This document shows, piece after piece, positions 1 to 64,000 of a stretch of DNA of 64,000 nt (position 1 is the stretch's first letter; each line of letters starts with the position of its first letter). Both the position numbers and the translations under genes were made by a program. The notes below the pieces were generated by a model. That model ran no database searches, was not told the origin of the DNA, and saw only the letters and a program-made list of their open reading frames with translations. The stretch comes from Prosthecobacter vanneervenii (GTDB lineage Bacteria > Verrucomicrobiota > Verrucomicrobiia > Verrucomicrobiales > Verrucomicrobiaceae). Where the stretch lies: contig NZ_JACHIG010000003.1 of NCBI RefSeq assembly GCF_014203095.1, positions 62,001-126,000 of the forward strand, read 5' to 3'.

Positions 1-989
1 GTATGCTGGAGCTGGTTGAAGATACGGATGTTCAGCTGATAGGCCGGCCCCTGCTCGGAAAGAAGGTCGGAAAGACCATTCTCATTGTAGTGCTCGTCCA
101 CCAGCTTGAGGATCGGGCGCTTGATCTTGAAGGCCTGCCAGACCATGGCACGGCGGGTTTCACGCGGAGTCCACGAGGCAGGCCCCACCAGCCAGGGCAG
201 CTTGATGCGGGTGAGCTCTCGGGAGGCACCATGGTCAATGAAGAACCGCGCATCCGGATGATCCTGCAGGAATGAGGCGGAAATGGCTTCCGTCATCGGG
301 CCTTCGATGGCCTTGGCCACCATGGACGCCTTGTTTTCCCCCCACGCCATCAGCACCAGCTTCCTGGCGCGCAGGATGGTTCCCACCCCCATCGTGATGG
401 CAAAGTGCGGCACATTCTGCTCCCCGCGGAAGTCGCTGGCGGCGTCCTGGCGTGTCACACGGTCCAGAGTGATGCGGCGGGTCAGCGAGTCACGGCTGGA
501 TCCGGGTTCGTTGAAGCCGATGTGGCCCGTGCGACCAATACCAAGGATTTGCAGGTCCACCCCGCCGGCCGCTTCGATCTTTTCCTCATACTGGCGGCAG
601 TGATTGAAGACCTGATCTCCCGGCACCGTGCCGCTGGGCAGATTGATGTTCTCCTTGGGGATGTCGATGTGGTCAAACAGCTGCTCCGCCATGAACTTCG
701 AGTAGCTCTCCGGGTGGTCGGAGCTGAGGCCGTAGTACTCGTCGAGGTTGAAGGTGATGACGTTCTTGAAGCTCAGCCCCGCCTCCTTGTGCAGGCGGAT
801 GAGTTCGCGGTAAAATGGCACCGGAGTGGAACCCGTGGCCATGCCCAGCACAGCGGGCTTGCCCGCCTTGTTCTTCGTTTCAATCAGCAGCTTCACCTCC
901 TGTGCCAGCGCCTTGGCAGCGGCGGCAGAGTCAGGAAAAATGGTGGTTGGGACTTTCTCGTAGGCTTCTGCTGGAGGGCGGATGGACAT
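1..989 (-). CDS. nagB: Glucosamine-6-phosphate deaminase, long form (partial)
   Basis: Converts glucosamine-6-phosphate to fructose-6-phosphate and ammonia in amino-sugar catabolism. The C-terminal end lies beyond the window's left edge; 329 residues are readable without a stop. Visible family motifs are ATGSTP (residues 51-56), NLDEYYG (81-87) and the active-site loop GIGRTGHIGFNEPGS (150-164). Ordinary NagB is about 266 residues, so reading on past 320 indicates the long variant in which a further C-terminal domain (often PIG-L deacetylase-like) follows; that domain is outside the window, so this is inference. The ATG at 989 is the first start in frame before the conserved N-terminus. The gene stands alone here, divergent from the AhpD-like gene. 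Confidence 0.9.
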   Translation of the reverse strand, partial: MSIRPPAEAYEKVPTTIFPDSAAAAKALAQEVKLLIETKNKAGKPAVLGMATGSTPVPFYRELIRLHKEAGLSFKNVITFNLDEYYGLSSDHPESYSKFMAEQLFDHIDIPKENINLPSGTVPGDQVFNHCRQYEEKIEAAGGVDLQILGIGRTGHIGFNEPGSSRDSLTRRITLDRVTRQDAASDFRGEQNVPHFAITMGVGTILRARKLVLMAWGENKASMVAKAIEGPMTEAISASFLQDHPDARFFIDHGASRELTRIKLPWLVGPASWTPRETRRAMVWQAFKIKRPILKLVDEHYNENGLSDLLSEQGPAYQLNIRIFNQLQH

Positions 990-1202
990 GGCGCGGAGGG
1001 GTTGGGGATAATACGAACAGAACGCAGTTTGGCATTCACGCAACCTTCATTCATGGCAGCACCCCTTCATTAGGCAGGGCCTAATGTGGTAATGCTGACT
1101 CCCAATGCTCCGTCAGCTCTCATCAGACTGACACCTCCCTTTGAAGACCTCCCATTCCAGCTTATGAGTATTCTCTCTGCAAAACATCCAACCAGCCCCC
1201 AC

Positions 1203-1625
1203 ATGCGCATTGATTATGCAACCGTTGAACCAGAACTGATTTCAAGCCTTCGACAGCTGACACGCGACCTGGCCAAAACCGCCCTGCCACCTGGTCTGCG
1301 GGCCTTGGTAGAGCTTCGGGTCTCGCAGATCAATCACTGCTCCTACTGCATTCAAGTCCACCGCTCGGAGGCCCGTCATCACGGAGAAGAGCCGACGCGG
1401 ATCGAGCAGCTTTCCGAATGGCGCACATCCAAGCTGTTTACCCCACGCGAGCAGGCGGCGCTGGCCTGGGCAGAAGCACTCACAAATGGCGAAACCATCC
1501 ACAAGGATGAGAAGGAATACCAGGAGCTGCACACCCATTTCTCCGAACCGGAGATCGTATCGCTCGGCCTGTCCGTTTCACTGGCCAACTTCTGGAACCG
1601 GATGGCCGGCGGCTTCCGCAAGTAG
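1203..1625 (+). CDS. Carboxymuconolactone decarboxylase/AhpD-like protein
   Basis: A protein of about 140 residues of the AhpD/CMD fold. The signature is E37 followed by CSYC (C46, C49) and H53, the redox pair and proton-relay histidine typical of AhpD-like alkylhydroperoxidases, so a thiol peroxidase or related redox role in the cytoplasm is likely. I chose the ATG at 1203 because the family domain begins there; in-frame starts at 1086 and 1164 would add an unrelated tail. No clear ribosome binding site precedes any of them. The gene is convergent with lipA, and a hairpin overlaps its stop codon. Confidence 0.8.
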   Translation: MRIDYATVEPELISSLRQLTRDLAKTALPPGLRALVELRVSQINHCSYCIQVHRSEARHHGEEPTRIEQLSEWRTSKLFTPREQAALAWAEALTNGETIHKDEKEYQELHTHFSEPEIVSLGLSVSLANFWNRMAGGFRK

Positions 1626-1636
1626 CCTGCGGAAGC
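1612..1636. terminator. Hairpin between convergent genes
   Basis: A perfect 9-bp stem (GCTTCCGCA / TGCGGAAGC) with a 7-base loop spans the stop codon of the AhpD-like gene and sits just before the end of lipA. There is no T-run, so it may serve both convergent genes only weakly. Confidence 0.3.
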
Positions 1637-1648
1637 TCACCACCCGCT

Positions 1649-2551
1649 TCACTGCACGTCCAGTTCCGGCTTGAAGTCGGAAGCATGGTAGGAGCTGCGC
1701 ACCAGCGGCGCACTCGCCACGTGGCGGAAGCCCTTCTTCAGCGCGATCTGCTTGTAGTTCTCAAAGGTGTCCGGATGGATGTACTCGATCACCGGCAGGT
1801 GCTGCGCGGAGGGGCGCAGGTACTGGCCCAGGGTCAGCACCGTCACGTCATGCTCCAGCAGGTCGTCCATGGCCTGGAAAAGCTCGGTTTCCGTCTCACC
1901 CAGGCCCAGCATCAGGCCGCTCTTGGTCGCGCACTTGGAGCCCAGCTCGGCGGCCATCGCCTTGGCACGCTTGAGCACATGCAGGCTGCGGTGATACATC
2001 GCACGGCTGCGCACCAACGGCGTCAGGCGCTCCACGGTTTCCAGGTTGTGATTAAAGATGTGCGGCTTCGCCTTCATCACCACTTCCAGCGCGTCGTCCT
2101 TGCCGTTAAAATCGGGCACCAGGATCTCAATCGTGATCGTCGGCACCGCTTCGCGCACGGCCTCGATGGTTCGGGCAAAGTGCTCGGCACCGCCGTCTTT
2201 CACATCGTCACGCGCCACGGCGGTGATCACGATGTGGTTCAGGCCCATGCGCTTCGTTGCCTCGGCCACGCGCTGGGGCTCGTCCGCCTCCAGGGCAAAA
2301 GGCTTGGCGGTCTTGACCGCGCAGAAGCCGCAGGCACGCGTGCAGCGGTCCCCGGCGATCATGAAGGTGGCCGAGCCCTGGCTCCAGCACTCCCAGCGGT
2401 TTGGGCACTGCGCCTCTTCGCACACCGTGTGCAGCTTCAGGTCAGTGATCAGCCCCTTCGTGCTCCAGAACTTCGGATCACGTGGCAGAGTCACACGAAT
2501 CCAGTCCGGTTTCTTGTCACGGTGCAGGGCGGGGTCGATCTTGGGCGTCAT
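1649..2551 (-). CDS. lipA: Lipoyl synthase
   Basis: Radical-SAM enzyme that inserts two sulfur atoms into octanoyl groups on lipoyl carrier proteins. With the start at 2551 (300 residues) both iron-sulfur motifs are intact: the auxiliary cluster C44-x4-C49-x5-C55 and the radical-SAM cluster C70-x3-C74-x2-C77, and the family C-terminal RSSY lies at 285-288. An upstream in-frame start at 2611 would add a 20-residue Pro-rich tail with no family support, so I prefer the ATG at 2551. No lipB or pyruvate dehydrogenase genes are adjacent. Length and motifs are normal for the family. Confidence 0.97.
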   Translation of the reverse strand: MTPKIDPALHRDKKPDWIRVTLPRDPKFWSTKGLITDLKLHTVCEEAQCPNRWECWSQGSATFMIAGDRCTRACGFCAVKTAKPFALEADEPQRVAEATKRMGLNHIVITAVARDDVKDGGAEHFARTIEAVREAVPTITIEILVPDFNGKDDALEVVMKAKPHIFNHNLETVERLTPLVRSRAMYHRSLHVLKRAKAMAAELGSKCATKSGLMLGLGETETELFQAMDDLLEHDVTVLTLGQYLRPSAQHLPVIEYIHPDTFENYKQIALKKGFRHVASAPLVRSSYHASDFKPELDVQ

Positions 2552-2722
2552 GGGGGGAGGGACCAATGGCCCAGATGGGGCGAATTGCAACGCGTTTGGA
2601 CTGCCTTGCACTGTGCAGAAAGTGTTATTGGGCTTGTCCAGCCAGACTTTGTAGCATCCCTCAAGTATGGCTATTATATACCAACAAGCACTGCTCCAGA
2701 CATGCAGTTGAACACGGCCTAG

Positions 2723-3070
2723 TTACCCCCTCTTCCGTGTCAGCATGATCTCATTTCCCTCCGTGTCCACGCACATGGCCAGATGGGGCGGCTGACCATC
2801 TTCGGGCTCAGGCTCGCGCGTCAGCAGACCTCCCGCGGCCACGATTTCCCGTGCGCCCTCGATCACATCAGGCACCTGAAAGCTCAGCCCGGTCCAGGTG
2901 CGCGAGCCTTCGCCACCGCCATGGATGCCGATGACGCCGCCGCAGATCTCCACCTCGCTGATGATCTCGTTTTGCTTGAGCACCTTGCCGCCAAAAACAG
3001 TGGCGTAAAAATTCACCGCACGGTTCATGTCCGCCGCCCAGATCACGTATTTGAGTCGCTCTACATTCAT
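2723..3070 (-). CDS. VOC (glyoxalase-like) family protein
   Basis: A small single-module vicinal-oxygen-chelate protein of about 115 residues, starting MNVERLKYVIWAADMNRAVNFY, which carries the beta-alpha-beta opening of glyoxalase/bleomycin-resistance folds. Substrate is unknown. The ATG at 3070 is preferred over a GTG at 3106 whose extra 12 residues do not fit the fold. It lies 36 bases downstream of the AsmA-like gene on the same strand. A paralogue with the same opening pattern (KFMLMAADMKRAVSFYRDV) is encoded at 45349-45696. Confidence 0.8.
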   Translation of the reverse strand: MNVERLKYVIWAADMNRAVNFYATVFGGKVLKQNEIISEVEICGGVIGIHGGGEGSRTWTGLSFQVPDVIEGAREIVAAGGLLTREPEPEDGQPPHLAMCVDTEGNEIMLTRKRG

Positions 3071-3106
3071 TCGTTCTTCAGTGCCACAGACCGGCGCCTG
3101 CTGCAC

Positions 3107-5794
3107 TTAGTTTCCAAACAACGCCTTCTGTTTCGGTGGCGAGGCGTTGACCCTGGGCTTGGCTGGATTGCCGCCGATGCGCTGGGCCTCACGCAGTTCC
3201 TGTTCGGTAGGCGGCTTGCGCTCGTCATTGTTTCCGCCGCCAAAGATGCGCGGCGACCACCGGGTGTCCTTCAGCGTACCCGACCCTTTGTAGGCGAGCA
3301 GCTGGGTCACTGGAAAGAGCAGGATCCCCAGCCCGCGCATGCGCACCTCGGCATTGAAGTCAATGTCATCACGGATGAAGTCTATGTTCCCACGACTCAC
3401 GATCCTGAAGGCGCTGGATTCGGCCTCGACATTGTCTGTGACAATAAAGCCGTCTGACACCTCAAACGTGCAGTCCGCCTTCTTGGCCACGTTGTACCCC
3501 TTGATAGGAGAGGGCAGAATGGCGCCGATGATCGGTGTCAGCGGCCCGAGCACCGGAAGTGCCAGCAGGTTCCCGTTCACAATGATCAGCGCCCCGCCGC
3601 CTTTGAGTGTTTTCCAGTCGTTCATGCGACCGGCAAACTTGAAATGCCCGCTGATGTCCCCCACGCTTTCGTTCCCCGGAGAGTACACCTGCGCAAATTT
3701 GTGGAAGCTCAGCGCATTCATGCGCAGCTCCCCATCGTAGGAGTTGGGCTCACGGTTTTCATTCAGCGTTCCCTTCAGCGTCATATCCCCGCCGAGCACA
3801 TCCGCAGCGATGTCGATCCGGGCCAGACCGTCGCGGTTGCGCACTTCCGCACGCACCTCCTCAAAGGGCAGCTTTTTCCCAAAGACACTGTAGGGGAAGC
3901 GCCCGGCCTGCACCACCACATCATACCCCCGGACTCCAGGCGTCAGATTCACCGCACCTTTCGCGTGCATGGTGTCGCCAAATAGACGCCCGTTAAAATC
4001 AAAATTCAGCATGTTGCCGACGATGTGCACCTCTCCGTTCGGCGCCGTGATCGGGTAGTCCTCGTCCCACAGCACGTAGTGGGCACCTCCCACGGGGTTT
4101 TTGAAGGCGACCTTGTAGTCATTCAGCTGCGGATTCCCCTTGTAGCCGATGACCCCGTTTGCGGTCACGTCCGTGCCGGCGGAAAAACGATAGCGCTCGA
4201 TCTGGTCCGCCACCTTGGGCGCAAAAGCACGGACGATCCCCGCAGCATCTGCCAGCGCACGCACATTCACGAGCTTCAGCCACTTCTCGTTGTCATCATC
4301 ATTCACAAAGACCAGCTCCGCCTCTGCCGGCCCGTCCGGCCGCTGGATTTTGACGTTGGCATAGTTCTGAATGTCTCCCAGGAAGGCCAGATCCATTTCG
4401 GCAGACTCAAACGGCACCCCCTTGTAGCGGAAGTTCCGGATCACCCCATGTCCGGAGGTCGGAGACTCGCGCAGATTCAGCTTCGGGCCTGCAGTGGACA
4501 CATGCACGTCCACCTGGGAGTCGTCATTGAATTCAAAGCGCTGGATGATCTCCCGCGTCTTTGGCAGCAGCACAAACGGCAGAAACACCGTGGGGTGCAT
4601 GCGCAGCAGCAGCTCCGCTTTGAACCCCATCTCCTGGTGGTGCATCACATTCAGCACCAGAGATCCCGTTTTGTGCTTGAGCAGGGCGTCCTTGACGTAA
4701 ATCCCCTGGGGTGTGGCACCCAGGGTCAGGCTGAGAGAGTTAAACACCTCCCCGCGGCTGCCAAAGCGCCCGCAGTCCAGGCTGCCGGTCACATTGACGG
4801 GCAGCATGTCATCCGGAGATTTCTTTTTCAGCAGCACACTGCCTTCCAGCGCTAGCTGAGGCGCTTCATAAAACACCACCTCACGCAGACCTTCGTTGTT
4901 TAGAAAGGCACGTGCCAGGCCGGGAAGGTCGGCGCTGGAGGTCAGCCGGAAGCGCAGCTGGTCACTGCCCAAGCGCCATGTGGCGGTGGCATCCATGATC
5001 CCCAGGTGGTCACGCAGATGCAGGCGCTTCAGATCAATGAAGCCGCCATCATATTCCGCCTCTGCAACGAGCTCGTTCCATACGTAGTCTTCAAATGCCA
5101 GCCCATCCGCCTGAAACAGCAGCTCCGCCTTGATCTCGTCCGGACGCTCCAGCGCGCCGGACACCTTTACACTCAGCGTCGGCACATGCGGAGCGCGAAA
5201 GCGCGCCAGCCAGTCCAGCCCGTGCTGGATCTGCTCCCGGTGCTCCCGCATCAGGTTCATCCGCTGGTCGGCGCTCATGCCCTGCTGGTCCGGGCTGGGC
5301 GCCGGCAGTTCCAGCACACCACTGATGAGAATATGCAATCCGTCAGAGAGCAGGCCCTCCGCATGCCTGATTTCCAGGCGTCGCCCCTCCAGCAGCGCAC
5401 GCGCGCTGAGGTCCTTGAGCTCAATCACTGTCAGGTCCGGGCGGTCAGGATCCACCGGCAGCGCCACGCTTGCATGCAGGAGTTCCATACCTTCGATCTG
5501 GACCCTGCCCTCCACGAGGCTGCCAAAGTCCACATCCAGATTCAGCCGGTCCACCGACGCCACCAGGTGCCGCTTGCTCACATCATTGTAAACCCGCACC
5601 CCGCGGGCCACCAGCCCTCCGAATGGATTGATCGCCAGACGCTCGAAGTCCAGATGCACTCCGTGCTGCGCCAGCTCTCCGGTGACGAAGCCATGCCACC
5701 GCTCATGAAAAGACGCTGTGGTCAAATAGACGCCCGCAGCCAGCAGAAAGCTGACGATGGCGAAAAACAGAGCACGGCGCAGAAAACGAAGCAT
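3107..5794 (-). CDS. Large AsmA/TamB-like envelope protein
   Basis: An 895-residue protein with one N-terminal membrane anchor (about residues 7-27, rich in F, A, V, L), followed by a long beta-rich periplasmic body and a C-terminal AsmA-like region ending in a Pro/Lys-rich tail (the YKGSGTLKDTRWSPRIF stretch is typical of the end of AsmA-like domains). Proteins of this architecture span the periplasm and are linked to lipid transport and outer-membrane homeostasis; the specific role here is inference. It lies downstream of the regulator/lipoprotein pair on the same strand and is followed closely by a VOC gene, so one transcript is plausible. Confidence 0.7.
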   Translation of the reverse strand: MLRFLRRALFFAIVSFLLAAGVYLTTASFHERWHGFVTGELAQHGVHLDFERLAINPFGGLVARGVRVYNDVSKRHLVASVDRLNLDVDFGSLVEGRVQIEGMELLHASVALPVDPDRPDLTVIELKDLSARALLEGRRLEIRHAEGLLSDGLHILISGVLELPAPSPDQQGMSADQRMNLMREHREQIQHGLDWLARFRAPHVPTLSVKVSGALERPDEIKAELLFQADGLAFEDYVWNELVAEAEYDGGFIDLKRLHLRDHLGIMDATATWRLGSDQLRFRLTSSADLPGLARAFLNNEGLREVVFYEAPQLALEGSVLLKKKSPDDMLPVNVTGSLDCGRFGSRGEVFNSLSLTLGATPQGIYVKDALLKHKTGSLVLNVMHHQEMGFKAELLLRMHPTVFLPFVLLPKTREIIQRFEFNDDSQVDVHVSTAGPKLNLRESPTSGHGVIRNFRYKGVPFESAEMDLAFLGDIQNYANVKIQRPDGPAEAELVFVNDDDNEKWLKLVNVRALADAAGIVRAFAPKVADQIERYRFSAGTDVTANGVIGYKGNPQLNDYKVAFKNPVGGAHYVLWDEDYPITAPNGEVHIVGNMLNFDFNGRLFGDTMHAKGAVNLTPGVRGYDVVVQAGRFPYSVFGKKLPFEEVRAEVRNRDGLARIDIAADVLGGDMTLKGTLNENREPNSYDGELRMNALSFHKFAQVYSPGNESVGDISGHFKFAGRMNDWKTLKGGGALIIVNGNLLALPVLGPLTPIIGAILPSPIKGYNVAKKADCTFEVSDGFIVTDNVEAESSAFRIVSRGNIDFIRDDIDFNAEVRMRGLGILLFPVTQLLAYKGSGTLKDTRWSPRIFGGGNNDERKPPTEQELREAQRIGGNPAKPRVNASPPKQKALFGN

Positions 5795-5862
5795 GAAAGC
5801 CCAACGTTAACCACGCTAAATGAACTCACAAGCAGCAAGCCCGGGCTCGTGCAGTCCGCTCG

Positions 5863-6609
5863 TCAGCGGTACTGCTCCGGCCTGCCCACGGGGAAGAACC
5901 CCAGCGGCGCCACCTGGTCCGGACGCAGCTTCTCAGGCCCCATGCTCGGCGCATCCGCCGCGAGAAACACCCCCATCTGGATCAGGCCGGTGCCCCCCTT
6001 GGGACTGCTGTGCAGGAACAGGGCCGAATCCCCGCTCACTTTCTTAAACAGCAGCGGCCCGTTTGAGGCGTGGTCCAGCTCCAGCTTGCCTTTGGGCTCC
6101 ACATGCAGGCTGCCGCGCCCGAGGCTGGCGGAGCCTCCGCCTTGCAGATCCCTGCCATCCACGCCCACTTTCAGCTCCAGAGCCATGGGCGTGCGGTTTT
6201 TCACCACCAGCTTGTAGGCTTGGTTGGGCATCCCGGCCACAAAGAGGACACCACCGCAGACATACGATTCCAGCCATTTCCCTGAGGCCGCATCCTGCAC
6301 TCCCAGGTCCACCGTCCCATCCCCCATGCGTGCCATGCCTCGCTGGGCATCTGCCACATCGCCCTGACGCTCGATCATGCCCTTCAGGCGCTCCGGCTCG
6401 GCATAGACCACCCGCGCCACCATATGGGGCTGGTCGGTGGTCTGCGCAGGTCGTGCAGGGAAACCACGGTGGAAGAGATTGGGATCCTGCTGCCACGCAG
6501 GCCGCAGCGGAGCCACGGCGCTGTCACACGCTGCCATCAGCGTCATGCCTGCCGCTGCCGTCCAAATTCTGATCCATGCCGATGTCCTGCCTGCTTTCCC
6601 TGATGTCAT
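5863..6609 (-). CDS. Hypothetical lipoprotein
   Basis: A 248-residue protein with a hydrophobic segment ending in a lipobox-like LMAAC (Cys near residue 28), so probably an anchored lipoprotein. The mature part has no motif I recognise; it includes a region from about 130 to 210 with alternating hydrophobic pattern suggesting a beta fold. Its start codon overlaps the stop of the upstream winged-helix regulator in an ATGA arrangement (6606-6609), which argues for translational coupling and a shared function or control. The AsmA-like gene follows after 68 bases. Confidence 0.65.
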   Translation of the reverse strand: MTSGKAGRTSAWIRIWTAAAGMTLMAACDSAVAPLRPAWQQDPNLFHRGFPARPAQTTDQPHMVARVVYAEPERLKGMIERQGDVADAQRGMARMGDGTVDLGVQDAASGKWLESYVCGGVLFVAGMPNQAYKLVVKNRTPMALELKVGVDGRDLQGGGSASLGRGSLHVEPKGKLELDHASNGPLLFKKVSGDSALFLHSSPKGGTGLIQMGVFLAADAPSMGPEKLRPDQVAPLGFFPVGRPEQYR

Positions 6610-7259
6610 GCTGAATGCGCTGTTGTCTTGATTAGAAAAGTAACACGCACCAGACCCGACACTTCTTCCACCGAACGACGCACCTCGCAGCCCAGCAGGC
6701 GCTCGATCATCTCACACTCCAGTTCGTCCACGATGCTGTAGCGCGCCGACAGCTCGCGGAATGGGCGGTGATGCTCCACCAGCAGCAGATGCCCGTGCGC
6801 GTCGGTTTCGCAGGCGCTCATGCACCCATCCGCCGTGCGCAGCCGGGCCAGCAGCCGTGCGCGCTCCTCCAACGTGGAGGCCACCGCCAGCCGCAGGCTC
6901 CAGGCCTCGCCTTTGGATTGAAAATAGGAGTAGAGAAGCTTGGGCGGCGCACTTTCCCCATAGACCTTTTCTGCGGTGGCCAGCAGATCCAGCGTCAAAG
7001 GTGTGCCGTGATTCATGAAGAGCGCCTCGGCCTTCGCCGTCAGGCGATAGAGCTTTTCAGGCCTGCCTGAGGCCTTGGGCCTGCGCCAGGTGTCCAGAAA
7101 CCCGGCCTTCTCCAGCTCCACACAGTGCTGCTTCACCCCCATGTAGCTCATCTTCATGGCCGTGCACAACTCCGTCACGGTCATGCCCGTGGAATGCTTC
7201 AGCCGCTGGACGATGTCCAGTACCGGCGAATGCAGCATTTCTCGGAGCAGGTTGATCAT
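6606..7259 (-). CDS. Winged-helix regulator, SufR-like
   Basis: A 217-residue transcription regulator. Residues 10-75 form an ArsR/DeoR-type winged helix (GMTVTELCTAMKMSYMGVKQH then SGRPEKLYRLT), the layout of SufR and related iron-sulfur sensors. The C-terminal half has the SufR-like pattern with cysteines at 146, 150, 182 and 191, but where SufR proteins usually have Asn-Cys-Pro this protein reads His-Arg-Pro (about residues 164-166), so the canonical cluster ligands are at least partly lost. It may therefore sense something other than an Fe-S cluster. No suf genes are nearby; it is translationally coupled to the lipoprotein gene. Confidence 0.75.
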   Translation of the reverse strand: MINLLREMLHSPVLDIVQRLKHSTGMTVTELCTAMKMSYMGVKQHCVELEKAGFLDTWRRPKASGRPEKLYRLTAKAEALFMNHGTPLTLDLLATAEKVYGESAPPKLLYSYFQSKGEAWSLRLAVASTLEERARLLARLRTADGCMSACETDAHGHLLLVEHHRPFRELSARYSIVDELECEMIERLLGCEVRRSVEEVSGLVRVTFLIKTTAHSA

Positions 7260-7326
7260 GAGGCCTCCTCCCGCAGGCTAGCCCCGCTGCCGCCAGTCCG
7301 CAATGCCCGGTCCTGATCAACCGTGG

Positions 7327-8046
7327 TTAACTGATCAGCAGCAGGCGCGGCAGCCCGGGCAGCGTGGCTGGCGCACGATGGATGCAGGGCGGAACAGCAC
7401 AGCCTGGGTGCTCCGTGGCAATTCGCCATAAATTGCCCCTGCCAAAGGAATAGGGCACGGCATGCGGCAGCGGCGTGTAGTGCAGGTCCAGATAGTGCTC
7501 GTGGAGAAACTCGCGGAAACCTTCGTCGTCCTTTTCGCCGTAAAGCTGCCGTAGCTCTGCGCGGGCCGCCGGGGCATCCACACGCCTCACGGCCTCCTCA
7601 TTACGCAGGCCCTCGGAGTCAGCCCCATGATAGGTGCACAGGTAGGTGTCCGCCTCCACCGTGGCGCTGTCCACGTGCCAGGACTGCACATCCGTGCGCA
7701 GCAGCTCGGGCTCGATTTCGTTCAGATACTCATTGATGCAGTCCAGGCTGGGCTGCAGCTCGCGGGAGCGCAGCAGTTCCTGATCCTGCAGCAAGATGTC
7801 GCGCGCCACGCTGCCTTCGGCGCTCAGGTCCAGCGCCAGCAGACGTGCATCATCAATGCTGGTGATCCCCTTCCCTACCGCCAGCTTTTCCACGATCTCG
7901 CCAAAGTCCCCCGGCAGCTGGCGCACCCAGCACATGGCATTCACCCCGTCGGCAAAAGGCGTGTTCACCAGCTCCTCAAAGCTGCCCACCACCTTGATGC
8001 GCGGGTAGTCGGGCGGAATGAAGAATGCTGCGTCTGCAGGGTCCAT
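7327..8046 (-). CDS. DUF1826-like protein
   Basis: A 239-residue soluble protein. The segment WHVDSATVEADTYLCTYHG (about residues 122-140), a following Asn-Glu pair and the late CIHRAPA resemble the conserved blocks of the DUF1826 family, some members of which are found in zinc-limitation (Zur) regulons. That assignment is from memory of the family pattern and is moderate. It has no signal peptide or membrane segment. It sits 27 bases downstream of the B12/radical-SAM gene and upstream of the regulator, all on the minus strand. A zinc-uptake locus lies 11 kb away, which makes the family link worth testing. Confidence 0.55.
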   Translation of the reverse strand: MDPADAAFFIPPDYPRIKVVGSFEELVNTPFADGVNAMCWVRQLPGDFGEIVEKLAVGKGITSIDDARLLALDLSAEGSVARDILLQDQELLRSRELQPSLDCINEYLNEIEPELLRTDVQSWHVDSATVEADTYLCTYHGADSEGLRNEEAVRRVDAPAARAELRQLYGEKDDEGFREFLHEHYLDLHYTPLPHAVPYSFGRGNLWRIATEHPGCAVPPCIHRAPATLPGLPRLLLIS

Positions 8047-8073
8047 GTTGAGCGCGTAAAATTTCGAGATGAA

Positions 8074-9699
8074 TCAGGTCGTCACATGCCGCGCCTGCCT
8101 GCTGCTGGCCGTGCCATGCCTGCCAGCAGCACGGTCTGAAGACTGCGCGCCCCCAAGGCGCAGGGACTCTCGGCCGGGCACGCGGTTCCAGTCCTGCATC
8201 AGGGTGGCGGCGGCCACATCGGGCGGCACGCCGCAGACCTGCGTCAGGTGGTGAAATAATTCCTGGGCCAGCACTGGCAGCGCAATCTGGTGCGTGCGCT
8301 TCAGCCTGGCATAAAGGCTGTCGGCAAACGCCAAGAAACACTGAAACGGAGAGTCGCCCTGCTGCCACAGCAGCCCCAGTGTGGCGGAGAAGTTGCCGCT
8401 GTTGGCCACCAGATCCCAGTAGCGCGCAAAGCGCCTCATGCGCTGCATCTCCGCAAACGGAATGTCCCGGTTTTCGAGAATCTCATAGGGCGGCGTGGGC
8501 GCATACTTCATCCCATATTCGGCATCGTGCCGCACGATGGGTGTGCCACGCAGCCTCTTGAGAATACCCACCTGAATCTCCTGCGGCCCCATCTTCACCA
8601 GCCGGTCAAAACCACGCCCAAAGCTGGCCACGTCCTCGCCCGGCAATCCCACGATGAGATCGGCATGCACGTGGATGCCGGTCTGCTCGCGCAGAAAGTG
8701 CAAATTGTCTTCCAGCCGCGTCAGATTCTGCCTGCGGCTGATGTTCTTGGAGGTGTCCTCATCAAAAGTCTGGATGCCCACCTCAAACTGCACCGCCCCC
8801 GGCGGAAACTGCCGGATGAGATCGCGCAGCTGCTCCGGCAGGCGGTCAGGCACCATCTCAAAGTGCAGGAACATCCCCTCCCGCCAGCGCTCCAAAAAGA
8901 AACGCAGGATGGCCGTGCTGGTAGGCAGGTGGAGATTGAAGGTGCGGTCCACAAACTTGAAGGTCAGGGCACCGCGATCCAGAAGTCCCTGCATGGCCTG
9001 CAAAAAAGTATCCAGCGCAAAAGCGCGCACTGGGACGTCCAGAGACGAGAGGCAGAACTCACAGGTGAACGGGCAGCCACGAGAGGCCTCCACATAGAGG
9101 ATGCGATGTGCCAGATCTGACTCCGTGTAGAGATCATACGGCAGCGCCACCCGCTCCAAGGAAGGCAGCCCTGCAGGTATGACTTTAGGCAGGGAAGCTA
9201 CCGCTTCTGCATCCTCTCCCAGCAGCACGCCGCAGACTTCGGCAAATTTCAGATCGGCCTCTCCGGTAATCACGTGATCCGCCAGCGCCACGATCGGCTG
9301 CCCCTCCCACTCAAAGGACACCTCCGGTCCACCCAGGATGATGCGGATGTCCGGCCGCAGTCTCCGCAGCATTCCCAACACTGCAGTCGTCTCCACCACG
9401 TTCCAGATATAAACACCAAAGCCCACAAGGCGCGGCTCGTGCGCCAGCACCGCCTCCACGATCTCCAGCGGCGCCTGGTTGATCTGAAATTCCGCGATGC
9501 ACGCCCGCTGCTGGAGCGGCCCCAGATTTGCCAGCAGATAGCGCAGCCCAAAGGAGCTGTGGATGTATTTGGCATTGAGCGTGGCGAGGACGATGTCTGG
9601 CACCCGCCCAGTGTGGCCGCTCTGCCCCCGCACGGCAAATGTCTTTGCCTGTGTCAGCGCCCGCCGCATCCCCTGCTCATGGTATTTATATTCACCCAC
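8074..9699 (-). CDS. B12-binding-domain radical SAM protein
   Basis: A 541-residue enzyme. The N-terminal third (from VPDIVLATLNAKYIHSSFG) is a cobalamin-binding-like Rossmann domain, the centre carries the radical-SAM motif CPFTCEFC (C-x3-C-x2-C), and the C-terminal part is a DUF4080-like extension. Family members act on unknown substrates. The start at 9699 is the longest; an internal ATG 10 codons in, or a start near the VPDIV segment, would also preserve the domain. It heads the minus-strand group running to the DUF1826-like gene. Confidence 0.85.
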   Translation of the reverse strand: MGEYKYHEQGMRRALTQAKTFAVRGQSGHTGRVPDIVLATLNAKYIHSSFGLRYLLANLGPLQQRACIAEFQINQAPLEIVEAVLAHEPRLVGFGVYIWNVVETTAVLGMLRRLRPDIRIILGGPEVSFEWEGQPIVALADHVITGEADLKFAEVCGVLLGEDAEAVASLPKVIPAGLPSLERVALPYDLYTESDLAHRILYVEASRGCPFTCEFCLSSLDVPVRAFALDTFLQAMQGLLDRGALTFKFVDRTFNLHLPTSTAILRFFLERWREGMFLHFEMVPDRLPEQLRDLIRQFPPGAVQFEVGIQTFDEDTSKNISRRQNLTRLEDNLHFLREQTGIHVHADLIVGLPGEDVASFGRGFDRLVKMGPQEIQVGILKRLRGTPIVRHDAEYGMKYAPTPPYEILENRDIPFAEMQRMRRFARYWDLVANSGNFSATLGLLWQQGDSPFQCFLAFADSLYARLKRTHQIALPVLAQELFHHLTQVCGVPPDVAAATLMQDWNRVPGRESLRLGGAQSSDRAAGRHGTASSRQARHVTT

Positions 9700-9793
9700 T
9701 GGCCGGACAACCTGGCAAAAGTGGCACGCGCACTGCTTGAAAGAGAAGCGTCTCTGGAGAACGACTCTTCAGCAACGCTCATTCAAATCGCCC

Positions 9794-9874
9794 ATGAAAC
9801 TGCACCCCAGTCACGTCTTTCTGTTCACCGCCATGATCCTGTGCATCTACATCGTGGTATCTCACCTCGATTGA
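9794..9874 (+). CDS. Possible 26-residue membrane peptide
   Basis: A tiny reading frame starting MKLHPSHVFLFTAMILC and ending SHLD encodes a single hydrophobic helix. It sits alone in the 435-base gap between the B12/radical-SAM gene and kamA. Support is only its ATG start, charged start and hydrophobic centre; no ribosome binding site stands out, and it may be chance. Confidence 0.2.
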   Translation: MKLHPSHVFLFTAMILCIYIVVSHLD

Positions 9875-9968
9875 TCCAGCGTCAAATCTGATGCCAGCCT
9901 AAAAAAGGCACTGCCGCCTTCATGGCCGTCGCATCAGGCATGCACATGACAAAGAAGTGAGGAGAAGA

Positions 9969-9988
9969 CTTTTGCAAGAATGCAAAAG
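9969..9988. other. Hairpin upstream of kamA
   Basis: A perfect 8-bp inverted repeat (CTTTTGCA AGAA TGCAAAAG) lies about 150 bases before kamA with no following T-run. It could be a regulator site or a transcript hairpin. The rest of 9875-10134 shows no gene. Confidence 0.35.
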
Positions 9989-10134
9989 CGAAGACTTAGA
10001 GTATTGAGGCACAATATTTTGCCCAACACTAAAAGTGGGTTCCACAGGGGGAGTTGCACCCAAACAGCCGCAGGGGACGTTTGACATCTCAACCCTCCCG
10101 CGCCTAACCTCCGCGCCCATCGATCCCGCAGTTC

Positions 10135-11295
10135 ATGCATCATCTCCCCCCGCTGCCTGAGAAGGAGTTCCGCTCCTACGCTCCCGGCTATTGGTCCTCC
10201 AAAAATGTTTCAGCCTCTGATTGGAACAGCGCCACCTGGCAGCTCAAGAACCGGATCACCACACTCGCCCAGCTCGAAGAGCACCTGGCATTGACCGAAG
10301 AAGAGCGCGCCGGCGTGCTGCTTTCAGGAAACAAGCTGGCGATGGCCATCACGCCTCACTACTTCAACCTCATTGACCCGGAAGACCCAAACTGCCCCAT
10401 CCGCCGGCAGGTAGTCCCCCGCATCGAAGAATCCTGGGAGGATCCCGATGAAATGAGCGACCCCTGTGGTGAAGACAGCCACATGCCGGTGCCCGGACTG
10501 GTGCACCGCTACCCGGACCGCGTGCTCTTTCTGGTGACGGACCGCTGCGCCAGCTACTGCCGCTACTGCACCCGCAGCAGAGTCGTCTCCGGTGTGGGAG
10601 AACAGGAGCTGCACACGGAATTTGAGGCGGCCTTTCGCTACCTGGAGCGCCACACGGAAGTGCGCGATGTGCTGCTCTCCGGCGGCGATGCCCTGCTCTT
10701 CTCCGACGCCAAGCTCGACGCCATTCTGACCCGCCTGCGCAGCATCAAGCACATCGAATTTGTCCGCATCGGCAGCCGCGTGCCCATCTTTGTACCCCAG
10801 CGTATCACGCCCGAGTTGTGCAAGATGCTGCAAAAGCACCACCCGCTCTGGCTCAGCATCCACACCAACCACCCTCGTGAACTCACCACTGAGGTGCGCG
10901 ACGCCCTGGCCCTGCTGGCCAACCACGGCGTCCCCCTCGGCAACCAGAGCGTGCTGCTGCGTGGTGTGAACGACAATGCGGAGGTGATGAAGAGCCTGGT
11001 GCACAAGCTGCTGATGTGCCGCGTGCGGCCTTACTATCTCTACCAGTGCGACCTGATCCAGGGCAGCTCCCACCTGCGCACCAGCGTGGCTGACGGCATC
11101 GACATCATCGAGCAGCTCCGCGGCCACACCACCGGCTACGCCGTCCCCCAGTTCGTCATCGACGCCCCCGGCGGCGGTGGCAAAGTCCCGCTCAATCCCG
11201 ACTACGTGTTGGTGCGCGACGAGCAGCGCGTCGTCATTCGCAACTACGAGGGCAAGACCTTTGAGTATCCTGAGCCAGCCTTGGTAAGGCGTTGA
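10135..11295 (+). CDS. kamA: KamA-family radical SAM aminomutase
   Basis: A 386-residue member of the lysine 2,3-aminomutase family, which uses SAM, an Fe-S cluster and PLP to move an amino group. The cluster motif is C138-x3-C142-x2-C145 (CASYCRYCTRS), followed by SGGDALL, and the C-terminal region has the GGGGKVPL loop typical of the family. Length is close to that of true lysine aminomutases (about 400) and longer than EpmB. The beta-lysine acetyltransferase (ablB) that forms N-acetyl-beta-lysine in other organisms is not adjacent, so the product's use is unclear; an EF-P-related role is less likely on length. Confidence 0.88.
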   Translation: MHHLPPLPEKEFRSYAPGYWSSKNVSASDWNSATWQLKNRITTLAQLEEHLALTEEERAGVLLSGNKLAMAITPHYFNLIDPEDPNCPIRRQVVPRIEESWEDPDEMSDPCGEDSHMPVPGLVHRYPDRVLFLVTDRCASYCRYCTRSRVVSGVGEQELHTEFEAAFRYLERHTEVRDVLLSGGDALLFSDAKLDAILTRLRSIKHIEFVRIGSRVPIFVPQRITPELCKMLQKHHPLWLSIHTNHPRELTTEVRDALALLANHGVPLGNQSVLLRGVNDNAEVMKSLVHKLLMCRVRPYYLYQCDLIQGSSHLRTSVADGIDIIEQLRGHTTGYAVPQFVIDAPGGGGKVPLNPDYVLVRDEQRVVIRNYEGKTFEYPEPALVRR

Positions 11296-11344
11296 GCCGC
11301 TGATATCTTAAAAAGCAGCACACGCGTTGAGGCATGCCTTCAGG

Positions 11345-14332
11345 TCATCTCAGCGCTTCAGGCACCACACCTACCGGCACCCCATCGCTCGCCTTGCTCG
11401 ACGGATTTTCTGCACCCGGGAAGAAGTCTTTGAAATCAAGCGGCGCAAACGAGTCGCCCTCACGATGGAGTTCCACCGCGCGCCACTCACGTTCATCGTT
11501 GTCGTTGCGGGGCACGAGGCGCGGCGCTGCCCCGATGCCTGGATTGCCCGTGAATGTGTTCAGCTCTTGTCGGAACTTGGTTTGCATTTCGGCAAGCAGA
11601 AGATTCTCTCCACGATAGGTCGCTGGATCTTCATGACCCACTTTCTGGCCGTGAACGTACGCAGTTTCAACAATGCGGCGTTGGTCGCCAGGAATGCGGG
11701 TGTAGAAAAGATTGTGATCTGAGCGCAGGGCGTCGGCGTGCCAGATGCGCAGCAGCGCATTGTTAACCTTCGTCGGAATGCTGTCGCAGACGAGGTTGTG
11801 ATGAAAATGCACCAGCACGTCAGGCGTTTCCATATGCGCGGTCATGGCCCGGATGAAGTTGTTGTAGAAAACGCAGTGTCGCACGGTGAGATCAGGGCAG
11901 TTGCTGGCGCCAATCGCCTCACCCATTCCGTTGATGAAAACGGAATTTTCCACCAGCAACTCGTGCGTGTTCGTCGCGCCGATGAAAGTTCCCACGTAGC
12001 CTTCCAGTTCTCGACCATCGTGAAAACAGCGTCGGATGATGTGATTCGATCCGCCGGTGATGTGAATGATCGGCCCCAGCTCCGGCGCAAAACGGAAGTG
12101 CCTGAAGCGCAGACCGTCGAGAATGATGCGATGTTTTTGTGGAAGGATAAAGGCGTTTGCACGGAAGCGCTCGCTGCCATCCATCCACACCACCTCGCCA
12201 GGGGCGGCAGCAAACGTGATCGGCGCACCGACATCGCCACTGCTGCGGACGCGCACGGTTTCCTCATACACACCGGCGTGAATAAGCACGGTGTCACCCG
12301 CACGCGCGGCATTCGCAGCGTCGTTGATCGTTTTGAAATCCCCGGGCACATGCAGCGTGCGCGCGGTGTGTGGTTCGGCGGCGGTGGTGACAGTTTGTAT
12401 TTCATAAACGGCCTGCGTTTTGTCTGCCGGTGGCTGATGCAGGGCAAACACCCGTTGCTCGTCCTTGCGGCGGGAGGTGATGCGAAACTCATAGGCTTTT
12501 CCGGGCTGCAAGCCGGTCAGGCTCACGCTGTGCTGGCTGCCGCGTGGTGTCTCGACCTTCGCCCCACCCCATTCAAGCGTCGTGGCGGCGGCCTGTGTGG
12601 GCGTGCTCCATTCCAGCGTGGCGGTTGTTGTCGTCACGTCATGCACGCTGACCTTGCTGATGGGCAGCGGTCGCGTACGACTAAGTCGCAAAAACGGCCC
12701 GATCGTCGAGCCATGCAGCCCACGGCCGATGAGCGCTGAATCATCCGGCAGAATTTCGCTCACAGCCGCGCCAGCGACATTCGAGTGCTCCCAAAGTTCC
12801 ACCAGCGACTCCGCGTCCAGCCTCCTCTCCGCGACGACGTTCGAGATCAAACTGCCGCCACGCGATTCATCAACCGTAAGCTGCCCTTTGATCCAATTGT
12901 GCGCGAGGACCAGCTTCGGCGACTTGTGGATCGAAAGGCTGCCGAGCGTGCAGAACTCAATCCGCAAGTCCTCCGAGCCAGACACAGTCACCTTCTCGTG
13001 AACCTGAAGCCCGTTTAGCCGTACACCTGGAGCGTCTCGGATAAAAACTTCCTTCACCGCGACACGATCATGACCATGTCTGCGGAAATCAGCCTTCGCA
13101 CCGGCAACGAGCGCCTCATCATACTCGCCAGCCATCAGATACACCGTGCTGCAAGCCCCTGCGGCACGTGCAAGCGTTTTCCAGGGCCTTGCTTTCGTGC
13201 CTGGATTCTCATCATTCCCGCTGGGTGAAACAAAGAAGACATTTACCATGCGGTAATCATGATTCAACACATCCGCAAACCGCGCCGCGTCTGACGGCGT
13301 GGCTCCGGAGGGCAGCTCGATGTTCTCCGCGCCCGGCGGACGGTAGAACTTGCGACCTACGCACACGTTGCCGCGCTGCACTGCGTCCTTGAGATCACCT
13401 TTGATCATGACACTCGCGTTGATCGCGAGGTTGTCGAGCATCGCACAACCATCGCCGCCGCTGTAAAAGGTGATGTCGTTGCGGCTTGTGCCCGCGTCAG
13501 GCATGTGCCCCTCGACGCGGTTGTGCTGAAAGGTTGTGCCCGCCACGCCCCAGCCGACGATGTTGTTCCCGATATCCACATGCCGCGACCAGTTGCCAAA
13601 GGCCGTACAATCCTCCACCACACAGCCCCGGCCTTTGCCGAGCAGGTGAATGCCGCCGCTGTTTAGATACGAGGTGCAGCGCCGCACGCTGCAGCTCTCG
13701 CAGTCCTTCAACATCAGCCCCCAGCGTGTGCGTGATCCCTGCTGCGGATCATAATCGCGATGGCTGAAGCCGGTGAAAGACAGGCCGTCAATGATGACAT
13801 GCTTCGAGCCCGTGAGCAGCAACCCGTTTGCATTGGTGATGGATGCACCCATGGCATGGCATTCTGGCGGCAGCGAATCCGATGCATGAACATAAAGCAG
13901 GTTGTTTTTCTCATCCTGGTAAAAGCTCATCAATGAAAGCTCCACCTCCACCGCGCTCATCTTCGGCTCCAGCGTGCGAAACGTGCTGTGCTCAAACACC
14001 GACTCCACAGGCCGCCCCACTTCTGTGACAAAAACATCCCGCAGCCCCGGTGCTGGTTTGAAGTCCTTCAAGTCCAAATCTCCCCGCAACAAGACGCTGC
14101 CAGCACGCCACGCGCGAATTGTGATCGGAGCCTTGGCCGCGCCCACCAGGGTGGCAGACACCGTCTCCCGATACTCACCGGGCATGATCGTGAGGGTGTC
14201 TCCAGGTTTGAGCGCAGCCACACCTTCGGTTATGGTTTTGAAACCTCCAGGGCCGACGTTGTGTTCGGCGGCGTGCAGTGAGAACAACGGGGCAAGCAGC
14301 AGTGCGGCAAAGAGTCCGTATTCTTTGTTCAT
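11345..14332 (-). CDS. Secreted right-handed beta-helix protein
   Basis: A 995-residue exported protein: signal peptide at residues 1-22 (ending LHAAE), then a first parallel beta-helix block, a second block opening with the DUF1565-type VSPSGNDENPGT, a fibronectin type III-like domain (about 580-660), and a third beta-helix block opening FKTINDAANAARAGD. Such proteins are commonly polysaccharide lyases, epimerases or carbohydrate binders. No catalytic residues can be assigned by eye. It starts 28 bases after the DUF4838 gene on the same strand, so the pair is probably co-transcribed and used on the same polymer. Confidence 0.8.
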   Translation of the reverse strand: MNKEYGLFAALLLAPLFSLHAAEHNVGPGGFKTITEGVAALKPGDTLTIMPGEYRETVSATLVGAAKAPITIRAWRAGSVLLRGDLDLKDFKPAPGLRDVFVTEVGRPVESVFEHSTFRTLEPKMSAVEVELSLMSFYQDEKNNLLYVHASDSLPPECHAMGASITNANGLLLTGSKHVIIDGLSFTGFSHRDYDPQQGSRTRWGLMLKDCESCSVRRCTSYLNSGGIHLLGKGRGCVVEDCTAFGNWSRHVDIGNNIVGWGVAGTTFQHNRVEGHMPDAGTSRNDITFYSGGDGCAMLDNLAINASVMIKGDLKDAVQRGNVCVGRKFYRPPGAENIELPSGATPSDAARFADVLNHDYRMVNVFFVSPSGNDENPGTKARPWKTLARAAGACSTVYLMAGEYDEALVAGAKADFRRHGHDRVAVKEVFIRDAPGVRLNGLQVHEKVTVSGSEDLRIEFCTLGSLSIHKSPKLVLAHNWIKGQLTVDESRGGSLISNVVAERRLDAESLVELWEHSNVAGAAVSEILPDDSALIGRGLHGSTIGPFLRLSRTRPLPISKVSVHDVTTTTATLEWSTPTQAAATTLEWGGAKVETPRGSQHSVSLTGLQPGKAYEFRITSRRKDEQRVFALHQPPADKTQAVYEIQTVTTAAEPHTARTLHVPGDFKTINDAANAARAGDTVLIHAGVYEETVRVRSSGDVGAPITFAAAPGEVVWMDGSERFRANAFILPQKHRIILDGLRFRHFRFAPELGPIIHITGGSNHIIRRCFHDGRELEGYVGTFIGATNTHELLVENSVFINGMGEAIGASNCPDLTVRHCVFYNNFIRAMTAHMETPDVLVHFHHNLVCDSIPTKVNNALLRIWHADALRSDHNLFYTRIPGDQRRIVETAYVHGQKVGHEDPATYRGENLLLAEMQTKFRQELNTFTGNPGIGAAPRLVPRNDNDEREWRAVELHREGDSFAPLDFKDFFPGAENPSSKASDGVPVGVVPEALR

Positions 14333-14360
14333 GATCCGGCAGATGGGAAGGAATGATTCG

Positions 14361-16205
14361 TTACTCGGATGGCGGCAGAGGCTGTGCTTTGTGCATGAAA
14401 TATCTTGCCGGAGGCGCCCCTGGAGTTTCGGAGCTGTTTGCGAGTCTTTCGAACTCCTCGTCCGTCAAAGCGAACCCCAGATCCTCATCAGCACGCACAT
14501 AGCCAGCACGACGCAGCTCACGGTGAAAGAACCTCATGTTGTCCACGAATAAGCCGATGCGCTGCTTTGCCCGCCGATCATTCGCCTTTGCGAGCGCCTC
14601 CTGACACAGCCTGTGAATTTGCGGCAGCAGCGGCAGGTAGATCTTCTGGATCTTCGGTTTGTCGATGTCGTATTGACCGGCGGAGTAATGAAACGGTTCG
14701 ACCTGCTGTTTGAATTTCCGAAACGCATCATCAATGAGTGCATAGACACGCCCCATGGCTTCGCCTCCTTCAGCGTAGGCGAGCATCAGCCACTCGCGAT
14801 ACATCGCGTCCACGTCGGCATCCGCCTTCCACATCAGGCGCGCGAGCAGCCAGTTGTTCGGTCCTGCGTAAGCCCAGTTTGACTCCACGGCCTCGCGCAC
14901 GCTTTCAATGCCGTGCTTCTTCAGCGCTGCAAACTCCACCTTCATCAGCTCTGGCGCCGGTGCCAGCGGTGCGCAGCCGCGGGAGCGATGCCAGTGCAGA
15001 TAGTTCGAGTAGCCGAGGTTCGGAGCGGTCCGATGCCATCTCTCGGCGAGTTGATCAAACTCAGCACGGTATGCCTCCTTGTAGAGTCCGAGTCCATAAA
15101 CATCCAGAGGAGCCCACTCGACGAACAAGTGCTTGTCCAGCTGCAGTGTCTCAGAGGGCGGATACTCGTTCGCGCCATACACGAGCGCGCCGATCATTCT
15201 GCCTGGATGCGCCTTGGAAACCTGACCCGCCACATCATTGTAGAAATCGAGCAGATTGCGCGTCGTCGATTCTTTGCCATGGGAGTTGAGCGTGATGTGC
15301 GCTTTGCAGCGGTCGCAATGGCAGAAGCTCTGTCCGTCCGAGGGAGATGCGCTCATCATGAAGCGCGATGGATTCGCGTCGAACTCCTGAAGAAGGCTCT
15401 TCGCGAAGGCGCCCGCGGCCTCTGGGTTGCGTGTGCAGAACTTGTAATTGGGCTTCTCCGGATACGGATTCACGGCAGCCCAGTCGGGATGCGAATCTCT
15501 GATGCTCTGCGGCATCAGTTCATTCCATGAATGGCTTGAGTCCACCCACAATGCCCCTGCATCGCCTGCTTGAGTACCCACGCGGTTGCGCAGCGCCCAT
15601 TGTCGAACCAAAGGCGGATCGCTCAATTCCAGCTGTCGTGAAGCAAAAGAAGGCGCCTCCATGAGATTCAGAGGCGGCACTTTCAGGCGGTCATGATGAG
15701 GGATGATTTCCCCCAGTTCCCCCGGCATGATCCAGCGCGCCCCGACGACACGCTCAAGAAACGCATACGCGCCAAACAAGGTGCCCCTGCTAGACCCGCC
15801 ACGGTGTGTGGTCCGGCCATCCGCCGTGTCTTTTCCCACGATGAATACCGCGCGTCCATGCGTGAAGATTCGGAAAGACTCCTCAGCCATCGTCTCGGCC
15901 TCCACGCCCGCCGCACGCGCCGCAGCACAGTCCCCCAGGCAGATCATCGGCGGCTTGGCTTCGGTGATCACCGGCAGGGTGCTGCCCGTCGCCAGTCTGA
16001 TCACCCGCTGGATTTCATCCGCCGCCAGACGGACAGATTTCGGCGCCACAGGTTCATAGTAGAGAGAACACACCACTGTCCCTTTATCCATGACCACCAG
16101 CTCACTCGTTTCAGGTGCCGGTGGCTCTTTTGCGCTCACAATAATCAACGGCGAAAGCAGAAAGGTGATGAGGGGAATATGTCTCATGGCAATCGCAACA
16201 AACAT
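14361..16205 (-). CDS. DUF4838 secreted protein
   Basis: A 614-residue exported protein. It has an N-terminal signal region (MRHIPLITFLLSPLIIVSA from the internal Met at residue 7), a domain like the N-terminal accessory part of alpha-glucuronidases and GH20 enzymes (residues about 30-150), and a large TIM-barrel-like DUF4838 region with the SRGTLFGAYAFLE and CHCDRCK stretches. The family is common in PVC and Bacteroidetes polysaccharide loci and is presumed to be a glycoside hydrolase. Translation could begin at 16187 instead of 16205; neither has a clear ribosome binding site. It lies just upstream of the beta-helix gene. Confidence 0.78.
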   Translation of the reverse strand: MFVAIAMRHIPLITFLLSPLIIVSAKEPPAPETSELVVMDKGTVVCSLYYEPVAPKSVRLAADEIQRVIRLATGSTLPVITEAKPPMICLGDCAAARAAGVEAETMAEESFRIFTHGRAVFIVGKDTADGRTTHRGGSSRGTLFGAYAFLERVVGARWIMPGELGEIIPHHDRLKVPPLNLMEAPSFASRQLELSDPPLVRQWALRNRVGTQAGDAGALWVDSSHSWNELMPQSIRDSHPDWAAVNPYPEKPNYKFCTRNPEAAGAFAKSLLQEFDANPSRFMMSASPSDGQSFCHCDRCKAHITLNSHGKESTTRNLLDFYNDVAGQVSKAHPGRMIGALVYGANEYPPSETLQLDKHLFVEWAPLDVYGLGLYKEAYRAEFDQLAERWHRTAPNLGYSNYLHWHRSRGCAPLAPAPELMKVEFAALKKHGIESVREAVESNWAYAGPNNWLLARLMWKADADVDAMYREWLMLAYAEGGEAMGRVYALIDDAFRKFKQQVEPFHYSAGQYDIDKPKIQKIYLPLLPQIHRLCQEALAKANDRRAKQRIGLFVDNMRFFHRELRRAGYVRADEDLGFALTDEEFERLANSSETPGAPPARYFMHKAQPLPPSE

Positions 16206-16348
16206 GATCAGGCTCTAATTAGCTGGACCCTAGCGCGCCCCAAGGCCCCGGCTTGCGATGATAAACGCTAGCAGAATGGACTGTACTTCATGGTTTGAAT
16301 GCCCCAACGCCAGCCAGTGCAGGGCGTATGCAATGCCTGCGCTACGAC

Positions 16349-17266
16349 TCAAGTCTGCGGAAACCGGCGGCTGTCCCGGCACCAGAGAAGAAAACCAACC
16401 GGCAAGCCGGACAGCCACAGCAGGCGGCCGCCGAGAGATTTCAGCATGCTGAACTGATTCATGACACCGACTCCGGTCAGAAAGGCGAAGCGGCTGTACT
16501 GCACCGCCGCGCGCATGATGCGCAGCGGCGCGGTGAAAAACCAGACACTTTCACAGTCCAGCACCATCTGAAACATGAGGCGATGCCCTTCGGCATTCGT
16601 GCGTGGATTCACGCGCCCATGAACGAGAGAGGGCGCATCAGTCCAGTAGATGCGCAGCTCTTCGTTCACATGCCGCGTCAGGTAGCGCTGGGACACCTGG
16701 CACCAGATATAGGACTCGGGAATGTAATGCCCGGAAACATTCTCCGGGTAAGGGAACTGACGCAGCACGTCCAGCCGCAGAAAGCCCCACTTCTCCCCCC
16801 TGACCTTGTGCCGGTATTCAAGCTCGGCCGCCGAGCAGTCGAGCGGGTCAGCCGGAAACCGGTTGCCGACGAGCTGGCCGTTCTGATCCTGGCACAGTCC
16901 TGTGACTCCGGAAAACTTTCCGCGCACATCCGCCGGGATGCTTTCCCAGTGATGCTGAAGGCGCTCCAGTGCATTCGGCAAACAGCCATCGTCCGAGTCC
17001 AGTTTGATGATGAGCTGCCCCTGCGCCTGGTGAAGCGCCACATTGTGCACATGAAAAGCACCGCGGTGCGGCTCACGCATATAGCGCACAGGAAAGGTGG
17101 CCTCGTTCTCATAGCGGGCCATCAAGGCTGCGGTGTCATCCGTGGAGCCGTCGTCCACCACCAGCCACTCAAAATCCCGGCAGGTCTGCACTTGCAGGCT
17201 GTCAAAAACCCGATGCAGCGTGTGAGCGCGGTTGTAGGTGGGGGTGAAAACCGTGAACAGTGGCAT
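16349..17266 (-). CDS. Family 2 glycosyltransferase
   Basis: A 305-residue GT-A fold glycosyltransferase, opening FTVFTPTYNRAHTL and containing VVDDGSTDDT (about 37-46) and the metal-binding region KLDSDDG. It would transfer a sugar from a nucleotide donor during surface-polysaccharide assembly. It follows the sugar transferase gene after 83 bases on the same strand, which suggests a step after the initiating phosphosugar transfer. The donor sugar cannot be read from sequence. Confidence 0.88.
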   Translation of the reverse strand: MPLFTVFTPTYNRAHTLHRVFDSLQVQTCRDFEWLVVDDGSTDDTAALMARYENEATFPVRYMREPHRGAFHVHNVALHQAQGQLIIKLDSDDGCLPNALERLQHHWESIPADVRGKFSGVTGLCQDQNGQLVGNRFPADPLDCSAAELEYRHKVRGEKWGFLRLDVLRQFPYPENVSGHYIPESYIWCQVSQRYLTRHVNEELRIYWTDAPSLVHGRVNPRTNAEGHRLMFQMVLDCESVWFFTAPLRIMRAAVQYSRFAFLTGVGVMNQFSMLKSLGGRLLWLSGLPVGFLLWCRDSRRFPQT

Positions 17267-17349
17267 GGTGTAATCACAGGGCTGAAGCCTGCGGATTCAA
17301 GATGAAAGCACGGCCGGCAAAACCGCGCCAACCTCATCTTGTTCAAACC

Positions 17350-18840
17350 TCAGTAGGCATTATCCCGCTTGAAGAAGGTCAGCAGCATGATCTGGAAATC
17401 GAGCCAGAGGCTCCAGTTTTCCAGGTACCAGAGGTCGCACTGGATGCGCTCGCCGAGATCAGTGTCTCCGCGGAGGCCATTGACCTGAGCCCAGCCGGTC
17501 ATCCCGGGCTTGGAGTGGTGGCGGGCATTGTAGTGAGGGATCTGGTGCTTGAAGCTGTCGATAAGCTCAGGGCGCTCCGGGCGTGGGCCCACGAGGCTCA
17601 TCTCACCCTTCAGCACGTTCCAGAACTGAGGAAGTTCATCGATGTTCCACTTCCGCATGAAGGCACCCACCTTGAGGCGGCGCGGGTCGTCTTTGACGCA
17701 CCACTGCGCGCCTTTGGCGGCCTCGGCGTCCTTTTTCATGGAGCGGATCTTGATGATGTTGAAGGGCACACCGTTGCAGCCCCAGCGGCGCTGATGATAG
17801 AAAACAGAGCCCTTGGATTCCAGCCAGACGAGGGTGCTGAACACTGCGATGATCGGAGCGCTGAGCACCAGCCCAACGGTGCCACCAATGATGTCCACCG
17901 CACGCTTGAGGATGACATTGAGGGTGTCGTCCAGCGGCAGGCGAGTGACGCCCAGCACCGGGGTCCCGGCGATGGTTTCCAGCGTAAGTCCGGACACAAA
18001 CACGCGGAAATAGGAAGGAATGACCTTGAACTGGATCATTTCGCGTTCGCAAAGGTTGGCCAATGCGATCATCTGCTCACGCGGGCCATGCAGGTCGGCG
18101 ACGACCACCATGTCCACGGCGTGCGTGGCCACGAGGTGCTCCACCTCGCTGAGATCTCCCAGGCAGGGCACACCAGCATCCTCAGGCTGACTGTCTTCCG
18201 GACTGCCGGTCCTGACCCAGCCCATGATGTCGAAAGAGCCAGCCTGATCCCGCTTCATGGTCTTGAGGAGGCTCACTGCCTCATCATTCCAGCCGACAAA
18301 CAGAGTGCGCTGCTGAAGGGCCTCGATGCGGCCCGGGGCACGCAGACAGGACATGAAAAAGGCTCGCCAGCCCAGAAGGAACAAGAGAGCGGTGGCACCA
18401 TTGAGACCCACATAGACGCGGGAGATGCTGGGCTGCAGCTTGAGGGCGAGCGTCATGGCCAGGAATCCGGCTGTCCAGACGAGAACGCCTTTGGCGATCT
18501 TGGAAGAGATCCAGCGGGTGCGAAGGAGGACGTTTTTGTGGTAAATATCCTGCCAGCCGAGCACCAGGATGAGCGTCAGGCTGCCCAGCGCCATGTGGCC
18601 GCTGTACTGACGGAAGGACATTTCGTCGAAGTTACCGAATTCCCGCAGCACCGTATGGAAGCGAAGCACAAAAGCTGCGTAAGCCGCCAAAACTGCCACC
18701 ACGAGATCGCCCAGAATGCTAACGAGAACCCAGAAATGAGGCGAAATCTGCTCTTTGACCCGCCAGGCACGCCTAGCTTCCAAGGCATGAAAAACTGCGG
18801 CGTTTCCTAAAATGCTAGAATTTGGGTTGGTTGCATTCAT
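17350..18840 (-). CDS. Polyprenyl-phosphate sugar phosphotransferase
   Basis: A 496-residue membrane protein of the WbaP/WcaJ/CpsE class that starts an exopolysaccharide or O-unit by attaching a phosphosugar to undecaprenyl phosphate. Several N-terminal membrane helices (about 30-150) precede a Rossmann-like region, and the C-terminal bacterial sugar transferase domain has KRAVDIIGG, the FNIIKIRSM stretch, LPQFWNVLKGEMSLVGPRPE and GMTGWAQVNG. The ATG at 18840 lies 24 bases after a good -10 element. No flippase, polymerase or export genes are in the window, so the locus is small or split. Confidence 0.92.
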   Translation of the reverse strand: MNATNPNSSILGNAAVFHALEARRAWRVKEQISPHFWVLVSILGDLVVAVLAAYAAFVLRFHTVLREFGNFDEMSFRQYSGHMALGSLTLILVLGWQDIYHKNVLLRTRWISSKIAKGVLVWTAGFLAMTLALKLQPSISRVYVGLNGATALLFLLGWRAFFMSCLRAPGRIEALQQRTLFVGWNDEAVSLLKTMKRDQAGSFDIMGWVRTGSPEDSQPEDAGVPCLGDLSEVEHLVATHAVDMVVVADLHGPREQMIALANLCEREMIQFKVIPSYFRVFVSGLTLETIAGTPVLGVTRLPLDDTLNVILKRAVDIIGGTVGLVLSAPIIAVFSTLVWLESKGSVFYHQRRWGCNGVPFNIIKIRSMKKDAEAAKGAQWCVKDDPRRLKVGAFMRKWNIDELPQFWNVLKGEMSLVGPRPERPELIDSFKHQIPHYNARHHSKPGMTGWAQVNGLRGDTDLGERIQCDLWYLENWSLWLDFQIMLLTFFKRDNAY

Positions 18841-18864
18841 CGCGTTCTAAATCTAACTGCCTAA

Positions 18865-18892
18865 ATTATAGTCAGTATATATTTAGCCGCAA
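18865..18892 (-). promoter_or_regulatory. Sigma-70-type promoter for the sugar transferase
   Basis: Read on the minus strand, TTGCGG and TATAAT are separated by 16 bases, and the start codon lies 24 bases beyond the -10. The surrounding 18841-18987 gap is AT-rich and carries no gene. Confidence 0.5.
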
Positions 18893-18987
18893 CCAAAAGG
18901 TCTGAAAATTATCTCATTTGTGTAAATATGTGCTTTTTGGCGTATCAATTTTGATAATCATGGAGCTTAAACTTTAAGGAAACTTAT

Positions 18988-21102
18988 TTAAAAGGTTAGC
19001 TTCATTCCAACCACCAGACCACGTCCTGGGAGGGGAATCCGGTCCTTGAGGACGGAGGTGTGCTCTCGGGCGTCCTCGTTGGTGAGGTTCATGCCTTTGG
19101 CATACACATCGAGGACAGTGGGGCCCTGCAGGATGCGGTAGGTGAGGCTGAGATTGACGAGAAAGTAGCTGCTGGTGCGGAACTCATTTGCGGCCAGCTG
19201 GCTCTGGGGGGCGGCGTAGATGCCCTCCAGACGTGCACCGAAGGCACCGTGCTCCATGATGAGGGTGCTGCTGAGATGGAAGGGGGGAGTGCGGGGCAGC
19301 GCCTGGCCTGTCTTCAAGTCCCGGGCACGTAGTGCGTCTGCACGCAGCTGCAGGTGGAGATTGCTCTGATGCTCCGGCGGCTCGGTGGTGATGGGGTGCA
19401 GGAGGTGGAAGGTGGCCTCCAGCTCTGAGCCGATGAACTCGGCGTTGGTGGCTTGATAGAGAAGCTCGTTGTAACTCTCGCCACCGACCACGTGCACGAC
19501 GCCGGTGGGGAACTGGCCGATGAAGTTGCTGAAGCGGTTGTAGTAGCCACTGATGCTGCCGGTCATCCAGCCGATGCGTTTGCGGAGGTTGAGGTCGAAA
19601 CCGAGGGACTTTTCCTGCTTGAGGCTGGGGTCGCCGATCTCAAAGGCACCGGTGGCGGCGTGGGTGCCATTGGCAAAGAGCTCCTGGTAGGTGGGGGCGC
19701 GCTCGGCGTGATTGATGGTGAATGCGATGGCGTATTCGTCATTGGGAGTGAAGACCACACCCATCGAGCCGCTGAGGTTGTCGAACTGACGCGAGAGTCC
19801 AGGGCCGAAGGCGGCGCTGTCGAGAGACCGGACAGAGATGTGGTCGTAGCGGCCGCCGAACTGGAAGCTGAACGGGCCACGGGTGACGTCCTCGTAGAGG
19901 AAGAGGGCGTCTGCCTGGGTGATGGTGGAAGGCAGGAAGGCCTCGTCTCCAGTGGTGCTGAACTCGCTGCGGTCTGACTGGTAGCCGACGACGCCTTCCA
20001 TGCCGGCGATCTTCTCGTGCTTCACTTCGATACGTCCATCGTATCCGTTGTTTTTGAAGAGCGTGGAGGGCTGGCCGCTGTCGAACTCGGTGTGCTGGTA
20101 GCTGGAGGTGGCGAGCTTGTAGTTGATCTCCTTGATGAGAGCGAAGGGCTTGTAAAAGGCACCACGGACATCCAGGCGGTGCTGGTGCATGTCGATGACC
20201 ACGTTTTGCTCGGCGGGGGAGCCGTAGTTGGTGTGAAATTCGGTCCAGGCGAAGCCGAAGAAACCTTTGTCCCAGACGTAGCTCGTGCCACCTGTTAAGC
20301 CTTCAGAGCGGAGATTGCTGTTTGGGACGATTTTGGAGACTTCGGTCTGACCGGGAGGAAGCGGGTCTGCGGCCTGGGCGGCGGAGGTGCGGGCGTAGCC
20401 GGGGATGCGGAAGTCTTCGGCGGCACGGGTGAAGGCCTCGACGTGGAAGGCGAGACCTTTGTAGCCGCCTTCGACCATGGCGCTGGTGAGATAGCCATTG
20501 TCCACGGAGGTGAAGCGGTCATTGAGGGCACCGCGGATGGTGCCGTCGAGTTTCTCATCGACGATGCGGCCGTCGAGGGAATTGACGACGCCGCCGATGG
20601 CGTTGGAGCCATACAATAAGGTGGCAGGACCGCGCACAACCTCGACTGATTTGAGATTTGAGGTGTCGAAACTGAGGGCGTGATCGACGCTGGTGGCGGA
20701 GGCGTCGATGGTGTTGAGGCCGTTCTGGAGGATGCGGATGCGGTCGCCGTCGAGGCCGCGGATGATGGGGCGGCTGGAGGCGGGGCCGAAGTAGGAGCTG
20801 CTGACGCCGGGCATGCGGGCGAGGGTCTGGCCGAGGCTGGGCTCCAGGGCGAGGGTGAGGCTTTGGCCGGTGAGGACGGAGGCGGCTTGGGCCTGCTGGA
20901 AGAGGGGGCGATCCAGGGGGGCGGTGATGACCATTTCGTCCATGGGGATCTCCTCCACATGGCTGGCGGAGTTGGCGATTTGGCTGATTTTATTGTCGGT
21001 TTTTGTGTCGGATTCCGCAAAAAGGACGCCGGGTAGGGTGGCGATGACTACCAGAAAGTATTGAAAACGTGGAATGTCGGAGAGGCGCGGGAGACGTTTC
21101 AT
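18988..21102 (-). CDS. TonB-dependent outer-membrane receptor (zinc?)
   Basis: A 704-residue receptor: a signal sequence, a TonB-box-like EMVITA near residue 57, a plug domain (SSRPIIRGLDGDRIRILQNG, then VEVVRGPATLLYGSNAIGG) and a beta-barrel ending in Phe, as outer-membrane proteins do. It is divergent from znuA with a 97-base shared control region containing a palindrome. That context suggests a ZnuD-type zinc (or zinc-complex) receptor that feeds the ABC importer across the envelope. Substrate is inferred from neighbours; copper or cobalt receptors look similar. Confidence 0.85.
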   Translation of the reverse strand: MKRLPRLSDIPRFQYFLVVIATLPGVLFAESDTKTDNKISQIANSASHVEEIPMDEMVITAPLDRPLFQQAQAASVLTGQSLTLALEPSLGQTLARMPGVSSSYFGPASSRPIIRGLDGDRIRILQNGLNTIDASATSVDHALSFDTSNLKSVEVVRGPATLLYGSNAIGGVVNSLDGRIVDEKLDGTIRGALNDRFTSVDNGYLTSAMVEGGYKGLAFHVEAFTRAAEDFRIPGYARTSAAQAADPLPPGQTEVSKIVPNSNLRSEGLTGGTSYVWDKGFFGFAWTEFHTNYGSPAEQNVVIDMHQHRLDVRGAFYKPFALIKEINYKLATSSYQHTEFDSGQPSTLFKNNGYDGRIEVKHEKIAGMEGVVGYQSDRSEFSTTGDEAFLPSTITQADALFLYEDVTRGPFSFQFGGRYDHISVRSLDSAAFGPGLSRQFDNLSGSMGVVFTPNDEYAIAFTINHAERAPTYQELFANGTHAATGAFEIGDPSLKQEKSLGFDLNLRKRIGWMTGSISGYYNRFSNFIGQFPTGVVHVVGGESYNELLYQATNAEFIGSELEATFHLLHPITTEPPEHQSNLHLQLRADALRARDLKTGQALPRTPPFHLSSTLIMEHGAFGARLEGIYAAPQSQLAANEFRTSSYFLVNLSLTYRILQGPTVLDVYAKGMNLTNEDAREHTSVLKDRIPLPGRGLVVGMKLTF

Positions 21103-21144
21103 AGTGCAAATGGGTTGCAGGACGGAGCCCGTTTATATGCAACC

Positions 21145-21163
21145 TGATTGCAATTGCAAATCA
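21145..21163. promoter_or_regulatory. Candidate Zur operator
   Basis: TGATTGCAATTGCAAATCA contains a perfect 12-bp palindrome (TTGCAATTGCAA, 21148-21159) with imperfect TGATT/AATCA arms. It lies midway between the divergent TonB receptor and znuA starts, where one zinc-responsive repressor could control both. A second inverted repeat, GGTTGCA (21113-21119) and TGCAACC (21138-21144), abuts it. The repressor identity is inference; no zur gene is in the window. Confidence 0.5.
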
Positions 21164-21199
21164 TTTGTATTTTTGATTTTTGTGACCTAGCTTCGTTTC

Positions 21200-22132
21200 A
21201 TGAAGCAGCTCTTTTTGACTTTTGGGTTTCTCGCCGCAGCACTGCCGGCCCTGGCCGCCACCAAGGTGGCGACACTACACCCCATCCTGGCGGATCTAGC
21301 GCGACAGGTGGGCGGGGCGAATGTGGAGGTGGTAGAGATTCTGAAGCCGGGGGCGGACATTCATCACTTTGAGCCGGCGCCGAAGGATCTGGCGGAGATG
21401 CGTGGGACGAAGCTGCTGCTGGCTTCAGGCAAGGGACTGGAGAGCTTTCTGGACAAGCTGCGCGACAGCCTGGGGGCGGATGTGAAGCTGGTGGAGGTGG
21501 GGGCGAAGATTCCGTCCATTCCGTTTGAGGAGCATCATCATGAGCATGCGGAGAAGGAGAAGGATCATGACCATGAGGAGCATGATCATCATCACCATGG
21601 GTCGGAGGACCCGCACTGGTGGCATAGTGCTGAGAACATGAAGCGTGCGGCGCGTGTGGTGGCGGATGAGCTGAGCGCGGTGGATCCGGCGAATGCGAGT
21701 GCGTATGCGGCGGGGGCGAAGGTGGCGAGCAAGCGTTTTGGTGAGCTCAAATCTTGGGCGCAGAAGGAGATCGCGAAGATTGGGAAGAAGGACCGGCTGC
21801 TGGTGACGGCGCATGGGGCCTTTGGGTATTTCTGCAAGGAGTATGGGTTTGAGCCGATCTCGCTGCTGGGCATCGGGCGCAGTGATGATGCTTCTTCGAA
21901 GCATGTGGCGGAGACGATCGAGGAGATCCGTGAGCATGGGATCAAGGCGGTGTTTCCGGAGGATCAGGCGAACCCGAAGGTGCTGGCGGAGATCGCGCGG
22001 AGCACGGGGGTGAAGATCGGGGAGCCGCTGATCGCGGATGGGACGGCGAAGGTGGCACATACGTTTGAGACGATGCTGGCGCACAATGTGAGGTCGATTG
22101 TGGCGGCGCTGGCTCCGGCTGCGGCAAAGTGA
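21200..22132 (+). CDS. znuA: Zinc ABC transporter substrate-binding protein
   Basis: A 310-residue periplasmic metal-binding protein (cluster A-I). It has a signal peptide (1-20, ending ALAA), conserved metal-ligand regions near H55-H56 and WWH (140-142), and a His/Asp/Glu-rich loop at residues 111-142, which is typical of zinc rather than manganese binders. It would deliver zinc to the ZnuB permease. It begins the plus-strand arm znuA, unknown protein, znuC, znuB and faces the TonB receptor across the candidate operator. Third codon positions are strongly G-biased like the rest of this arm. Confidence 0.93.
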   Translation: MKQLFLTFGFLAAALPALAATKVATLHPILADLARQVGGANVEVVEILKPGADIHHFEPAPKDLAEMRGTKLLLASGKGLESFLDKLRDSLGADVKLVEVGAKIPSIPFEEHHHEHAEKEKDHDHEEHDHHHHGSEDPHWWHSAENMKRAARVVADELSAVDPANASAYAAGAKVASKRFGELKSWAQKEIAKIGKKDRLLVTAHGAFGYFCKEYGFEPISLLGIGRSDDASSKHVAETIEEIREHGIKAVFPEDQANPKVLAEIARSTGVKIGEPLIADGTAKVAHTFETMLAHNVRSIVAALAPAAAK

Positions 22133-22280
22133 GGAGTGCGTTGGGCGATTGACGGAATTTTGAACCACTCATCGGACACTAATAAAACACTAATGTCGGA
22201 GGCCGGAATGAATGCCCATCGTGTTCACGACTGCACAATGACCTCTTCTAATCAGATCTCTTTTAACCGTTCCTGATGTC

Positions 22281-22709
22281 ATGCGAGGTTCTCCGCCCAT
22301 TCAGATTTTTTTGCTTGGCTTGATGTTTGTCGTGCTGGCGGTGCCGTTGAGTCATTTGACGGGGACGACGACGCCTGTGAAGGCTGCGGTGGTGGCGAAG
22401 GTGGTGGAAGAGAAGGGTGTGAAGGGGCTGGTGAGGGTGCGGTATGCGCACAGGCCGGTGATGCTGAGTGTGAAGGTTGGGGAGAAGGAGCTGGTGACGG
22501 CGATTGAGGAGTCGCCGATGGAGGTGGATGCTCCCCTGCCCTCGACGAAGGATGGGGTGGATGTGTTTGTGAAGGCGACGTGGCCGGAGGGCACGCCGGA
22601 TACGGCGGTGACGGTGGAGCTGGAGCCGGATGGACTGGCGACGCGGAGCGAGACGCGGTGGTCGTCTGCGGCGAGTTTGGATGAGGTGATCACGTTTGAA
22701 TGGAAATGA
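22281..22709 (+). CDS. Unknown membrane-anchored protein in zinc operon
   Basis: A 142-residue protein of unknown function. A hydrophobic segment at about residues 8-26 (IQIFLLGLMFVVLAVPL) is a signal anchor or uncleaved signal; the rest is a short soluble domain, probably beta-rich, exposed to the periplasm, ending in an acidic/aromatic tail. There are no cysteines and only two histidines, so it is not an obvious metal store. It lies 148 bases after znuA and its stop is one base before the znuC start, so it is almost certainly expressed with the importer. I do not recognise the family. Confidence 0.7.
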   Translation: MRGSPPIQIFLLGLMFVVLAVPLSHLTGTTTPVKAAVVAKVVEEKGVKGLVRVRYAHRPVMLSVKVGEKELVTAIEESPMEVDAPLPSTKDGVDVFVKATWPEGTPDTAVTVELEPDGLATRSETRWSSAASLDEVITFEWK

Positions 22710-22710
22710 C

Positions 22711-23529
22711 ATGAGCGCGGCTGTTTCCCATTCCCCTACTCACACCAAGGAGCACGTCTGCTGGGGCGGAGGCTGCGCGCATACGCAGCACCATCGGCTG
22801 GAGGTGGTGGACCTGAGCGTGCAGTACCAGGAGGTGCGGGCGCTGGAGAAGATCCACTTTGCGACGGAGTGCGGGCGGAGCATGGCTCTCATAGGCCCGA
22901 ATGGCGCGGGGAAGAGCACTCTGCTGAAGTCGCTGGCGGGATTGATTCCGGCTGGGCGGGGGAAGATTTTGTGGCGTGGCAAGGCGCTGACGCGGAGCAG
23001 CCATGAGATCGCGTATCTGCCGCAGCGTGGGGATGTGGACTGGAATTTTCCGATCACGGTGCGCGGGCTGGTGGAGATGGGGCGCTACCCGAACCTGGGG
23101 TGGTGGCGGCAGTATTCGAAGCATGACGCGGAGATTGTGGAACGGGCGCTGGTGAGCATGGACCTGTGCGATCTGCAGGAGCGGCAGATCAGCGCGCTCT
23201 CGGGCGGGCAGCAGCAGCGGGCGTTCATCGCGCGGGCGCTGGCGCAGGAGGCGCATGTGCTGCTGCTGGATGAGCCGTTTACGGGGCTGGACAAGCCGGC
23301 GCAGGAGAATCTGAGCCGGTTGTTCAAGGAACTGACGGCGGAGGGACGGCTGCTTATTGCGAGTCATCATGATCTGCAGACGGTGGGGCAGATTTTTGAT
23401 GATGTGCTGATCATCCGCAGGCAGCAGGTGGCGTTTGGGCCGGTGAAGGAGGTGTTTACGCCAGGGAATATTGCGAGTGCGTATGAGAGCGGGGAGGCGG
23501 CGAACGGAAAGATCAAAACTGAAAGCTGA
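22711..23529 (+). CDS. znuC: Zinc ABC transporter ATP-binding protein
   Basis: A 272-residue ABC ATPase that powers zinc import. Walker A is GPNGAGKST, the signature is LSGGQQQRAFIARAL, and Walker B is VLLLDEPFTGLD. The start at 22711 immediately follows the preceding stop; a start 15 bases upstream would overlap it. An unusual N-terminal extension of about 28 residues (HVCWGGGCAHTQHH) with two Cys and several His precedes the normal domain start RLEVVDLSVQY and could bind metal. The first part of the C-terminus is otherwise ordinary. It is followed by the permease gene after 35 bases. Confidence 0.93.
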   Translation: MSAAVSHSPTHTKEHVCWGGGCAHTQHHRLEVVDLSVQYQEVRALEKIHFATECGRSMALIGPNGAGKSTLLKSLAGLIPAGRGKILWRGKALTRSSHEIAYLPQRGDVDWNFPITVRGLVEMGRYPNLGWWRQYSKHDAEIVERALVSMDLCDLQERQISALSGGQQQRAFIARALAQEAHVLLLDEPFTGLDKPAQENLSRLFKELTAEGRLLIASHHDLQTVGQIFDDVLIIRRQQVAFGPVKEVFTPGNIASAYESGEAANGKIKTES

Positions 23530-23564
23530 AAGATAAAACCTGAGAGCCGAAGAGCCTTTTCTCC

Positions 23565-24413
23565 ATGTCCACCTTTGCTGATTTCCTTGCTGAACCGATT
23601 GCCAAACGGACGCTGATGGCGTGTTTGATGATTGGGTTTGCGAACGGGTTTGTGAGTGCGTTTGTGGTGCTGCGGAAGGATGCGCTGAAGATTGGGACGC
23701 TGTCGCACTCGCTGCTGCCGGGGATTGCGCTGGCGGTGCTGATCATTGGGCTGAGCCAATGGAGCGCGCTGGCGGGGGCGATCTTTGCGGCGCTGATCGT
23801 GGGGCTGGGGTCGATCTTTCTTTCGCGGACGTCGCGGCTGGATCAGGACACGGCGATGGGGGTGCTGTACACGACGGCGTTTGCGGGGGGGGTCTTAATC
23901 TTGAAGAACCTGGACCTGCGGCAGAAGCTGGATGAGTGGCTGTTTGGGAGCATCGTGGGCATGGCGGACTCGGACCTGTGGATCGCGTTTGGGATCAGCG
24001 CGATTGCGGTGATCACGCTGACGGCGCTGCAACGGCCGCTGCTCATTTATCTGTTTGAGCCGAACATCGCGGCGAGTCTGGGGGTGCCGGTGCGGCTTTT
24101 AAACTATGCGACGTTTGCGGTGACGATCCTGGTGTTAATCTCATCGCTGCAGGCGGTGGGGTGCATTCTGAGCGTGGGGCTGATGGTGGCGCCGGCGGCG
24201 ACGGTGTATCTGCTGACGAACAACGCGCGGACGTTGTTCTGGGGCGGCGGGATCATCGGCGCGATTGGGTCGGTGGCGGCGTTCTTTCTGTCGTATCCGC
24301 TGGGGTGGAGCGTGAGCGCCACGATCATCGTGGTGCTGGGGGTGTTTTTCCTGGCGGCGTATGTTTTCAGTCCGAAGTATGGGCTGTTTAGCCGGAGGAG
24401 GGGGGTGGCGTAG
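23565..24413 (+). CDS. znuB: Zinc ABC transporter permease
   Basis: A 282-residue integral membrane protein of the ABC-3 family with about eight hydrophobic helices; the segment GTLSHSLLPGIALAVL and the repeated small-residue-rich helices are typical of ZnuB/MntB/TroC permeases. It forms the membrane channel of the importer encoded by the preceding genes. Its stop at 24413 is 28 bases from the convergent end of the DUF2357 nuclease gene, and base composition changes sharply at this point. Confidence 0.93.
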   Translation: MSTFADFLAEPIAKRTLMACLMIGFANGFVSAFVVLRKDALKIGTLSHSLLPGIALAVLIIGLSQWSALAGAIFAALIVGLGSIFLSRTSRLDQDTAMGVLYTTAFAGGVLILKNLDLRQKLDEWLFGSIVGMADSDLWIAFGISAIAVITLTALQRPLLIYLFEPNIAASLGVPVRLLNYATFAVTILVLISSLQAVGCILSVGLMVAPAATVYLLTNNARTLFWGGGIIGAIGSVAAFFLSYPLGWSVSATIIVVLGVFFLAAYVFSPKYGLFSRRRGVA

Positions 24414-24441
24414 AGGGGGGGATGGAGCGTTTTGCGATGCT

Positions 24442-26874
24442 TCAAATCCTCGACGCCAAAAGCTCGCGTAGACTCAGCACTCTGGGATCGGCTAATCGGT
24501 TGCCCAGTGTTTTCTTGCGGTAAGACCGTCGTGCCTCGTAGTCTTCCAGTTTTTTCCCAAGCTCGACGCCATCCCACTTCTTCCCGTCAAAAGCATGATC
24601 TGGCTCCACTTCGAAGATGGCATAAATTTCGCCGCTGGCTGCACCGGGGTAGCCGCTGCCTTTCAAGTCATTCGCAGTGAATACTCTGTATCCCGGCTTG
24701 GAGTCCTTCAGCCGCAGCAGGCCATCGGCCACCTTTCGCTTATGAGTGAACAGAAGCACATGCCGGGCACTCGCAAACTCAGGAGAAACATTCCACGATC
24801 CAGGTCGATCTCCCAGTCTCACCACAGCAAACCCACTCTTCAGAGTCCATTCCAGCTGCTCGGGGCTGTTATACCATGCCACTACCACATGATGTTCAGC
24901 AGGCGGCAGCGCACGCCCCGTGTCACTCATTTCATCGCGTTCAGCGAGCACCAGGTTGCCATACGGCACTGGAGCTTCGTGCAATTTATATGATTCCGCT
25001 GTGTGGAAAGTCGCACGTTCGCGGGCTGTCGTCCGGTTGGAGAGATGCTCGATCACTTCATCCAAGAAAATTCGCAATGCCTCCATGCCATCCGCTGTAC
25101 CATCACTGCGAGGGCGGATGGCAAAAGCACCCAGCCCCGGCAGCACTTCATGGAAACCTTCAAACTCCGCAAACTTCTTCCCATCACCTGGCATGCCGGG
25201 ATAGAGGACATAGGCACCAGCAGAGCGGCGGATAGCATCGCGATAGGCGTGCATCTTGAGCAGGTCAGCATATTTTGCCGCCGTAGGCGGGGACTTCTCG
25301 GTTGCGGCGCGGTCTTGGATGAAGTCATCGTCCTCTTCACTGCCGAACATCACCTGAACATTCTCCACGCGATACTTTGCATCAAAATGGACGTGCACCA
25401 ACATGTCGCAGGCTTCCGCTTCATTCCTGTCGAACTCCGCAGGCCAAATCGTGATTGTGTAATCCGGCTGAACCCCCCGCGTCCAGCTTCCGCCTTTCTG
25501 ATGGTCACGATTGCGAGCAAATTTCTTATTGAAATGAAACTCCGCTTTCAGGGTCCGCTTTGCCGAGGCCGACAAAGCACCACCGATAGGCGATTGTAAC
25601 TCGATGCCTCGCTGGAGCTTTAGACGCGGCAATCCTGCATCCTTTTCCACCAAGACCGAATGCAGCGGAGCCGTGCATTCGAACTTGCTACGGAACAGCG
25701 CCTCAAGTTGGAAGAACAGCCAATACTCGTAGAGCGTAGCAACATTCCGCGCCCCGCCACGCCAAATTTCGTTTCCACCATCCCAGGCAAGCTGCGCGCC
25801 CACATGGAACTGCAGCCACAGATTCAATATCTCACGATAGCCAGGCTTGCGTTGCAGCACCGGACTACCTAGGGGCAGCAGTTCAGGTCGTGATACATCA
25901 GGAAGAAAGCCACGTCCTAGCAGCGTATCCAGCCGACTGCGCAAACGTGCCACTTCACGCAGCAAACGTACGTTGTCCGTATTAACCGCATCCGTCGCAT
26001 CTCGACCCAGCATTCCTGCAACCTCCGCAAGGAAGTCGCGAAACTCCACCAACACCATCTTCACAAAGCGGTTCTCCCCCGTGTCCAGAAAGTCCGTTCG
26101 CTTCATCACTTGAATTCGCACAGGCAAACTTGTCAGTGCCGGATGCATCGCACGAAGTGGATGCCCTTCTGGCAGCGCTATGCGGTCGCCAGCCTTGCCT
26201 AGTTGACGTACAAAATCTCGACCCGGTTTAAATGGGCGTGAAATCGACTGTTCCTGCGCCTCATTTTCCAGCAGGCGATGCGGATTTCGTAACACCTCAT
26301 CCACCGCGCCGCGAAACGCCACCGACTCAAGTGTGTGACGCAGAAACTCCAATTGCTGCTCCAACATCGCTCGGTTGTCCTTCCATGCCGACGACAACCG
26401 CAGCCGCGTTGGTGCCCGGCTGTCCAGAAGCAAACCCATGCACTTTTCTGCGATACAGTTCAGCATCCCACGATAATGCTCGCGATAGCGCAACTTGATC
26501 GAGCGCACCTCAACCGCTCCGCACGCCACCACCTCATTTCCGCGCATCAGTTTCAGCGGCAGCACCCCGCATTGATCGCCCGGCTCGATCAACCCGCCTC
26601 CATCGCCTGCTGGGCTCGCCGACACACCACGCTCCTCTGAGAGCGAAAGCCCCGCATCACCTACGATCTTGTAAAGGTAGCGCCCACGCTCCCGCAGTTG
26701 CACTGACTCCTCATTTTGCGCTTCGGCCTCTGCTTCACTCAAGCGAATCAGGTCTGCAGCCTCGCCCGTAGCCCCTTTGTCCTTGCGCGTACTCCAGATC
26801 ATCACCTTCGCCACCTCACGGCCCTGATCATTACGACAGGACACAGTCACTGGGTTTTGTGCTTCCGCAGGCAT
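24442..26874 (-). CDS. DUF2357 nuclease subunit of defence operon
   Basis: An 810-residue protein, last in the operon. Residues about 110-400 are a DUF2357-type helical region, with the family TGENRFVK at 265-272 and LYEYWLFFQLE at 381-391. A PD-(D/E)XK nuclease core follows: PDY at 470-472, the catalytic DAKYR at 498-502, and the supporting helix MHAYRDAI at 541-548. From about 660 to 810 there is a separate domain (HHVVVAWYNSPEQLEW, then GYRVFTANDL and YAIFEVEP) that resembles PUA/EVE-type modified-base readers only loosely. It would be the DNA-cleaving partner of the McrB-like ATPase. The start is 3 bases after the upstream stop. No signal peptide or membrane segment. Confidence 0.85.
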   Translation of the reverse strand: MPAEAQNPVTVSCRNDQGREVAKVMIWSTRKDKGATGEAADLIRLSEAEAEAQNEESVQLRERGRYLYKIVGDAGLSLSEERGVSASPAGDGGGLIEPGDQCGVLPLKLMRGNEVVACGAVEVRSIKLRYREHYRGMLNCIAEKCMGLLLDSRAPTRLRLSSAWKDNRAMLEQQLEFLRHTLESVAFRGAVDEVLRNPHRLLENEAQEQSISRPFKPGRDFVRQLGKAGDRIALPEGHPLRAMHPALTSLPVRIQVMKRTDFLDTGENRFVKMVLVEFRDFLAEVAGMLGRDATDAVNTDNVRLLREVARLRSRLDTLLGRGFLPDVSRPELLPLGSPVLQRKPGYREILNLWLQFHVGAQLAWDGGNEIWRGGARNVATLYEYWLFFQLEALFRSKFECTAPLHSVLVEKDAGLPRLKLQRGIELQSPIGGALSASAKRTLKAEFHFNKKFARNRDHQKGGSWTRGVQPDYTITIWPAEFDRNEAEACDMLVHVHFDAKYRVENVQVMFGSEEDDDFIQDRAATEKSPPTAAKYADLLKMHAYRDAIRRSAGAYVLYPGMPGDGKKFAEFEGFHEVLPGLGAFAIRPRSDGTADGMEALRIFLDEVIEHLSNRTTARERATFHTAESYKLHEAPVPYGNLVLAERDEMSDTGRALPPAEHHVVVAWYNSPEQLEWTLKSGFAVVRLGDRPGSWNVSPEFASARHVLLFTHKRKVADGLLRLKDSKPGYRVFTANDLKGSGYPGAASGEIYAIFEVEPDHAFDGKKWDGVELGKKLEDYEARRSYRKKTLGNRLADPRVLSLRELLASRI

Positions 26875-26877
26875 CGG

Positions 26878-28371
26878 TCACGCTTCGGCAAAGGTCACAA
26901 ACTGATCTCGCACCAGCTTCTGGTGCATTCTGAGAATTTTATCAAAGCTCAGAGGAAAGCGCGCTTGCCCCCTTGAGACCGTAAGCTTCTTGGCCACGGA
27001 ATCGGGAGAACGCGCATCATCCTCAGCCTCACCCGCTAACGCACAGGCTTTCAGGTAATCTTCTGCACGCTGCGTCCCACGTGGCGTCCCACATGCGTAT
27101 GCTAGTGCCCACAGCAGGCCTTCCAATTTCGTGCGGCTGCCATGCAGCTTCGGCAATAGCTTTTGCACTATCACCGCATCCATTGCAGGCTCAAACCACG
27201 TGGCATCTGCCTCCTCATGTCCGCCCAGTTCTTTGTAGAAGTGGATGAACCGCCCTGCTTCGTAGCTTGTACGGTAGCCAAACTCTGCGTGGTGCTTTTG
27301 CAGCAGGGTAAAAAAAAGCAGCATTTCTTCCTTAAAGCGGTCCTTCACCTCTGCTGGCACCGTGATTCGCTTGTTTGCCGCAAGTGCCACGAAGCCGGGA
27401 CCGAAAACCGCCCCCTTTCCGTCCAGTTCTTCCAAACGCACCGCTTGGGGAGATTCCAGAAACGCAGCGATCTCAGCCGCCTCCATACGGAACTCGATCA
27501 CGTTCGCCCGGTCTAGCACCTTGGGTGAGAACATGTAAGTCGTTTCATCAACATTCACAGTACCGATAATGAAGAGATTCGACGGCAACTTAGTGGATTG
27601 CGGCACAGACTCTCCGTTCCCCTTTCGCTCAGCATCTTGATGCAATGGAATCGCCTCGTCAGACTCGATAGCGGACAGGATATCGGCAAAATACCGCTCT
27701 ACATGAGAAAGATTCATCTCGTCTAAAATCAGGAAATGCGGTGTGCCAGAATTCTCAGGCTTGGCGGCACGCAGAATCAAATCCAGAGCGGCACGCGACA
27801 CATAACGACCCGCATCAATCCCATCAGCATATCCAAGGATTGCATCAGTTCCGGTCCAATCCGCGCCAACAGGAATCAACACATGAGCTGTGTTCTGTGG
27901 GTCATCCGCAACATGACTTAGCCACCGGGCGAAGGCTTGGGCAAGTTTAGTTTTGCCCGACCCCGCCAACCCAGTCAAAACAAGGAAACGTTTTGCTAAC
28001 AAAGACGCTAGTAGCCGCTTGACGCGCCCTTCACCTACCGCCATCACCGCTGTACAATCGTTATTGAATACAGCCAGCAAGTTTCCTGCTTCGAGCGCCA
28101 TACCAGCTTGCTCGGCATCATCAGCTTGAGCGAATCTATATTCGGGCACTTTACTTCCAGCTCGCTTTTCAGTCGCCGCATTGCGGATCTTTCCGGTGGG
28201 AACAATATATCCTTTTCGCGTTAGTTTTACCACAGCACCAGGGCGGCGAGTGCTAGGCACTTCTTCATCCGCATAAGCCCAGATCTGGTCCACGCTGAAC
28301 GTGGCGTCTGCGCCTATTTCTTCCTTCATTTTTGCAAGCGCCTGTTGCGCAATTTCAAATGGTTCGGACAT
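26878..28371 (-). CDS. McrB-like AAA+ ATPase
   Basis: A 497-residue motor subunit. Residues 1-80 form a small domain with a winged-helix-like pattern (TFSVDQIWAYADEEVPS, then KLTRKGYIVPTGK) that may contact DNA or the methyltransferase. The AAA+ core has Walker A GLAGSGKT (134-141), the McrB-family GADWTGTDAILGY (169-181), Walker B FLILDEMN (213-220) and the sensor/arginine-finger block TVNVDETTYMFSPKVLDRAN (271-290). McrB relatives are GTPases or ATPases that translocate DNA and drive a nuclease. It is separated by 4 and 3 bases from its neighbours, so the three genes are one transcript. Confidence 0.92.
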   Translation of the reverse strand: MSEPFEIAQQALAKMKEEIGADATFSVDQIWAYADEEVPSTRRPGAVVKLTRKGYIVPTGKIRNAATEKRAGSKVPEYRFAQADDAEQAGMALEAGNLLAVFNNDCTAVMAVGEGRVKRLLASLLAKRFLVLTGLAGSGKTKLAQAFARWLSHVADDPQNTAHVLIPVGADWTGTDAILGYADGIDAGRYVSRAALDLILRAAKPENSGTPHFLILDEMNLSHVERYFADILSAIESDEAIPLHQDAERKGNGESVPQSTKLPSNLFIIGTVNVDETTYMFSPKVLDRANVIEFRMEAAEIAAFLESPQAVRLEELDGKGAVFGPGFVALAANKRITVPAEVKDRFKEEMLLFFTLLQKHHAEFGYRTSYEAGRFIHFYKELGGHEEADATWFEPAMDAVIVQKLLPKLHGSRTKLEGLLWALAYACGTPRGTQRAEDYLKACALAGEAEDDARSPDSVAKKLTVSRGQARFPLSFDKILRMHQKLVRDQFVTFAEA

Positions 28372-28375
28372 AGCG

Positions 28376-29710
28376 TTAAATGTGTTCGTCTAGATGCACT
28401 GCCACTGTATTTCCAATTGCACGCGCCAGAAGAGGAGGCACGGCTTCGCCAATCATATCTAAGCCAACACCAAGATTATCGGTGGCTCTCTTTTCATCGT
28501 CTGACGTGTGAAATGTAAACGAGTCATCGAAGCTCTGCAGTCTCGCAGCTTCTCTGATTGTGATGCCTCGGTTCATCTCGGGATGCGTGAATCTACCCGA
28601 ACCGAGGAAATTAGCGTTAGCCGTGATTGTTAATGCCGGACGATCCCACGCCAGCCTTGTGTAAGCGCTCCAATAGTAGCGCTTGTAAAAAACGGGGATG
28701 ATTCGCCCTTCGGCTTCCAATCGCTTACGAGCCTGCTTTTCGGTTTCGCCACTGGCGACCGCATTTGCTACCAGCTTCTCATAGCGTTTCTGTAATCGTG
28801 CACTGGCGTCGTCCCAAGTCTCCCCCTGACGCATCTCCTTTATGATCTCGATAACTTGGCGCTGATAGCTGCGGGTGATATGGTTGTATGCAAACTGCTT
28901 CGAAGTTCTCATCAGCTTGGCAAACGCATTGTCTGCCTTTTTGGTGTACCCCCCCTTGCTCCCTCCCAAAGACTCATGCAATGGCGCATCATAAGGCAGG
29001 TCACTGATGGCGTCTTGCACAGTGACCCAAGGCTGACCATTCCATCCTGCGAGTAATTCAGGGTCGCCGTGGGTTTGCACGGGGAGTGTTAAAGGACCTA
29101 GGCGGGAAGCCACAATGACTGCTCGCTGGCGAAGCTGGGGCACACCGTAATCTGCCGCATTTAGAATGCCGCATGACACCTTGTAGCCCATCTCAATTAA
29201 TATCTCTTCGACCTGTTGAGCGATCCCTCCCTTCTTGCCGTCGTGATAATGGCTTAGAAATTGAGGCACATTTTCAATGACTACCACTTTAGGGTTGAGT
29301 GCCGCAGCAACCTCGAGGAACCGTAGCACCAAATCATTGCGGGGGTCTTGATCGAGTTTGTTGTAGCCACCAAACGACACGATTTCCGAATCCTTCCGCG
29401 CCTCCGTTCGCCTCATCTGAGAAAAGCCTTGGCAGGGAGGTCCCCCAATCAGGCAATCAAGCGTTTCAATGCCTTTAGCGGTAATCAAGGCTTTAATTTT
29501 TCTGTCTGGCACATCTCGAATATCTCCCAAAATCGTAGCGGGCACATGCTCACCGTGGGAGTGGTTCTTTTCGAAAGTTTTGAGGGCAAATTTCTTGACG
29601 TCATTTCCCAAAACGGTTTGGAACCTGCCGGTCCGCCAGAACCCATGTGAAAAGCCTCCACAGCCACAGAACAGCTCCGCTACAGTATATGATTTTGATG
29701 GTTGAACCAT
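28376..29710 (-). CDS. DNA (cytosine-5) methyltransferase
   Basis: A C5 cytosine methyltransferase with all major motifs: I (AELFCGCGGF), IV (GGPPCQGFSQ, catalytic Cys), VI (ENVPQF), VIII (QLRQRAVIVASR), IX (RPALTITANANF) and X (GNTVAV). The target-recognition region lies between VIII and IX and is about 150 residues long, so it probably recognises one specific sequence. I prefer the ATG at 29710 (444 residues, MVQPSKSYTVAELF); extending to 29770 needs a TTG start and adds 20 residues without family support. It is first in the operon with the ATPase and nuclease, so it likely protects host DNA from them. Confidence 0.93.
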   Translation of the reverse strand: MVQPSKSYTVAELFCGCGGFSHGFWRTGRFQTVLGNDVKKFALKTFEKNHSHGEHVPATILGDIRDVPDRKIKALITAKGIETLDCLIGGPPCQGFSQMRRTEARKDSEIVSFGGYNKLDQDPRNDLVLRFLEVAAALNPKVVVIENVPQFLSHYHDGKKGGIAQQVEEILIEMGYKVSCGILNAADYGVPQLRQRAVIVASRLGPLTLPVQTHGDPELLAGWNGQPWVTVQDAISDLPYDAPLHESLGGSKGGYTKKADNAFAKLMRTSKQFAYNHITRSYQRQVIEIIKEMRQGETWDDASARLQKRYEKLVANAVASGETEKQARKRLEAEGRIIPVFYKRYYWSAYTRLAWDRPALTITANANFLGSGRFTHPEMNRGITIREAARLQSFDDSFTFHTSDDEKRATDNLGVGLDMIGEAVPPLLARAIGNTVAVHLDEHI

Positions 29711-29875
29711 TTTTGACTGATGTTTTAGGCGGGTCAAACTAGCGCTCAGGACTTCTGTGTCACAACACAAAATGTTTCACAACCACTCATGCTGAGTGTG
29801 GCGACGGAATCAGTCGCACATACGGGTTGCTTTTGATACTGGTGCAGCTGCCTGCTGACGTGTGGCGGAGTGGTG

Positions 29876-30010
29876 GGAAGACGCTGCTAGAGAGCGCGGG
29901 GTGTAAAGGAAGCGCTGGCTTTGCTCTCCGGATTTGGGGCGACTTTCCAGGGGTGGCGCTCGCTGCGCGAACTTACCCCTGGCTACCGGCTGCATCCCCT
30001 CCGGGGATGA
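29876..30010 (+). repeat. Intergenic repeat, copy A
   Basis: A ~135-bp element beginning GGAAGACGCTGCT, similar to 30350-30487 in the same orientation. It contains a long hairpin with CCAGGGGT and ACCCCTGG arms (29947-29982) and a short one, CATCCCCTCCGGGGATG. The arms are conserved between copies while the loop differs, as in REP-like elements. It occupies most of the gap upstream of the methyltransferase. Confidence 0.7.
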
Positions 30011-30017
30011 GAGAGCT

Positions 30018-30251
30018 TCACGCCTGACGCCGGGCTGAGAAGTGGGCTAGAAATTCCTGATGGCTGATCTCTTGGGAGGGGTCTTGGTCCATTTCGGTCT
30101 CGCGCTGGTTGAGCAGGGTTTCGAGCTCGTCTGGCGCGAGGTCATCGGCGGAAGTGCCGACGGAGTCCCATAGACCTGTGGCGACACGGCAGCGGTCGGC
30201 AGGGGTGAGCTGCAGGGCGGCATCCATGATGGCTTCGTAGGTGATGGACAT
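30018..30251 (-). CDS. Addiction-module antitoxin-like protein
   Basis: A 77-residue acidic protein, opening MSITYEAIMDAALQLTPADR, which fits the small putative addiction-module component family (TIGR02574 type) usually paired with a RelE/ParE toxin. No toxin frame of about 90-100 residues follows it on the minus strand: its stop is at 30018 and the next minus-strand gene is the methyltransferase 300 bases away. It is therefore an orphan or a relic. It sits between two direct copies of an intergenic repeat. Confidence 0.7.
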   Translation of the reverse strand: MSITYEAIMDAALQLTPADRCRVATGLWDSVGTSADDLAPDELETLLNQRETEMDQDPSQEISHQEFLAHFSARRQA

Positions 30252-30349
30252 GGGTGATTGTAAACCGGAAAGGAGAGAGAGACAACCGGGAGGTGGCGGG
30301 TGGTCGGTGGTGGGGCTTTTGAAAGCGTTGTGATTGTGGCGGTGGGGCT

Positions 30350-30487
30350 GGAAGACGCTGCTGGAGGGCGCGGTGTGAGAAGGGAGCTCTGGGTTTGCTA
30401 CCCGGATTGGTGGCGTGGATTTCCAGGGGTGGTCGCTCGTTCCTCGCTCGACCCCTGGCTACCTTCTTTGACCCCTCCGGGGTCCTG
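30350..30487 (+). repeat. Intergenic repeat, copy B
   Basis: Second copy of the element at 29876-30010, with the same opening (GGAAGACGCTGCT) and a hairpin CCAGGGGT/ACCCCTGG at 30423-30458, then GACCCCTCCGGGGTC at 30470-30484. The region 30252-30775 has no gene apart from these repeats and the palindromes listed next. Confidence 0.7.
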
Positions 30488-30576
30488 ATCTAGTGGCTGC
30501 GCCATTGTGGGAAGGAGTGACCGCATCACTTGGAGTGCGTCATTGTTAACGCGGAGTGTGTGGGAGTCGCGAAGCG

Positions 30577-30617
30577 CCGCACAGGGGATTGCCTTCGGCT
30601 GGCTTCGCGTTGTGCGG
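30577..30617. repeat. Degenerate CCGCACA palindrome
   Basis: CCGCACAG and TGTGCGG arms are separated by about 26 bases, followed by TACTATGCTAGGGCG, which resembles the tail of the tidy element at 30710. It looks like a diverged or interrupted copy of the same repeat. Confidence 0.5.
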
Positions 30618-30709
30618 ACGTACTATGCTAGGGCGTTTGTGGGAGCCGGAGAGGGGGCTGTGGGTTCTGCGTGAGGGGTGAGTGACTCGTGGGTCAGGGG
30701 CGTGGCGAG

Positions 30710-30729
30710 CCGCACAGAGGACTGTGCGG
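30710..30729. repeat. Dispersed palindromic element, single copy
   Basis: CCGCACAGAGGACTGTGCGG, a perfect 8-bp stem with AGGA loop, followed by ACCACTATGCTGGCGC. The same core is repeated five times at 43411-43810 and occurs once at 57573-57592. Confidence 0.85.
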
Positions 30730-30775
30730 ACCACTATGCTGGCGCATTCGCGATGCGCCATAATGCTTCCACGCC

Positions 30776-33184
30776 TTATTTGGCGGGGAGGATCTGGACG
30801 GCGTCTAAGTGCACGTTTCCGCCGGCGTTGGTGGTGCGGAAAATCACTGCGGACTCTTCACCTGCATTGAACTTGTAAGTGCCCAAGCTGTAAGCGCCTT
30901 GGGGGTCTTTGGGGGACTTGGTTTGATCGACGGTGACTTGTTTTTCGCCGTCGGCGGTGAGGAGGGTGATGGGGGCGGATTTGGCGCGGTTTTCGTGGGG
31001 CTGGAAGTAGATGCGGACTTCGTAGCTGCCCGTTTGTTTCACGCTGAAGGGGAAGCGGGCGCTGGCGGCTTTGTCGCTGCTGTAGCTGTAGTGGTTGCCG
31101 ACGTAGGGCTTGAGGCCTTCGCCGTGGGTCCATTTGCCGGTGAACTCGGCTTCGGTGTCGTCGATGACGATGCCTTCGAGCTTTTTGGGGTCGATGCTGT
31201 CGGCGGAGGAGCCGGGAGGGGGGAGGTCGGGGAGTTTTTTGGCGTTGGCGGGGAGGTAGAGATTTCCTTCGAGGGTGTCGCGGCGCATGGCGCCGGGCTG
31301 TGACATGAGGTCTTTGAGGATGTCGAGGTACTGCTCGTAGACGCCGCGGGGGGTGGTGTGATGGCGGACGCAGATCCAGGCGGCTTTGCCGACGACTTCT
31401 CCCATCATGCCGCAGGTGCGCATGACGCGGGTGGAGCCGAGGGCGTGGCGCTCGACGGAGATGGTGCGGCCGGCCATGAAGAGATTGCCGATGTCTTTGC
31501 TGTAGAAGCAGCGGTAGGGGACGGGGTAGCCGTTTTTGCGGTCGGTGTGCTTGCCGAATTCGGCGCGGGAGATGAAGGGATTGTCGGGGAAGTTTTTGGC
31601 GTACTGCTCTTTGGGATAGTGCAGGTCCTGGTCCCAGGTGGTGGGGACGCAGCCGTCGGGATGGATGATGCCTTTGACCATGTCTTCGCCATTGAGGATC
31701 ATATCTCCAACGATGCGGCGGGATTCGCGGGGGCCGCCGATGTAGGCGAGCCAGGTGAGGTCGAAGTCGGCGTATTTTTCGGCCTTGAGGGTTTTGAGGG
31801 CGGAGACGGCTCCGTAAACGGCGCGGAAGTTGTGGTCGCGGATGAGCTCGAGGTCGTTGAGGGGGTGCTTGTCGAAGCCGCTTTCCCAGAACCACTCGCC
31901 GTGGACGTAGTCTTCGGGGGCGGGTGTGGGGGTGTAGCCGAGGTCGTAGCCTTTCATGTTTTCGGCGTTCTTTTTGCCGACGGGGGCGAGGGCTTTGGGC
32001 TCAGGGAAGTCTTCCAATGTGAGGGGGAGGGCCCAGGGGGTGGCGGGCCAGGTGACGGGGTGCTTCAAATTCTGCATGACCCACATGTTGCTCATGCCCA
32101 TACGGCCTTTTTCTTCCATCATGAACTCGGCTCCGGCGAGGGCGCCGACGCTGCCGTGGCCGGTGCAGTCCACGAAGAGCTTGCCGAGGAAGCGGGTTTC
32201 TTTGCCGGTTTTGGTGTCGAGGCCGATGACGGAGCGGATGGTGTGGGTGGGTTTGCCGGAGGCTGAGGCGGAACCGGAGGCAACCGGGACGGTTGCGCTA
32301 CTTGTCATCTCGACGCCGTAAACGTGGGTATTGAGGAAGAGCTGGATCGTTTTCTCGGCTTTGACGGTGTCTTCCTTGAGCTTGTCATTAAACTCCTGGG
32401 GGGAGGCGGCGGGGCTGTTGCTGGCGCGGTCGGCGAACTCTTCGACGATCTCGCCGAGGTGGGGGTAGAGGCCGCGGCGGGTGCCTCCCATGGCCCAGAC
32501 CTGGATCTCGCTGGAGCCGTTGCCACCGAGGACGGGGCGATTTTGGATGAAGGCGACCTTGAGGCCCTGGCGTGCGCCGGAGATGGCGGCGCCCATGCCG
32601 GAGTAGCCGCCGCCGATGACGACGAGGTCGAACTCGGAGGTCTCGGGAGCTTTCTCTGGGAGGCCGAGGAGCTGACGGCGGAGCTTATTGGTAGCGGCGA
32701 GGTCGGCGGGCGGGGTGAAGTCTTCGCCGTCTTTGGCGAGGATGAGGGCGTCGATGCGGCCATCGAAGCCGGTGAGGTCGTGGAGGGCGAGGGTGGCCTT
32801 GCCGCCGGAGAGTTTGACGGGTCCGGCTTTTTCCCACTGCCAGTCTTTGCCGGTGGTGCCGAATTCGTGGTCGAGGGTGGTGCCGTTGACGGTGATCTGG
32901 AAGCGCCCGGGGGCGCCGGTGGCATTGAAGGGGGCGACCCAGTTTTTGGTGCGGGCCCAGAGGGTGTAGGTGCCGGCGGGGAGCTCGATGCTGGTGGTGG
33001 CGTCTTTGACGGGCTTGCCCATGCCGTGGGCCATAAGGTAGGGGGAGCCCATGATGTCGATAAACTGGGTGTCGAGGACCCAGCCGCCGGGGGAGGAGAA
33101 GGATTCGGCCTCAAGCCAGAGGGGCTGCGCGTGGGCCGCAGCGGCGGTGAGGGTGAGGAGGGTGGCGAGGAGGGCGGATTTCAT
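30776..33184 (-). CDS. Exported FAD-dependent oxidoreductase, golvesin-tailed
   Basis: An 802-residue exported protein with signal peptide (MKSALLATLLTLTAAAAHA), a carbohydrate-binding-like beta domain (about 22-155), an FAD-binding oxidoreductase domain opening FDLVVIGGGYSGMGAAISGA, and a C-terminal golvesin/xanthan-lyase-type beta domain (about 670-802, YVGNHYSYSSDKAASARF). Such proteins are frequent in PVC bacteria and are thought to act on carbohydrate-derived substrates in the periplasm. I took the ATG at 33184; the frame runs open for 89 more residues upstream but that part is low-complexity and Pro/Ser-rich. It has strong C bias on its coding strand. Confidence 0.82.
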   Translation of the reverse strand: MKSALLATLLTLTAAAAHAQPLWLEAESFSSPGGWVLDTQFIDIMGSPYLMAHGMGKPVKDATTSIELPAGTYTLWARTKNWVAPFNATGAPGRFQITVNGTTLDHEFGTTGKDWQWEKAGPVKLSGGKATLALHDLTGFDGRIDALILAKDGEDFTPPADLAATNKLRRQLLGLPEKAPETSEFDLVVIGGGYSGMGAAISGARQGLKVAFIQNRPVLGGNGSSEIQVWAMGGTRRGLYPHLGEIVEEFADRASNSPAASPQEFNDKLKEDTVKAEKTIQLFLNTHVYGVEMTSSATVPVASGSASASGKPTHTIRSVIGLDTKTGKETRFLGKLFVDCTGHGSVGALAGAEFMMEEKGRMGMSNMWVMQNLKHPVTWPATPWALPLTLEDFPEPKALAPVGKKNAENMKGYDLGYTPTPAPEDYVHGEWFWESGFDKHPLNDLELIRDHNFRAVYGAVSALKTLKAEKYADFDLTWLAYIGGPRESRRIVGDMILNGEDMVKGIIHPDGCVPTTWDQDLHYPKEQYAKNFPDNPFISRAEFGKHTDRKNGYPVPYRCFYSKDIGNLFMAGRTISVERHALGSTRVMRTCGMMGEVVGKAAWICVRHHTTPRGVYEQYLDILKDLMSQPGAMRRDTLEGNLYLPANAKKLPDLPPPGSSADSIDPKKLEGIVIDDTEAEFTGKWTHGEGLKPYVGNHYSYSSDKAASARFPFSVKQTGSYEVRIYFQPHENRAKSAPITLLTADGEKQVTVDQTKSPKDPQGAYSLGTYKFNAGEESAVIFRTTNAGGNVHLDAVQILPAK

Positions 33185-33406
33185 GGTTGCGGGTGGTTTT
33201 AAACGACGGCGAGGGGGGAAAGCAATCGTGGAGTGTTTGTTACGGTAACAGGGGGAGGAGTTTAAAGTTTGAAGTTTCAGGTTTAAAGTTGGAGGAGGTG
33301 GGGGTGGATGAGAAGGCGATGGAAGAGGTCGGATGAGGCTGGCCGAAAGAGGGGAAAGACGGGGAAAAAAGATTTTGAGTGAGGCTTTTGGTGCTGCGGA
33401 GCGGAT

Positions 33407-33437
33407 GGATCGAGGACGAGTTCGAGTAGGAGGACGA
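33407..33437. repeat. 31-bp dispersed repeat, copy 1
   Basis: A 31-base G/A-rich word, identical to 47215-47245 (starts GGATCGAGGACGAGTTCG and ends AGGAGGACGA). Both copies lie in intergenic space near the end of a minus-strand gene. The gap 33185-33502 holds only this, short AAGTTT-type repeats and a terminator. Confidence 0.6.
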
Positions 33438-33449
33438 TGGTGGGGCGAC

Positions 33450-33486
33450 AAAAAAAACGCGGTGCCTTTGGGAGGGCACCGCGTTT
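33450..33486 (-). terminator. Rho-independent terminator for the alcohol dehydrogenase
   Basis: On the minus strand a 12-bp stem (AAACGCGGTGCC/GGCACCGCGTTT) is followed by a run of eight T. It lies 17 bases after the alcohol dehydrogenase stop. Confidence 0.85.
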
Positions 33487-33502
33487 CGAAGGGTGGGGTT
33501 TG

Positions 33503-34561
33503 TTACTCGGCTTTGAGGGAGGCCATGTCGATGGAGAAGCGGTATTTGACGTCGCTCTTGAGGAGGCGGTCGTAGGCTTCGTTGATTTTTTGGATGGGGA
33601 TGATTTCGACGTCGGAGGTGATGCCGTGGGTGCCGCAGAAGTCGAGCATTTCCTGGGTTTCGGCGATGCCACCGATGAGGGATCCGGCGAGGCGCTTGCG
33701 ACCGAAGAGGAGGCCGAAGGCGGAGACGGGGAGAGGCTTGTCAGGGGCGCCGACGAGGGTGAGGGTGCCGTCGATTTTGAGGAGGTTGAGGTAGCTGTTG
33801 ATGTCGTGGTCGGCGGAGACGGTGTCGAGGATGAAGTCGAAGCTGAAGGCGTGGCGCTGCATTTCGTTGGCGTCGCTGGAGATGATGACTTCATCGGCTC
33901 CGAGGGCGAGGGCGGCGTCTTTCTTTTTGGGAGAGGTGGAGATGACGACGGTGTGGGCTCCGAAGGCGTGGGCGAATTTTACGCCCATGTGGCCGAGACC
34001 GCCGAGGCCGACGACGCCGACTTTTTTGCCTTTGAGGTCGCCCCAGCGGCGCATGGGGGAGTAGGTTGTGATGCCTGCGCAGAGGAGCGGGGCGACACCG
34101 GGGAGGCTGAGGTTTGCGGGAACGGTAAGCGCGAAGTGCTCATCGACGACGATGGAGGAGGAGTAGCCGCCGTAGGTGACGGGGGCGGTGCCGTGCTTGT
34201 CGGGGGAATTGTAGGTGAAGGTGGCGTGGGGGCAGAACTGCTCGAGATTGGCGGCGCACTGAGGGCAGGACTGGTCGGAGCCAACGAGGCAGCCGACGCC
34301 GACGATGTCGCCGACTTTGTGCTTTTTCACGGCAGAGCCGACCTGGGTGATGCGGCCGACGATTTCGTGGCCGGGGACGCAGGGATAGACGGTGGGCATG
34401 GCGCTCCACTCATTGCGGGCCTGATGGAGGTCGGAGTGGCAGACGCCGCAGTAGAGAATGTCGATCTCGACGTCGCGGTCGGTGGGGTCGCGGCGGGGGA
34501 TGCTGAGGTGGGAGAGTGCGGAGGTGGGGCTGGAGGCGGCGTAGGCTTTGGCGGTGGGCAT
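33503..34561 (-). CDS. Zinc-dependent NAD(P) alcohol dehydrogenase
   Basis: A 352-residue medium-chain alcohol dehydrogenase of the YahK/cinnamyl-alcohol type. The catalytic zinc site shows CGVCHSDLH and GHEIVGRI, the structural zinc site CPQCAANLEQFC, and the cofactor-binding GLGGLGHMG. It reduces or oxidises aldehydes/alcohols in the cytoplasm; physiological substrate is unknown. It is followed by a strong terminator, and the cupin gene upstream is on the same strand 27 bases away, so the two are likely one unit. Confidence 0.92.
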   Translation of the reverse strand: MPTAKAYAASSPTSALSHLSIPRRDPTDRDVEIDILYCGVCHSDLHQARNEWSAMPTVYPCVPGHEIVGRITQVGSAVKKHKVGDIVGVGCLVGSDQSCPQCAANLEQFCPHATFTYNSPDKHGTAPVTYGGYSSSIVVDEHFALTVPANLSLPGVAPLLCAGITTYSPMRRWGDLKGKKVGVVGLGGLGHMGVKFAHAFGAHTVVISTSPKKKDAALALGADEVIISSDANEMQRHAFSFDFILDTVSADHDINSYLNLLKIDGTLTLVGAPDKPLPVSAFGLLFGRKRLAGSLIGGIAETQEMLDFCGTHGITSDVEIIPIQKINEAYDRLLKSDVKYRFSIDMASLKAE

Positions 34562-34588
34562 GGGAGGGAGTGGGTTTGGGGGTGGTGA

Positions 34589-34999
34589 TTAATTGAGCTG
34601 AGTGGGCTGCTGGTATTCTTCGTCGGTGACGTGCTCCAACCAGTCGACGGCTTTGCCATCGTGGCTTTCCTGGATGGCGATGTGGGTCATGGCGGTGGTG
34701 GGGGAGGCGCCGTGCCAGTGTTTTTCGCCGGGCGGGAACCAGACGACATCGCCGGGGTGGATTTCGACAACAGGGCCACCGAGGCGCTGGGCGCGGCCGC
34801 AGCCGGAGGTGACGATGATGGTCTGGCCGAGGGGATGGGTGTGCCAGGCGGTGCGAGCACCGGGCTCGAAGGTGACGGTGGCTCCGGCGACGCGGGCGGG
34901 AGCCTCGGTTTGAATGAGGGGATCGATGCGCACGGTGCCGGTGAACCAGGCTGCGGGGCCCTGGGCGGAGGGGCGTGAGCCGTTGCGGTGGATGTCCAT
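34589..34999 (-). CDS. Cupin-domain protein
   Basis: A 136-residue single-domain cupin. The first motif, [17 protein letters not shown], carries the His-x-His metal ligands, and the second, [17 protein letters not shown], the later His. This pattern is common in small quercetinase-like or carboxymuconolactone-decarboxylase-associated cupins. The ATG at 34999 begins the family domain; another start nine codons earlier is possible. It precedes the alcohol dehydrogenase and is divergent from the LacI regulator, which may control the pair. Confidence 0.85.
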
Positions 35000-35134
35000 G
35001 GGAGTATTGGGGTTACGCCTGCGCATGGTTTAGCAGCGGTTTATTGTGCGCAAGTTTCAGCCAGTGAAGCGAAGCGGGGGCGAGAGGGCAAGAGCAAGAT
35101 TGGATTCGCGAGGAGGCCGTGTGTAGGATGCGGG

Positions 35135-36166
35135 ATGGCACGCCCCTCCATGAATGACATCGCCCTGCGGCTTGGGATTTCCAAGATGACGGTGTCGCGT
35201 GCGCTGCGAGGCGGAAAGCATGTGGAGGCGGAGCTGAGGGGGAGGATTTTGGGGGTAGCAGAAGAGCTGGGGTACCGGCCGGACCCGGAGATCGCGAAGC
35301 TGATGACGCACATGCGGCGGACGAGGCGGACGGCTGAGCCGCAGACGCTGGCGTTTGTCTGGGCGGAGCGGAGTTCGCGGGAGATGGAGAGGTCATCGTG
35401 GTCGCAGCAGCTGGTGCTGGGGGCGCACCGGCAGGCGGAGAAGCTGGGTTTTCGGCTGGAGGAATTTCACCTCTCTGCGAGGGGGATGACGGGGAGGAGG
35501 CTGTCGGACATTCTGGAGGCGCGGGGGATACCGGGATTCATCCTCTCTCCGCTGGTGTCACGCAGCCGGGGGCATGTGAGCATGGCGTGGGAGAAGTTTA
35601 GCAGCGTGGTGATCGGGCTGGGCTATGCGAGGCCGCAGCTGCACCGGGTGCACCACCACCACTATCTGGGCATGATGACGGCGCTGCGGATGCTGAAGAA
35701 GCAGGGGTGCAAGCGGATCGGGTTTTACTGCGGAAGCACGATCAATGAGCGGATGTTTCGTGCGTGGTCGGCGAGCTTTCTGGCGCATCATCCGCTGGCA
35801 AAGCCGGGGGAGCTGCTGGCGCTGAGGAAGGTGATGAGCCGGGGTGATTTTCAGGAGTGGCTGCGCGGAGCGAAGCCCGAGGTGGTGATCGACGGCGGGC
35901 ACCTGGTGAAGGAGTGGCTGGAAGAGGTGCCTGCAAGCCGCAGGCCGCTGCATGTCTCGCTAGGCTGGCGGGCGGACATGCCGGAGGTAGCGGGAGTGGA
36001 CCAGCAGGCGGATGTGCTGGGGGCTGCAGCGGTGGATCTACTGGTGACGCAGTACCAACAAAATGAGCGTGGTATTCCAGACTCCCCGAGGATCGTGATG
36101 ACGGAAGGGCGATGGCGGTCAGCGGGGGAGCGCCCTCCCATAAGCAAGGGAGGTGGAAAAGGCTGA
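35135..36166 (+). CDS. LacI-family transcription regulator
   Basis: A 343-residue regulator. The helix-turn-helix at residues 6-25 (MNDIALRLGISKMTVSRALR) is characteristic of LacI proteins, and the C-terminal periplasmic-binding-like effector domain follows (QGCKRIGFYCGSTINERMFRAW). The start at 35135 places this HTH at the N-terminus; an upstream GTG would add an unrelated tail. It is divergent from the cupin/alcohol dehydrogenase unit and downstream of it in sequence, so control of that unit is plausible but unproven. Many PVC relatives have no adjacent transporter. Confidence 0.9.
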   Translation: MARPSMNDIALRLGISKMTVSRALRGGKHVEAELRGRILGVAEELGYRPDPEIAKLMTHMRRTRRTAEPQTLAFVWAERSSREMERSSWSQQLVLGAHRQAEKLGFRLEEFHLSARGMTGRRLSDILEARGIPGFILSPLVSRSRGHVSMAWEKFSSVVIGLGYARPQLHRVHHHHYLGMMTALRMLKKQGCKRIGFYCGSTINERMFRAWSASFLAHHPLAKPGELLALRKVMSRGDFQEWLRGAKPEVVIDGGHLVKEWLEEVPASRRPLHVSLGWRADMPEVAGVDQQADVLGAAAVDLLVTQYQQNERGIPDSPRIVMTEGRWRSAGERPPISKGGGKG

Positions 36167-36418
36167 TGATCAAGGCATCTTAATAAGCAAAGAGGCTATG
36201 CTCAGCTGTGCACGAAGAGCTGGGCCTGCAGGAGAGTTTTTGCTTGGGGAAACGCTCTCTGAAGGCGACGGCACCTTGGACCGAACGACCGCCCTACATC
36301 ATAGTATTTGCTCTTATAACACCATCGTGAATTTTTATGACCGTGTAGCGCCATCCCTTTCCGCACCCTCCCCTCACTGGGGCCGTGGATGGGTGTAAAA
36401 ACCCCCTGAAGAGGTTAT

Positions 36419-37573
36419 ATGAATAGACGGCGAAATGTGGCTTCGTATGCCTCAAGAATGGAACTACCACATATCGCATCCCGGAAATCCCTCATGTGCG
36501 TCGGCCTAGTGGCCAGCATCATTTTAAGCGGCTGCCACAAGCATGTGGAGCATGTCGAGGAAGAAGAAAAGTCACAGCTGATTCTCACCAAGCCGCTCGT
36601 GCAGGACACGGTGGTAACACGTGAATACGTATGCCAGATCCGCTCAAACCGCAACATCGAGGTGCGAGCCTTGGAGCGCGGTTATCTTGAGTCCATCTTT
36701 GTCAAAGAAGGCCAGCTGGTCAAAGAGGGCGAGCCTATGTTCAAAATCCTGCCGCTGGTTTACCAGGCTGAGCTGAAGAGCAAAGAAGCAGAAGCGCAGG
36801 TGGCCAAGGTGGAGTACGAAAACACCGAGCGCCTGACGAAGCAAAACGTGGTGTCAGACAAGGAACTGGCGATGGCCAAGGCCAAGTACGAGCAACGCCT
36901 GGCGGAGGTGGGCCTGGCCCAAGCACATCTCGGCTTTACCAACTTCAAGGCCCCCTTCTCCGGCCTGATCGACCGTCTGCGGGTGCGAAACGGCAGTCTG
37001 CTGGATGAAGGCGACCTGCTGACCACGCTCTCCGACAACAGCGAGATGTGGGTGTATTTCAACGTGCCCGAGGCCGAATATCTGGACTACATGTCCCAAG
37101 AGCAGCCTGAGGAACGAAAGAAGGTCTCGCTGGTGATGGCCAATGGCGCGGTGTTCAAGGAATCCGGGCGGATCAATGTGATCGAAGCCGAGTTCAACAA
37201 CCAGACGGGAACGATTCCTTTCCGAGCCGACTTCCCAAATCCGGACCGTCTGCTCCGTCATGGAGAGACTGGCAACATCCGGATGAAGAAGCTGGTGAAG
37301 GGCGCACTGCTCATTCCACAGAAGTCCACCTTTGAGGTGCTGGACCACCATTATGTGTTTGTGGTCGGCAAGGACGAAATCGTCAAGCAGGAGCGCATCC
37401 ACATCGTGGAAGAGGTGGAAGACCTCTTCATCGTGGCACCAGGGAGCGTGAGCGAGAATGACCGGATCATATTCGAGGGGCTGCGAGACGCCCATGATGG
37501 CGAAAAGGCCACCGACTATGAGTTTGAGGAACCGAAGGAAGCTTTCAAGAAGCTGAAGCTCAAGGCGGAATAA
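36419..37573 (+). CDS. RND efflux membrane-fusion lipoprotein
   Basis: A 384-residue periplasmic adaptor of an HAE-type RND pump. A lipobox (ILSGC, Cys about residue 39) anchors it to the inner membrane; the biotinyl-lipoyl-like domain (VRALERGYLESIFVKEGQLVKEG), coiled-coil hairpin rich in KAEAQVAKVEYENTERL, and beta-barrel segments follow in the usual order. It links the inner-membrane pump to the outer-membrane channel encoded downstream. The start at 36419 gives a 38-residue precursor; later Met residues could also serve. The 36167-36418 gap carries no other gene. Confidence 0.92.
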   Translation: MNRRRNVASYASRMELPHIASRKSLMCVGLVASIILSGCHKHVEHVEEEEKSQLILTKPLVQDTVVTREYVCQIRSNRNIEVRALERGYLESIFVKEGQLVKEGEPMFKILPLVYQAELKSKEAEAQVAKVEYENTERLTKQNVVSDKELAMAKAKYEQRLAEVGLAQAHLGFTNFKAPFSGLIDRLRVRNGSLLDEGDLLTTLSDNSEMWVYFNVPEAEYLDYMSQEQPEERKKVSLVMANGAVFKESGRINVIEAEFNNQTGTIPFRADFPNPDRLLRHGETGNIRMKKLVKGALLIPQKSTFEVLDHHYVFVVGKDEIVKQERIHIVEEVEDLFIVAPGSVSENDRIIFEGLRDAHDGEKATDYEFEEPKEAFKKLKLKAE

Positions 37574-37585
37574 AAAAAACTTCCC

Positions 37586-40500
37586 ATGTTTACCAAGATC
37601 CTGCACAGGCCAGCGCTGGCCATCGTCATCTCTTTGATCATTCTGTTTTTGGGCACGCTGTCGATTTTCACGCTGCCCATCTCACAGTTCCCCAACGTAG
37701 CTCCCGTGCTAGTGACGGTGACGCTCGACTACCCGGGAGCGAGCGCGAAGGTTCTTGAAGAATCCTGCCTCATCCCGCTGGAGCAGTCGATCAACGGTGT
37801 GCAGGACATGAAGTACATGGTGTCCAGCGCGGCGAGTTCCGGTGAAGCGGTGATCCAGGTGTTCTTCCACATGGGAACGGACCCGAACCAGGCGACGGTG
37901 AACGTGCTGAACCGTGTGAACGCTGTGTCTTTCCGACTGCCGCCACTGGTGGTGCGCGAAGGCATCATCGTGTGGAACCTGGCTCCGAGCATGCTGATGT
38001 ATGTGAACTTGTACTCGAAGGACAAGAACGCAGACATGAAGCTGCTCTTCAACTATGCGTACATCAACGTGATGCCGGAGCTCTTCCGCACACGCGGGGT
38101 GGGCTACGTGAAAGTGCTGGGAACCCGCCAGTATGCCATGCGCGTGTGGCTGAAGCCCGACCGCCTGCGCGCCTACAACGTGGACACGGAGGAGGTGATG
38201 AAGGCCTTACGAGAGCAAAGCATGATCGGATCGCCAGGACGAATAGGGCGAGCGGACAGCAAGACCTCACAATCGCTCGAATACGTGCTGACCTATGTGG
38301 GCCGATTCAACACCGCCGAACAGTATGAGAACGTGATCCTGCGCGCCACGGAAAATGGAGAGCTTTTGAAGCTGAAGGACGTGGCGGAAGTGGAGCTGGG
38401 CAGTGAATTCTACGACCTTTATTCCGACCTGGATGGCGACCCCTCGGCGGCCATCATGATCAAGCAGAGCTATGGCAGTAATGCGGCCGAAGTTATCAAG
38501 GAGCTGAAGGGCAAGCTGGAAGAGATGAAGGAGAAGTTCTTCCCGCCGGGAATGGACTACAAGATCAGCTATGACGTGTCCAGCTTCCTGGATGCGTCCA
38601 TTCATCAGGTGCTGCACACACTGGTGGAAGCCTTCGTGCTGGTGGCTCTGGTGGTGTTCGTCTTCCTGGGAGACTGGCGCTCCACACTGATCCCGACACT
38701 GGCTGTGCCGGTGTCCCTGGTGGGAGCCTTCTTCCTGATGCAGATGTTTGGTGTGAACATCAACCTGATCACGCTCTTCGCGCTGGTGCTGGCGATCGGC
38801 ATCGTGGTGGACGACCCGATCGTGGTGGTGGAAGCCGTGCACGCGAAGATGCACGACAGCTTCATGTCTCCCTACAAGGCGACGCAGGCAGTGCTGCACG
38901 AAATCGCGGGTGCTGTTATCGCGATCACGCTGGTGATGACGGCGGTGTTTGTGCCTGTGACTTTCATGTCGGGTCCGGTGGGTGTGTTCTACCGGCAGTT
39001 CTCGATCACGATGGCGGTGTCCATCGTGCTTTCCGGGGTGATGGCGCTGACGCTGACGCCGGTGTTGTGCGCCATGATTCTGAAGAGGACGGATCACCAC
39101 CACAAGGCACGTGGACCGATCGCCTGGCTGCTGGGCATCTTTAACCACTACTTTGAGAAGGTGACGAACCTCTACGAGGCGCTGCTGAAGAGGATCGTGC
39201 ACATCCGCACGCTTACTTTTGCCGTGCTGGGTGGTGCCGCGACCCTGATCTACTTCATCAGCCAGCAGATTCCGGCGGGCTTCATTCCGACGGAAGACCA
39301 AGGGATGATTTACGCGATTCTGCAGACACCTCCTGGCACGACGCTGGAGCGAACCTATGCCAAGTCCCGCGAGCTGATGGCGACGGCCAAAACCATTCCT
39401 GGCGTGGACTCAGTCTCAACTCTGGCTGGCTATGAAGTGCTGACGGAAGGCCGTGGCTCCAACTCCGGAACGTGCCTGATCAACCTGACGAACTGGGAAC
39501 ACCGCCACCACACCGCGCCGCAGATCATTGCGGAGCTGAAGGAGAAGTGCAAAAAGATCTCCGGTGTGCGCATTGAGTTCTTCGAGCCTCCGGCGGTGCC
39601 TGGCTATGGTGCTGCGGGCGGCTTTGCCCTGAGCCTGCTGGACAAGACGAACTCCGGTGACTATGACCGCCTGCAGAAGGTGAACACCGAATTCATGGAA
39701 GCGCTGAGCAAGCGCAAGGAGCTGGGTGGTCTGTTCACCTTCTTCAGCGCCAACTATCCGCAGTTGGAAGTGGTGATCGACAACAAGATCGCCATGCAGA
39801 AGGGCGTGTCGATCGGCAAGGCGATGGACAACCTGGACATCATGGTGGGAAGCACCTACGAGCAGGGTTTCATTCTCTTCAACCGCTTCTGGAAGCTGTA
39901 TATCCAGGCGCACCCCGACTACCGCAAGCTGCCGAAGGACCTGAAGGATCTCTTTGTGGCGAACGACAAGGGAGAGATGGTGCCCTACTCGGCCTTCATG
40001 AAGCTGGAGCCCCGACAGGGCCTGAACGAAATCACCCGATACAACGCCTATCCTGCACCGGGCATCCAGGGTGCACCTGCGGACGGCTTCAGCAGCGGCG
40101 AGGCGATCAAGGCGATCCAGGAAGTGGCGGCGAAAACCCTTCCCCGCGGCTATGACATCGCCTGGGCCGGTCTGGCCTTTGACGAAGTGCGGCGCGGCAA
40201 TGAGGCCATGATCATCTTCATCATCGTGCTGGCCTTCGTTTACTTGGTGCTGGTGGGACAGTATGAGAGCTTCATGCTGCCGCTGGCGGTGATTCTTTCC
40301 CTGCCGATCGGTGTGATGGGCTCCTTCCTGGCGCTGCAGGTGATGGGGCTGAGCAATGACGTGTATGCCCAGGTGGGTCTGATCATGCTCGTGGGTCTGC
40401 TGGGCAAAAATGCGATTCTGATTGTTGAATTTGCCTCCCAACGACATCATGAAGGCCTGCCCATCCTTGAAGCCGCCATCGAAGGCGCCAAGGTGCGATT

Positions 40501-40789
40501 CCGTCCTATTTTGATGACCTCCTTTGCCTTCATCGCCGGCATGCTGCCGCTGCTCAAAGCCCATGGAGCAGGTGCGATCGCGAACAAGACCATCGGCGCC
40601 TCGGCGGCCGGGGGCATGTTCCTGGGCACGGTGGTGGGCCTGCTGGTGGTGCCAGGTCTCTACTACATCTTCGGCACGCTTGCAGCCCGTGGCAAACTTC
40701 TCCCAGATGAAGACGACACTCCGTTGAGCGAACTTGGAGAGTATCCGAATCAACATGAAAAACCTGAAGAACAAGCTCCTAGCATTTAA
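37586..40789 (+). CDS. RND multidrug efflux permease
   Basis: A 1067-residue proton-driven transporter of the AcrB/MexB (HAE-1) family. It has the usual 12 hydrophobic segments with two large periplasmic loops. Proton-relay aspartates lie in GIVVDDPIVVVEAV (fourth helix), where most relatives have Ala instead of Pro after the DD pair. The spacing of 12 bases from the adaptor gene and a 35-base overlap with the outer-membrane gene show one operon. It likely exports drugs or toxic compounds; the substrate is unknown. Confidence 0.96.
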   Translation: MFTKILHRPALAIVISLIILFLGTLSIFTLPISQFPNVAPVLVTVTLDYPGASAKVLEESCLIPLEQSINGVQDMKYMVSSAASSGEAVIQVFFHMGTDPNQATVNVLNRVNAVSFRLPPLVVREGIIVWNLAPSMLMYVNLYSKDKNADMKLLFNYAYINVMPELFRTRGVGYVKVLGTRQYAMRVWLKPDRLRAYNVDTEEVMKALREQSMIGSPGRIGRADSKTSQSLEYVLTYVGRFNTAEQYENVILRATENGELLKLKDVAEVELGSEFYDLYSDLDGDPSAAIMIKQSYGSNAAEVIKELKGKLEEMKEKFFPPGMDYKISYDVSSFLDASIHQVLHTLVEAFVLVALVVFVFLGDWRSTLIPTLAVPVSLVGAFFLMQMFGVNINLITLFALVLAIGIVVDDPIVVVEAVHAKMHDSFMSPYKATQAVLHEIAGAVIAITLVMTAVFVPVTFMSGPVGVFYRQFSITMAVSIVLSGVMALTLTPVLCAMILKRTDHHHKARGPIAWLLGIFNHYFEKVTNLYEALLKRIVHIRTLTFAVLGGAATLIYFISQQIPAGFIPTEDQGMIYAILQTPPGTTLERTYAKSRELMATAKTIPGVDSVSTLAGYEVLTEGRGSNSGTCLINLTNWEHRHHTAPQIIAELKEKCKKISGVRIEFFEPPAVPGYGAAGGFALSLLDKTNSGDYDRLQKVNTEFMEALSKRKELGGLFTFFSANYPQLEVVIDNKIAMQKGVSIGKAMDNLDIMVGSTYEQGFILFNRFWKLYIQAHPDYRKLPKDLKDLFVANDKGEMVPYSAFMKLEPRQGLNEITRYNAYPAPGIQGAPADGFSSGEAIKAIQEVAAKTLPRGYDIAWAGLAFDEVRRGNEAMIIFIIVLAFVYLVLVGQYESFMLPLAVILSLPIGVMGSFLALQVMGLSNDVYAQVGLIMLVGLLGKNAILIVEFASQRHHEGLPILEAAIEGAKVRFRPILMTSFAFIAGMLPLLKAHGAGAIANKTIGASAAGGMFLGTVVGLLVVPGLYYIFGTLAARGKLLPDEDDTPLSELGEYPNQHEKPEEQAPSI

Positions 40790-42269
40790 TTTCATCTGTC
40801 TGGCCTTCATGGTGCAGGGCTGCTCGTCCGTGCTCCGTCGTGATCCTCTTCCTTCCAGTGATCCTCCCCTGCCGCCCAACTTTCCGGATGCTGCCGGAAA
40901 GAACAGCTCGGCCATGATCGGCTGGAAGGAGTACTTCAAGGACACGAACCTGAAGGGCCTGATTGAGACTGCTTTGCAGAACAACCAGGAGCTGAACATC
41001 CTGATTCAGGAGATCGAAGCCGCCAAAGCGGATGTCCGCAGGACGAAGGGCGCGTATCTGCCGTTTGTGACTGCGGGTGGCACCGCCGGTCTGGACAAGA
41101 CTGGAAGCTTCACGCGTGAAGGTGTCCTGGAAAAGAACAACCAGATTCGTGGCAAGGACTTCCCTGATCCGATGGGCAACTTTGGCTTTGCCGCTGACTT
41201 TGACTGGGAAGTGGACATCTGGCGCAAACTGCGCAACGAGCGCGACGCCGCCATCCTGCGCTACCTGGGCACCCAGGAAGGCCGGAATTTCATGATCACG
41301 AACATCGTGTCCGAGATCGCGCAGTCGTATTATGAGCTGATCGCTTTTGACAACCAGCTGCTGATCCTGAAGCGCACGATCGAGATCCAACAGAGCGCCC
41401 TTGAGGCAGTGAGACTGCAGAAGGCCAACGCCCGTGTGACGGAGCTGGCCGTGCGACGCTTTGAGGCTGAAGTGCTGAAGAATCAGAGCCGCCTGTTCAA
41501 GATCCAGCAGGAAATCACGGTGACAGAAAACAAGATCAACTATCTGGTTGGTCGCTACCCACAGCCCATCAAACGCAGATCCGAAGGGTTTGACAAGCTG
41601 GCCATGACGCCGATCAACACCGGGCTGCCCGTGCAACTGCTGCGCAACCGCCCTGACGTGCGCAAGGCTGAAATGGAACTGGCGGCCACAGGCCTGGATG
41701 TGAAGTCGGCGGCGGCCAAATTCTACCCTTCCCTGAGCCTGGCTGGAGCTCTGGGGATTCAGTCGTTCACCTTTGACACGGCCTTCATCATCCCCTCCTC
41801 CCTGATCTATGGAGCTGCGGCGAACGTGATGGCTCCGCTGATCAACCGCAGCGCCATCAAGGCGAACTTTCTGGGTGCGAGCGCACGCCAGATCGGAGCC
41901 ATTTACACCTACCAGCAGACGGTGCTGAAAGCCTACATCGAAACGGTGAACCAGCTGGCGCAGATCAAGAACTACGGCAAAAGCTACGAGCTGAAGGCCC
42001 AGCAGGTGGCAGCACTGTCTGACTCGATCACCATCGCCGGCCAGCTCTTCTTCAATGCCCGTGCGGACTACACCGAAGTGCTGTTCACACAACGTGATGC
42101 GCTTGAGGCGAAGATCGACCTGGTGGAGCTCAAGCAGGAGCAGATCAATGCGTATGTGAAGGCCTACAAGGCTCTCGGCGGCGGCTACAACCGCGCGGCG
42201 GGCGGCTCTGGCAACACCACGAAAATGGCGGTGCCGAAAGTGGTCGGCGAGCTGCGTGGCGGAAACTGA
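40755..42269 (+). CDS. RND efflux outer-membrane lipoprotein (NodT type)
   Basis: A 504-residue TolC-fold channel. The N-terminus MKNLKNKLLAFNFICLAFMVQGC is a lipoprotein signal with lipobox VQGC, and two OEP repeats follow, each with the helical pattern ANNQELN... and Ile/Gln-rich coiled coils. The start at 40755 gives a proper signal and overlaps the permease stop by 35 bases. It completes the tripartite pump. Confidence 0.93.
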   Translation: MKNLKNKLLAFNFICLAFMVQGCSSVLRRDPLPSSDPPLPPNFPDAAGKNSSAMIGWKEYFKDTNLKGLIETALQNNQELNILIQEIEAAKADVRRTKGAYLPFVTAGGTAGLDKTGSFTREGVLEKNNQIRGKDFPDPMGNFGFAADFDWEVDIWRKLRNERDAAILRYLGTQEGRNFMITNIVSEIAQSYYELIAFDNQLLILKRTIEIQQSALEAVRLQKANARVTELAVRRFEAEVLKNQSRLFKIQQEITVTENKINYLVGRYPQPIKRRSEGFDKLAMTPINTGLPVQLLRNRPDVRKAEMELAATGLDVKSAAAKFYPSLSLAGALGIQSFTFDTAFIIPSSLIYGAAANVMAPLINRSAIKANFLGASARQIGAIYTYQQTVLKAYIETVNQLAQIKNYGKSYELKAQQVAALSDSITIAGQLFFNARADYTEVLFTQRDALEAKIDLVELKQEQINAYVKAYKALGGGYNRAAGGSGNTTKMAVPKVVGELRGGN

Positions 42270-42310
42270 TGTGAGCTGAGATCATCGACTGACCTATTTT
42301 TTCCCAACGG

Positions 42311-42361
42311 CGGGCTGCACTGGAGGAGATTTTGACTCCCTCTGAAAGTGCAGCCCGTTTT
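42311..42361 (+). terminator. Terminator of RND operon
   Basis: An 11-bp stem (CGGGCTGCACT/AGTGCAGCCCG) with a 29-base loop is followed by TTTTG. It lies 42 bases after the efflux operon. Confidence 0.75.
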
Positions 42362-42506
42362 GTTTGCCGGGCAGCCATAACGGTCAGGGTGAAATTTGCA
42401 GGCTGTATCCCGCCTGCCTTGTCGCACCCGTCGCAAGCAAGTGATGCGCTGCCTGCAAAGCTGCTTGTTTTATCGGCAGGATATCGCTTTCATATCGACT
42501 CCAATC

Positions 42507-43139
42507 ATGAAATCCCGCCTACTTTTCGCCGCACTCGCACTAGCCGTCTCGATTCCTGCTTTTGCAGGTGAATTTGTGTCTCTGTTTGATGGAAAGACGC
42601 TCTCAGGATGGAAGAACCCGTATGACTGGGGCCAGATCGACATCGTGAATGGAGAGATCCATCTGACGGGAGAGAAGAAGTTCTTTGTGGTGACGGAGAA
42701 GACCTATGGCGACTTCATCTTTGAAGGCGATATTTTGCTTCCTGAAGGACAGGCGAACAGCGGGTTCATGTTCCGGGCGCACGCGGAGAAGAACAAGGTC
42801 TTTGGGTATCAGGCGGAAGTGGACGGTGATGCCAACCGGAAGTGGAGCGGCGGCCTGTATGATGAAGGGCGGCGGATGTGGTTCATCAGCCCGATCAAGG
42901 GGAACAAGGAGAGCGAAGCGGCCTTCCGCGCGCGTGCGGGCGACGCCTTCAAGCGCAATGACTGGAACACGTACCGCATCGAGTGCCGTGGGAAGAGCCT
43001 GAAGATTTTCGTGAACGGGGTGCTGACGACGGATGTGGAAGATGACAAGGATGCGAGCGGCGTGATCGCGATCCAGCACCACGGCGAGAAGGGGCAGACG
43101 TACAAGTTTCGGAATCTGCGGATTCAGGAGCTGAAGTAG
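42507..43139 (+). CDS. DUF1080 (3-keto-disaccharide hydrolase-like) protein
   Basis: A 210-residue exported protein: a signal peptide (MKSRLLFAALALAVSIPAFAG) followed by a concanavalin-like jelly-roll with FVSLFDGKTLSGWKN at its start and FRNLRIQELK at its end, the hallmarks of DUF1080. Some members hydrolyse 3-keto-disaccharides after oxidation by Gfo/Idh/MocA partners. Two such oxidoreductases are in this window (50.5 and 57.8 kb) but not adjacent. The start at 42507 fits the signal peptide. Confidence 0.9.
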   Translation: MKSRLLFAALALAVSIPAFAGEFVSLFDGKTLSGWKNPYDWGQIDIVNGEIHLTGEKKFFVVTEKTYGDFIFEGDILLPEGQANSGFMFRAHAEKNKVFGYQAEVDGDANRKWSGGLYDEGRRMWFISPIKGNKESEAAFRARAGDAFKRNDWNTYRIECRGKSLKIFVNGVLTTDVEDDKDASGVIAIQHHGEKGQTYKFRNLRIQELK

Positions 43140-43212
43140 GAGTGGCGCGGTCTAGGTTTGACTCATCATACCTCAGAGTGTGCGGGATCGGGATAGTCAC
43201 TCATCGCATCAG

Positions 43213-43380
43213 CGACGGAGGAGGGATTCTCGTGATCTCCACATTGGGCGCGTGTTTGCGGATTGGTGGCATGGTTGTGCGCACATGCTGGGCGGTGCGA
43301 GAGCGTGGCCTATGGGCAGCGCGAGAACGCTGGTCTTTATGTGCGCGTGAGGGATCGGGACGATCCCTCTCCTCCAGAGC
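43213..43380. repeat. Diverged copy of the 166-bp repeat
   Basis: This stretch resembles the units at 56951-57391: GACGGAGGAGGGATT, then a GAACGCTGG stretch, then GGGATCGGGACGATCCC (43351-43367) and CTCTCCTCCAGAG. Similarity is strongest at the palindrome. It directly precedes the 80-bp array, so both repeat families occur together here. Confidence 0.6.
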
Positions 43381-43410
43381 AGCGGAGCTTATGGAGAGGT
43401 GGGGGAAAGC

Positions 43411-43810
43411 AGGTAATGGGTGGTTTGAGCCGCACAGAGGACTGTGCGGACCACTATGCTGGCGCCTATGCGGGGACTGCAAAGCAAAGCAGGTGATGGG
43501 TGGTTTGAGCCGCACAGAGGACTGTGCGGACCACTATGCTGACGCCTATGCGGAGGCTGCGAAGCAAAGCAGGTACTGGGTGGTTCGAGCCGCACAGGGG
43601 ACTGTGCGGACTACTATGCTGGCGCCTATGCGGGGGCTGCGAAGCAAAGCAGGTGATGGCTGGTTCGAGCCGCACAGAGGACTGTGCGGACCACTATGCT
43701 GGCGCCTATGCGGGGGCTGCGAAGCAAAGTAGGTAATGGGTGGTTCGAGCCGCACAGGGGACTGTGCGGACCACTATGCTGGCGCATGGGCGGGGGCTGG
43801 GAAATAGTGT
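43411..43810. repeat. Tandem array of five 80-bp units
   Basis: Five units of exactly 80 bp start at 43411, 43491, 43571, 43651 and 43731. Each holds the hairpin CCGCACAG-NGGA-CTGTGCGG (43430, 43510, 43590, 43670, 43750; loop AGGA or GGGA) followed by a conserved C(C/T)ACTATGCTGGCGC tail, and ends in a GCAAAG-type segment. Units differ at a few positions. Because 80 is not a multiple of three, apparent frames through it are out of phase from unit to unit, so it is not coding. Confidence 0.95.
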
Positions 43811-43835
43811 GCCTCAAGATGGATGCTGCAGGTGA

Positions 43836-45269
43836 TTACAGGTCCTGCATGGAATCCATGACCTGCTGGCAGAGTGCTGAGACTGCGGCGCTGGTGGTGA
43901 AGTGGTTGATCATGAGGGCGTAGGAGAATTCGGTGCCGGACTTTGATTTGGCGTAGCCGGTGAAGGTGCGGACGCCGGACATGGCGCCGCCTTTCCAGCT
44001 GAGTCCGTCCTTGGAGAGGAGGGAGGCTTGGTAAGCGGGGCCCTGGGGGCCGGTGCCGGCGAGGTATTGGAGGCGCGCGAGGTCAAGGGGGCGGATGAAG
44101 TCGGCACGGGCGAGGCCGCAGCCGTCTTCCATTCTCAGGCCGATGAAGTCGAGGCCGCGCTGTTTCCAGTGATCGCGGATGACCTCGGCGGGTGGCCTGC
44201 CCTGCTTGAGGCCGAGCATGCGGAAGACGCATTCGGTTTCGAGATTGTCGGAGGTGGCGTGGATGCTTTTGATGATGTCGATAAGCGCGGGAGAGTCGTG
44301 CTTGAGCAGGGCATAGGAGGGCTGAGCTGCAGCGGTGGTGGCCGCGCCGACCTGGATGCCTGCGGCGGTGAGGAGCGAACGGAAGTGATGCTCAATGAAG
44401 CGAGCGGGATCTGGCACGGCGCCTTTGGCCTGAAACTTGGCAGCACCGAGGGGCACGGTGCCACGAAGGTGGATGGCGGTGGTGATTTCTCCGCCGTGGA
44501 TGACGACGCCGTCTCCAGAATCGGCAGGGCCGGTGGTGACTTCGTTTTTCCAGGCTGCCTGGGGGATTTCAAAATTGATGCCAAGCAGTTCGGCGGGGGT
44601 GCCTTCAGCGGGGCCAGCACGGAACATGACGATGTAGCGGTTGTGGTTGAGGTTGAGCCCGGAGACGCCGCTGCCGTAGCCATTGCCAATGTCTCCCCAA
44701 TTCCAGTAGTCGCTGTAGAGGCTGCCGCTGAAGAAGCTGGTGTCTGCCCGAATGCCGCCGGTGACACGCAGGAGACCGCGCTGTTTCAGCTCTGCGGCCC
44801 AGGCTTTGAGATCGTCCATTTTGAGCATGGGGTCGCCGCCGCCGATGATGACGAGGTCGCCTTTGATCTCGCCATTCTCAATGGGGGCTGAGGCTTTGAG
44901 CTCGGTGGTGAAATGGAAATCGGGGCCGAGGATTTCCAGAGCAGTGGCGGTGGTGAGGGTCTTGAGGCTGGAGGCGGGGATGAAGGCGGTGGTGGCGTTG
45001 TCATCGAGAATGACTTCGCCTTTGTCGTTTAGGAGACAGAAGCCGATGGCGGTACCGGCTAGATCGGGGTTGGCGCGGGCAGCCTGAAGGAGGGTGGTGA
45101 TGGGGTGTGGCTCTGGCTTGGCCGGGGGCTGAGGGGGCTCGGGTTCTGGCGGAGTAACGGCGATGTGGGGTAGCACTGATGGCGTGGCTAGGTAGCCTGC
45201 TTCGCGGCGGAGAATGAGCAGGGCTGCCAGTGCGGAGCCGAGGAGAAGGATGAGGAGGTTTTTCCACAT
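43836..45269 (-). CDS. dacB: PBP4-type D-Ala-D-Ala carboxypeptidase/endopeptidase
   Basis: A 477-residue peptidoglycan peptidase of the S13/PBP4 family. After one N-terminal membrane segment (4-20) and a Pro-rich linker, the catalytic SxxK is IPASSLK (S100-K103), the second motif is SGLN, and the third is KGG in place of the usual KTG. It trims or cleaves cross-bridges in the periplasm. I chose the ATG at 45269, which gives a sensible membrane anchor; the frame is open farther upstream only because of overlap with the divergent gene's region. Confidence 0.88.
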   Translation of the reverse strand: MWKNLLILLLGSALAALLILRREAGYLATPSVLPHIAVTPPEPEPPQPPAKPEPHPITTLLQAARANPDLAGTAIGFCLLNDKGEVILDDNATTAFIPASSLKTLTTATALEILGPDFHFTTELKASAPIENGEIKGDLVIIGGGDPMLKMDDLKAWAAELKQRGLLRVTGGIRADTSFFSGSLYSDYWNWGDIGNGYGSGVSGLNLNHNRYIVMFRAGPAEGTPAELLGINFEIPQAAWKNEVTTGPADSGDGVVIHGGEITTAIHLRGTVPLGAAKFQAKGAVPDPARFIEHHFRSLLTAAGIQVGAATTAAAQPSYALLKHDSPALIDIIKSIHATSDNLETECVFRMLGLKQGRPPAEVIRDHWKQRGLDFIGLRMEDGCGLARADFIRPLDLARLQYLAGTGPQGPAYQASLLSKDGLSWKGGAMSGVRTFTGYAKSKSGTEFSYALMINHFTTSAAVSALCQQVMDSMQDL

Positions 45270-45348
45270 GCGCGAATGGTAGCCTGGAACAAGCGAGCGC
45301 CAAGCAAGGCTGCTTGCGGTTTTTCTGCACCCTGCCAGCTTCTGCGGC

Positions 45349-45696
45349 ATGAAACCTGAGAAAGTGAAGTTCATGCTGATGGCGGCGGACATGAAGCGTG
45401 CCGTGAGCTTTTACCGGGATGTGATTGGGCTGGAGCCTCTCTTTGTGAGCGATTTTTGGACGGAGATGAGTTTTGGGGATGCGATCATCGCGCTGCACGG
45501 CGGGCATGATGGCTCGCGGAATCCGACGGGGCTGAGCTTTCAGTATGAGGATGTGCTGGCGATGGCGGAGAAGATTGCCGCAGGTGGCGGGAGGATTTTG
45601 CAGTCGCCGCAGCAGCGGGAGGGAGAGCCGATTTTGCTGGGGGTGTACCGGGATGCGGAGGGGAACGAGGTGTTTATCACGCAGTACGTGGGATGA
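45349..45696 (+). CDS. VOC (glyoxalase-like) family protein
   Basis: A 115-residue VOC protein with the opening KFMLMAADMKRAVSFYRDV and ending NEVFITQYVG. It is a paralogue of the gene at 2723-3070. Function is unknown; no catalytic residues are certain. It lies between dacB (divergent) and thiH, 94 bases before thiH. Confidence 0.8.
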   Translation: MKPEKVKFMLMAADMKRAVSFYRDVIGLEPLFVSDFWTEMSFGDAIIALHGGHDGSRNPTGLSFQYEDVLAMAEKIAAGGGRILQSPQQREGEPILLGVYRDAEGNEVFITQYVG

Positions 45697-45790
45697 GTGA
45701 GGTGGAGGGGGTGCGTGCGGCCTGGGGGAATTTGGTGTTCGTGGCGTTGCATGGGGCGGTGGGTGCGTATTATATCCGCCCCCCTTCCCC

Positions 45791-46921
45791 ATGCTGACTT
45801 CCTTCATTCCCACGCTCGATGCGCTGCCAGCGCGAAAAACGCCGCTGATGGAGAGGTTTGCCGCCTTGCTGGAGCCGAAAGGCCCGTCGCAGATCGAGGC
45901 GATGGCGAAGGAGTCGCGGATGATCACGCGGCGGAATTTTGGGCGGACGATGCGGCTGTTTGCGCCGCTGTATGTGTCCAACGAGTGCGTGAATAACTGC
46001 AGCTACTGCGGCTTTTCACGCGACAACAACTCGATCCTGCGGGTGACGCTGACGATCGACCAGGTGGTGGCTGAGGCGAAGCATCTGGTGGCGCAGGGTT
46101 TCCGCAACATCCTGCTGGTGGCGGGGGAGCATCCGAAATTTGTGAGCGATGGCTACCTGGAGGAGTGCATCCGGGCGATCCGGGATTTTGTGCCGACGAT
46201 CGGGATCGAAGTGGGGCCGATGGAGGCGCCGGAGTATGAGAGGATGGTGAAGGCGGGTGCGGAGGGCCTGGTGGTGTATCAGGAGACCTATGACCGCGAG
46301 ATTTACAAGGACATGCACACGGCGGGGCCGAAGAAGGATTTTGACTGGCGGCTGGCGTGTCCTGAGCGCGGGTATGCGGGGGGCTTTCGCCGGATCGGGA
46401 TCGGGGCGCTGTTTGGCCTGAGTGACTGGCGGCTGGAGGCGCTGCGACTGGCGGCGCATCTGGAGCACCTGTACAAGCACTGCTGGAAGTCGACCTTTAC
46501 GGTGGCGTTTCCGAGGCTGCGGCCGGCGGCGGGTGGATTTACGCCGATGACGGATTTCCCTGACTGGGCGCTGGTGCAGACGATCTGTGCCTACCGCATC
46601 ATTTTCCCGGAAGTGGGGATCATCCTGAGCACGCGTGAGCCTGCGCCGCTACGGGATGCACTGGCACCGCTGGGCGTGACGGTGATGAGCGCGGGCAGCC
46701 ACACGGAGCCGGGCGGCTACACGGGAGCCGGGGCGGAGGACCTGCACCTGACGGTGAAGGGCAAGCGCGTGGAGGTGGCCGATAAGGCCGAGACGAACCG
46801 TGCCGAAGGGCAGTTTGGGATCGCGGATCAGCGCAGCCCGCAGAGCGTGGCGGAGATGCTGCGGAAGCAGGGGCTGGATCCGGTATGGAAGGATTGGGAT
46901 GCGTCGATCCTGGCAGCGTAA
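45791..46921 (+). CDS. thiH: 2-iminoacetate synthase (thiamine biosynthesis)
   Basis: A 376-residue radical-SAM enzyme that cleaves tyrosine to dehydroglycine for thiazole synthesis. The Fe-S motif C66-x3-C70-x2-C73 (CVNNCSYCGF) and the conserved GIEVGPMEAPEYERM and FGLSDWRLEALRLA stretches mark ThiH. It is followed after 24 bases by thiS, so the two form an operon. thiG and other thi genes are not in the window. Confidence 0.94.
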   Translation: MLTSFIPTLDALPARKTPLMERFAALLEPKGPSQIEAMAKESRMITRRNFGRTMRLFAPLYVSNECVNNCSYCGFSRDNNSILRVTLTIDQVVAEAKHLVAQGFRNILLVAGEHPKFVSDGYLEECIRAIRDFVPTIGIEVGPMEAPEYERMVKAGAEGLVVYQETYDREIYKDMHTAGPKKDFDWRLACPERGYAGGFRRIGIGALFGLSDWRLEALRLAAHLEHLYKHCWKSTFTVAFPRLRPAAGGFTPMTDFPDWALVQTICAYRIIFPEVGIILSTREPAPLRDALAPLGVTVMSAGSHTEPGGYTGAGAEDLHLTVKGKRVEVADKAETNRAEGQFGIADQRSPQSVAEMLRKQGLDPVWKDWDASILAA

Positions 46922-46945
46922 CTACATTTTTAAGAGACCTCGGAC

Positions 46946-47146
46946 ATGAAGATCACTTTGAACGGAGAGAAGCGTGAAGTCGAAGGACCGCAGACGGTGA
47001 AGTCGCTGCTGGATGTGATCGGGCTGAGCGGAAAGCCGGTGGTGGTGGAGCAGAATCAGGTAGCGCTGCTGCCGAGAGAGATCGATGGGGCCGCAGTGAA
47101 TGACGGGGATGTGATCGAGGTGGTGCAGATCACGGCGGGGGGGTAG
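46946..47146 (+). CDS. thiS: Sulfur carrier protein
   Basis: A 66-residue ubiquitin-fold carrier ending in the diagnostic Gly-Gly (ITAGG), which is adenylated and thiocarboxylated to donate sulfur for the thiazole ring. The start ATG at 46946 follows thiH by 24 bases. Length and C-terminus are normal. In most bacteria thiS is next to thiG; here thiG must be elsewhere. Confidence 0.92.
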   Translation: MKITLNGEKREVEGPQTVKSLLDVIGLSGKPVVVEQNQVALLPREIDGAAVNDGDVIEVVQITAGG

Positions 47147-47214
47147 ACGGAAATGACGAAGCCCGAATGACGAATGTGCGAAGCTCGGGAGTTCCGGGGT
47201 GAAGCGGAGCGCCA

Positions 47215-47245
47215 GGATCGAGGACGAGTTCGAGTAGGAGGACGA
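47215..47245. repeat. 31-bp dispersed repeat, copy 2
   Basis: Identical to 33407-33437 over 31 bases, in the same orientation, between thiS and the phosphodiesterase-fold gene. Confidence 0.6.
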
Positions 47246-47258
47246 GGACGATTTTTTG

Positions 47259-48659
47259 CTAGCGCGAGACGCCAGAGTAGCCGTTGCCGGTGGAGCAGAG
47301 GCGGAAGAGGTGATTGCAGACTTCGTGGGCGGCGATGATGCCGGTGCGGGGGAGCTGGTCGAAGTCGCCAATGAGGACGGGCCAGTCGGCGCGGTCTTCA
47401 GGGATGCGGCCGTGGGAGCCTTTGACGAGGGTGGCATCCAGAGGGATCACATCCATGAGCATGCGCTGACCCAGGGCTTTGCGGGCGAGCTTTGAGGCGA
47501 TCTTGAGCTTGGGCCATTTGATGGCGGGATCGACGAAGAGCTCGGCGGGGTCGTAGCCGCATTTGCGGTGGATGTCCACGCAGCGGGCGAAGTCGGGGGC
47601 TTTCTTGTCGTCCTGCCAGTAGTAGTAGGTAAACCAGCTTTTGGCATCGGAGACGGCGATGAGGTCTCCGCTGCGCTCGTGATTGAGGCCGACGAGGTGT
47701 TTTTCCATTTTGCCGAGGACCTGGGCGACGCCCGGGGTGGCCTCGAGGGCAGCGCGAACGCTGGCGAGGATGCTCTGGTCGTTGACGTAGATGTGGGCGA
47801 TCTGGTGGTCGGCGATGGCGAAGGCTTTGGAGCCACCGAGATCGAGGGTTTCGCGACCGAGCTCGTCCTTGATGCTGAGCCAGCCTTTTTCGCGGAAGAC
47901 GCGGTTGAGGTGGACGGGCTGCTCGACGTCTGTGATGCCGTATTCGGAGAGGAGGACGACCTTGATGTTGCGGGTCTCGTAGAAGCGGATGAGGTCGCCG
48001 ACGACATTGTCGATCTGGCGGAGGTCGAAACGGATTTTGTCCATGTCGATGCCGACGCGCTGGAGATTGTAGTCGAGATGGGGGAGGTAAACGAGGGAGA
48101 GGCCGGGCCAGTGCTTTTCCTCGATCCATTTGGCACTCTCGGCGATCCAGATGGAGGATTTGATGTCAGAGCCGGGGCCCCAGAAATGGCGAAAGGGAAA
48201 GGGGCCGAGGTCTTTTTTGATGCGGTCCCGCAGCGGCATGGGCTGGGTGTGGATGTCGAAGACCTTGCGGCCATCCGCCGGGTAGAGCGGGCGCGGGGTG
48301 ATGGCGAAGTCTGCGGTGGAGTACATGTTGAACCACCAGAAGAGCTTGGCGCAGGTGAACTGGGGATCGACGCGGCGGAGGGCCTCCCAGAGCTTTTCCC
48401 CGTGCATGAGCTGCTCAGGCTGCTTCCAGAAGCGGTGCTCGGCATAGTCGCGGTCGTACCAGCCATTGGCGACGACGCCGTGGTCGCGGGCAAGGCGGCC
48501 GGTGAGGTAGGTGGCCTGGGCGGTGCAGGTGACGGCGGGGAGGACGGGCTCGATGAGGGTGGAGCGATTCCGCTCAACGAACGCACGGATGGCCGGGGTG
48601 TGCTCGCCGATGAGGCGGGAGGTGAGTCCGACGACGTTCAGGATGGCGGTGCGCTGCAT
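47259..48659 (-). CDS. Alkaline phosphatase-superfamily phosphodiesterase
   Basis: A 466-residue protein of the nucleotide pyrophosphatase/phosphodiesterase type, similar to EboF-like proteins. The nucleophile region is PAVTCTAQATYLTG (Thr44), and the later metal-binding LSEYGIT and GNGYSG stretches fit the fold. Oddly, the usual N-terminal DG metal-ligand motif of the family reads NVVGLT here, so one metal ligand may be lost or replaced. No signal peptide is evident. No other ebo-type genes are nearby. It lies downstream of the DUF3307 gene on the same strand. Confidence 0.78.
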   Translation of the reverse strand: MQRTAILNVVGLTSRLIGEHTPAIRAFVERNRSTLIEPVLPAVTCTAQATYLTGRLARDHGVVANGWYDRDYAEHRFWKQPEQLMHGEKLWEALRRVDPQFTCAKLFWWFNMYSTADFAITPRPLYPADGRKVFDIHTQPMPLRDRIKKDLGPFPFRHFWGPGSDIKSSIWIAESAKWIEEKHWPGLSLVYLPHLDYNLQRVGIDMDKIRFDLRQIDNVVGDLIRFYETRNIKVVLLSEYGITDVEQPVHLNRVFREKGWLSIKDELGRETLDLGGSKAFAIADHQIAHIYVNDQSILASVRAALEATPGVAQVLGKMEKHLVGLNHERSGDLIAVSDAKSWFTYYYWQDDKKAPDFARCVDIHRKCGYDPAELFVDPAIKWPKLKIASKLARKALGQRMLMDVIPLDATLVKGSHGRIPEDRADWPVLIGDFDQLPRTGIIAAHEVCNHLFRLCSTGNGYSGVSR

Positions 48660-48744
48660 GAGAATCGCAGTTACAAGTTTAAGGTTTCAAGTTTCAAGTG
48701 GTATCGCCGCGCAGGCAAAACTTGGAACTTTTAACTTTAAACTT

Positions 48745-49149
48745 TTAACTCCCGTAGAGCATCGCGGCGATGACGTAGGCGATCTTGCAGATGAAGTGCA
48801 GCGCCTGGTCCTGGACGAAGGTGGTCCTGTTTTCGCATTTGGCGAAATCGATGATCCAGTGGAGGACGAACTCGATGAGGCCGAGATAGAAGCAGCCGGT
48901 GATGGCCCAGACGGCTGCCGCGTGGATGAGGCAATGGGCGGTCATGCACCAAGGCCAGATCTGCACGGGGCGGGAGGGGTCCTGCAGCTTGTAGAGAAGG
49001 TGGCGGTTTTTGCAGATGGATAAAAATTCCCCCTGCAAGGGGTAGTCCATCACCGCGTGACCTGCAAAGAGGAGGAAAATGACCTGGAAGGCTTCCAGCG
49101 TGGTGTGCGGAGGGAATGGCAGCATGCCGGACATAAGACAATCTCCCAT
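48745..49149 (-). CDS. DUF3307 membrane protein
   Basis: A 134-residue membrane protein with three or four helices. The pattern GHAVMDYPLQ, a mid-protein TAHCLIHA, and HWIIDFAKCE then DQALHFICK match DUF3307, whose function is unknown. The start at 49149 avoids overlap with the cNMP-domain gene upstream. The 48660-48744 gap holds short AAGTTT-type repeats. Confidence 0.7.
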   Translation of the reverse strand: MGDCLMSGMLPFPPHTTLEAFQVIFLLFAGHAVMDYPLQGEFLSICKNRHLLYKLQDPSRPVQIWPWCMTAHCLIHAAAVWAITGCFYLGLIEFVLHWIIDFAKCENRTTFVQDQALHFICKIAYVIAAMLYGS

Positions 49150-49213
49150 GATTGAGGCGGACTGCAAAGCACGAATTGATTTCGCGCCAAACAATCCGCC
49201 CTCCGGCCTTAGA

Positions 49214-49669
49214 TCAGGCGCTGTAGAAAGCGGCAATCTTCTCGTTCACAGCACGGAGGCGGTGGGAGATGGTGCGGCCGACACCGATGAGCAGCCAGGC
49301 AGCGGCGCGGGGGTACTCATTGATGTAGCTTTCCAGGGTCTGGCCGTCGATGCGCCAGACCTGGGAGAATTCCACTGCGGTGACACTGGCGCTGGCGACA
49401 TTGGGGTCGAGGAGATTGATCTCGCCGATGGTCTCGCCCTTCTGGATGGAGCCGAGGAGCACCTTGTGACCGCCGCGCATGGCGGTGGCGTGGAACTTGC
49501 CGGAAACGACGAAGAAGAGGCTGTTTTGCTGCTGGCCTTCCTCAATGAGGTGCTGGCCCGGCTGAACCGGCAGGAATTCGCCGTAGCCGCTGAGGATGTC
49601 ACGATCTTCGTCACCGAGGGGTTCGAGGATCCCTTGGGCAGGCAGTTGGGGAGTCGAGAGAGAACTCAT
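49214..49669 (-). CDS. Cyclic-nucleotide-binding-domain protein
   Basis: A 151-residue single cNMP-binding-like domain without a DNA-binding part. The phosphate-binding cassette reads GETIGEINLLDPNVASASV; the Arg that normally contacts the cyclic phosphate (in PRxA) is missing, so it probably does not bind cAMP. It may be a small partner or degenerate sensor. The gene is separated from DUF3307 by 64 bases. Confidence 0.8.
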   Translation of the reverse strand: MSSLSTPQLPAQGILEPLGDEDRDILSGYGEFLPVQPGQHLIEEGQQQNSLFFVVSGKFHATAMRGGHKVLLGSIQKGETIGEINLLDPNVASASVTAVEFSQVWRIDGQTLESYINEYPRAAAWLLIGVGRTISHRLRAVNEKIAAFYSA

Positions 49670-49943
49670 GAGGGTATTAAGGTAAAATGAATTAAAGGTG
49701 CTTTTTTAAGCGGAGATGCCCGCAATGGCAAGCACGGTGAACAAGTCGGGCAAGAAAGGGCTGGCAGGCTGAAAAAAGTCACAGATTTGACGCATTCAGC
49801 GTGTTTAGGCGGGAAAAAAGCCCAAGAATGTTGTTCGCAAATGCGAAGTATGTGCGTTCTAAATTTTGCTGGATTTCCAGGGGCATCGGTTCAAAATCGC
49901 CGCCTCTCACAAACCAGCTAACCAGCCCACCCCGACCCCATCC

Positions 49944-50429
49944 ATGTCTGACTCCTCCTCTTCCAAATGCTGCGGCAGCCTCAGTTACGATTTCGCCCAT
50001 CTTCTGCTCCGCCTTTGGGTCGGCATGCGCCTTTTCATGGCCGGCCTGGACAAGTTCCGCTGGGGCAATGGAGCCGACACCACCTTCAGCATCGCCAACT
50101 ACACGGACAAGAAGGGACCACCGATCGCCAAGCTGATGAGCACCAACAGCTTCATGCCTGAGTGGGCCTGCAACGCCTTTGCCAGCACGATCGGTTACAT
50201 CCTCATCCCCGTGGGCATCTGGGTGGCGATCGGCATCATGACGGAGTTTGGCCTGCTGGCCGCCGGTCTGGTGTTTCTGTCTCTGGGCTTTGGCCTGGCC
50301 GCCCTGCCGGACGACACGGAAGTGGTGAGCAACATCGGTCTTTCCATCCTTATCGTGGCCGCCGCACTGGTGACCTCGAAGGCGAAGAGCCTCTCCCTCG
50401 ACGGCATCCTTGCCCGCAAGAAGGCATAA
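49944..50429 (+). CDS. DoxX-like membrane protein
   Basis: A 161-residue membrane protein with a cysteine-containing N-terminus (SSSSKCCGS) and about four helices; RLWVGMRLFMAGLDKFRW resembles DoxX family proteins, which are poorly understood membrane components sometimes linked to redox. The start at 49944 is preferred over one at 49866, because the upstream part lacks family support. It is followed by a Tat-exported oxidoreductase after 51 bases on the same strand. Confidence 0.72.
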   Translation: MSDSSSSKCCGSLSYDFAHLLLRLWVGMRLFMAGLDKFRWGNGADTTFSIANYTDKKGPPIAKLMSTNSFMPEWACNAFASTIGYILIPVGIWVAIGIMTEFGLLAAGLVFLSLGFGLAALPDDTEVVSNIGLSILIVAAALVTSKAKSLSLDGILARKKA

Positions 50430-50480
50430 TGACGACATTGTGTCGTAAATGGCAGTGAAACTACACGCCTGACTGCACCT

Positions 50481-51941
50481 ATGAATTCTCAGCCCCTTCC
50501 CTCCTCCCCCGCGCCGCTGTCCCGCTTCATGGACCGCCGCGGCTTCCTCCGCACCAGCGCCCTGACCAGCAGCGGCATCTACCTTGCCACGAGCAAGGGA
50601 GCGATCGCCCAGCAGAGCGCCCCCGGCCGCACAATCAAGTGCGCGCTCGTCGGCTGCGGTGCCCAGGGCAATGCCCTGCGCGTGGCCTCCAAAGACGTGC
50701 CAGGCATCCAGTGGGTCGCGATGTGCGACATCTGGAAATTCTCCATCGCCAAGACCCGTGGCGGCTTCCTTGGTGAAAACAAGCACCAGGTGGAAGGCCA
50801 GATCAACATCTACGAAGACATCAACGAGATGCTCGACAAAGAGCCCTCGATCGAGGCCGTCTTCATTGCCACGCCGGACTTCCTGCATGCGCCATACTCC
50901 CGGATCTGCCTGGAGAAGGGCAAGAACGTGTACTGCGAGAAGATGATGAGCAACACGCTGGAAGGCGCACGCGACATGGTGCGCGCCGGCAAGGCGAACC
51001 CCGGCATTTTCCAGATCGGGCACCAGCGCCACTCGAACCCGCGCTACCTGAACCTGCGTGACAACGTGATCAAGCCAGGCAAAATGCTGGGCCGGATCAC
51101 CCACGCGTATGCGCAGTGGAATCGTGGTGTGTCCGGCAGCGCTCCTCAGGGTGCGGTGAAGGGCTATGACATCCCACAAGAGCTGCTGACGAAGCATGGC
51201 TACGGCAGCATCGAGGAATTCCGCAACTGGCGCTTCTTCAAGAAGTATGGTGGCGGCCCGCTTTCCGACCTGGGAGCGCACCAGATCGACATGTTCAACT
51301 GGATGTATGAGTCCACGCCGGTCTCGGTCATCGCCTCCGGCGGTGTGGACTACTTTGACGGCTCAGAAGGCCGTCCGAAGTTTGAGCTTCCGGACAACAT
51401 GATGTGCATTTATGAGTTCAAGACCCCGGCAGGAGCGCTGCGCGCCTACTACCAGGTGCTGACCACGACCGGCTCCCAGGGTGCGTATGAAAAGCACATG
51501 GGCATCGGCGGCACGGCCATCATTTCCGAGCTGGACACCAACGGCAACCAGCTCTACGCCGAACCCGGCCAAGACTGGGAAGCCTACGCTCTGGGCGACA
51601 ACCCGGCGATCGTGAAGGCTGCCGACAAGGCCAAGAACAAGTTCTGGGAACACCCGCGCGACTGGGAAAAGCCCAAGCCCCCGTCTTACGGCGCGGTGAG
51701 CGTGGCCGACGCCCGCGAGAGCAAGGCCCTGTCTCAGTGGGAACTGAACCGGAAGCTGAAGGTCAAGCCGCACACCCCGCATATCGCGAACTTCATTGAG
51801 GCTGTGCAGACCAAGAATCCGGCCCACCTGACCTGCAACGTGGAGGCAGCCTTCAAGTCCTGCGTCACCGTGCTCAAAGCCTATGAAGCCCAGGCACAGG
51901 GTGGAAAATACATCTTCAAACCTGAAGACTTCCAGGCCTGA
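50481..51941 (+). CDS. Tat-exported Gfo/Idh/MocA oxidoreductase
   Basis: A 486-residue NAD(P)-dependent sugar or inositol oxidoreductase. The signal carries the twin-arginine motif DRRGFLRTS (about 18-26) and the Rossmann fold opens IKCALVGCGAQGNA. The C-terminal half has the EKP-like CEKMMSN and GAHQIDMFNWMYE blocks. Export through Tat means it folds with its cofactor before crossing the membrane. Such proteins are very numerous in PVC bacteria. A discoidin-like lipoprotein follows after 50 bases. Confidence 0.92.
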   Translation: MNSQPLPSSPAPLSRFMDRRGFLRTSALTSSGIYLATSKGAIAQQSAPGRTIKCALVGCGAQGNALRVASKDVPGIQWVAMCDIWKFSIAKTRGGFLGENKHQVEGQINIYEDINEMLDKEPSIEAVFIATPDFLHAPYSRICLEKGKNVYCEKMMSNTLEGARDMVRAGKANPGIFQIGHQRHSNPRYLNLRDNVIKPGKMLGRITHAYAQWNRGVSGSAPQGAVKGYDIPQELLTKHGYGSIEEFRNWRFFKKYGGGPLSDLGAHQIDMFNWMYESTPVSVIASGGVDYFDGSEGRPKFELPDNMMCIYEFKTPAGALRAYYQVLTTTGSQGAYEKHMGIGGTAIISELDTNGNQLYAEPGQDWEAYALGDNPAIVKAADKAKNKFWEHPRDWEKPKPPSYGAVSVADARESKALSQWELNRKLKVKPHTPHIANFIEAVQTKNPAHLTCNVEAAFKSCVTVLKAYEAQAQGGKYIFKPEDFQA

Positions 51942-51991
51942 TCCCAAGCGAACAACACCCTGTGTCATCACAACCATCCCGCTACTCCCCC

Positions 51992-52714
51992 ATGAAAAAC
52001 ACCCTCCACATCCTGACGGGCCTCACGCTCGCACTGACGCTTGCCTCCTGCGGCAAGAAAGAAGAAACTAAAGCCGGTGCCGCAGCCCCTGCAGCCGCCG
52101 CAGCACCCGCCGGTGACCTCGTCGAGATCAAGCTCGAGTTCCCGAAGCCCATGTTCATCGGCACTCCGGTGCCTGCTGAGCTGCCAAACCTGGAAAAGGC
52201 AGACCCCAGCAAGGTGGTGAAGTCCATCATGGTCCCGAAGGGCACCACGAACCTGGCCAAAGGCAAAAAGGTGACCAGCTCTGACGCGGCTCCGATCATT
52301 GGCGACCTGAACCTGGTGACCGACGGCGACGCCGACGGCGCTGACGGTTCCTTCGTGGAACTGATGCCCGGCAAGCAGTGGGTGCAGATCGACCTCGGCG
52401 AAGAGGCGAACATCTACAAGATCGCCATGTGGCACTACCACAAGCAGGCGCAGGCCTACATCGATGTGGTGGTGCAGGTGTCTGATGACCCTGAGTTCAA
52501 GAACGGTGTGACCACCCTTTGGAACTCCGACCATGATGACACTTCCGCCATGGGCAAGGGCAGCGACCCCGCCTACGTGGAAACCAACCACGGCCGCGTG
52601 GTGGACGCCAAGGGCACCAAGGCGCGCTACGTGCGCCTCTGGAGCAACGGCAACACCAGCAACGACATGAACCACTACTGCGAAGTGGAAGTGTTTGGCA
52701 CGCCTGCCAAGTAA
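51992..52714 (+). CDS. Discoidin (F5/8 type C)-like lipoprotein
   Basis: A 240-residue lipoprotein: signal and lipobox (LTLASCGKKEE), a linker rich in Ala/Pro, and a C-terminal galactose-binding-like beta sandwich (WVQIDLGEEANIYKIAMWHY then ARYVRLWSNGNTSNDMNHY). It is expected to bind carbohydrate or a similar ligand at the cell surface or in the periplasm. It follows the Tat oxidoreductase, which suggests a shared sugar-handling role. A terminator lies 27 bases after the stop. Confidence 0.82.
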   Translation: MKNTLHILTGLTLALTLASCGKKEETKAGAAAPAAAAAPAGDLVEIKLEFPKPMFIGTPVPAELPNLEKADPSKVVKSIMVPKGTTNLAKGKKVTSSDAAPIIGDLNLVTDGDADGADGSFVELMPGKQWVQIDLGEEANIYKIAMWHYHKQAQAYIDVVVQVSDDPEFKNGVTTLWNSDHDDTSAMGKGSDPAYVETNHGRVVDAKGTKARYVRLWSNGNTSNDMNHYCEVEVFGTPAK

Positions 52715-52741
52715 TCTCAACGGGCCGCAGGTCCAATTCAC

Positions 52742-52777
52742 AACCGCCGTGCAGGATGACTGCATGGCGGTTTTTTT
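52742..52777 (+). terminator. Rho-independent terminator
   Basis: Stem AACCGCCGTGCAG/CTGCATGGCGGTT (one G-T pair) followed by TTTTTTT, just after the lipoprotein gene. Confidence 0.85.
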
Positions 52778-52834
52778 GTGCTCGGAGAGCCCACCAAGCA
52801 TTGCCAATCCGTCCGTAGTGCCGGGGAACCCGGT

Positions 52835-53206
52835 CTAAACATGGCCCCCTTTACCAGCTTTACCCCTAATGGCGCGCCATTCTTCATAGCGTTCGAGCTC
52901 GCGCTGGACGAGTTTGAGGCAAAAGGCGACCACGGTGGCGTCGTCGAGATAACCGACTCCGATGATGACGTCTGGGACTACATCGGCGGGATTGAGTACG
53001 TAGAGCAAGGCCAGGGAGATGGCGCTGATGGCCCAGTAGGGTATCTCGCGGTATGCTCCGGACCAGTAGTCTTTGACCATGCTGAGCATGATCTTGGCCT
53101 GCTCAAAGACCTGCTTGAGCCTGGGGAGCTTGTTTTCGATGTCCTGCGCGCGCTGTGTGACCTTGGCAATGTCGAGGTCGTGTTCGCCTTTCGGAGGTGT
53201 GCTCAT
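52835..53206 (-). CDS. DUF1232 (YkvA) membrane protein
   Basis: A 123-residue protein with two membrane segments around residues 55-72. The hallmark NPADVVPDVIIGVGYLDDA (about 73-91) marks the DUF1232 family, whose biochemical role is unknown. It is divergent from mtnB. Confidence 0.85.
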   Translation of the reverse strand: MSTPPKGEHDLDIAKVTQRAQDIENKLPRLKQVFEQAKIMLSMVKDYWSGAYREIPYWAISAISLALLYVLNPADVVPDVIIGVGYLDDATVVAFCLKLVQRELERYEEWRAIRGKAGKGGHV

Positions 53207-53325
53207 GGCGAAAACGTAATCAGCGGTTCCAGGTAAGTCCAGTCGGCAAAGAGTGCAGCCAAATGTGCAAATTCTGCCACATCGCCATTATTGACACCTC
53301 ACTTAAACGTCTGAATTTGAGATTA

Positions 53326-53988
53326 ATGCCTACATCTCCAGACTCCCCCCTGACAAGACAAAAGGTAAACCTCCTGACACGTGAGCTTATCCAGTGCGGC
53401 AGGGACTTTCATCATCGGGGCTGGTCGCTGGGCACGAGCAGCAACTACAGCGTTGTGCTGGAGCGCGATCCGCTGAAGCTGCTCATGACGGGAAGTGGTT
53501 TTGACAAAGGTCAGCTACTACCAGAGCAGTTCGTCATAGTGGACGAACAAGCGCAGCTTTTGAGTCCGGGACCGCTCAAGCCCTCCGCCGAGGCTTTGCT
53601 GCACACGGAGCTGGCCAAGCATGGAGCAGGCGCTGTGCTGCACACCCACTCGGTGCCTGCCACCGTGCTGAGCGAGTATTTTGTCAGGCATGGCGGGCTA
53701 CGCATTACTGGGTATGAGATGCTCAAGGGCCTATCCGGCATCCAGACGCATGAGGCGGAGGCGTGGATCGAGATCTACCCGAACACGCAGGACATTGCCT
53801 CTCTAGCGGCAGAGATCAACCAACGGCTGGGCGACCGATCTAATCCACTACGCCATGGGTTTCTGATGGCAGGTCATGGTCTTTACACCTGGGGGGAGAA
53901 CATTGCGGCGGCACGGCGGCAGGTGGAGGTGCTGGAGTTTCTTTTCGAAGTCGTCACGCAGAAGCGGTTGCTCTTTGGGTCATTCTGA
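53326..53988 (+). CDS. mtnB: Methylthioribulose-1-phosphate dehydratase
   Basis: A 220-residue zinc enzyme (aldolase class II fold) of the methionine salvage pathway. The metal ligands appear in AVLHTHSV (H106, H108), with a third His in MAGHGLY. The start at 53326 follows a TTGACA-like element; an upstream frame continuation adds a 43-residue tail with no family support. It opens the operon with mtnD, mtnC and mtnA. Confidence 0.92.
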   Translation: MPTSPDSPLTRQKVNLLTRELIQCGRDFHHRGWSLGTSSNYSVVLERDPLKLLMTGSGFDKGQLLPEQFVIVDEQAQLLSPGPLKPSAEALLHTELAKHGAGAVLHTHSVPATVLSEYFVRHGGLRITGYEMLKGLSGIQTHEAEAWIEIYPNTQDIASLAAEINQRLGDRSNPLRHGFLMAGHGLYTWGENIAAARRQVEVLEFLFEVVTQKRLLFGSF

Positions 53989-54005
53989 ACGGCACTGAGG
54001 TCCTC

Positions 54006-54599
54006 ATGGCCCACATCCGTATTCCTTCCGCAGACCGTGTCATTGATGACGCGGACAGCATCCGCCGTTTTTTGCTGCCCTATGGCATCCACTATGACCG
54101 CTGGGCAGTGGAGGGGCGGATAGACCGTGATGCGACGCAGGAGGAAATCCTGGCCGCCTACGCCCCGGAGGTGGAGGCGCTGAAGCAGAGGGGAGGCTAC
54201 ATCACCGCCGATGTGGTGAACGTGACGCCTGATGTGCCGAATCTGCAGGAGATGCTGAACAAGTTTAACCAGGAGCACCGCCATGCGGAGGATGAGGTGC
54301 GCTTTATCGTGAAAGGGCGCGGCATTTTTTACATCCATCCGGAGAACGGGGATGCGGTCTTTTCCATCGAGGTGGAGGAGGGAGATCTGATCAATGTGCC
54401 GGCCGGGACGAAGCACTGGTTTGACCTCTGCGCCGACCGGACGATCCGTGCGATCCGTCTCTTCAAAGAGAAAGCTGGATGGACGCCGCTGTACACCGGT
54501 GATGCCATCGCGAGCGGCTACCAGCCGCTGTGTTTTGGGCCGAACTACATCGCCGCCAAGGGCATTCAGATTGAGCACGCAGTCTCCATCGCCGCATGA
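54006..54599 (+). CDS. mtnD: Acireductone dioxygenase
   Basis: A 197-residue cupin dioxygenase that converts acireductone to ketomethylthiobutyrate and formate (iron) or off-pathway products (nickel). Ligands H91 and H93 with E97 occur in EHRHAEDE, and a later His in PAGTKHWF. Its stop overlaps the start of mtnC by ATGA. Confidence 0.94.
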   Translation: MAHIRIPSADRVIDDADSIRRFLLPYGIHYDRWAVEGRIDRDATQEEILAAYAPEVEALKQRGGYITADVVNVTPDVPNLQEMLNKFNQEHRHAEDEVRFIVKGRGIFYIHPENGDAVFSIEVEEGDLINVPAGTKHWFDLCADRTIRAIRLFKEKAGWTPLYTGDAIASGYQPLCFGPNYIAAKGIQIEHAVSIAA

Positions 54600-55282
54600 T
54601 CACGTTTTCGGGCAGGATGATCCTGCTGGACATCGAGGGCACGGTGTCGCCGCTGGCGTTTGTGCATGAGGTGATGTTTCCGTATGCGCGAGAGCGAGCG
54701 GGAGCTTATCTGGCCGCGCACTGGGGCGCGGCTGTCATTGTGCAACTGGCGCAAGACGCGGGTGTAACGGCTTTTGCCACACCTGCCGAGACTGAGGCGG
54801 CCGTGCATCGGCTGATGGATGCGGATGCCAAAGTGAGCGGACTCAAGCAACTGCAGGGCCTGATCTGGGAAGAAGGCTTTAAAAACGGGGAGCTGTGCAG
54901 CAGCCTTTTTGACGATGTGCCGACGGCACTGCTGGAATGGCGGCGCATGGAGCTGGGCATACGCATTTATTCCTCAGGCAGCGTGCATGCACAGAGGCTC
55001 TTTTTTGCGCATACGCAGAGCGGCGACCTGACTGTGCACTTGTCCGGCTACTACGACACGACCACGGGGTTCAAAAAAGAGAGCACCAGCTACACCACCA
55101 TCGCGGCAGACTGCGGGCTGACACCTGAGCGCATTCTTTTTGTGAGTGATGTGGTGGAGGAATTGAATGCGGCGAGAAATGCGGGCATGCTGACCGCACT
55201 GGCCGTACGCCCCGGCAACAAGCCAGCACCGCCCAACGATCATCCAGCCATCACCAGCCTTTCTGAAATCGCCCTCGCATGA
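54596..55282 (+). CDS. mtnC: Enolase-phosphatase
   Basis: A 228-residue HAD-superfamily enzyme performing enolisation and dephosphorylation in methionine salvage. The HAD nucleophile motif is LDIEGTVSP (D12, E14), and the last HAD motif is FVSDVVEELNAA. It overlaps both neighbours (ATGA at 54596-54599 and 55279-55282), which indicates coupling. Confidence 0.93.
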   Translation: MITFSGRMILLDIEGTVSPLAFVHEVMFPYARERAGAYLAAHWGAAVIVQLAQDAGVTAFATPAETEAAVHRLMDADAKVSGLKQLQGLIWEEGFKNGELCSSLFDDVPTALLEWRRMELGIRIYSSGSVHAQRLFFAHTQSGDLTVHLSGYYDTTTGFKKESTSYTTIAADCGLTPERILFVSDVVEELNAARNAGMLTALAVRPGNKPAPPNDHPAITSLSEIALA

Positions 55283-56373
55283 AAATTCACGGCCAGCTCC
55301 GACGCTCGATTGAAGCGGATCATTCCAAGCAAACCGCGCAGATCATTGACCAGACACTGCTGCCGCACCACGTGGAGTGGCGGGAGCTGAGCACGCTGGA
55401 AGATGCGGCGGAAGCGATCAAGGTGATGCGTGTGCGCGGTGCGCCGCTGATCGGGGCCACGGCGGCGTATGGGATGTTTTTTGGCCTGCGGGCCGATGCA
55501 AGCGATGCGGGACTGCACCAGGCGTATGATGTGCTGCATGCCACCCGGCCCACAGCGGTGAATCTGCGCTGGGCGCTGGACCGGATGAAGCGTACGGTGG
55601 AACCGCTGAGCCCGGAGAAGCGTGCCGAGGCCGCTTGGGAGGAGGCGCTGGCGATCTGCGAGGAGGATGTGAAGACGAACCACGCCATCGGCAGACATGC
55701 GCTGGAGCTGTTTCGTGAGATTCAGGCCAGGAAGAGCGATCCAGATGCGCCGCTGAATGTGATGACGCACTGCAACGCCGGGTGGCTGGCGACAGTGGAC
55801 TGGGGCACGGCGATCTCGCCCATCTATCAGGCGCATGATGCGGGCCTGAAGGTGCATGTGTGGGTGAGTGAAACGCGGCCGCGCGGCCAGGGGGCCTCCC
55901 TGACGGCCTTTGAGCTGAAGGAGCATGGCGTTCCATACACACTGATCGTGGATAACAACGCCGGGCACCTGCTGCAACGCGGGCTGGTGGATGTGGTGAT
56001 CGTGGGCACGGACCGGGTGACGGCGCATGGCGATGTGGCGAACAAGATCGGCACCTACCTGAAGGCGCTGGCGGCGAAAGCGCATGATGTGCCGTTTTAT
56101 GTGGCCACACCGGTGAGCACGATCGACTGGACGATCGCCGACGGCGTGCGGGACATCCCCATCGAGCAACGCAGCAGCCGGGAGGTGACGCATATGCCAG
56201 GGCTGACTGATCAGGGAAATCGGGAGGAAGTGCTGATAACACCTGAGGGCACTCAGGCACGGAATGACGGCTTTGATGTGACACCGGCCGCGCTGGTGAC
56301 CGCGCTGGTGACGGAGCATGGGGCCTACCCTGCCACGGCTGCTGCGCTGCAAGAACTGCAGGCCAAACTATGA
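55279..56373 (+). CDS. mtnA: S-methyl-5-thioribose-1-phosphate isomerase
   Basis: A 364-residue isomerase that turns methylthioribose-1-phosphate into methylthioribulose-1-phosphate. The family motifs MRVRGAPLIG, THCNAG (catalytic Cys) and GTDRVTAHGDVANKIGTY (catalytic Asp) are present. As the last gene of the operon it feeds MtnB. No mtnK kinase or MTA phosphorylase/nucleosidase is in the window. Confidence 0.95.
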   Translation: MKIHGQLRRSIEADHSKQTAQIIDQTLLPHHVEWRELSTLEDAAEAIKVMRVRGAPLIGATAAYGMFFGLRADASDAGLHQAYDVLHATRPTAVNLRWALDRMKRTVEPLSPEKRAEAAWEEALAICEEDVKTNHAIGRHALELFREIQARKSDPDAPLNVMTHCNAGWLATVDWGTAISPIYQAHDAGLKVHVWVSETRPRGQGASLTAFELKEHGVPYTLIVDNNAGHLLQRGLVDVVIVGTDRVTAHGDVANKIGTYLKALAAKAHDVPFYVATPVSTIDWTIADGVRDIPIEQRSSREVTHMPGLTDQGNREEVLITPEGTQARNDGFDVTPAALVTALVTEHGAYPATAAALQELQAKL

Positions 56374-56454
56374 CACGAATGCGGCAGTGAAGGAGGCCTG
56401 ATTGTCAGGAATGTGGCTTGTGAGTCGTGGCGGGCATGCGAACGTTTTTAACGT

Positions 56455-56814
56455 ATGAAAATCAAACCACTCATCCTGATGGGACTGCTCGCGAGCGGCC
56501 TAGCCGCCTGCAAGAAGACTCCGGAAACCACCAAAGCCGCCGAAGACCGGACGAAAGCTGCGGAGGCTGTGAAAGAGGCTGTCAAATCCAACACGGAAGC
56601 GGCAGCCAAGGAACTGGAGGCTGCCAAGGAGGCTGCGGAAAAGAAGGCGGCAGAGATGAAAGCTGCGGCTGAAAAGGAAGCGGCTGTGCTGAAGCAGGCT
56701 GCTGAGAAGAAAGCTGCAGAAGCAGCGAAGGCGGTGGAGGAAGCAGCACGCAAGGCCAAGGAGGCGCTGAGTCCGACGCCTGCGCCTCCAGCAGCTCCTG
56801 GGCTGCCTAAATGA
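56455..56814 (+). CDS. Ala/Lys/Glu-rich coiled-coil lipoprotein
   Basis: A 119-residue small lipoprotein: signal and lipobox (LAACKK) followed by about 85 residues of alternating Ala, Lys and Glu that read as one long coiled coil, and a Pro/Ala tail ending PGLPK. It resembles Lpp-like structural lipoproteins in design, not in sequence. It is separated from mtnA by 81 bases and may be its own unit. Confidence 0.75.
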   Translation: MKIKPLILMGLLASGLAACKKTPETTKAAEDRTKAAEAVKEAVKSNTEAAAKELEAAKEAAEKKAAEMKAAAEKEAAVLKQAAEKKAAEAAKAVEEAARKAKEALSPTPAPPAAPGLPK

Positions 56815-56950
56815 GGAGCGCCAGAGCGGAGACATAAACGAGAGTGCCTGGAGTAATCCTGGCGCTCTTTTTTGGCGCGATGCCGCAGCCGTTTCTGATC
56901 AAGCGATGGTTACCAGCGAGAGAGTCATGGGCTCCACCTGCTGGGGCTAG

Positions 56951-57391
56951 CGGATGTGCGCGGGCGCTGGATGATGCGGGAGGCTTGGCTTTGTGGAGGC
57001 GCGGGAACGTTGGACGATATGGGAGCGTAAGGGATCGGGACGATCCCTCTCCGCCAGAGGCTTCGCCGCAACGACGGAGGGGGATCATCTTGATCCCCCC
57101 ACCTGAAGCGTATTCACGGATGTGCGATAGCGTCGGGCGTTGCGGGAGGCTTGGCTTTGTGGAGGCGCGGGAACGCTGGGCATTGCGTGTGCGTGAGGGA
57201 TCGGGACGATCCCTCTCCGCCGGAGGCTTCGCCGCAACGACGGAGGGGGATCATCTTGATCCCCCCACCTGAAGCGTATTCACGGATGTGCGATAGCGTT
57301 GGGCGTTGAGGGAGGCTTGGCTTTGTGGAGGCGCGGGAACGTTGGACGATATGGGAGCGTAAGGGATCGGGACGATCCCTCTCCGCCAGAG
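56951..57391. repeat. Tandem 166-bp repeat (about 2.7 units)
   Basis: Units start at 56951, 57117 and 57283 (exactly 166 bases apart); the third is cut short at about 57391. Each holds GGGATCGGGACGATCCC (57031, 57197, 57363) and, in the complete ones, GGGGGATCATCTTGATCCCCC. The two full units differ at a few sites. The gap 56815-57755 has no gene other than this repeat and the element at 57573. A diverged copy is at 43213-43380. Confidence 0.92.
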
Positions 57392-57572
57392 CGGCGGCAG
57401 GCCGCATGGGATGGTGGCTTCACCCCATAAGACCCATTTTCAGCTGAGTGCGGGTATAACCTTCTCCCAGACTGAGATCAAGATGATCTCCCTGATGACG
57501 GATCAAGACACGCGGTGTGTTGAATCGGTGCGCGAAGGATTCAGGAAAGAAGAAGGCCTTGGGAAGCGCGCA

Positions 57573-57592
57573 CCGCACAGAGGACTGTGCGG
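57573..57592. repeat. Dispersed palindromic element, single copy
   Basis: CCGCACAGAGGACTGTGCGG followed by ACCACTATGCGCC: the same core as the 43-kb array and 30710. Confidence 0.85.
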
Positions 57593-57755
57593 ACCACTAT
57601 GCGCCAGCCTTCGGCTGCGAGATCCACACGATCCCGCCAGGCTATAAAATCATTTAAAATTTTATACCCCTACCTTTAACGAGACATTGCATGAATCAAG
57701 GGGCCGAGAATGGCGGGCTGAGAACAGCCCGCCCCACCTGGCACCGGGCTGCGGA

Positions 57756-59189
57756 TTACACCTGCTGCGGCACCTCGTAGCCCTGGCGGTATTTGCGGGT
57801 GAGCAGCGCGAGGGCTTCGGGAGTGGCGGTGTCGCCGATGAAGGTTTCTTTGGCGACATCGAGCTCCAGCATGGGGCCCATCTTGATGTCGAGTGTGGAG
57901 GCATCGAGCTCGTTTTTGACGAGGTGGGCGTGGAAGTCGGCAATGACGTCGTTCCAGGGCTGGAAGCCTTTGACGGCGGCCTCGGCCTGCTCGCGGTTGT
58001 ACTTCTGACCGAGGCGGAAGGAGGTATTAGCCAGATGGCACCAGGCGCTGGAGAAGTGGATTTTTTCCACCTCGCCTTTGAGGTCTGCGGATTTACGGCT
58101 GCGGATGGCGTCGATGAAATTGGCGGCGTGGGTTTTGCCACCGTCGCCTTTGAAGGTGTGGAGCTTTTTGCCTTCGGAATCGAAGGCGGTGCCACCGCCG
58201 CGGCTGCCGGTATAGTAGCCGCCCTCGCACTCGATGATGAGGAAAGCGCCTGTGCGACGGCGCAGGTAAACGTCTGGCGCTTTGATGCCCTTCTGGCGGG
58301 GCAGGTTGTGGAAATCGACGATCACCGGGATGTCTCCGGTGTCCATGTAGGCGAAGTGGGTGTTGGGCGTCTCGCCGGCGTCATTCCAGCCGAAACGTCC
58401 GCCGCCAGCGATGACGCGCTTGGGCAGGGCGACTTTGTCGCGGAAGACGACGTTGCGGAGGTCATCGAGAATATGGGGGCCCCAGTTGCCCATCTCGCCA
58501 TTGCCGGTGTTCCAGTTCCAGTGCCAGTCGTAGTGGAATTTCTCGCGGTAGATGGGCTCATCCTGGGCCGGGCCAAGCCAGATGTCGTAGTTGACGGTGG
58601 GAGGCGGGGTGAGAGGCTCTGTGCGTTTGCCGATGGAGGAGCGCATGCTGTAGTGATTGCAGCGCACGTATTTGATTTTTCCCATGGTGCCAGCATCGAG
58701 GAAGGCTTTGATCTCATCCTGCAGGGGATCGCTGCGCTGCTGGGTACCGCCCTGGACGATGCGGTTGTACTTACGTGCGGCCTCAACGAGCTTGCGGCCT
58801 TCCCAGATGTTGTGGGAGACGGGCTTTTCCACGTAAACATCTTTGCCTGCCTGCATGGCCCAGATGGAGGCGAGCACGTGCCAGTGATTGCCGGTGGAGA
58901 CGACGACAGCGTCGATGCTTTTGTCTTCCATGACCTTGCGAAGGTCCTGGGTGGTCTTGGCATTGGGGAAGGTCTTTTTGGCTTTGTCGAGAGCGGCGGT
59001 GTCGGGATCGCAGAGGTAGGCGATCTCCACGCCGGGGACTTTGGCCATGCGTCCTGCGTTTCCAAGCCCCTGGCCGCCGAGGCCGATGGAGGCGATGCGG
59101 ATGGTTTCATTGGCGCCGAGCACGCGGCTGGCGGACAAGGCCGTGAATGCGAGGGCAGACTGTGTGATGAAGGAGCGACGTGAGGTCAT
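57756..59189 (-). CDS. Exported Gfo/Idh/MocA oxidoreductase
   Basis: A 477-residue oxidoreductase with a signal of Tat type (TSRRSFITQSALAFTAL), Rossmann opening IRIASIGLGGQGLGN and the EKPVSHN motif. It is a distant paralogue of the gene at 50481 and probably oxidises a sugar derivative in the periplasm. It stands alone, flanked by repeats and a TM2 gene. Confidence 0.92.
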   Translation of the reverse strand: MTSRRSFITQSALAFTALSASRVLGANETIRIASIGLGGQGLGNAGRMAKVPGVEIAYLCDPDTAALDKAKKTFPNAKTTQDLRKVMEDKSIDAVVVSTGNHWHVLASIWAMQAGKDVYVEKPVSHNIWEGRKLVEAARKYNRIVQGGTQQRSDPLQDEIKAFLDAGTMGKIKYVRCNHYSMRSSIGKRTEPLTPPPTVNYDIWLGPAQDEPIYREKFHYDWHWNWNTGNGEMGNWGPHILDDLRNVVFRDKVALPKRVIAGGGRFGWNDAGETPNTHFAYMDTGDIPVIVDFHNLPRQKGIKAPDVYLRRRTGAFLIIECEGGYYTGSRGGGTAFDSEGKKLHTFKGDGGKTHAANFIDAIRSRKSADLKGEVEKIHFSSAWCHLANTSFRLGQKYNREQAEAAVKGFQPWNDVIADFHAHLVKNELDASTLDIKMGPMLELDVAKETFIGDTATPEALALLTRKYRQGYEVPQQV

Positions 59190-59281
59190 GGCTGGGATAA
59201 GCAGAAAAACGGAATTTAACCTGAACGAATCCCCTCATGCAACTCCTACGCTTAATCCCAGCAGGCAACGATCAGACTTGA

Positions 59282-59704
59282 TCAAGCGGCGGAAGCCTGA
59301 CGCCCAGCCGCATTGAGATTGCTGATCTGAGTGTTGAGGGTGCAGAAGTCGTAAATGATGCCGATGAGGAGGCCGCCGCCGGTGAAGAGGTAGAGGAGGC
59401 CGGTGCCCCATTTGCCCATGTAGAAGCGGTGCACACCAAAGACGCCGAGGAAAGTGAGGAAGATCCAGGCGAGGGAGTATTCGAGATGACCGGGCACAAA
59501 GCGGCGGTCGGCCTCGCGGTCCATGCCTGGAATGAGGAACAAGTCCACGATCCAGCCGACGAGGAAGAGGCCGCCGGTGAGGAACCAGAGGATGCCGGTC
59601 TTGGGCTTGCCAAAGTAGAAACGGTGCGCCCCCGTGAAGCCAAAGATCCAGAGGAGGTAGCCGACAAACTTGTTGTGCGTGGATGGCAGGGTGATGTTGT
59701 TCAT
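59282..59704 (-). CDS. Double TM2-domain protein
   Basis: A 140-residue membrane protein with two TM2 modules: GFTGAHRFYFGKPKTG and GVFGVHRFYMGKWGTG, each followed by two hydrophobic segments. TM2 proteins have no settled function. The start at 59704 places the first module near the N-terminus. Confidence 0.85.
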   Translation of the reverse strand: MNNITLPSTHNKFVGYLLWIFGFTGAHRFYFGKPKTGILWFLTGGLFLVGWIVDLFLIPGMDREADRRFVPGHLEYSLAWIFLTFLGVFGVHRFYMGKWGTGLLYLFTGGGLLIGIIYDFCTLNTQISNLNAAGRQASAA

Positions 59705-59915
59705 GACGGCCTCATCATCATGCCACGAACGCGGCGCGCGATTGCAAGATTGCTCCATTTTCGCAATCGGGAGGTGCTGGTGTCTGCCACTGGGATGAGC
59801 AGCAATCCGGCAGCGGCTGCGGCAGACAGTAATGCGCGGCAGGCAAGCCAGAATTCGACGCCGAGCACAGGTGCGTGTACTCAACAGACGATGCAGACAG
59901 GTCGTAAGCGAATGG

Positions 59916-60590
59916 TTATTTGTCTGCCTTGGGCTTTATCTCGATGTCAAAGTCGTCCGAAGCGGTCTTAACGCGCAGCATTTCGCGTTTCATTTCGAGC
60001 AACTCCTCTTCGACGGCCTGCATGTGCTTTTCATCTTTGGCCAAAACACGGTCTTTGTTCTGCTTGTACCATTCCTTCCACTGCACGATGGCCACTTTGC
60101 GCTGCTCTGGATCCTGCGTGAATTTTTCTTCGGTCATGCCAAACGACTGCTTTGAGGCTTTGGGAAGGATGTGACAGATGATGCCTTCCAACGCCGTCCG
60201 TGATTCAGGCGGATAGCGGTCGAGGTTCTCAAGCAGCGCCATGCAGGCGGGCAGTGTGTATTTCAAACCAATGCCATTTGCCCACTTCCAGTAGGGCCGG
60301 TCCAGCAGCACTCCTGCGGCGAAGAGTTCGGGATCGCCAGATCGGGCGAATGATTCTGCGTAATTTTCCAAATCCTTGCGCACCGATGGTGTGATGGCAT
60401 GTCCAATACTGTTCGCTATTTCATCGGTATATTTATACAAGCTCCTTTCGTCAAACTTCCCAGTTACGATCATTTCACGCGCCGCAAACACTTTGCTGCG
60501 GATCTGATACTTTTGGAATGCAGTGCCGTACAGCCAGTAACCGAGCGCCAACAGAACAGCTGCGGCAAAAACTTTGAACAGGAGTTTCAT
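59916..60590 (-). CDS. Hypothetical membrane-anchored protein
   Basis: A 224-residue protein with an N-terminal membrane anchor (about 4-22, KVFAAAVLLALGYWLYGT), then a helical soluble domain with Lys/Glu-rich C-terminus. I do not recognise the family. The ATG at 60590 is the best start, because upstream sequence to 60821 is basic and overlaps the pnp terminator. Confidence 0.65.
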   Translation of the reverse strand: MKLLFKVFAAAVLLALGYWLYGTAFQKYQIRSKVFAAREMIVTGKFDERSLYKYTDEIANSIGHAITPSVRKDLENYAESFARSGDPELFAAGVLLDRPYWKWANGIGLKYTLPACMALLENLDRYPPESRTALEGIICHILPKASKQSFGMTEEKFTQDPEQRKVAIVQWKEWYKQNKDRVLAKDEKHMQAVEEELLEMKREMLRVKTASDDFDIEIKPKADK

Positions 60591-60641
60591 GGGATTGTTT
60601 GATTCCCCGGCATGCTGAGCCAGATCGCAATGCCTGACTAC

Positions 60642-60672
60642 AAAAAAAGAGGCCGCTTTGCAGCGGCCTCTT
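60642..60672 (-). terminator. Terminator of pnp
   Basis: On the minus strand a 10-bp stem (AGAGGCCGCT/AGCGGCCTCT) with a 4-base loop precedes seven T. Confidence 0.9.
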
Positions 60673-60706
60673 CGTGGGGTGATTTGAGATCTGGAAGCGT
60701 TGAAGC

Positions 60707-62857
60707 TTAAGCAGCAGGGGTTGCAGCGCCTTCGGCTTCGGCCTTGGCGGCGGCGTCCTTTTCCTTCATAGCGGCCTTGCGGCTCATCTTGATGCGGCCT
60801 TTGTCGTCGATGCCAATGCACTTGGCGGTGACGACATCGCCGGTCTTGACGACGTCTTCGGTCTTGTTGACGCGGAAGTCGGCAAGTTCGCTGATGTGGA
60901 TGAGGCCGTCCTTCTTGCCGCCGAGGTTCATGAAGGCACCGAAGTTGGTGGTGCTAACGACGCGACCGGTGTAGGTCTTGCCGACTTCGATTTCCTGGGA
61001 GGTGCCGCTGATCATTTCGACCGCGCGCTCGATGCCTTCCTTGCGGCTGGCATAGACGTAAACGGTGCCGTCGTCCTCGATGCTGATCTCAGCGCCGGAC
61101 TCGGCCTGGATGGCCTTGATGTTCTTGCCGCCAGGGCCGATGAGCTCGCCGATCTTGTCGGGGTTGATCTTGATGATCTCGATGCGCGGGGCATAGGGGC
61201 TGAGGGGCTTCACTTCAGCGATGGCCTGGGCCATGGCGGAGAGCACCTGGGTGCGGCCTTCCTTGGCCTTGACGATGGCTTCTTCGAGGATGCTCAGAGG
61301 GATGCCGGGGAGCTTGAGGTCAAGCTGGTAGCCGGTGACGCCTTCGGAGGTGCCGCAAAGCTTGAAGTCCATGTCGCCGAAGTGGTCTTCGCTGCCGATG
61401 ATGTCGAGCATGGTGAGATAGCGCTTCATGTTGTCGCCTTCGAACTCGGTGACGAGGCCGACGCTGATGCCACCGACAGGGCGCTTGATCGGCACGCCTG
61501 CATCGAGGAGGGCCATGACGCCGGAGCACACGGAGGCCATGGAGGTGGAGCCATTGGACTCCATGACTTCACTGCTGACGCGGATGGCGTAGGGGAAGGT
61601 TTCCTTCGGCGGGATGACCGGCTCGATGGAGCGCTCTGCGAGGGCGCCGTGGCCGATTTCGCGACGGTTCTGACCACCGAAGCGGCCGGTCTCACCGACG
61701 GAGAACGGAGGGAAGTTGTAGTGAAGGATGAAGCGCTTGGTGTCCGGGCCACCAGCGTAGGTGTCCATTTCCTGGGCTTCGTCTGCCGGGGCGAGGGTGG
61801 CGATGGAAAGAGCCATCGTTTCGCCACGGGTGAAGCTGGCGGAGCCGTGAGTGCGGGGAAGCACGGAGGCTTCGCCGGAAAGCGGACGGAGCTGGTCGAT
61901 ACCACGGCCGTCGCAACGGTTCTTCTTGTCGAGGATGGAGATGCGGAAGGCTTTCTTCTGGAGGTAGTCGAAGGCCTGGCTGATTTCGAAGCCGGTGGCT
62001 TCAGGGAACTTGGCCTTGATGGCGGCTTCCACTTCATCCTTGAGAGCGCCGACGGCTTTGCCACGGGCGACTTTGGAGGGGGTGTAGAGAGCGCTTTCGA
62101 TGCGGTCGCCAGCGACGGCGTAGGCGATTTCGAGGAGCTCGTCCTTCACCAGCATGAGGGGGACTTCGCGCTTGGTCTTGCCGGCGAGCTTGGTGAGCTC
62201 TTCCTGGGCGGCGACGATCTTGGTGACTTCGTTCTGGGCGAAGTGGAGGGCTTTGACGAACTCGGCTTCAGGGAGCTCGTTGGCGGCGCCTTCGATCATG
62301 ATGACGTCGGTCTTGTTGCCGACGTAAACGAGGTCGAGGTCGCTATCAAGACGCTGGCTCTGAGTGGGATTGATGACGAACTCGCCATTGATGCGGCCGA
62401 TACGGACGGCACCGACGGGGCCCGCGAAGGGAATGTCGGACACGCAAAGAGCGGCGGAAGCGCCGTTCATGGCGCAGATGTCCGGATCGTTCTCACCGTC
62501 AGCGCTGAGCAGGATGGCGACGACCTGGGTGTCGTAGTAGTAGCCTTTCGGGAAGAGCGGACGCAGAGGGCGGTCCGTCATACGGCAGGTGAGGATTTCC
62601 TTTTCCGTGGGGCGGCCTTCGCGCTTGAAGTAACCGCCGGGGAAACGGCCTGCTGCGGAGGCCTTTTCCTTGTACTCAACGGAGAGGGGGAAGAAGTCCT
62701 GGCCGTCTTTGACCTTGGTGGCGGAGACAGCGGTAACGAGGACGATGGTGTCGCCGAGACGGACGGTGACGGCACCGTCAGCGAGCTTGGCAAACTTGCC
62801 GGTTTCGATTTCGAGGGTTCCAGCACCGAGCTGGATTTTCTGTGTATGGATGGCCAT
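60707..62857 (-). CDS. pnp: Polyribonucleotide nucleotidyltransferase
   Basis: A 716-residue PNPase: two RNase PH-like core domains, a KH domain (IGELIGPGGKNIKAIQAESG) and an S1 domain (GRVVSTTNFGAFMNLGGKKDGLIHISEL). It degrades RNA by phosphorolysis. The gene follows rpsO with a 182-base gap that includes a terminator, so pnp may also have its own promoter. Length and domains are complete. Confidence 0.98.
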   Translation of the reverse strand: MAIHTQKIQLGAGTLEIETGKFAKLADGAVTVRLGDTIVLVTAVSATKVKDGQDFFPLSVEYKEKASAAGRFPGGYFKREGRPTEKEILTCRMTDRPLRPLFPKGYYYDTQVVAILLSADGENDPDICAMNGASAALCVSDIPFAGPVGAVRIGRINGEFVINPTQSQRLDSDLDLVYVGNKTDVIMIEGAANELPEAEFVKALHFAQNEVTKIVAAQEELTKLAGKTKREVPLMLVKDELLEIAYAVAGDRIESALYTPSKVARGKAVGALKDEVEAAIKAKFPEATGFEISQAFDYLQKKAFRISILDKKNRCDGRGIDQLRPLSGEASVLPRTHGSASFTRGETMALSIATLAPADEAQEMDTYAGGPDTKRFILHYNFPPFSVGETGRFGGQNRREIGHGALAERSIEPVIPPKETFPYAIRVSSEVMESNGSTSMASVCSGVMALLDAGVPIKRPVGGISVGLVTEFEGDNMKRYLTMLDIIGSEDHFGDMDFKLCGTSEGVTGYQLDLKLPGIPLSILEEAIVKAKEGRTQVLSAMAQAIAEVKPLSPYAPRIEIIKINPDKIGELIGPGGKNIKAIQAESGAEISIEDDGTVYVYASRKEGIERAVEMISGTSQEIEVGKTYTGRVVSTTNFGAFMNLGGKKDGLIHISELADFRVNKTEDVVKTGDVVTAKCIGIDDKGRIKMSRKAAMKEKDAAAKAEAEGAATPAA

Positions 62858-62997
62858 AGGTTGGCTTGTGTTGTGTGTTTGGTTTGGGTGAAAGGCAAAG
62901 TACAGGCTTCAGCCTGCTGGGCGGTGTGCTTCAGATGCACAAACATGCACAATGATCATCGGTCATGCCGACATGCATGTGGAAAGCCTGAAAACGG

Positions 62998-63025
62998 AAA
63001 AAGGGTGATGCTTGCGGCATCACCC
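62998..63025 (-). terminator. Terminator after rpsO
   Basis: On the minus strand a 9-bp stem (GGGTGATGC/GCATCACCC) with a 5-base loop precedes TTTTT, 15 bases after rpsO. Confidence 0.8.
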
Positions 63026-63039
63026 TCATGAAATTCCGA

Positions 63040-63300
63040 TTAGCGGCGGAGGCTGAGGCTCTTGAGCAGCTTCTGGTAGCGCTCGTTGGCAGTCAGCTTG
63101 AGGTAGTCAAGCAGCTTGCGACGACGTGCAACCATCTGGAGGAGGCCGCGACGTGTGGAGTGATCCTTCTCATGCTTGGCAAGGTGCTGCGTGAGTTCGT
63201 TGATCCGCTTCGTCAGGAGAGCCACCTGGACGTCGGCGCTGCCGGTGTCTTTTTCGTGGATCTTGAAGGAGGTGGAATCGATGGTGGTGGCTTCGCTCAT
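63040..63300 (-). CDS. rpsO: 30S ribosomal protein S15
   Basis: An 86-residue S15 with the diagnostic [16 protein letters not shown] and [29 protein letters not shown] regions. It binds 16S rRNA and early ribosomal intermediates. The rpsO-pnp order is a widely kept arrangement. Confidence 0.98.
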
Positions 63301-63577
63301 GGTTCTTTAAAAATGACCGGACAACTTGTCAGGCGGTGTGTGATTTTGGGATGTGGGGCTGCGAAGGAACCATAAAGCCTCCTTTTGGCAAGGAGAAGTT
63401 TAGTCGAGTTTTGGCTGGGGAAACTTAGGAGTTATTAACAATCCCAGGCCTTATTGACAGTGTTTTTGTTGGGAACGGCCAGTGAAGGGAGATGGGGCAA
63501 GCCAGTGCTCGAATTTCCACAATTCAGCCAGGGGTGTTTTTCGGCCACTTGCCAGCGAGGGGATTCGCATGCACTGA

Positions 63578-64000
<423 letters not shown>

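Follow-up and report, generated by a model that had tools for sequence, protein, structure and literature searches.

Which DNA would a putative restriction operon attack when it combines a C5 cytosine methyltransferase, an McrB-like AAA+ motor and a DUF2357 nuclease, and how is its target site set? The operon lies on the minus strand of a 64,000-nucleotide stretch of Prosthecobacter vanneervenii DNA, hereafter called the window. We compared its genes with those of related loci, and consider it highly probable on these sequence comparisons that the operon is a restriction-modification system of the PcaRCI/LlaJI kind, which cuts unmethylated DNA and exchanges its reader domain and methyltransferase as a single cassette.

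The operon and its three proteins

Three ORFs encode the methyltransferase P0001, the motor P0002 and the nuclease P0003, with intergenic gaps of 4 bases (P0001/P0002) and 3 bases (P0002/P0003). The ORFs and the Pfam matches agree with the gene assignments and gaps of an earlier, sequence-only reading, as does the design with a single methyltransferase gene. The operon is confirmed as real and its methyltransferase as intact. The features are as follows.

24435-30775, no strand: inserted or variable block with the operon, flanked by a pair of convergent genes; approximate edges
28376-29710, minus: C5 cytosine DNA methyltransferase P0001, 444 aa from ATG; Pfam DNA_methylase, E 3.9e-55
26878-28371, minus: motor gene P0002; Pfam AAA_22, E 2.4e-6
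28081-28371, minus: motor N-terminal domain, residues 1-97, putative site-reading domain; homologous to the L042 N-domain, E 5e-16
26878-28080, minus: McrB-like AAA+ motor core, the rest of P0002 including the stop; E. coli McrB by profile, E 2e-5
27949-27972, minus: Walker A GLAGSGKT, residues 134-141
27712-27726, minus: Walker B LDEMN, residues 216-220
27547-27555, minus: NxD signature N273-V274-D275; invariant in 4 aligned rows
24442-26874, minus: nuclease gene P0003; DUF2357 and PDDEXK_7
25816-26595, minus: DUF2357 (PF09823), P0003 residues 94-353; E 8.1e-33; present in 17/17 aligned proteins
25195-25737, minus: PDDEXK_7 (PF04411), P0003 residues 380-560, motif PD...DAK; E 3.6e-25; present in 17/17
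24442-25194, minus: C-terminal extension of P0003, residues 561-810 and the stop; also in aligned relatives

The ATG start of P0001 is more likely than a possible TTG (28376-29770), because the aligned relatives begin at about the ATG. In three genomes of the same genus (L120, L121 and L123), the genes flanking the operon are adjacent, their protein matches being 72, 59 and 76 bp apart, and the operon is absent between them. Upstream of the operon there is a lone antitoxin-like ORF (PF09720). No ORF of at least 80 aa starts and ends inside 29771-30775, so this ORF has no toxin gene of that size next to it.

The McrB-type motifs GADWTG, LDEMN and VLDRAN named in the earlier reading were all found in P0002. 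The McrB signature takes the form NxD rather than NxxD, within GTVNVDETT, and the alignment with E. coli McrB extends as far as the N of this motif. The N-domain of P0002 matches no Pfam family, MrcB_N and EVE included. PADLOC assigns the motor to PDC-M26A only (E 4e-40) and P0003 to no named family, and NCBIfam holds no named family for either protein. The AlphaFold2 models are poor, with mean pLDDT values of 45.2 for P0002 (4 rows) and 46.1 for P0003 (5 rows). The sequence pattern alone had hinted at a winged helix and at a domain of PUA/EVE type, but no Pfam match bore this out.

In P0003, the PD-(D/E)XK residues noticed earlier in the DUF2357 protein fall within the PDDEXK_7 match, and P470-D471 and D498-A499-K500 are invariant in all 17 aligned proteins, P0003 included. 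Extra regions precede DUF2357 (residues 1-93) and follow PDDEXK_7 (residues 561-810); the latter accounts for the "extra domain" of what had been described as a very large nuclease. Residues 640-810 gave no Pfam match at a limit of E 10, at which the HMMER filters still discard most matches above about E 0.1. Against solved structures, P0003 gave no match at E 1 when searched alone and no credible match with the 17-row profile.

Among 387 genomes of the phylum, P0001 was matched at E 1e-60 only in its own genome, as was the P0002 N-domain at E 0.001 among 276. P0001 shares 56% identity over nearly its full length with a Caballeronia plasmid enzyme, and 57%, again nearly full length, with a phage-borne methyltransferase, whose viral contig also encodes terminase and RecT-like genes. 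No motor core or nuclease match accompanies the phage gene in the available 13.3 kb of that contig; a lone methyltransferase is what would be expected if the phage protects itself. Of 50,697 phage records, 609 match P0001, the best among the matches listed at no more than 34% identity, and none matches P0003.

Methyltransferase and N-domain pairing across loci

How is the methyltransferase related to the motor beside it? We entered 53 loci, 50 of which have a usable motor (L038 and L039 have none, and L074 lacks a Walker A motif). A methyltransferase was detected within 2.5 kb in 24 of the 50. Detection relied on six seeds for amino-methyltransferases and a profile for C5 enzymes and may therefore miss other methyltransferases. 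L037 and L077, with a C5 methyltransferase at about 4 and 5.5 kb, were scored as without. An N-part of at least 60 residues is present in 21 of the 24; L025, L093 and L094 were dropped for want of one. For loci with two methyltransferases (L027, L085 and L093), whichever enzyme gave the highest identity was used.

The motor core and nuclease are conserved in the window, L023, L024 and L025, with cores 54-81% identical, yet these four loci carry four different methyltransferases—C5 enzymes in the window and L023, N6_N4 enzymes in L024 and L025. The N-domains of the window, L023 and L024 give no mutual BLAST match at E up to 10. The L025 motor has no N-domain, and L025 carries an extra 198-aa gene with no Pfam match; the idea that this gene is a split-off reader kin to the L024 N-domain was unsupported (E 0.16). 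Conversely, a Caballeronia plasmid joins a methyltransferase and a motor N-domain of the window type to a motor core just 29% identical to that of the window. Among 72,556 plasmid records, the N-domain has a single match (E up to 0.01), and the gene next to it is the top-ranked match of the methyltransferase (56%, the next ones listed being at 32-33%).

The same pairing was found across the 21 loci. Of their 210 pairs, 15 combine homologous N-domains (E up to 1e-3) with methyltransferases at least 50% identical, 195 show neither and none is discordant, at a 50% cut that was picked after the pair list had been seen. At a 40% cut, two pairs become discordant, L032-L035 (46%) and L032-L076 (42%), which have kindred methyltransferases without N-homology; the N-homology of L035-L076 is itself borderline (E 0.001 over 65 residues). 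Among pairs with core identity below 45%, 5 are positive for both and 181 for neither; at 45% or above, the numbers are 10 and 14. The 5 low-core pairs represent three independent links: window-L042, L023-L036, and L024 with three plasmids. After dereplication (19 loci, 171 pairs), 9 pairs coincide, and none of 20,000 shuffles reaches 9 (maximum 4), although the shuffles take as independent a non-random sample of loci that are relatives.

The motor and methyltransferase trees are in strong conflict. In quick trees, grouping the window with L023 is rejected for the methyltransferase (p 8e-36), and grouping the window with L042 is rejected for the motor core (p 2e-10). Long branches occur in both trees, including that of the L042 core. 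Together, the pairing and the tree conflict support the view that a specificity cassette, made up of the methyltransferase gene and the neighbouring 5' portion of the motor gene, has been passed on and exchanged as a whole.

L093 and L094, which were left uncounted, have no N-domain and carry a long insertion within the motor core; the amino-methyltransferases of the two loci share 50% identity.

Mode of action and rival explanations

The earlier reading had left open whether the operon restricts unmethylated or foreign-modified DNA. The relatives, through the cassette pairing and the trees, favour the former: a methyltransferase and an N-domain that travel together between motors suggest restriction of DNA that is unmethylated at a site common to both, rather than attack on foreign modifications. 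In the proposed mechanism, the methyltransferase, judged by its family, would mark cytosines within a particular recognition site of the host's own DNA, and the motor N-domain would bind the same site when it is unmethylated. By analogy with McrBC, LlaJI and PcaRCI, the McrB-like core would form a nucleotide-driven ring working with the DUF2357 protein, and the PD-(D/E)XK domain would cut phage or plasmid DNA that enters unmethylated. Specificity would change by swapping the methyltransferase gene and the 5' motor part, as one cassette, on a motor-nuclease chassis that stays conserved.

A Type IV mode, in which the motor and nuclease attack foreign-modified DNA beside an independent or guard methyltransferase, would fit the McrBC kinship and the MrcB_N or EVE domains on the related motors L030, L073 and L102. 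In the 29 of 50 motors that were hand-picked for the Pfam scan, however, such a modified-base reader is borne by none of the 17 with a methyltransferase detected within 2.5 kb but by 3 of the 12 others, which favours restriction of unmethylated DNA; this split is not clean, because the EVE motor L102 adjoins an annotated N-6 methylase missed by the seeds. We regard the Type IV mode as improbable here: the window N-domain matches no Pfam family and pairs with one methyltransferase family across chassis, and PcaRCI, which has the same design, is shown to act on unmethylated DNA (PMC8989522). Still less probable is that no exchange took place, and that whole operons were co-inherited while the motor cores diverged faster than the methyltransferase and N-domain. 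Its basis is the similar size of the N-domain and core identities, 39% and 42% in L023-L036 and 27% against 39% in L024-L101, where the N-domain is the less conserved; against it stand the four closely related cores with differing methyltransferases and the rejection of both shared placements, so that under these models joint inheritance is rejected for the window against L023. Least probable is that, instead of barring DNA from entry, the operon acts mainly as an abortive system or addiction element. The PcaRCI discussion calls restriction-modification systems selfish (PMC8989522), and the antitoxin-like ORF lies upstream, but no toxin gene of at least 80 aa stands beside that ORF, and such a role is compatible with restriction rather than exclusive of it.

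Returning to cassette exchange between unmethylated-DNA restriction systems, we lean somewhat towards a more general reading, in which McrBC-like motors serve as a chassis for exchangeable cassettes of methyltransferase and N-domain. One recombination would then switch the site and even the chemistry of the mark (5mC to N6/N4), and artificial swaps should work. Since this order of genes leaves the cassette in one piece, new specificities that are safe for the host would be possible in one step; the comparison thereby indicates how McrBC-like restriction could switch specificity without killing the host. It offers a testable sequence rule—the motor N-domain predicts the methyltransferase, and vice versa—as well as natural parts for re-targetable restriction motors, and it may explain why some related motors bear modified-base readers instead.

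Comparison with known systems

The kinship with McrBC and LlaJI proposed earlier holds, in the profile match of E. coli McrB to the motor and in the DUF2357-PD-(D/E)XK architecture of the nuclease. E. coli McrBC (Type IV) shares this motor core and nuclease architecture, but, as PMC11090510 describes it, has no methyltransferase of its own, a methylcytosine reader and NxxD. In the window, by contrast with Type IV McrBC, the operon has a methyltransferase that appears to travel with the motor N-domain, and the motor gives no MrcB_N or EVE match, although it may carry a reader of a kind not yet described. CoCoNuT systems are marked by long coiled coils and RNA-directed accessory domains or genes; the operon comprises three genes only, and Pfam shows no such domain in them. 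The NxD methyltransferase-associated branch of McrBC (Bell et al. 2024, PMC11090510) resembles the operon in its NxD signature, nearby methyltransferase and extra parts of the McrC homologue; the accessible sections of that article defer the branch to a forthcoming paper and contain no description of cassette exchange within it.

LlaJI, from the Lactococcus plasmid pNP40, targets unmethylated DNA through the McrB-like site reader R1, its sole specificity subunit, together with R2, which has a PD-(D/E)XK motif, according to PMC1459862; a review gives this reader as B3-type. LlaJI differs in having two 5mC methyltransferases for an asymmetric site, as that text reports (PMC1459862), against one here, and P0003 has no RE_LlaJI match at E 0.01. 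The Caballeronia nuclease matches RE_LlaJI under the cut-off (E 0.0015, 18.3 of 23.6 bits).

The closest likeness by description, rather than by sequence, is PcaRCI of Pectobacterium carotovorum RC5297. As described in PMC8989522, PcaRCI methylates CCNGG, restricts unmethylated plasmids and phages, and comprises an adjacent methyltransferase, an McrB-like motor whose N-domain is unlike the McrB reader, and a DUF2357-PD-(D/E)XK nuclease with large N- and C-terminal extensions. The operon shares this three-gene design, the N-domain unlike the McrB reader and the extended nuclease included; since the design had already been described, there is less reason to see a new variant here, as the earlier reading had thought possible. 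Judged by its sequence, the operon is a further member of the characterised PcaRCI/LlaJI kind, an addition from the Verrucomicrobiota, and the comparison of loci matters more than the operon itself.

The operon and its insertion site

24442-29710, (-): three-gene operon P0001-P0002-P0003; intact open reading frames, nearly abutting

P0001 is a C5 cytosine methyltransferase, P0002 an McrB-like AAA+ motor and P0003 a DUF2357 protein with a PD-(D/E)XK domain, and the gaps between them are 4 and 3 bases, as the sequence-only reading had described. Its McrB-type motor and PD-(D/E)XK nuclease are likewise borne out: P0002 carries the Walker A, LDEMN and N-V-D signature motifs, its core is matched by E. 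coli McrB in a profile search (E 2e-5), and the PD...DAK catalytic residues of P0003 show no variation in 17 of 17 aligned proteins. When P0001 is aligned with its plasmid and phage relatives, its more probable start is the ATG at 29710. The G+C content of the three genes is 0.51, 0.53 and 0.56, and that of the window outside 24442-30800 is 0.60. A DUF2357 search gave one match in the own genome and none in 14 control genomes. Within the phylum, 19 of 288 genomes (the own one included) match P0003 at E 0.001, and 33 of 387 match the motor core at E 1e-8.

The operon-bearing block is an insertion between an ABC-3 permease and an FAD-oxidoreductase gene. These genes adjoin in three stretches from the same genus (L120, L121 and L123; 72, 59 and 76 bp between protein matches), and in a fourth, L118, ~1.8 kb of different sequence occupies the site, a dispersed-repeat copy within it; the FAD gene was found in these 4 of the 11 fetched same-genus stretches, the remaining seven being uninformative. 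Searches with P0001, P0002 and P0003 at E 1e-6 found no match in the 11 stretches. Two copies of the ~150-bp repeat (77% identical) lie just outside the operon, at 29861-30006 and 30335-30482, and more occur in the same-genus stretches L117 and L118. Between the two copies sits a 77-aa ORF (30018-30251, minus strand) matching Unstab_antitox (PF09720, E 1.6e-6). There is no ORF of at least 80 aa in 29771-30775, and therefore no toxin gene of such size adjoins the antitoxin-like ORF.

Methyltransferase and N-domain families occur jointly on different motors

The nearest relatives of the chassis (motor core plus nuclease) are L023, L024 and L025, from Verrucomicrobiota MAGs. Their nucleases are 75, 71 and 70% identical to P0003, and the four motor cores are 54-81% identical to one another. 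The methyltransferases differ in all four: that of L023 is another C5 enzyme, 24% identical to P0001 over its whole length, and those of L024 and L025 are N6/N4 enzymes with a mutual identity of 27%. BLAST among the motor N-domains (residues 1-97 in P0002) of the window, L023 and L024 gave no match at E up to 10. Homology between the window and L023 begins within the motor gene, at P0002 residue 105 (DNA identity is detectable from 27741), and extends to near the end of P0003. The L025 motor is without an N-domain, and its locus has an extra gene of no recognised family (L025:5037-5633, 198 aa) between methyltransferase and motor; this might be a separate reader, and a homology test of that idea was negative. 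In the L093 and L094 motors, which also lack an N-domain, a long insertion separates DEMN from NxD and might be a reader housed within the motor.

The putative cassette (methyltransferase gene plus adjoining N-domain) recurs on other cores. The window and L042, on Caballeronia plasmid pSBC2-5, share 56% methyltransferase and 40% N-domain identity (79 residues, E 5e-16), with motor cores only 29% identical. The corresponding values for L023 and L036 are 58-59, 39 and 42%, and for L024 against L101, L103 and L106 they are 56-60, 27 and 35-39%. Across 72,556 plasmid records, the sole N-domain match (E up to 0.01) neighbours the top-ranked methyltransferase match. L128, found later, joins an N-domain of the L024 type (E 5e-31) to a methyltransferase of the L024/L101 type (57-62%), and is a weak exchange test because its core too is nearest L101.

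Usable motors were present in 50 of 53 loci, and 24 of the 50 had a detected methyltransferase within 2.5 kb; leaving out three with a short N-part gave 21 loci and 210 pairs. Two criteria were compared across these pairs: homologous N-domains at E up to 1e-3, and methyltransferases at least 50% identical, a cut chosen only after the pair list had been seen. Both hold in 15 pairs and neither in 195, with no pair discordant. At a 40% cut, two pairs are discordant, L032-L035 (46%) and L032-L076 (42%); the L035-L076 N-homology is borderline (E 0.001, 65 residues). Below 45% core identity, 5 pairs, representing three independent links, have both and 181 neither; at 45% or more, the counts are 10 and 14. 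With near-duplicates removed (19 loci, 171 pairs), 9 pairs coincide, a number reached in 0 of 20,000 label shuffles (maximum 4), which ignore kinship between loci. In quick trees with long branches, the L042 core among them, the window motor groups with L023, L024 and L025, and its methyltransferase with L042 and a phage enzyme; the L023 methyltransferase groups with L036 (all starred). Constraints joining the window and L023 methyltransferases (p 8e-36) or the window and L042 cores (p 2e-10) are rejected.

Mode of restriction

The sequence-only reading had left open whether unmethylated or otherwise modified DNA is cut. The co-occurrence of methyltransferase and N-domain among relatives favours cutting of unmethylated DNA: the N-domain would read the site that the methyltransferase protects. 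By analogy with McrBC, the motor ring and DUF2357 protein would then translocate and cut. As methyltransferase, N-domain, core and nuclease are contiguous in this order, one exchange could swap marking and reading at once.

The phage enzyme provides a further hint. The recognition region of C5 methyltransferases lies between the motifs of the C-terminal half, and the methyltransferase of L129, a 37.8-kb viral contig with terminase and RecT-like genes, is well conserved with P0001 there also (L129:5641-7482, 57% identical overall). No match to motor core or nuclease occurs in the 13.3 kb examined. A lone enzyme of this sort, a candidate counter-defence gene, would benefit a phage facing a nuclease that spares methylated DNA.

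As a second hint, modified-base readers (MrcB_N/EVE) were present in 3 of the 12 scanned motors for which no methyltransferase was detected and in 0 of the 17 for which one was. The scan covered 29 of 50 motors, and the division is blurred by L102, one of the three, which adjoins an annotated N-6 methylase. We take MrcB_N to be the name of E. coli McrB's N-domain. The L030 and L073 motors, kin to the window's, carry MrcB_N at the front, alone or with EVE; no methyltransferase was detected within 2.5 kb of either, which suggests that related chassis may serve Type IV systems too. An HNH gene lies beside the L030 motor. The N-domain of E. coli McrB reads methylcytosine, according to PMC11090510.

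Comparison with known systems

The three-gene layout is annotated on Caballeronia, Deinococcus and Rhizobium plasmids, where the methyltransferase is a C5 enzyme; the versions annotated in Roseibium, Sinorhizobium and Thauera have an amino-methyltransferase instead. Vsr mismatch-repair genes lie beside several C5-type operons (L042:7151-7534, L095, L098, L099 and L104). Type I enzymes are known to recombine specificity modules (PMC12707154). For McrBC-like motors, our searches of an open-access library found no published cassette exchange, judged mostly from titles and abstract openings. Bell et al. note that DNA methyltransferases accompany many McrB-like proteins, the NxD branch included, and defer their treatment to a later paper (PMC11090510), which may cover the present case.

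The design itself is not new, although a new variant had been thought possible. A characterised counterpart, which the sequence-only reading had named as a refutation, exists as regards architecture: PcaRCI, which methylates CCNGG, acts against plasmids and phages when these are unmethylated (PMC8989522). LlaJI works in a similar manner, with R1 as its sole specificity subunit (PMC1459862). The operon is a further member of an already characterised kind.
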